IMG/VR virus record: IMGVR_UViG_3300025769_001009
Location: 1-21,395 of that record
DNA from: a virus
DNA length: 21,395 bases
Strand: one strand, 5' to 3'
This document shows positions 1 to 21,395 of this stretch, piece by piece. Within the stretch, counting starts at the first letter, position 1; each line of letters starts with the position of its first letter. Below the pieces are notes generated by a model. That model made no database searches and had not been told where the DNA came from. It saw nothing but the letters and a program-made list of their open reading frames with translations. Made by a program: the position numbers and the translations under genes.

Positions 1-2
1 GT

Positions 3-464
3 TATGGTGATTTTGTAATGGATACATTACTAGTTAAAATGTTACCTGTTATGAAACAACATACAGGACTAGATTTGATACCAACTTATTCTTACACTAG
101 AGCTTATAAAAAAGGTGATTGTTTACACAGACACAAAGATAGACCATCTTGTGAGATATCTACAACACTTAATCTAGGTGGTGATCCTTGGCCTATATTT
201 ATAGATGGCACAGGTGCTAATAATGTTGTTAATGAAAGACAAAATATTGTAAAACCCAATGCTCCAGCAGGCACGAAAGTCTTGCTTGAAGTAGGGGATA
301 TGTTAGTATATAGTGGTTGCGAACTCGAACATTGGCGAGAGCCTTTTGACGGGAACATATGTGGCCAAGTATTCTTACATTATAATCATGTAAACGGCCC
401 ATTTGCTGAAAAAAATAGATTTGACGGAAGACCTATGTTAGGTCTACCATCAGGTATTAAATAG
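3..464 (+). CDS. 2-oxoglutarate/Fe(II)-dependent oxygenase, 5'-truncated by window
   Basis: The frame is open to the left edge (first whole codon at 3; an internal ATG lies at 18), so this is the C-terminal part of a longer protein. Numbered from the ATG at 18, an HxD pair sits at His39-Asp41 in RHKDRPSCEIS and a candidate distal His at 105 in LEHWREPF, followed by QVFLHYNH. The spacing of about 64 residues fits the double-stranded beta-helix of 2OG-Fe(II) oxygenases, which couple 2-oxoglutarate decarboxylation to substrate hydroxylation; Arg107 could contact 2-oxoglutarate. The substrate is unknown; related phage proteins look like prolyl-hydroxylase-type enzymes. It ends 17 bases before the tail-nozzle gene, so it may be co-transcribed with structural genes and modify a virion or host protein. 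Family assignment is fairly good; function is inference. Confidence 0.72.
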   Translation, partial: YGDFVMDTLLVKMLPVMKQHTGLDLIPTYSYTRAYKKGDCLHRHKDRPSCEISTTLNLGGDPWPIFIDGTGANNVVNERQNIVKPNAPAGTKVLLEVGDMLVYSGCELEHWREPFDGNICGQVFLHYNHVNGPFAEKNRFDGRPMLGLPSGIK

Positions 465-481
465 TATTATAATGGAGCCAT

Positions 482-2656
482 ATGCTACAAAAGATAGGAT
501 TCCAACCAGGATTCAATAAACAAATCACAGAAACTACTGCTGAAGGGCAATGGGTAGATGGTGATAACGTACGTTTTAGATATGGTACACCTGAAAAAAT
601 AGGTGGATGGTCACAGTTAGGTGAGTCTAAACTTACAGGAGCTGCAAGAGCTTTACATCATTTAGTTAACAAATCTGGTAACAAGTTTGCAATCATAGGA
701 ACAAACAGAATTTTATACGCTTATACTGGTGGTGTATTTTATGACATTCACCCAATTAAAACTACTACAACATTATCAAATGCTTTTAGTACAACGAATG
801 GTTCAGCAACGGTTACTTTAACATTCAGCACGGACCACGGAATACAAGAAAATGATATTATACTTTTAGATAATTTTACAGCTATTACAAACTCTAACTA
901 TTCAGCATCAGACTTTGATGATAAAAAATTTATGGTAACAAGTGTGCCAACAGCTACCACTTTAACTATCACAATGCCATCTAATGAGACAGGTTCAGGT
1001 GCTACAACATCTGGTGGTATTAGGGTTCAGCATTATTATCCAGTAGGACCTGCAGAACAATTACCTGGCTTTGGTTGGGGATTAGCTGCATGGGGTGGAA
1101 CTGTAACAGGTGAAGCAACTACAACTTTAAATGGTGGTATAAATGCTGTGACTACAACTATTGTTTTAACAGATGCATCTTTGTTTCCAACATCAGGTAC
1201 AAACTTTATTCAAATAGGTTCAGAAGAAATTTCATATACAGGTATATCTAGTAATACTTTAACTGGTGTTACAAGAGGGGTTAGAAATACAACAGCAGCA
1301 ACACATTCTAATGGTGCAACTATATTAAATAGTTCTGATTATATTGCTTGGGGTGAAGCAGCATCTGGTGACTTAGTTGTTGATCCTGGTTTATGGTCTA
1401 TTGATAATTTTGGTGATAAAGTAATTGCACTAATTCACAACGCACAAGTATTTGAATGGGACTCCAATGCAACAAACGCTGTAACCAATAGAGCAACTAT
1501 TATTGCAGGTGCACCAACAGCATCACGTGATATGTTAGTATCAACTCCTGATAGACACTTGGTATTCTTTGGTACAGAAACAACGATTGGAACACCATCT
1601 ACACAAGATGAGATGTTTATCAGATTTTCAAACCAAGAAGATATTAATACATACCAACCAACAGCGGTTAACACAGCAGGTACACAAAGACTTGCAGATG
1701 GATCTAAAATTGTAGGTGCGGTTAGAGGTAGAGATGCAATCTATGTTTGGACCGATACGTCTTTATTTACTATGAGGTTTATTGGTCAACCATTTACATT
1801 TGGTTTCCAGCAAGTAGGAACGAACTGCGGATTGATTGGACAGAACGCTGCATTAGAAGTTGACGGTGCTGCGTATTGGTTTTCAGAAAATGGTTTCTTT
1901 AAATACTCTGGTAACCTTGAGACTATGATTTGTTTAGTAGAAGATTTTGTTTTTGATGATTTAAATACAACAGCTAATCAATTAATTAATGTTGGACTAA
2001 ATAATTTGTTTGGTGAGATTACTTGGTTCTATTGCACAGAAAGTTCAACTGTAATTAATAGATGTGTAACATATAACTACATGGACTCAACACCACAAAG
2101 ACCAGTATGGACAACAGGAACTTTAGCAAGAGGCGCATGGCAAGATTCTTCTGTGTTTGGTTTACCACATGCAACTAGTTTTACTGCAGGAGATGATGCA
2201 TCATTTGATGTAGTTGGTAATACTGAAGGTAGTACAATATACTTTGAACATGAAAAAGGAACTGATGAAGCATTAGCAACTGGTGTAAATGCAGTTACTT
2301 CTAACATTGAATCAGGAGACTTTGATATTACAGCACAAAGATCTAGACAAGGTCAACAAACAGGTGTTGCAACGTTTCAAGGAGATGGTGAATTTATTAT
2401 GAAGATTAGAAGATTTATACCTGACTTTTTATCTCAAACAGGAAATACACAAGTAACTTTACAACTTAGAAACTATCCAAATAGCTCACAAGCAAGCTCA
2501 CCACTTGGACCCTTTACAATTACCAGTTCTACTGATAAAGTAGATACACGTGCAAGAGCAAGAGCCATGTCTTTGAAGATAGCTAATACAGCTGCTAATC
2601 AAAGTTGGAAGCTTGGTACGTTTAGATTAGACACGCAACCAGACGGAAGAAGATAA
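482..2656 (+). CDS. Tail nozzle / head-tail stabilisation-like structural protein
   Basis: A 724-residue protein rich in Thr, Ser, Gly and Asn with almost no charged clusters, typical of an extracellular beta-structured virion component. The N-terminus (GFNKQITETTAEGQWVDGDN, then RFRYGTPEKIGGW) and the later beta-propeller-like repeats (DKVIALIHNAQVFEWDS around 312-328, DAIYVWTDTSLFTMRFIG in the middle) resemble proteins annotated as phage stabilisation or tail-nozzle proteins (P22 gp10 / T7 gp12 type). Two embedded beta modules stand out: HGIQENDII at 119-127 and a segment around 225-282 with EEISYTG and LTGVTRG, both common in phage fibre and tail proteins. GGAG at 474-477, 4 bases from the ATG, supports the start. 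The stop overlaps the next start (TAATG). Structural role is likely; the exact nozzle assignment is inference. Confidence 0.62.
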   Translation: MLQKIGFQPGFNKQITETTAEGQWVDGDNVRFRYGTPEKIGGWSQLGESKLTGAARALHHLVNKSGNKFAIIGTNRILYAYTGGVFYDIHPIKTTTTLSNAFSTTNGSATVTLTFSTDHGIQENDIILLDNFTAITNSNYSASDFDDKKFMVTSVPTATTLTITMPSNETGSGATTSGGIRVQHYYPVGPAEQLPGFGWGLAAWGGTVTGEATTTLNGGINAVTTTIVLTDASLFPTSGTNFIQIGSEEISYTGISSNTLTGVTRGVRNTTAATHSNGATILNSSDYIAWGEAASGDLVVDPGLWSIDNFGDKVIALIHNAQVFEWDSNATNAVTNRATIIAGAPTASRDMLVSTPDRHLVFFGTETTIGTPSTQDEMFIRFSNQEDINTYQPTAVNTAGTQRLADGSKIVGAVRGRDAIYVWTDTSLFTMRFIGQPFTFGFQQVGTNCGLIGQNAALEVDGAAYWFSENGFFKYSGNLETMICLVEDFVFDDLNTTANQLINVGLNNLFGEITWFYCTESSTVINRCVTYNYMDSTPQRPVWTTGTLARGAWQDSSVFGLPHATSFTAGDDASFDVVGNTEGSTIYFEHEKGTDEALATGVNAVTSNIESGDFDITAQRSRQGQQTGVATFQGDGEFIMKIRRFIPDFLSQTGNTQVTLQLRNYPNSSQASSPLGPFTITSSTDKVDTRARARAMSLKIANTAANQSWKLGTFRLDTQPDGRR

Positions 2657-4161
2657 TGGCAATAGGAAGTAGATTTACAAGAAGAGCACCAGCAACTTTA
2701 GCAGATTTAGCGCAAGCATATTTAAATCAAGGATTACCTAGTATATCTCCTATATTTCAACCTGTAACTAATACACCAGTTGTAGAAACTCCAGTTGAAG
2801 AAACTACATCAGGAGGAATTACTCCATTGTTATTACAACAAATGGGTGGAGACGGAGGTGGAGGTGGTCCATTTAATATAAGTGCAAACGATCCTAATGT
2901 AAGAACTATTAGAAATTATAATGCAAGACCTGCTTATGAAGCTGCTTTTGGTACAATGATGGGTGATCCTGAAGCTAATATTGCAACAGGAGCTTTGAAC
3001 ACTTCAGGTATAATGGGTCCTTATCAAGAAAGACCTCCTTCAAAAATTCAAGAACTTTTAAGCAATACTATGTTAGGAAGAGGAATTAAAGGTATAGGAA
3101 GTTTTGCAAAAAATTTATTGAGTGGTTTACCACCGAATAGAGCGGGTATTTTCCAAAACGAATTATTAGGTGGTGGCTTTATGTTAGATAACATGGGTAG
3201 ACTTGTAACAAATAATTACAACACGCCAGAAGGAATTATGGCGGGATATAATCCTGTATCAGGTGGTTTATTAAATCTTGTAACAGGTGGTAAAATGGGT
3301 GAAGAAACTAATTATGGATTAGATAAGTCTTATGACAAGAGAAGAGAAACAGTTTCTAAAACATTAAAAGAAAAATATGGAATGACTGATGCAGAAATAG
3401 CAGCAGCTGTCGCTGGAGAATATGAAGATGATGTACCAATAAATCCAGCTACTGGTAGACCAACTGATTTAATTAATAGACTAGATTTATTTAATAAATC
3501 TCAAAACTTATTAAATAGAAGAAAATCAGCGGCAGATATAATTTACAATAGAAAATTAGAAGAAAAAAGAATAGCAGATATTCCAAAAGAAGTAAGACAA
3601 TTTACTCAACCAACAAGAACTCAAAGAGAAGCAATTGCAAGAGATAATAGAGGAGATTCAAGATCAGGAGGAGGTGGAGGATTTTCTGATGTTGGAGCTG
3701 GAAGTAGTAGTAGAGGAGCAGGAAAAGGTGGTGGATATGATGCAGGTAATTTCTGTTTTGATCCAAGCACTCCTATTCAAATGGCTGACGGTTCAACTAA
3801 AGAAATTAAAAACATTCAACTCGGTGATGATACCAAAGGTGGTGAAGTTACAGGTGTATTCCAATTTAAAGCATCTGATGAAATCCATGATTACAAAGGT
3901 GTCACTGTTGCAGGTAGTCACTATGTTAAAGAAGATGGTAGATTTATTATGGTCAAAGATAGTCCACTATCTGTTAAGATTGATAAGATACCTGTTGTTT
4001 ATTCATTAGATACATCTGGTCGAAGAATATTTATTAATGATATTGAGTTTGCTGATTACAATGGTGATGGTATTGCTAAAGGATTCTTAGCAAATGCAGG
4101 TGTAGATATAACTGGTTTTGATAAAGAAGTATTAAGACAAGTAGAAAATAGATTAATATAA
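2656..4161 (+). CDS. Virion-associated protein with C-terminal Hint (Hedgehog/intein) domain
   Basis: 501 residues in two parts. Residues 1-366 are low-complexity and glycine-rich, with a helical charged stretch around 225-335 and Gly-rich linkers at 64-72 and 337-360. From Cys367 a Hint domain follows: block A CFDPSTPIQMADGSTKEI with ..NIQLGD, block B-like VTVAGSHYVKEDG with His422, and block F-like VYSLDTSGRRIFINDIEF then ADY. Hint domains perform N-to-S acyl shifts that cleave the chain before the Cys. The usual Thr of TxxH is Ala419 here, and no C-terminal His-Asn plus following Cys/Ser/Thr is seen. Splicing is therefore unlikely, and self-cleavage releasing the 366-residue part is the more plausible outcome. 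The start lies in a TAATG overlap within the structural block. The Hint call is strong; processing is inferred. Confidence 0.75.
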   Translation: MAIGSRFTRRAPATLADLAQAYLNQGLPSISPIFQPVTNTPVVETPVEETTSGGITPLLLQQMGGDGGGGGPFNISANDPNVRTIRNYNARPAYEAAFGTMMGDPEANIATGALNTSGIMGPYQERPPSKIQELLSNTMLGRGIKGIGSFAKNLLSGLPPNRAGIFQNELLGGGFMLDNMGRLVTNNYNTPEGIMAGYNPVSGGLLNLVTGGKMGEETNYGLDKSYDKRRETVSKTLKEKYGMTDAEIAAAVAGEYEDDVPINPATGRPTDLINRLDLFNKSQNLLNRRKSAADIIYNRKLEEKRIADIPKEVRQFTQPTRTQREAIARDNRGDSRSGGGGGFSDVGAGSSSRGAGKGGGYDAGNFCFDPSTPIQMADGSTKEIKNIQLGDDTKGGEVTGVFQFKASDEIHDYKGVTVAGSHYVKEDGRFIMVKDSPLSVKIDKIPVVYSLDTSGRRIFINDIEFADYNGDGIAKGFLANAGVDITGFDKEVLRQVENRLI

Positions 4162-4340
4162 TGGCAAAGATAACAGTAGTATTTACCAGACCCAGTAAAG
4201 AGTATAAACAACAAGATGCTGATTCTTTAATTAGAGATTTAGATGGATTGATTGAGAAATTAAACTCTACGTTTCAACAAGAACTAAGAGATGAATCGCA
4301 AAGGTTTACTTGGTTTTTGAGTAGTGGAAGTGAAGCATAA
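4161..4340 (+). CDS. Small 59-residue protein in structural block, unknown function
   Basis: A 59-codon frame fits exactly between neighbours: its ATG overlaps the stop of the Hint protein and its TAA overlaps the start of the next gene (TAATG at both ends). It begins MAKITVVFTRPSKEYKQQDA and ends RFTWFLSSGSEA. The middle (LIRDLDGLIEKLNSTFQQEL) looks like an amphipathic helix, and there is no membrane segment. The exact frame and double coupling make it a likely real gene despite its size. Small proteins ending in a similar aromatic Y/F-T-W-F motif occur in marine phage structural clusters, so a minor virion or assembly role is possible. No function can be assigned. Confidence 0.7.
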   Translation: MAKITVVFTRPSKEYKQQDADSLIRDLDGLIEKLNSTFQQELRDESQRFTWFLSSGSEA

Positions 4341-4669
4341 TGGCTAATAGATATAAGAACGCACAGTTTGATTTAACTACAACTGATGCTACAGATATTT
4401 ATACTGTACCCTCTGAGTCTAGAGCAATTATACAAAACATACATGTAGCTAATGTTGGAGCAGGGAACACGGAAATAAAAGCTTTTATATATGATACCTC
4501 TGCAGGTAGAGCTTTTCAATTTGCAGAGCATACTGTTAATACAGGTAATTCAAAGTCTATAGCAGATGGTACAATTATATTAGAAGAGAGTGACAAACTA
4601 CAATTACAATCAGCTTCTGCTGATATATTTGAGGGAACAGTATCGATACTAGAGTTTGATAGAACATAG
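4340..4669 (+). CDS. Small beta-rich structural protein candidate, 109 residues
   Basis: 109 residues with alternating hydrophobic/polar strands (AIIQNIHVANVGAGNTEIKA, DKLQLQSASADIFEGTVSIL) and no long helix or membrane segment. This suggests a beta-sandwich such as those of phage decoration, fibre or head-tail proteins. The opening DLTTTDATDIYTVPSESRAI is typical of phage proteins of about this size that lie downstream of tail genes. It starts in a TAATG overlap with the 59-residue gene and its stop abuts the ribosome-binding site of the next one. It was not recognised as a named family; a small virion component is inferred from position and fold style only. Confidence 0.6.
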   Translation: MANRYKNAQFDLTTTDATDIYTVPSESRAIIQNIHVANVGAGNTEIKAFIYDTSAGRAFQFAEHTVNTGNSKSIADGTIILEESDKLQLQSASADIFEGTVSILEFDRT

Positions 4670-4672
4670 GAG
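4668..4672 (+). promoter_or_regulatory. Ribosome-binding site deciding the 4677 start
   Basis: AGGAG ends 4 bases before the ATG at 4677 and overlaps the stop codon of the preceding gene. It selects 4677 over the in-frame ATG at 4656. Confidence 0.6.
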
Positions 4673-4676
4673 AAAA

Positions 4677-4847
4677 ATGCAAGTAATAAAACCAGAAAAA
4701 ATAATAGAAACAATAACCAACCTTAAAACAGGTGAAGAATACAAAGACGATAACGAATGGAAATCAAAAGGAATAGCAGAAGAAGATATCAGAAGAGATA
4801 TAAAAGTCATCATGCCAAGCCTTGATATTTTCGGAAAAACAAAATAA
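4677..4847 (+). CDS. Small charged protein, 56 residues, unknown
   Basis: The frame is open from 4656, but the ATG at 4677 is preferred because AGGAG (4668-4672) lies 4 bases upstream; the earlier ATG would overlap the preceding gene by 14 bases without a good site. The 56-residue product (MQVIKPEKIIETITN... to DIFGKTK) is rich in Lys, Glu and Asp. It has a short beta start, then a TGEEYKDDNEWKSKGIAEED segment reminiscent of small phage proteins that follow head-tail genes. It lacks Cys, signal peptide or membrane segment. Function unknown; position suggests a minor structural or assembly role. Confidence 0.6.
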   Translation: MQVIKPEKIIETITNLKTGEEYKDDNEWKSKGIAEEDIRRDIKVIMPSLDIFGKTK

Positions 4848-4859
4848 ACTAATAAAACT

Positions 4860-5852
4860 ATGCCAATTTCAAGAATGCAAATGCCCAGACAATTAAGAAG
4901 AGGTGGCGGAATAATGGAAGTCGCACCGAGACAAGGAGCACTATTAGGTGGCCTTAAAAAAGCTGTTAAAGGTGTTGCTAAAGGTATTAGTGGTATTCTT
5001 AAATCAGATGTTGGTAAGCTAGGTTTACTAGCAGGAGGAGCTTATTTTGCTCCTACTCTTTTTGGTAAAGCAGCAGGTTTTGGTAACTTTGGAAGTTTAT
5101 TGAAAGGTGGACTTTCAAAAGGATTAGGTAAATTAGCAGGAGAAAAAACACTAGGAAAGACTCTTGGAGTCATGGCTGGTGGAACTGTATTAGGTGGAGT
5201 ATTAGGTGCTTTATCTCCTGAAGAACAAGAAGAAGTATCAACGGGTAGAAATATTGGTGCATTGAGAAGTAAGCTTACAACAGCTTATCAAAATTTAGGA
5301 TACGATGAATCTGAAATACCTGCACTTGTAGATAATGATTTATCTGAATATACATCAGGAGCTGGTGGATATGCAGAAGGTGGTAGAATAGGATACAACG
5401 ACGGAACTAATCTTAAAAAAGATTTTTTAATTAAAAAAGGATATGGAGATATGGTAAAAAATATGTCCGTTATAGAAATAGATCAGTTGTTTAACAGTGT
5501 TAAGGGAACTACTACTGCAGCAAACACATATAGAGAACCCGCATATATGGGTGGTAGAATGGGTTATGCTATGGGAACCGATCAGATCGTGGATCAGGCA
5601 TCAGGCATCATGGGTCTACCTCAGAACATCAATAAAGCAGGTGTAAAAGAACTAGATCTTAGAGAAAGTGGTGGATTTATTCCTCCAGTTGGTATAAAAG
5701 AGAAGGCAGATGACATCCCTGCGATGTTGTCAAATAATGAATTTGTATTCACTGCCGATGCTGTAAGAGGCATGGGTGATGGTAATGTCAACAAAGGTGC
5801 ACAACGTATGTATGACATGATGAAAAAATTAGAAAAAGGCGGAAGAGTATAA
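4860..5852 (+). CDS. Glycine-rich internal virion / ejection protein candidate with GGRxGY motifs
   Basis: 330 residues. The N-terminus is basic (MPRQLRRGGGIME), followed by glycine/alanine hydrophobic stretches at about 50-70 and 100-118 (GVMAGGTVLGGVLGAL) that could insert in a membrane. GGRIGY occurs at 174-179, GGRMGY at 231-236 and GGRV ends the protein. The C-terminal region contains IPAMLSNNEFVFTADAVRGM, a motif widespread in marine phage structural proteins, and NKGAQRMYDMMKKLEK. There is no clear Shine-Dalgarno; the gene starts 12 bases after the previous stop. Its place just before other glycine-rich proteins and the giant protein suggests a component of the DNA-ejection apparatus or a tail-associated protein. 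That role is inference. Confidence 0.55.
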   Translation: MPISRMQMPRQLRRGGGIMEVAPRQGALLGGLKKAVKGVAKGISGILKSDVGKLGLLAGGAYFAPTLFGKAAGFGNFGSLLKGGLSKGLGKLAGEKTLGKTLGVMAGGTVLGGVLGALSPEEQEEVSTGRNIGALRSKLTTAYQNLGYDESEIPALVDNDLSEYTSGAGGYAEGGRIGYNDGTNLKKDFLIKKGYGDMVKNMSVIEIDQLFNSVKGTTTAANTYREPAYMGGRMGYAMGTDQIVDQASGIMGLPQNINKAGVKELDLRESGGFIPPVGIKEKADDIPAMLSNNEFVFTADAVRGMGDGNVNKGAQRMYDMMKKLEKGGRV

Positions 5853-6745
5853 TGGCTGAAACAATTACACAAATAACACAACCACCTGAGTTTATAGAAG
5901 CAGCTGCAAAACCATATATTACAGAATTACAACAAGCTGTAGGTGGTTTTAAAGGTGCAGATTTATCAAAAGTTTATGGTCCACAATTTGTAGCTGGACA
6001 AGATCCTTTACAAGCTGAAGCAATTAAAGTTGCAACTGCACAACAAGGTTTAGGATCATACGCTCCATTCTTACAAACAGCATCAACTCAAGCTGGAGAA
6101 GCAGCAAAACAAGCTGGCCTAGCAGGTCAATTTATGGGACCTCAAGCTTACTCTCAGTTTATGTCACCATATCAACAAGATGTAATTGATGCATCTTTAC
6201 AAGAATTTGATATCCAAGCACAAAAAGGTTTAGGTTCAATTGCACAAAGTGCAATTCAATCAGGTGCATTTGGTGGAGGACGTGAAGGTGTTGCAAGAGC
6301 AGAATATATGTCAGCATCAGATAGAAACAGAGCAGCATTACAAGCACAGTTATTACAACAAGGTTTTGGCCAAGCGCAACAAGCAGCAGGTCAAGCTTTC
6401 GGTCAACAACAAGCTTTAGCACAACAGCAACAAGCATTATCTACACAGCAACAAGCACTAGCAGGATTATCTCCACAGTTAGCTGGACAACAAGTTGCAG
6501 GTTTAACTAGTCTAGGTGGTGGATTGCAAGCACAGAGACAAGCAGAATTAGGAGCACAACAACAGTTAGCTCAACAACAATTACAACAACCAATTACAGC
6601 AGCACAAACTTTAGGTTCAGGTATCACTGGTCTAATTGCTGGTTATCCTGGTGGAACTCAACAGACAGTTCAGCCATCAGCTAGTCCACTTCAATCTGCA
6701 TTAGGTTTAGGTGCAACACTAGCTGGAATATATAGAGCGTTTTAA
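5852..6745 (+). CDS. Gln/Ala-rich internal virion protein candidate
   Basis: 297 residues, strikingly rich in Gln and Ala, especially 165-245 with repeated QQAL and QQQ units, so long helices or coiled coil are expected. Two regions look ordered: FMSPYQQDVIDASLQEFD around 104-121 and SGAFGGGREGVARAEYMSAS around 137-156, the latter seen in many marine phage proteins of the ejection/internal-core class. The C-terminus is Gly-rich with a mildly hydrophobic stretch (SALGLGATLAGIYRAF). It starts in a TAATG overlap with the previous gene and hands over to the next the same way. The helical, Gln-rich make-up and position fit a podovirus internal core protein (T7 gp14/gp15-like role), but no homology to those was established. 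Confidence 0.55.
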   Translation: MAETITQITQPPEFIEAAAKPYITELQQAVGGFKGADLSKVYGPQFVAGQDPLQAEAIKVATAQQGLGSYAPFLQTASTQAGEAAKQAGLAGQFMGPQAYSQFMSPYQQDVIDASLQEFDIQAQKGLGSIAQSAIQSGAFGGGREGVARAEYMSASDRNRAALQAQLLQQGFGQAQQAAGQAFGQQQALAQQQQALSTQQQALAGLSPQLAGQQVAGLTSLGGGLQAQRQAELGAQQQLAQQQLQQPITAAQTLGSGITGLIAGYPGGTQQTVQPSASPLQSALGLGATLAGIYRAF

Positions 6746-7506
6746 TGAGTAGAGTATTTAGAAGACCCATGTTTAGAAAAGGTGGTGGTGTTAATATGAA
6801 TGGCATCATGTCTGGTATTCAGGATAGACAAAATTTTGAAAATGGTATGTCTGCTAGACAAAGACTTGAAAAAGTTGCAGAGGAATATCCAAGCACAGGA
6901 GTTGATCCTTTAGCACAATTTTTAATTTCAGGTGGTTTAAATTTAATGTCTCAAACACCATCGGGTGGTTTATTAGGCACAGCTGCAAAAGCATTTAAAG
7001 AACCGACAGCAGGTTTATTTAAAGCTCAGGCTGGTAAAGGTAAATTAAAAAGAGATCTTGCACTAGCTGGAGAACAATTAGATATTGAACAAGAGCAAGC
7101 TTTAAAAATAGCACAAGCTAAAGCAAAAACAGATTCTGGATTACAAAAAGATTATTCACCCGAAAGAGTTTACTACGAAAGTTTAAAAGAATATACTGAT
7201 CCAAAAGCTGCTACAGGGTTTACAAGAACAATTCAACAAGATTATCCAGAAGCTTATGCAGAGTACACAGCATATATTGGTCCAAGTATAAGACAAAATC
7301 CAGAATTAAAATCAAAATTTTTAGGAACATTACCTAGTCAGAAAAAAGGAAAAACCAGACAATTCAGATTTGAAGAAATGATTCCTGGAGGATTATATTT
7401 TAAACCCGATGTTAAAAAATTATACGAAAGAGATCCTGAAAAAAATATATTAATTGAATATAACCCATATACAGGTAAAAAGTTAAGAGAAATACCTTTA
7501 GGATAG
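6745..7506 (+). CDS. Internal virion protein candidate with RKGGGxNM N-terminus
   Basis: 253 residues. The N-terminus MFRKGGGVNMNGIMSGI recalls the RRGGGIME start of the 4860-5852 product, hinting at a shared N-terminal signal or assembly motif. Residues about 50-90 carry hydrophobic, glycine-rich DPLAQFLISGGLNLMSQTP and TAAKAFKEPTAGLFKAQ, then a helical charged stretch (GEQLDIEQEQALKIAQAKA). The C-terminal half is a mixed alpha/beta domain ending in EYNPYTGKKLREIPLG. It starts in a TAATG overlap and ends 8 bases before the giant protein. Function is inferred only from the neighbourhood, which looks like an ejection-protein cluster. Confidence 0.52.
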   Translation: MSRVFRRPMFRKGGGVNMNGIMSGIQDRQNFENGMSARQRLEKVAEEYPSTGVDPLAQFLISGGLNLMSQTPSGGLLGTAAKAFKEPTAGLFKAQAGKGKLKRDLALAGEQLDIEQEQALKIAQAKAKTDSGLQKDYSPERVYYESLKEYTDPKAATGFTRTIQQDYPEAYAEYTAYIGPSIRQNPELKSKFLGTLPSQKKGKTRQFRFEEMIPGGLYFKPDVKKLYERDPEKNILIEYNPYTGKKLREIPLG

Positions 7507-7509
7507 GAG
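7506..7509 (+). promoter_or_regulatory. Ribosome-binding site of the giant structural gene
   Basis: GGAG, beginning on the last base of the preceding stop codon, lies 5 bases before the ATG at 7515 and supports that start. Confidence 0.55.
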
Positions 7510-7514
7510 CTTAA

Positions 7515-10500
7515 ATGGCATCATACTACGATCCAACAAAAAGCCTTCCGCCAAAAAAACTTAATCAAGGCGAAATAAAAGATTATATTAATTTAACTCC
7601 TGAAGCTGAGGAAGATAATGAGATAAGTCAATTTGAAGCTGGATTAGCGGGTGTTGCATCAGGTGTTTTAAAAATACCAGAAGGTTTTGTATCATTGGGT
7701 GCAGAACTTATGGACGCAACGGGGATGACACAAAACGCTGCTGCAAGAGTAGAATCAGTTTTTGACACTATAAATCCATTTGAAGAAATAGCACAAGAAA
7801 AAGCAGCTGGAAAAATTTTAGAAGCAATAATTCAAATAGGTGTGCCTGCAGGAGCTGGTGCAAAAATTGCATCTAAATTAGCAACTAAAGCATTACAGGC
7901 TAAAAAAGCTGGAAACTATGTAAATCTAAAAGGCAAAAATGCTAAAAAAGGTCTTAAAAAAGTTCAAGAATTAAATGATAAAGAAAGATATGCAAGATTT
8001 GGAGCTGCTATAGTCGGAGGAGCTGCTGGTGAAGTATTTGTAGGAGATGCTGAAAAAATTGGAACGTTTGGTGATGCATTCGATATAGGTCCTACTCAAT
8101 TAGATTTAGACGAATCCCAAGATCCTAAAGAAGATGCAAGTAGAAAATTAATTAATAGATTAAAATTTGGTGCAGACTCAATAGTTTATTTTCCATTTGT
8201 TTATGGAGCAACTAAATTAGTTGGTAAAGTAGCACAATACGGAAAAGAATTAGCTTTTAGCTCATCTAAAATAAATAAATCTATAGATAAAATAGCAGGA
8301 GTTGTAAGACCTACTTCCGACAAACCTGAAGCAATGTTTTTAGCTAAGAATGCTGAAGAAGCAGGTAAAGCAGCAGATGCTAACTTTGCAATGGAACAAG
8401 TAAAGAGAATAGATAATGAAGTTGGTAAAATGTTTCCAAGTATTAAAACACTTTTTAATAAAGGTTTAAGAGAACAATACACCAAACAACAAGATCAATT
8501 TTATAAAGATTTAAAAGAACTTATGTTTGAAGGTGATTTATCTAAAAAATTAGGAAACACAAAGCTTTCACAAAAATTACAAAGACAGATGAAAAATGGT
8601 GGTTTAAATTCTGATTCACAAAAAATTGTGTTTGATTCTATTTATAATACTAGACAGAAATTTGCATCTTTAGTTGAAACTGTTAAAGAAGGTAGTACGG
8701 CTAAAGTTACTCTTCCAAAAAATATGAGAGATTTACCTGGTTTAATGGGAGATAGATTAAAAATAATGTTGGGTGGAACATATAAAATATTTCAAAACCC
8801 GTATGTTGATTCGTTAACGGGATATAAACCTACGGATGAATCTATAAATACAGTAAAACAAATATTAAAAAGACATGGAGAAAGACATGGAAGAAATTTA
8901 TCTAATGATGAATTAAGTTACAGAGTAAATGAAATATTAGATAGTGCAATTAAGTTTACACCTAAAACACAATTACCTTCATTTAAAATGACTGACTTAA
9001 CAATAGGTGCAAAAACACCTGATGTAAGAAAAAATTTTGTACAAACTTTAAGTAAAAAAAATAGAAATGGTGATTCCGCTACTGAAATTATAGGTAAGGG
9101 AAGTAAAGCTTTTAGAAAATTATTTGGAGAAGTAGATGATGCAAGAGAATCAATTTACAGTGGTATAGGATTACTTTCTAATTTAGCAAGAAGATCAGAG
9201 TTTATAGATACTGTTTTAAAACAGAATGATGAAGCTATTGCAAAAGGCACTAAGGGACTTTTTTATTCTGAAAAACAAGACGCAATTAGAGAATTAGGGG
9301 CTGGGGGGTTAAATAAAATTGTATCATTGGATGAAACATTAGAAGGTATGTTTAAAAATGGTGTTCTTGTCAATAGATTAAAAAATTTACATACAACAAA
9401 AGAAATATCTGAATCATTTGAAGCTGTAAATAAATTAAGTGATTGGTTTACAAGTAAAGGTGGAAATGCATATAAATATGTTTTTCTATATCCAAAAGCT
9501 GGTGCACAAGTTGCAAAAACAGTTCTGTCTCCCACAACACACGCAAGAAACTTTTTAAGTGCTTCAGCGTTTTCAGTAGCTAATGGAACTTTATTTACAA
9601 ATCCTGCATTAGTAAAAAAAGCTATAACTAAAGCAATTAAATCTGTTCAATTTGGTGTTCGTTCACCTGAGTCCATGAAAGAATATAGAAGATTACTAGA
9701 ATTAGGTGTTGTGAACACCAGCACTAAAATGGGAGATTATCAAGCTCTTTTAAGAGACATAGAATTAAATCCAGATGGTGGTTTTTCAACAAATGTATTT
9801 AAAAGAATGTTACAAAAACTATCTAGAATAACTAAACCTGCTCAAGATTTATATACATTAGAAGACGATGCTTATAAAATTTATAACTATTGGGTAGAAA
9901 AAGAAAGATTAGGGGAGGCATATTTAAAAGCAGGTATTAAAAAAACTGCTACTCAATTAGAAGAAGAGGCAGCTGATATTGTTAGAAATACAGTTCCAAA
10001 CTATGCATATGTATCTGATATTGTAAAAGGGTTACGTTCAACTCCTTTTGGTAACTTTGCATCTTTTCCAACTGCAGTTATGAATAGCGCTGTTGGTGTT
10101 GGTAGTAGAATATTGAAAGAGATGAGACATTCTAAGCCTACGAAAGGTTCTAATATGTTACCTATGGTTTTTGAAACAGGAAAAGGATTAGTTAAAAATG
10201 ATAATCCTCTTTATGGTATTGGTATGAAAAGATTAATAGGTGCTTCAGCTGTATTTGGAAGTATAGGTGTTGGATTAGGTGCAGGATTTAAAGCAATAAC
10301 AGGAACTACGGATGAACAGGAAACAGCTCTTGAAAGATGGGTTGCGCCATATGAAGTTGGTGACAAAAAATTTATTTCTTATGATGAAGATGAAAATGGA
10401 AAAAGAACTTATTATTATCAAAACTGGAGTAGTAATAATGCCTACGATTATTTAGAACAACCTTTTAGAACTCTTCTAAGATCTGTTCAAGAGGGTATTG

Positions 10501-11528
10501 AAAAAGATGAACAATTAATGACAGGTTTTATTAAAGGTATATCGGATGCTTTTACAAGATCAATAGAGCCATTTACATCAGAGTCAATTGCACCAGAGGC
10601 AATTATAGACATTATTATAAGAGGTGGAGTAACTGATACAGGTAAAAAATTATATACAGATTCAACACCTATACCTGACAAAGTTAGAATTACTATGGAA
10701 CATTTATTAAAAACACAAATTCCTTTTTCTAAGTCTCAACTGTCTAGAATATATTATGCATCAAAAGGGTTACCTGATCCAAAAGGAAATGTTTACGATA
10801 TAGAAAAAGAATTACCTGGTTTACTGGGGTGGAGATTAATTAAGATAGATCCCATAAAAGGTTTAGAATTTAAAATTACAGGTTATGACCAAAGGAGTAG
10901 GGAAGATAGAAGAGAATTTACAGGTGGTGATTCAAGATTATTATCATCTCCCACAACTAAAGATGAAGTTCTTAGACAATTTTTTATAGCCAATAGAGCA
11001 CTTTTTAATACACAGCAAAACATGCATTTAGATTTAAAAGCAGCTAATCAATTTGATGTTGAAGATGAAGAACTAGCAAAAGTTTTTGAAGAAAGAAACA
11101 GATCATCAAAAGAATATGGACCTTTGTTTGAAGGATTGTTTAATCCTTATGTTCCTTCTGAAGGAATTATAGAAAAATTTTCTAGAAAATCTGAAGAGTT
11201 TCAAGAATCAAATCCAAATTACGAAGATCCTTTTCAAGAAGCTATACCTCAGATAATAGAAATGATAGAAGCTTTTCAAGGAGCAGATTTATCAAAAGAA
11301 TTTGAATTCAATCTAAGTGATTTTACTGAAGAAATAGATAAGACTATAGAATTTAAAGATCCAACAATTGGTTCTTTACCACTACAACCAATGCCCAATC
11401 AACAAGTAATTCAAACAGCAGCCATGCCAGCAGCAGGCGCCATGAATCAAGGATTGACGTCAGTAGAGAATGCATTATTATCTGATGAAGAAAAACAAAT
11501 TAGATTAAGACAACGAGGTTTAGCGTAA
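7515..11528 (+). CDS. Giant internal virion (DNA-ejection) protein candidate, 1337 residues
   Basis: The longest gene in the window. Residues about 45-65 contain GVASGVLKIPEGFVSLG, next to small hydrophobic stretches (AAIVGGAAGEVFVG near 163-176; LIGASAVFGSIGVGLGAGF near 905-923) that could cross a membrane. Around residue 668, KTVLSPTTHARNFLSASAF resembles motifs in large multi-domain phage virion proteins. The C-terminal 40 residues are Gln/Ala/Met-rich and end LSDEEKQIRLRQRGLA. Large size, helical character and position last in the structural series match T7 gp16-type or similar ejected proteins. No lysozyme or transglycosylase active-site motif was recognised. Its stop forms TAATG with a 22-codon ORF. 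The virion role is likely; ejection is inference. Confidence 0.6.
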   Translation: MASYYDPTKSLPPKKLNQGEIKDYINLTPEAEEDNEISQFEAGLAGVASGVLKIPEGFVSLGAELMDATGMTQNAAARVESVFDTINPFEEIAQEKAAGKILEAIIQIGVPAGAGAKIASKLATKALQAKKAGNYVNLKGKNAKKGLKKVQELNDKERYARFGAAIVGGAAGEVFVGDAEKIGTFGDAFDIGPTQLDLDESQDPKEDASRKLINRLKFGADSIVYFPFVYGATKLVGKVAQYGKELAFSSSKINKSIDKIAGVVRPTSDKPEAMFLAKNAEEAGKAADANFAMEQVKRIDNEVGKMFPSIKTLFNKGLREQYTKQQDQFYKDLKELMFEGDLSKKLGNTKLSQKLQRQMKNGGLNSDSQKIVFDSIYNTRQKFASLVETVKEGSTAKVTLPKNMRDLPGLMGDRLKIMLGGTYKIFQNPYVDSLTGYKPTDESINTVKQILKRHGERHGRNLSNDELSYRVNEILDSAIKFTPKTQLPSFKMTDLTIGAKTPDVRKNFVQTLSKKNRNGDSATEIIGKGSKAFRKLFGEVDDARESIYSGIGLLSNLARRSEFIDTVLKQNDEAIAKGTKGLFYSEKQDAIRELGAGGLNKIVSLDETLEGMFKNGVLVNRLKNLHTTKEISESFEAVNKLSDWFTSKGGNAYKYVFLYPKAGAQVAKTVLSPTTHARNFLSASAFSVANGTLFTNPALVKKAITKAIKSVQFGVRSPESMKEYRRLLELGVVNTSTKMGDYQALLRDIELNPDGGFSTNVFKRMLQKLSRITKPAQDLYTLEDDAYKIYNYWVEKERLGEAYLKAGIKKTATQLEEEAADIVRNTVPNYAYVSDIVKGLRSTPFGNFASFPTAVMNSAVGVGSRILKEMRHSKPTKGSNMLPMVFETGKGLVKNDNPLYGIGMKRLIGASAVFGSIGVGLGAGFKAITGTTDEQETALERWVAPYEVGDKKFISYDEDENGKRTYYYQNWSSNNAYDYLEQPFRTLLRSVQEGIEKDEQLMTGFIKGISDAFTRSIEPFTSESIAPEAIIDIIIRGGVTDTGKKLYTDSTPIPDKVRITMEHLLKTQIPFSKSQLSRIYYASKGLPDPKGNVYDIEKELPGLLGWRLIKIDPIKGLEFKITGYDQRSREDRREFTGGDSRLLSSPTTKDEVLRQFFIANRALFNTQQNMHLDLKAANQFDVEDEELAKVFEERNRSSKEYGPLFEGLFNPYVPSEGIIEKFSRKSEEFQESNPNYEDPFQEAIPQIIEMIEAFQGADLSKEFEFNLSDFTEEIDKTIEFKDPTIGSLPLQPMPNQQVIQTAAMPAAGAMNQGLTSVENALLSDEEKQIRLRQRGLA

Positions 11529-11596
11529 TGAATTATTTGGGCGGTTTGATGGTATCACACTATCGGGTTTTTATTGTAGCGGGGGTTACAATATAA
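11528..11596 (+). CDS. Possible 22-codon micro-gene coupled at both ends
   Basis: A 22-codon frame starts in the stop codon of the giant gene (TAATG) and ends in a TAA that overlaps the ATG of the next gene (again TAATG), the same arrangement as accepted genes here. The peptide begins MNYLGGLMVSHYRVF and ends IVAGVTI, so it is mostly hydrophobic with one His and one Arg. It might be a small membrane peptide or simply a reinitiation bridge that carries ribosomes to 11596. Chance is a real alternative because the frame is short. Function unknown. Confidence 0.35.
   Translation: MNYLGGLMVSHYRVFIVAGVTI
11548..11572 (+). terminator. Weak hairpin plus T-run after the giant gene
   Basis: GATGGT (11548-11553) can pair with ACTATC (11559-11564), one G.U included, around a 5-base loop, followed by GGG and TTTTT (11568-11572). 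A second inverted repeat, ATTGTA/TACAAT (11573-11578, 11587-11592), follows with a GC-rich loop. It could be a leaky intrinsic terminator or an RNA processing site; the stem is short, so the call is weak. Confidence 0.25.
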
Positions 11597-11793
11597 TGGC
11601 TAGAAAAGATGAAGCACTTACACGAATAGAATCACATGAAAAGCTGTGTAGAATCATGCAGAAACAAACTCACGATAAAATTAAATCTATTGAAGAACAA
11701 ATCAAAAGAATAGAAAAAATAATGATAGTATGTGCTGGCGTATTACTTGCTGGTATGGCTAGTGTTATTCTAATGTTATTAGATAAAATCTAA
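11596..11793 (+). CDS. Small coiled-coil protein with one C-terminal membrane segment (holin-like/XhlA-like)
   Basis: 65 residues. Residues 5-43 form a charged helix with heptad-like spacing (KIKSIEEQIKRIEKI), followed by a single hydrophobic stretch, VCAGVLLAGMASVILMLL (about 45-62), and a short DKI tail. This helix-then-membrane design resembles the XhlA-type haemolysin/holin-associated proteins, which sit in the inner membrane and help lysis. It is the last + strand gene of the structural block; GGGGG (11581-11585) lies 10 bases before the ATG and the start overlaps the micro-ORF stop. No endolysin is visible in the window, so a lysis role cannot be confirmed; a minor membrane protein for DNA entry is the alternative. 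Confidence 0.55.
   Translation: MARKDEALTRIESHEKLCRIMQKQTHDKIKSIEEQIKRIEKIMIVCAGVLLAGMASVILMLLDKI
11779..11793. repeat. Perfect inverted repeat over the convergent stop codons
   Basis: TTAGAT-AAA-ATCTAA is a 6-base-pair perfect inverted repeat with a 3-base loop. It contains the TAA of the + strand gene and the TAG of the minus-strand helicase. There is no long T-run, so a bidirectional terminator is possible but weakly supported. Confidence 0.35.
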
Positions 11794-13223
11794 ATCCAAT
11801 CTTTATAATCCTCACCCATAATCTGATTAGCAATATTTATTTTGCTACGAAGCGCTTTAACAATTCTATCATCAACAGTATCTTCAGAAATAATATCAAT
11901 ATAAGTCATAGGTTTTGTTTGACCAATACGATCTATTCTAGCTTCTGATTGTTGTCTTTTTTCTAAATCATAACCGTTTGAGAAATAAATCATTGTACTT
12001 GCAGCAGTTAATGTAATACCATAACCACCCGTGTGAGTAGTTCCTACAAAAAATCTACACTTGTCATCCTCCTGAAATTTCTTTATATTAATTGACCTTT
12101 CTTCTGGAGTGGTCTGACCAAAATAATCAACAACAGAATCATCACCATATACTCTTTTAATCTCATCTATAATTCTTCTTACATCATGAGTATAGTGGGA
12201 CCAGATAACAGCCTTACCATGTACATTTTCTAATATGTCCATTAGCTCTGTCATTCTATTGCATGGAAGATTTTTTATCTCTCCATCATCAGGTGTGAAG
12301 TGGCCACAAGTAATTTGATGTAGTCTCATTAACTGAGTCATGACTGTAGCTGAAGATAAAACTTTACCATCAAGATAGGCAATAGCTTCTTCTTTCATTT
12401 GTTTGTAGACTTTCTTTTGTTCTTTAGTCATTTCAACAACGTGTTTCATAAAAGTCTTTTTAGGTAAGTCTAGACAATCATCTTTTAAAACTCTTTTAGA
12501 AAATGGTTGTATCTTTTCTGATAACTCACCCAGGTTTCTATAACCAACAACTATTTCTACTTGTCTACCTTGTACCTGAATCTTTCTAGTTACTGCATAA
12601 CGAGACTTGAATGTCCAATATGAAGTATGCCCCAGGAGCCAGGGATCAAGGAACTCACATTGGCTAAATAGATCTAATGGTGATTTAGTTACAGGAGAAC
12701 CTGTAAGTATTCTTCTATATTTAGCATGTTCTCTCAGTGCTAAAATATTTTTAGTTCTATTAGATGTAGGAGTCTTAATTGTTGTAGACTCATCGATCGC
12801 TATCATTGCATTGTGACAAGATAAAAATTTATATGCAAAAGCTGCACCATCACCTTTTGAGAAAGCTTCTACATTCATCAATAATATATGAAACTCACTT
12901 CCTGTTTCAAACAAAGTATTTAAAAGTAATTGTTGTTTTTTTGATTTATCTGATGTCTTCCACAACACCATTTTTTTAAAAATGTGATCAGGTAAGTGTG
13001 TTGGTATCTCTGAGTCGTACCAGTTTTTATATACACCTTTAGGTGCAATAATTAATAGACCATTAATTTTACCTTTGTCATATAACATTGCAGCGTTATC
13101 CAAAAGAACTTTAGATTTACCCGTACCCATCTCCATGAAATAGGCAAAGTTTTCTTTGTCCCAAGAGTCTTGTAATGCATCTAGCTGATGCTTATATGGT
13201 TTTGTTTTAAATTTGTAATTCAT
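11790..13223 (-). CDS. SNF2-family (SF2) DNA helicase/translocase
   Basis: 477 residues with the full helicase motif set. KPYKHQLDAL near the N-terminus is the Q-type motif, and EMGTGKS (31-37) is Walker A. LLIIAPKGVYKNW is motif Ia, IAIDESTTIKTP (DEST 144-147) motif II, and RRILTGSPVTKSP (TGSP 174-177) motif III. The C-terminal lobe has KAVIWSHYTHDVRRII (motif IV), GGYGITLTAAS (399-409, motif V) and QQSEARIDRIGQ (424-435, motif VI); the last is diagnostic for SNF2. Such phage enzymes are ATP-driven dsDNA translocases that probably act in replication, recombination or remodelling. It is the only minus-strand gene, overlaps the preceding + gene tail-to-tail by 4 bases, and has its own promoter candidate. 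AAAGG lies about 12 bases before its ATG. Confidence 0.9.
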   Translation of the reverse strand: MNYKFKTKPYKHQLDALQDSWDKENFAYFMEMGTGKSKVLLDNAAMLYDKGKINGLLIIAPKGVYKNWYDSEIPTHLPDHIFKKMVLWKTSDKSKKQQLLLNTLFETGSEFHILLMNVEAFSKGDGAAFAYKFLSCHNAMIAIDESTTIKTPTSNRTKNILALREHAKYRRILTGSPVTKSPLDLFSQCEFLDPWLLGHTSYWTFKSRYAVTRKIQVQGRQVEIVVGYRNLGELSEKIQPFSKRVLKDDCLDLPKKTFMKHVVEMTKEQKKVYKQMKEEAIAYLDGKVLSSATVMTQLMRLHQITCGHFTPDDGEIKNLPCNRMTELMDILENVHGKAVIWSHYTHDVRRIIDEIKRVYGDDSVVDYFGQTTPEERSINIKKFQEDDKCRFFVGTTHTGGYGITLTAASTMIYFSNGYDLEKRQQSEARIDRIGQTKPMTYIDIISEDTVDDRIVKALRSKINIANQIMGEDYKDWI

Positions 13224-13237
13224 AATTTATATATACC

Positions 13238-13267
13238 TTTACTTTGCTTTCTATTGGTGTATATAAG
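13238..13267 (+). promoter_or_regulatory. Weak sigma70-like promoter for the 13290 gene
   Basis: TTTACT (13238-13243) is followed after 16 bases by TATATA (13260-13265), or after 18 bases by TATAAG (13262-13267, 5 of 6 matches). It shares the palindromic -10 region with the minus-strand promoter, so the two would compete for polymerase. The weak -35 keeps confidence low. Confidence 0.28.
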
Positions 13268-13288
13268 AAGAGAAAGATATAAAGTCAA
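13260..13288 (-). promoter_or_regulatory. Sigma70-like promoter for the SNF2 helicase
   Basis: Read on the minus strand, TTGACT (13288-13283) and TATATA (13265-13260) are separated by exactly 17 bases. This places the transcript start near 13253, about 30 bases before the helicase ATG. The -35 matches consensus at 5 of 6 positions, the -10 at 4 of 6. The -35 lies just before the ATG of the divergent gene at 13290. Confidence 0.45.
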
Positions 13289-13289
13289 T

Positions 13290-13682
13290 ATGAAAATATT
13301 AAAATATAATAATAAACAACACTATGTTGATGATGCGACAACTTTGTCCAAAGTTTATTTAGTGCAAGAAATACCCACGGATAGAGAAACAGGGAAACCT
13401 AAATTTGATTTGACTCCTGCAATTAAATATGGCGAAATTAAGACAATGTTTCCTAAATTAAAACAAATGCAATTTTCACCGGGACCATTAATTATAGAAA
13501 TAAAAAATAGTTTAAAAGATTTTACATCTGATGATTATCTTTTGTTGTATGGTGATCCTGCTCTAATTGGAGTTGTATGTGCCGTTGCAAGTGATGTGAC
13601 AAATGGTCGCTTTAAATTATTAAAGTGGGACAGAATTCAAGCGTCTTATTTTCCTATAGAAATAAATTTATTTAACAAGTAG
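13290..13682 (+). CDS. Conserved-looking phage protein of unknown function before replication genes
   Basis: The open frame extends back to 13188, but that start would run through the helicase start and the divergent promoters and gives a non-phage-like hydrophobic leader. The ATG at 13290 (MKILKYNNKQHYVDD) is therefore preferred, with only a loose purine-rich site (AAGAGAAAG) upstream. The 130-residue product is a compact mixed alpha/beta protein; its C-terminal half (DDYLLLYGDPALIGVVCAVA, then NGRFKLLKWDRIQASYFPIE) resembles proteins found beside replication genes in marine phages. It has no membrane segment and no recognised catalytic motif. The next promoter begins 3 bases after the stop. 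Role unknown; an early regulatory or replication-accessory function is a guess from position. Confidence 0.6.
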   Translation: MKILKYNNKQHYVDDATTLSKVYLVQEIPTDRETGKPKFDLTPAIKYGEIKTMFPKLKQMQFSPGPLIIEIKNSLKDFTSDDYLLLYGDPALIGVVCAVASDVTNGRFKLLKWDRIQASYFPIEINLFNK

Positions 13683-13684
13683 TC

Positions 13685-13712
13685 TTGACAAAGATTAATT
13701 TGTTTCTATATT
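13685..13712 (+). promoter_or_regulatory. Strong sigma70-like promoter of the replication block
   Basis: TTGACA (13685-13690, perfect -35) is followed after 16 bases by TATATT (13707-13712, 5 of 6). This predicts a start near 13719 and a leader of about 30 bases before the gene at 13751. It is the best promoter match noticed in the window and implies use of host RNA polymerase for the replication genes. Confidence 0.6.
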
Positions 13713-13737
13713 ACGAAACATGAAAGTTAATTTAAAT

Positions 13738-13744
13738 AAAGGAG
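13738..13744 (+). promoter_or_regulatory. Strong ribosome-binding site of the 13751 gene
   Basis: AAAGGAG lies 6 bases before the ATG at 13751, a near-ideal site that matches the strong promoter upstream and suggests high expression. Confidence 0.7.
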
Positions 13745-13750
13745 TTAAAA

Positions 13751-14296
13751 ATGATAAATCTACGTGACGATGCACCCGATCAATTAAATGCAATTGATCC
13801 AACAGAACTGTCTGAGCAAATAGAAAAATTAAATTCTATTAATGCACAGATATCTAGTACAGAGGCAAATCTAAAAGAATTAAAAGAGCAAGAAAAACAA
13901 TTAAATAATTTTACTATTCCTGAACTTATGGAAAAGATGAATTTAAGTACTCTTAAACTTAAAGATGGTTCCGAATTATCTGTTAAAAAAATTTATAGCG
14001 CCACAATAAAAGCTGATAAAAAAGCTGAGGCGATACAATGGCTTCGAAATAATGGCTTAGGTGATATTGTGAAAAATGAAATCACAGTTAACTTTGGTCA
14101 AGGCGAAGAAAACAAGGCTGCAGAATATGCTAACCTTGCAAAAGAGTCTGGTTATGAACCTTCTCAAAAAGAAGCAGTTCATGCCATGACTCTTAAAGTA
14201 ACCATGGAAGATTGGAAGAACAAAGGTAATGAAGTTCCAGAAGATCTTTTTTGGACGTTTGATGGAAATCAAACAAAAATAAAAAATAAAAAATAA
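13751..14296 (+). CDS. Coiled-coil phage protein beside ssDNA-binding candidate, unknown function
   Basis: 181 residues. Residues about 18-55 form a Leu/Glu/Lys/Gln coiled coil (LSEQIEKLNSINAQISSTEA, KELKEQEKQLNN). A compact alpha/beta domain follows: LSTLKLKDGSELSVKKIYSA, then a helix (AEAIQWLRNNGLGDIVKNEI) and a strand TVNFGQGEE. The C-terminal part (EVPEDLFWTFDGNQTKIKN) ends in Lys/Asn. Similar proteins sit next to single-strand-binding genes in many phages and are usually left unnamed. The order coiled coil then beta domain recalls the Mu Gam DNA-end-binding protein, but no sequence match to it is claimed. Strong promoter and ribosome-binding site suggest abundant early expression. Confidence 0.62.
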   Translation: MINLRDDAPDQLNAIDPTELSEQIEKLNSINAQISSTEANLKELKEQEKQLNNFTIPELMEKMNLSTLKLKDGSELSVKKIYSATIKADKKAEAIQWLRNNGLGDIVKNEITVNFGQGEENKAAEYANLAKESGYEPSQKEAVHAMTLKVTMEDWKNKGNEVPEDLFWTFDGNQTKIKNKK

Positions 14297-14312
14297 ACCA
14301 ATAACTATATAT

Positions 14313-14317
14313 AGGAG
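14313..14317 (+). promoter_or_regulatory. Ribosome-binding site of the putative ssDNA-binding gene
   Basis: AGGAG lies 9 bases before the ATG at 14327 in an otherwise A/T-only leader and fixes that start. Confidence 0.6.
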
Positions 14318-14326
14318 TAAACATAT

Positions 14327-15112
14327 ATGAGTAATAATACAGACATGGTTCAAAAGAATAGTGCAGGTGCACTATCACCAGTAAGCTTAAGATCCGATGC
14401 AGGAAAAGGTACGGAGGAATTAAAGTCCAGTGATAAATCAACTGTGATTTTAAAAATCCTTCACCAATTATCACCTGAGTGTAACACAAGAAACGCTAAA
14501 TACGTTGAAGGTGCTAAACCTGGAATGATATATTCTGGAAGTATGGGTAGTTTAATTGATGGTGATAAAGGACTAGAAGTAGTTGTGTGTCACACTCACA
14601 CTAGATATCCAGAATGGCAAGAGAGAGGAGACAGTGCAGCAGCACCAGTCGGTACTCACATCAATCCACCTGCGGATGCAGTAGAAGAAAAAAATGGTAA
14701 GTACAGATTATCTAACGGTAATTACTGTGAAAAAACTATGTATTTCTTTGTACTAGCATTAATTAACGGTGAAGCGAGAAGAGCAGTTATCACTATGAGA
14801 TCATCTAACTTAACTCCAGGTAGAGAGTTAAATGATTTAATTGATAATCTTAGAGTAAAAGATGCTCAAGGTTCATTTAAACCTGCAGCATTTGCAGCAG
14901 TCTTTAATCTTAAAACAGTTGGTAAAAACTGGGGAGATAAAAGCTGGCACGTCTATAAACCTAGTAAGGTTAGAATGTTAGATGTATCTAAGCCAGAAGA
15001 TTTATCGATCTATGAAACTGCAAAAAAACTTCAAGAAGAAGCTTTTGCAGGTGCAGCGAAACCTAAGTATGAACAGGTTGCATCAACTAAGAGTAAAGAA
15101 GACATTATCTAG
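14327..15112 (+). CDS. Putative single-stranded DNA-binding protein
   Basis: 261 residues. After a polar N-terminus the central part is beta-rich with conserved-looking blocks VVVCHTHTRYPEWQERGDS, CEKTMYFFVLALINGEARRA and VITMRSSNLTPGRELNDLI. The C-terminus becomes flexible and ends KSKEDII, an acidic tip reminiscent of the partner-binding tails of ssDNA-binding proteins such as E. coli SSB and T7 gp2.5. It lies between a strongly expressed coiled-coil gene and the primase, where phages often place this protein. The identity therefore rests on position, an OB-like beta pattern and the tail, not on a named domain. The primase two positions downstream ends with the same EDII tetrapeptide. Confidence in the gene is high, in the function moderate. 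Confidence 0.5.
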   Translation: MSNNTDMVQKNSAGALSPVSLRSDAGKGTEELKSSDKSTVILKILHQLSPECNTRNAKYVEGAKPGMIYSGSMGSLIDGDKGLEVVVCHTHTRYPEWQERGDSAAAPVGTHINPPADAVEEKNGKYRLSNGNYCEKTMYFFVLALINGEARRAVITMRSSNLTPGRELNDLIDNLRVKDAQGSFKPAAFAAVFNLKTVGKNWGDKSWHVYKPSKVRMLDVSKPEDLSIYETAKKLQEEAFAGAAKPKYEQVASTKSKEDII

Positions 15113-15170
15113 TTTCCCTTTGGGGAATGCTGGCCAAGCAGAGGCGCTGAAGGGAGACTGGAGGCGCCTT
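15113..15170 (+). ncRNA. GC-rich structured RNA candidate before the primase gene
   Basis: Between the ssDNA-binding candidate and the primase, positions 15116-15169 are 35 of 54 G or C by hand count, far above the surroundings. Three hairpins can form: TTCCC/GGGAA (15114-15118 with 15123-15127), TGCT/AGCA (15128-15131 with 15137-15140) and AGGCGC/GCGCCT (15142-15147 with 15164-15169). The last loop contains AAGGGA (15150-15155), which can instead pair with TCCCTT (15115-15120), so hairpin 1 and a pseudoknot would exclude each other. It may be a cis-acting control of the primase, an RNA processing site or an origin-like structure. No known riboswitch consensus was recognised. Confidence 0.4.
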
Positions 15171-15186
15171 AAAAACAGGGATGGGA

Positions 15187-16809
15187 ATGAAAGATTTTAT
15201 AAAGTATTTTACAGGGTTAACACGTAATTATGGTGTCTGTAAAATAAACGAGGGATACGTAGATCCAGAAACAGGTAAGAAAAAATTTAAACATGAATGG
15301 TCACAATTAAAAGTTACAGAAAAAGATTATGAAGATCATTTAACGGGAATCAAATCAATTGGTATTCAACCATGTACCGATGATGGCACTGCAAGATTTG
15401 GTGCGATCGATGTAGATAAGTATCCAATTGATAGAGAACATTATTTAAAAACTATACAAGAAAAAAGTTTACCAATCATCCCTGTCCTGTCCAAAAGTGG
15501 TGGACTACATTTATATGTGTTCACCACTGAATTCGTAAAAGCAATAGAGATAAGACAGTTCTTAGAGCAAATGCTTTATGTATTTAAGTTAAATACTAAA
15601 ACAGAAATATTTCCTAAACAAACAAGTTTACGTTCTTCAGATGAAAAAGGTAACAAAGCAAACGGTAACTTTATAAATCTTCCATACAATGCAGATGGTC
15701 GAAGAGCATTAGCACCTGATGGAACTGAAATGTCTCTGGATATGTTTGTAAAATGTATTGAGCTGAATGCAGTAAACAAAAAACAATTAAAAGATATACA
15801 AGAAAAAATTATTTCAGATGAATTAAAAGGTAGTGGAGAAGAATTTAATGATGGTCCACCTTGTCTTGGAGTTCTTACAAAAGAAATAATGACAGATGAT
15901 AGAGATAGATTTTTATATAACTATATGGTGTTTGCTAAAAAGAAATACAAAGATAATTGGAAAGATAAGATAGTTGAAGCAGCTAGAAATTATTTTAAGT
16001 TTGATTCTAAATGGACAGATGATCATGTCAAAACAAAGATTAAAAGTTGGGACAAAGAAACAAAAGGTTATCAATGCAATGGAGAGTTATTATCTCCTGT
16101 ATGTGTTAAACCCGTGTGTTTAAAAAGAAAGTTTGGAATCTTATCTGATGATAAACCTGTATGGCCTAGGATGTCAGCATTACAAAAAATAAATTATAAA
16201 CCTACACCTGAATGGAAGTTTACTGTTGAAAGAGAAGATGGTGAAACAGTTCAAGTACATGCAAAAGATATTTATAAACTAGAGAGTCAAAAAGCATTGA
16301 GAGCATTGATGATGGAGCAAGCATTTGTAGTTCCACCAAATATAAAAGGTAATGACTTTATTGAAATAATGCAGTTATTATTTGACAAAGAAAAAGTAGA
16401 AACTATTGAACCAGTAGAGGGCACAAGTCCTATGGATATTTTGTTAAAGAATTTAGAGAAATATATTTATGGACCAAAAGCTACAACATATAAATCATTC
16501 GAAAGTGGTAAACCTTTGGTGGATGAAAATTACGCATGGTTTGTTTATGATGAGTTTTATTCTGATTTAAAAACCAGAGAATGGAAAACAGATCCGCAAA
16601 GAACTTCTAACATGATAAAAGAATTATTTAAAAGTGATGATAAAGATAAGAAAGCTTTGTTTAATAAACCAAAAAGATTTCCTGGTAAAGATAAAGACGA
16701 TAACTATTTTCCTCCAATAAAAGTTCTTAAGATACCTTTACATATTTTTGAAGAAAGAAAACAGGTACAAGAGATTGTAGACTTCGAAGATGAAGAGGAT
16801 ATTATTTAA
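15187..16809 (+). CDS. Archaeo-eukaryotic-type (AEP) DNA primase
   Basis: 540 residues from the ATG at 15187, chosen because AGGG (15177-15180) lies 6 bases upstream; an in-frame ATG at 15181 has the site too close. The AEP catalytic set is visible: DxD at Asp75/Asp77 in FGAIDVDKY, SGGLH with His108 in LSKSGGLHLYVF, and an acidic residue at Glu140 in KTEIFPKQ. Four cysteines, one in GPPC (226) and three in CNGELLSPVCVKPVC (297, 306, 311), flank a helical region and could bind Zn or an Fe-S cluster, as in primase C-terminal domains. The last 200 residues are a helical domain of unknown role ending DFEDEEDII. It would synthesise primers on the lagging strand; no helicase domain is fused. Its stop overlaps the SF1 helicase start (TAATG). 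Confidence 0.8.
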   Translation: MKDFIKYFTGLTRNYGVCKINEGYVDPETGKKKFKHEWSQLKVTEKDYEDHLTGIKSIGIQPCTDDGTARFGAIDVDKYPIDREHYLKTIQEKSLPIIPVLSKSGGLHLYVFTTEFVKAIEIRQFLEQMLYVFKLNTKTEIFPKQTSLRSSDEKGNKANGNFINLPYNADGRRALAPDGTEMSLDMFVKCIELNAVNKKQLKDIQEKIISDELKGSGEEFNDGPPCLGVLTKEIMTDDRDRFLYNYMVFAKKKYKDNWKDKIVEAARNYFKFDSKWTDDHVKTKIKSWDKETKGYQCNGELLSPVCVKPVCLKRKFGILSDDKPVWPRMSALQKINYKPTPEWKFTVEREDGETVQVHAKDIYKLESQKALRALMMEQAFVVPPNIKGNDFIEIMQLLFDKEKVETIEPVEGTSPMDILLKNLEKYIYGPKATTYKSFESGKPLVDENYAWFVYDEFYSDLKTREWKTDPQRTSNMIKELFKSDDKDKKALFNKPKRFPGKDKDDNYFPPIKVLKIPLHIFEERKQVQEIVDFEDEEDII

Positions 16810-18236
16810 TGATATATAAAATATATGGCCCTCCTGGTACGGGTAAAACATATAGATTGATATCAAGAGCCAAAGCCTACGCAAGAGTTGGAACACCATT
16901 ACATAAGATAGGTTATTTTGCATTTACTAAAAAAGCTGCAGGTGAAGCAAAGAAAAGAATGCCAGCAGAAGATAAAAAACTACCATACTTTCAAACACTC
17001 CATTCATTTGCATTTAATATTTTAGGATTAAAAGAAGAGGATGTAATGCAGCCATATCATTACGAAAGTTTTGGTAAAAAATTAAATGTGAAAGTAAAAT
17101 ACTATGACAGATATAACAAAGAAGAAACTTCTTTTTTAACTTGTGACAATCCATACTTTCAATTGATACATAGAGCAATCAATAGGTGTGTAGACATAAG
17201 AGAAGAGTTTGACCGTGGAGAACATAATTCAAAAGAAGTTGATTGGATTATATTAGAACACATTGCAGAAAATTTAATGGTTTATAAAAAAAAGAAAAAA
17301 TTAATTGACTTTAATGATATGATAGAAATGTTATTGGAGAAAGATAATAAAATTCCTGAGTTCGATACAGTATTTATTGACGAAGCGCAGGATCTATCAC
17401 CATTACAATGGAAGCTGTACGATAAGTTTAAAGAAAAAAGTAAAGACATTTATCTTGCTGGAGATGATGACCAAGCTATCTTTGCCTGGGCCGGAGCTGA
17501 TGTAAATAGATTTATTGATGAACCTGCAAAAGAAAAAGTATTACATAAGTCTAGAAGAATATCAAAAGCTATACAAGAACAATCACAAATGTGTATAGAA
17601 AACATTGTTGGTAATAGAAAAGAAAAAAAATATTATCCAAGAGACTACGAAGGAAACTGTGAGGGGATTGCTAACCTGGACCAGGTAGATTTAACCAAGG
17701 GTAAGTGGTTAATATTAACTAGAACAGTATCAAGACTATTAAAAATAGAAGAACAACTAAAGAAAAAGAATTTATATTTTGAAAGTAATCGAGGAAAAAG
17801 CGTCAGGGTTAGGGCATACAATGCTATAAAAAATTATGAATTGTTGCAAAATAATATTAAAATAGAAGAAAAAAATATAAAAGATATTAAAGAATACACA
17901 GGCACAGAAGAATTTAATTTAAAAAAAGATTGGTATGAAGCTTTTCAAAATATAGAACAAGAAGATAAAGATTATCTTCTAGGTTTAATTGAAGCAGGTG
18001 AAGATTTAAGTCAACCTGCTAGAATCTGGACATCAACTATTCATGCCATTAAAGGTGGTGAACAAGATAATGTTATTCTATGTTTAGATATGGGTAACAA
18101 AATATTGAAAGCAATAAAGAAAAGTGAAGACAAGGAGGATGAAGAGCATAGAGTTTGGTACGTTGCGGTTACTCGTGCAAAAAATAATTTATATAAACTA
18201 AAAGCAAAAATACAGAGGAAGGGATACAAACTATGA
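16809..18236 (+). CDS. UvrD/Rep-type superfamily 1 DNA helicase
   Basis: 475 residues with clear SF1A motifs. YGPPGTGKT (6-14) is Walker A, and GYFAFTKKAAGEAKKRM (35-51) motif Ia. FIDEAQDLSPLQW (DEAQD 191-195) is motif II, and AGDDDQAIFAWAGA (217-230) motif III. TIHAIKGGEQDNVIL (410-424) is motif V, and WYVAVTRAKNNLY (450-462) motif VI. It is shorter than UvrD (about 720 residues) because subdomains 1B and 2B are reduced. These enzymes unwind DNA using ATP. Placed directly after the primase (TAATG overlap; GAGG 10 bases upstream) and before the polymerase, it is a good candidate for the replicative helicase, since no DnaB- or T7 gp4-like helicase is visible. That assignment is inference; a recombination role is possible. 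Confidence 0.88.
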   Translation: MIYKIYGPPGTGKTYRLISRAKAYARVGTPLHKIGYFAFTKKAAGEAKKRMPAEDKKLPYFQTLHSFAFNILGLKEEDVMQPYHYESFGKKLNVKVKYYDRYNKEETSFLTCDNPYFQLIHRAINRCVDIREEFDRGEHNSKEVDWIILEHIAENLMVYKKKKKLIDFNDMIEMLLEKDNKIPEFDTVFIDEAQDLSPLQWKLYDKFKEKSKDIYLAGDDDQAIFAWAGADVNRFIDEPAKEKVLHKSRRISKAIQEQSQMCIENIVGNRKEKKYYPRDYEGNCEGIANLDQVDLTKGKWLILTRTVSRLLKIEEQLKKKNLYFESNRGKSVRVRAYNAIKNYELLQNNIKIEEKNIKDIKEYTGTEEFNLKKDWYEAFQNIEQEDKDYLLGLIEAGEDLSQPARIWTSTIHAIKGGEQDNVILCLDMGNKILKAIKKSEDKEDEEHRVWYVAVTRAKNNLYKLKAKIQRKGYKL

Positions 18237-18484
18237 CAGACAATAGTATATTTGAAAGCACTAAAGGACCACAAGAAAAACAAATTGGCGGATCACATTA
18301 TAAAAAATTTCATATTCAACCGTATGAATTTATATCTAAGAATGACCTTTCTTTTTTTCAGGGAAACGTTATAAAGTACGTGTGTCGCTACAAGAACAAG
18401 GCGGGAATACAAGACTTAGAAAAAATAATTCATTACTGTGAATTAGAAATTAAAACACTGAAAGACATGGGTAAAAAGAAATGA
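18233..18484 (+). CDS. DUF3310-family protein (T7 gp1.7-like region)
   Basis: 83 residues. The signature IGGSHYKKFHIQPYEFI, then NDLSFFQGNVIKYVCRYKNK, then GIQDLEKIIHYCELEI matches the DUF3310 family, which includes part of T7 gp1.7, a nucleotide kinase that phosphorylates dTMP and dGMP. Only this short domain is present, so kinase activity cannot be assumed. AGGAAGGGA at 18216-18224, 8 bases before the ATG, is a strong site. The ATG overlaps the helicase stop by 4 bases (ATGA) and the gene's own stop overlaps the polymerase start the same way. Its tight link to the polymerase suggests a nucleotide-supply or replication-accessory role. Confidence 0.82.
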   Translation: MTDNSIFESTKGPQEKQIGGSHYKKFHIQPYEFISKNDLSFFQGNVIKYVCRYKNKAGIQDLEKIIHYCELEIKTLKDMGKKK

Positions 18485-20418
18485 TAATACCTCAAACAGA
18501 GTGGTTACAGCCAAAAGAATTTCCAGATTTATCTAAGTATGAGGAAATAGGAATTGACTTAGAGACACGTGATCCAAATCTAAAGAAACTAGGTTCAGGA
18601 GCAATCATAGGTGTAGGAGAAATTGTAGGTATAGCTGTGGCTGTTGAAGGATGGAAAGCTTATTATCCAATTGCACATGAAGAAGGACCTAACATGGACC
18701 GTAAACAAGTTTTAGATTGGTTTACAGATGTTTGTGCTTTACCTGCAAAAAAAGTATTTCATAATGCAATGTACGACGTATGTTGGATACGTAAATTAGG
18801 TATAAAAATCAATGGTTTAATTATAGATACTATGATTGCAGCCAGTCTTATAGATGAGAATAGATTTTCTTACACACTAAATACTTTGTCTTGGGCTTTC
18901 TTAAAGAAAGGTAAGAACGAAACAAAACTAATTGAAGCTGCAAAGTCAAGAGGATTAGATCCTAAAGCTGATATGTGGAGATTGCCTGCTATGGAAGTTG
19001 GAGAATATGCTGAAGCAGACGCTGAACTTACTTTAGAATTGTGGCAGTATTTTAAAAAAATAATTGAAGAACAACAACTACAGAATATTTTTAATCTTGA
19101 AACGGATCTTTTTCCCTGCCTGGTCGATATGCGATTTCTTGGCGTGAGAGTGGACGTTGAAAAAGCTCATAGATTGAAGAAAGAGTTAGCAGTACAAGAA
19201 GAAATGTTACTCCTACAAATAAAAAAACAATGTAACCAAGAAGTTCAACTATGGGCAGGAGCAAGTATTGCCAAAGCTTTTGACAACTTGAATTTAAAAT
19301 ATGAATTAACTGCAAAAACAAAAACACCTTCTTTCACTAAAAACTTTATTACAAATCATAAACATCCTGTAGTTAAGATGATAGCAGAAGCTAGAAAAAT
19401 AAACAAGGTTAGAACAACCTTTATTGATACCATTATTGATCATGAACATTGTGGTAGAATACATGCAGGTATTAATCAAATTCGTTCTGATGATGGTGGT
19501 ACAGTTACGGGTAGATTTAGTTATTCTAACCCTAATCTACAGCAGATACCAGCCAGGGATCCGGTAACAGGCCCCATGATTAGATCATTATTTATACCTG
19601 AAGAAAATTGTAAGTGGGGTTGTTTCGATTACTCGCAACAGGAACCAAGGTTAGTTGCACACTATGCTTTGCGTTATGAATTACCATCTGTAAATACAAT
19701 TGCAGATTCATATGATTCAGATCCATCAACAGACTTTCACAAGATAGTTGCAGAGATGGCTGAGATTCCAAGATCGGAAGCAAAAACAATTAATCTTGGA
19801 TTGTTTTATGGTATGGGTAAGGCAAAACTTCAAGCAGAGTTAGGCGTTACAAAAGAAAAAGCTGATGAATTATTTGACAAGTATCATAGTAAAGTTCCAT
19901 TTGTAAAACAACTAATGAACAAAGCTATGAGTGCTGCAGAAAACAAAGGGCAAATAAAAACATTACTTGGTAGACGTTGTCGTTTTCCAAAATACGAACC
20001 TATTTTAAAAGGCACAGACTGGGGTAAGTATGTACCAGCAGAAGATGAAGAAAGAATGCTTCAACTTCAAAATATGGGTGAATGGTTAAAAGATGACGAT
20101 GGAGAATTTGTTTTAGATGACAAAAGACAAAAGAAGAAAAACTATTGGCACAAAAATGGTCACCGTAGAGCATTCACTTACAAGTCTTTAAATAAATTAA
20201 TTCAAGGTAGTGCAGCTGACATGACTAAACAAGCTATGGTCAAGCTTCATAAAGAAGGAATCTTGGCTCACATACAAGTACATGATGAGTTAGACTTTTC
20301 TATTGAATCACAGCAACAAGCTGATAGAATAAAAGACATCATGATCCACGCAGTGGATCTAGAAGTTCCAAACAAAGTAGACGATGAATATGGTCCAAAC
20401 TGGGGTGAAATAAAATAA
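18481..20418 (+). CDS. polA: Family A DNA polymerase with 3'-5' exonuclease
   Basis: 645 residues with no 5' nuclease domain. The exonuclease motifs are intact: DLET (Asp26, Glu28), HNAMYDV (Asp99) and YAEADAELT (Tyr176, Asp180). The polymerase has motif A DYSQQEPR (Asp383), motif B RSEAKTINLGLFYGMG (Lys435, Leu439, Tyr443) and motif C QVHDELDF (His601-Asp602-Glu603). Leu439 takes the place of E. coli Pol I Phe762 and T7 Tyr526; Leu there is reported as frequent in marine viruses and is linked to slower, more accurate synthesis. A charged stretch of roughly 35-40 extra residues separates GRRCRFP (497-503) from FTYKSLNKLIQGSAAD (565-580). It starts in an ATGA overlap with DUF3310. It is the replicative polymerase of this phage. 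Confidence 0.94.
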   Translation: MIIPQTEWLQPKEFPDLSKYEEIGIDLETRDPNLKKLGSGAIIGVGEIVGIAVAVEGWKAYYPIAHEEGPNMDRKQVLDWFTDVCALPAKKVFHNAMYDVCWIRKLGIKINGLIIDTMIAASLIDENRFSYTLNTLSWAFLKKGKNETKLIEAAKSRGLDPKADMWRLPAMEVGEYAEADAELTLELWQYFKKIIEEQQLQNIFNLETDLFPCLVDMRFLGVRVDVEKAHRLKKELAVQEEMLLLQIKKQCNQEVQLWAGASIAKAFDNLNLKYELTAKTKTPSFTKNFITNHKHPVVKMIAEARKINKVRTTFIDTIIDHEHCGRIHAGINQIRSDDGGTVTGRFSYSNPNLQQIPARDPVTGPMIRSLFIPEENCKWGCFDYSQQEPRLVAHYALRYELPSVNTIADSYDSDPSTDFHKIVAEMAEIPRSEAKTINLGLFYGMGKAKLQAELGVTKEKADELFDKYHSKVPFVKQLMNKAMSAAENKGQIKTLLGRRCRFPKYEPILKGTDWGKYVPAEDEERMLQLQNMGEWLKDDDGEFVLDDKRQKKKNYWHKNGHRRAFTYKSLNKLIQGSAADMTKQAMVKLHKEGILAHIQVHDELDFSIESQQQADRIKDIMIHAVDLEVPNKVDDEYGPNWGEIK

Positions 20419-20424
20419 TGTACT

Positions 20425-21066
20425 ATGGCTTATTTAAATGCTAATATACCGCCAATTTATTGTAAAATAAGAAGGGAGTATCTCTATGATCTTAAAAAAA
20501 ATAAAGGACAGTCTAGTGACTGTGTTATCTTTGGTCTTAGCTCTATTTCAGGTCGTGCAATCTTATTTCATTGCATGCTACCAAATGGTGCAGTCTTTTA
20601 TAGGCTACCTATTTCAGCATTCTTTCAAAAAGAATTTGAAAGAAAAGACGTGCCTGATATGCGAGTGGATCAACTCGAACTGTGGAACTGCTTTAGTTAT
20701 TATCCTAGTGTCCATTGTTTTGATTGGTTGGCTGGTATAGACGGTAAGTATTTAGGTAAAGATAAAAAATTCTATGAAGGTCAATATTTATTTACTATTG
20801 ACTGGGCGCATCCAGAGACTAATATACTGAACACGGAACATTCAGAAATTCCGCAAGAGCACAAATGTGCACACATATTAGCGTTGAAAAATGGTAATTA
20901 TGCAGCGCAGCCAAACAACAGGATCATTTGGCATGTGAACAGTTATACAACAGATAATGATTGGCCAGACTATAGTGTGCAAACTACGTACTGGGACTGT
21001 GAAGGATCTGATTGGGTAACGGAAGATTCTGATAAAATGTTTTATGATATAGAGGAGAAAAAATGA
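20425..21066 (+). CDS. Conserved-looking phage protein downstream of polymerase, unknown function
   Basis: 213 residues beginning MAYLNANIPPIYCKIRREYL. Recurrent features are GRAILFHCMLPNGAVFYRLP, LELWNCFSYYPSV, LFTIDWAHPE, EEHKCAHILAL-like QEHKCAHILALKNGNYAAQP, PNNRIIWH and a C-terminal TEDSDKMFYDIEEKK. It looks like a soluble alpha/beta protein with several Trp and Cys and no membrane segment. I recall similar proteins next to polymerase genes in marine phages, always without a function. The start has no good ribosome-binding site: GGGGTGA (20402-20408) fits better with an ATG at 20418 that opens only 8 codons. An 84-codon hydrophobic frame with a strong site overlaps it (see findings). Confidence 0.7.
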   Translation: MAYLNANIPPIYCKIRREYLYDLKKNKGQSSDCVIFGLSSISGRAILFHCMLPNGAVFYRLPISAFFQKEFERKDVPDMRVDQLELWNCFSYYPSVHCFDWLAGIDGKYLGKDKKFYEGQYLFTIDWAHPETNILNTEHSEIPQEHKCAHILALKNGNYAAQPNNRIIWHVNSYTTDNDWPDYSVQTTYWDCEGSDWVTEDSDKMFYDIEEKK

Positions 21067-21206
21067 TTTGTATTGAATGTGAACATGAATGCCATTGTGG
21101 GGATAAGTGTCCAGGATTACCTATAGAGGGTGGTTGTGGATGTGCAACTTGTATTCATCCTACGCACACACCTTGGTGGAAAAGAATATTTTTTTGGACT
21201 AGATAA
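21063..21206 (+). CDS. Small cysteine-rich zinc-ribbon-like protein, 47 residues
   Basis: A 48-codon frame starts in an ATGA overlap with the preceding stop; AGGAG (21053-21057) lies 5 bases upstream, which makes the gene credible. The product is extraordinarily Cys/His-rich: MICIECEHECHCGDKC, then GGCGCATCIHPTH, giving eight Cys (3, 6, 10, 12, 16, 25, 27, 30) and four His (8, 11, 32, 35). This could coordinate one or two zinc ions. The C-terminus PWWKRIFFW is aromatic and basic and might contact a membrane or nucleic acid. Function unknown; a small regulatory or host-takeover protein is possible. Its stop overlaps the next start (TAATG). Confidence 0.6.
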   Translation: MICIECEHECHCGDKCPGLPIEGGCGCATCIHPTHTPWWKRIFFWTR

Positions 21207-21395
21207 TGAATTTAGCAGATCTGTTAAAAAAAAATATAGTAATGGTTCCAGTTGTGGCTTCGGTCTTAGTTGGAACTTTTACAGGTGTTCGTTATATTGT
21301 TAATCTTACAGATACTATCAACACCAACCAGCAAGAAATTATAGATCTTAAAAGAGATTTAAAAGTTGCTGAAGATAAAATTGTAGATCAAAACA
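21206..21395 (+). CDS. N-terminal membrane segment plus coiled coil, cut by window edge
   Basis: The frame begins in a TAATG overlap and is open to the right edge (63 codons visible). Residues 1-9 (MNLADLLKK) are followed by a hydrophobic segment, NIVMVPVVASVLVGTFTGV (10-28), then a predicted coiled coil (NTNQQEIIDLKRDLKVAEDK). This layout, membrane anchor first and helical rod after, fits small phage lysis or membrane-anchored proteins (spanin- or holin-like), but without the C-terminus no family can be named. No ribosome-binding site is seen, so translation probably depends on coupling to the Cys-rich gene. Confidence 0.55.
   Translation, partial: MNLADLLKKNIVMVPVVASVLVGTFTGVRYIVNLTDTINTNQQEIIDLKRDLKVAEDKIVDQN

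Follow-up and report, generated by a model that had tools for sequence, protein, structure and literature searches.

A GC-rich RNA element in front of a viral primase gene

What function can be served by a short GC-rich RNA located immediately before a viral primase gene? The window, i.e. the whole 21,395-nt stretch of viral DNA that was analysed, contains such a segment at positions 15115-15168, where 35 of 54 bases (65%) are G or C, against about 28-43% along the window. The preliminary description of this DNA had pointed out this composition, three possible hairpins, the complementarity between TCCCTT (15115-15120) and AAGGGA (15150-15155) and an AGGG at 15177-15180, and all these observations are confirmed. 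The first hairpin, H1 (15112-15128, plus strand; GUUUCCC-UUU-GGGGAAU), lies directly 3' of the stop codon of the upstream gene; the second, H2 (15129-15139, plus strand), is a short palindromic segment, GCUGGCCAAGC, with the core TGGCCA at 15131-15136, and forms a weak hairpin alone; the third, H3 (15141-15170, plus strand), is the core of the RNA family described below and is matched by model R1 over these same positions. The plus strand of 15105-15200 folds with -33.2 kcal/mol (z = -3.3; 1 of 200 shuffles is equally good), while the minus strand folds ordinarily (z = -1.0). A search of Rfam 15, which the preliminary description had suggested, gave no relevant match, in gathering or E-value mode, either for the window or for the H3 sites that were searched.

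The element is flanked by two genes on the plus strand. The upstream one (14327-15112), whose stop codon TAG (15110-15112) abuts H1, encodes a Pam3_Gp34-like protein (PF23977, PHROG 2402). Its AlphaFold model (pLDDT 78.6) weakly resembles RPA, Whirly and SSB proteins (best E 5e-3), with no significant fold match and no match in a PDB sequence search; it is a possible ssDNA-binding protein. The downstream gene (15187-16809) encodes a primase (PHROG 21866) with a match (E 5e-15) to PF22548, the AEP domain found in TOTE conflict systems. Its conserved start is ATG 15187, which is probably served by the Shine-Dalgarno sequence AGGGAU at 15177-15182 (plus strand); the ATG at 15181 was rejected as a start, since relatives show ATA or GGT there. 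Elsewhere in the window, the C-terminal third of the protein encoded at 2656-4161 includes, by eye, a Hint/intein-like stretch, CFDPSTPIQMADGSTKEIKNIQLGD, and for the protein encoded at 20425-21066 the PHROG 3704 label, ferredoxin, conflicts with the PurM annotation at the corresponding place in HTVC027P.

Structure and covariation of H3

Comparison of relatives makes it nearly certain that H3 is a structured RNA, and strongly supports its being a functional element. The preliminary description had made its proposal depend on conservation and covariation of the paired positions, and both are found: 12 of the 13 H3 pairs vary on both sides with compensation. In a set of 52 distinct hairpins from the primase context (A3), 132 two-sided compensatory cells were counted against 40 after shuffling, with a covariation score of 0.54 against 0.18; in 50 diverse hairpins from both primase and peptide deformylase (def) contexts (A5), the values were 176 against 56 cells and 0.70 against 0.19, and the signal was destroyed when the partners were slid. 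Stem pairs k5-11 of 164 distinct hairpins comprise 1050 Watson-Crick pairs, 87 G.U and 2 A.C; this asymmetry indicates that the sense-strand RNA is under selection, rather than duplex DNA or the opposite strand, and a DNA-level hairpin or palindrome was consequently rejected for H3. A coding explanation was also discarded, since the stems are replaced by compensation, stop codons occur in the region and lengths vary. Neither is H3 an intrinsic terminator as a rule: at least five T in the next 7 nt were found in only 9 of 184 regions.

The most constant part of the hairpin is its apex, G-S-[GAGA]-S'-U, which is fixed on a variable but paired stem. In the window the apex, GGGAGACU (15152-15159), consists of a G15152.U15159 wobble, a G15153-C15158 pair and the tetraloop GAGA at 15154-15157. 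Among 103 distinct hairpins from the primase context the first pair is G.U in 102 and A-U in 1, a second A-U at this position being found in HTVC304P; the second pair is G-C in 50 and C-G in 53, a swap for which the primase tree requires seven or more changes; the tetraloop is GAGA in 94, UAGC in 8 and AAGC in 1. Below the apex there is a 3x3 purine internal loop, most commonly GAA/GGA as in the window (GAA 15149-15151 opposite GGA 15160-15162), with A.G, A.G and G.A as the commonest states and Watson-Crick pairs in some lineages. H3 is a member of an RNA family absent from Rfam, and the hairpin is previously unreported; indeed, a literature search found no paper on a pelagiphage hairpin RNA.

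Occurrence before primase genes

An exact scan found the 26-mer GGCGCTGAAGGGAGACTGGAGGCGCC (15143-15168) in at least 119 viral contigs and, among the matches listed, a primase gene follows it on the same strand in 119 of 119 copies. The cultured Pelagibacter phage HTVC027P carries it at 1833-1858, where H1 is lacking and the primase start follows 9 nt further on. A set of relatives was then collected through the primase protein, to avoid selecting for the RNA itself; in most of these (37-96% primase identity) a hairpin occupies the corresponding position, its stem different but paired and its apex GGGAGACU or GCGAGAGU. The apparently extreme conservation of the 26-mer was partly an artefact of the exact-match scan: it is present in 32 of 155 regions of the primase-selected set. 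Exceptions with ordinary hairpins and other loops are regions L182-L186, L231, L252, L255 and L257 and the phages psg01, DSL-LC04, Pan1 and R5C, and in HTVC023P a 5-nt intergenic gap takes the place of the hairpin; its absence from relatives such as this one means that it is not essential for this gene order.

The hairpins are situated between cistrons or in the leaders of transcripts, often with H1 and a short palindrome ahead of them. Overall, 357 of 444 collected hairpins precede a primase gene, and about 75 of the remainder precede def. The primases themselves differ, since HTVC027P-type and HTVC019P-type pelagiphages have the same hairpin and unrelated primases. In many lineages with AEP primases 4-14 nt separate the end of the hairpin from the start codon, with no Shine-Dalgarno sequence between; linkers longer than 14 nt usually contain a Shine-Dalgarno-like match of at least 4, whereas shorter ones do not.

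Other genomic contexts and isolates

In six isolates of the Autographiviridae (HTVC019P, HTVC201P, HTVC022P, HTVC304P, HTVC105P and HTVC021P) the hairpin is found between the lysozyme/amidase gene and a T7-like primase gene, with compensated stems such as GGGGUAAU/GUUACUCC, GGGCUAAU/GUUAGCCC and GGGCUAGU/CCUAGCCC. Phage 023Pt_psg01 has a single match, obtained by model search of whole phage records, located directly before the peptide deformylase gene. About 75 of 80 def relatives carry the hairpin, including some with UAGC apices and partly with the same layout of H1 and palindrome, and in the def lineage an AUG or GUG start and a GGAGG-like stretch lie inside the 3' arm of the hairpin. The 15-mer GAAGCTAGCGTGGAG is found in 50 viral contigs, in 46 of which it forms the hairpin, while the other 4 look like chance; 18 of this set are before a primase and 18 before def.

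The remaining contigs of this set show further contexts. In L496, L505, L522 and L528 the hairpin comes directly after TTGACA-N17-TATATT-like promoters and is followed by a small ORF and then by a T4-gp33-like gene (PF16805); in L535 it also directly follows such a promoter and precedes a 2OG-Fe(II) oxygenase gene; in L539, L526 and probably L507 it is placed between a Pam3_gp34-like gene and a gene of 480-488 aa without an identified family. In L523 and L533 the hairpin lies before, not after, the promoter-like sequence. Two observations concern tmRNA genes: L535, a contig that looks T4-like, encodes an alphaproteobacterial permuted tmRNA (3766-4045, minus strand) upstream of a peroxiredoxin gene and the hairpin, and in phage Mosig ssrA lies directly before the gp33-like gene.

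A weaker candidate is found in the T4-like phage HTVC008M before the endonuclease V gene (E about 0.001, bulged stem, no relatives), and its identity with the same hairpin is the least certain of all. HTVC027P, psg01, the six autographiviruses and HTVC008M have one match each, and every complete genome with the hairpin has exactly one copy. Model R2 gave no match in HTVC023P, HTVC010P, Mosig, Melnitz, P-SSM2, S-SKS1, DSL-LC04, Pan1, R5C, JeffCo and Kokobel2.

Evolution and host range

Hypervariability of the hairpin had been suspected from pairs of regions such as L278 and L283, whose flanks are 96% and hairpins 65% identical; it was rejected because in the regions fetched by primase the rate of stem divergence does not exceed that of four-fold sites, and the apex changes more slowly. 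Lineages with primases of only 22-48% identity share identical 26-nt hairpins. Between primase clusters there are 16 such identities, against 1.5 expected under independent base pairs and a maximum of 8 in 300 simulations; this excess could derive from exchange between phages or from a constraint linking base pairs.

The isolates with a match all infect SAR11 strains, the isolates searched being mostly SAR11 phages. A scan of genome contigs with the hairpin core retrieved one contig, from a Flavobacterium single-cell genome: L120 (KB911115.1, Flavobacterium sp. SCGC AAA160-P02), which has the exact core in a 12.7-kb phage-like contig, which means either that this family of phages extends to hosts outside SAR11 or that the cell had been contaminated. 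The phage contig L523 contains a Flavobacterium-1 RNA (RF02976, 9015-9137) about 240 nt downstream of the hairpin; together, L120 and L523 hint at flavobacterial hosts.

Possible roles of the hairpin

The reading that we tentatively prefer, and that is quite possibly correct, is that H3 is a cis-acting transcript element whose apex is read by a shared factor. The hairpin would act on its own transcript, and its apex would be read by a factor common to unrelated phages, most likely the host transcription or RNA-processing machinery; the action might be like that of HK022 put on the host RNA polymerase for the downstream operon or, alternatively, the hairpin might be a dedicated site of processing, where the message of the upstream gene is parted from that of the replication genes. 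An apex that stays fixed on a freely changing stem implies that it is the apex that is recognised; a single copy per genome next to unrelated neighbours argues against an ordinary gene-specific operator or regulon; and the bias to replication genes argues for action in cis. A shared host factor would explain why phages of unrelated kinds have the same hairpin, why a single copy in each operon or genome suffices, the free distance to the start codon and the constraint on the sense-strand RNA only. HTVC027P reportedly lacks an RNA polymerase gene and depends throughout on the polymerase of its host (PMC12753301), which fits this host-factor reading. Against it counts that no conserved boxA-like or polymerase-contact sequence was seen beside the apex. 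Furthermore, HTVC019P-type phages encode their own polymerase, the start codon inside the def-lineage hairpin looks like translational control, and in L523 and L533 the hairpin precedes the promoter-like sequence. More broadly, and more doubtfully, the hairpin could be a once-per-genome module, common to HTVC027P-type phages, HTVC019P-type autographiviruses and probably T4-like phages and exchanged between them, which would bind a conserved host factor and thereby seize control of the transcription or RNA processing of replication genes, no phage protein being needed.

Several other roles must be weighed against a cis-acting element. The single copy beside differing genes, the recurrence of the same apex in unrelated phage families and the excess of identical hairpins over the number predicted by independent base pairs would all agree with an RNA working in trans, which, within the mRNA or cut out of it, would bind and titrate a protein or RNA of the host (or phage), with the neighbouring gene contributing nothing but transcription; we consider this unlikely in view of the strong bias to the site just before the primase, in at least two unrelated phage families, and of the coupling to the def start codon. 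A translational operator, in which a protein bound to the apex blocks initiation at the downstream start codon, or allows it by its release, is suggested by the start and Shine-Dalgarno-like stretch in the 3' arm of the def-lineage hairpins and by the many AEP-primase lineages with 4-14 nt and no Shine-Dalgarno sequence before the start. However, the linker measures 4-33 nt in front of AEP primases and over 100 nt in HTVC019P, and one site per genome, before different genes in different phages, makes no regulon; such an operator is rather unlikely.

A generic intercistronic stabiliser or attenuator, located between the gene for an abundant ssDNA-binding-like protein and that for the primase, might be expected from the farther relatives L182, L185, psg01, DSL-LC04, Pan1 and R5C, which have ordinary GC-rich hairpins there with the loops UUCG, GCAA and GAAA. 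This role is improbable for H3: it leaves the fixed apex, the positions after promoters and the def context unexplained, a U-tract is absent as a rule and the upstream protein is only possibly ssDNA-binding. Even less can be said for a replication signal, either an origin or a structured part of a transcript that yields a primer; occurrence once per genome and next to primase genes of unrelated types would suit it, but the hairpin is also found before def, endonuclease V and T4-gp33-like genes and the selection is on the sense-strand RNA (87 G.U against 2 A.C), so that it appears very improbable.

The switch put forward in the preliminary description, with the 5' arm of H1 pairing alternatively with the loop of H3, has the least to recommend it and is hardly probable, since H1 covaries internally, often losing its complementarity to the invariant apex, and is missing in the HTVC027P clade. 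The alternative is indeed the minimum-energy fold in this window, where a 16-bp helix, UCUAGUUUCCCUUUGG / CUGAAGGGAGACUGGA, gives 15105-15170 -30.6 kcal/mol against about -26.3 for H1/H2 plus H3, the latter figure being the sum of the two parts folded separately. Among 109 distinct regions, pairing between the upstream arm and the H3 apex reaches at least 11 bp in about 20 and at least 9 bp in about 23-25, mainly sequences with UCUAGUUUCCC; in the remaining ones it is at most 8 bp, because H1 changes internally while the apex stays, or is missing. Mutually exclusive pairing is thus not a conserved property: the complementarity between H1 and the H3 loop is lost in about 80% of distinct relatives, H1 appears as UUCCC/GGGAA, UUCAC/GUGAA, UUCUC/GAGAA or GUUAC/GUAAC under an unchanged apex, and only H1 and H3 as separate hairpins covary, the alternative helix having no conserved covariation. 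Sequestration of the Shine-Dalgarno sequence, also proposed there, cannot be general given the linker lengths between H3 and the start. H2, between H1 and H3, is replaced in relatives by other palindromes (CTTGCAAG, CTTCGAAG, CTCTAGAG, GTTGCAAC, GTAGCTAC and GTTATAAC); in many lineages, also before def, its symmetry is kept while its sequence is not, and its shortness precludes a stable hairpin.

Across the ocean, HTVC023P/027P-type and HTVC019P-type phages are both abundant and widely distributed, and the control of their genes is poorly understood. That one short RNA shape has been retained over deep divergence, once per genome in unrelated phages and before unrelated genes, implies a common partner, which could be fished with a 30-nt RNA; HTVC027P, HTVC022P and HTVC019P, all growing on HTCC1062, offer cultured pairs for this purpose.

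Comparison with known systems

The put RNA of phage HK022 acts in cis, is about 70 nt long with more than one stem-loop and needs no phage protein; like it, the hairpin described here is situated close to an early promoter or in an intergenic position, with a long phage operon downstream (PMC9378689). Differently from H3, put, which occurs in lambdoid phages, consists of two long stems with bulges and a triplex, while H3 is short and has a fixed tetraloop apex. Put suppresses termination by binding to the zinc-binding domain of beta' in the host polymerase. The region with H1, palindrome and H3 measures about 65-70 nt, with short stems and, in the HTVC027P clade, no H1.

In phage lambda, boxB has a 5-nt loop, with boxA upstream, and is bound by the N protein. 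H3 shares with the boxB of lambda-type nut sites the variable stem, the conserved GNRA-like loop and the early-operon position; conversely, in place of the pentaloop it has a 4-nt GAGA, UAGC or AAGC loop closed by G-C or C-G on a G.U pair. By eye, no conserved linear motif such as boxA was seen upstream of H3, where H1 or the varying palindrome is found, and we know of no N-like gene in phages with this hairpin.

T7 has about ten intercistronic sites whose stems RNase III cleaves, without a common apex. The HTVC019P-type copies are placed like one of them, between the lysozyme/amidase and primase genes, but H3 is present once per genome and its apex is fixed. In the def lineage the hairpin is at or next to the start codon of a phage gene, as is the operator hairpin of gp43 in RB69 and T4; however, the same hairpin serves unrelated genes at a variable distance, and an operator-like fixed position over the Shine-Dalgarno sequence and start is seen in the def lineage, not before primases. 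To our knowledge, no binding protein has been described for this hairpin. In its covariation, H3 resembles the cis RNAs that Rfam catalogues.
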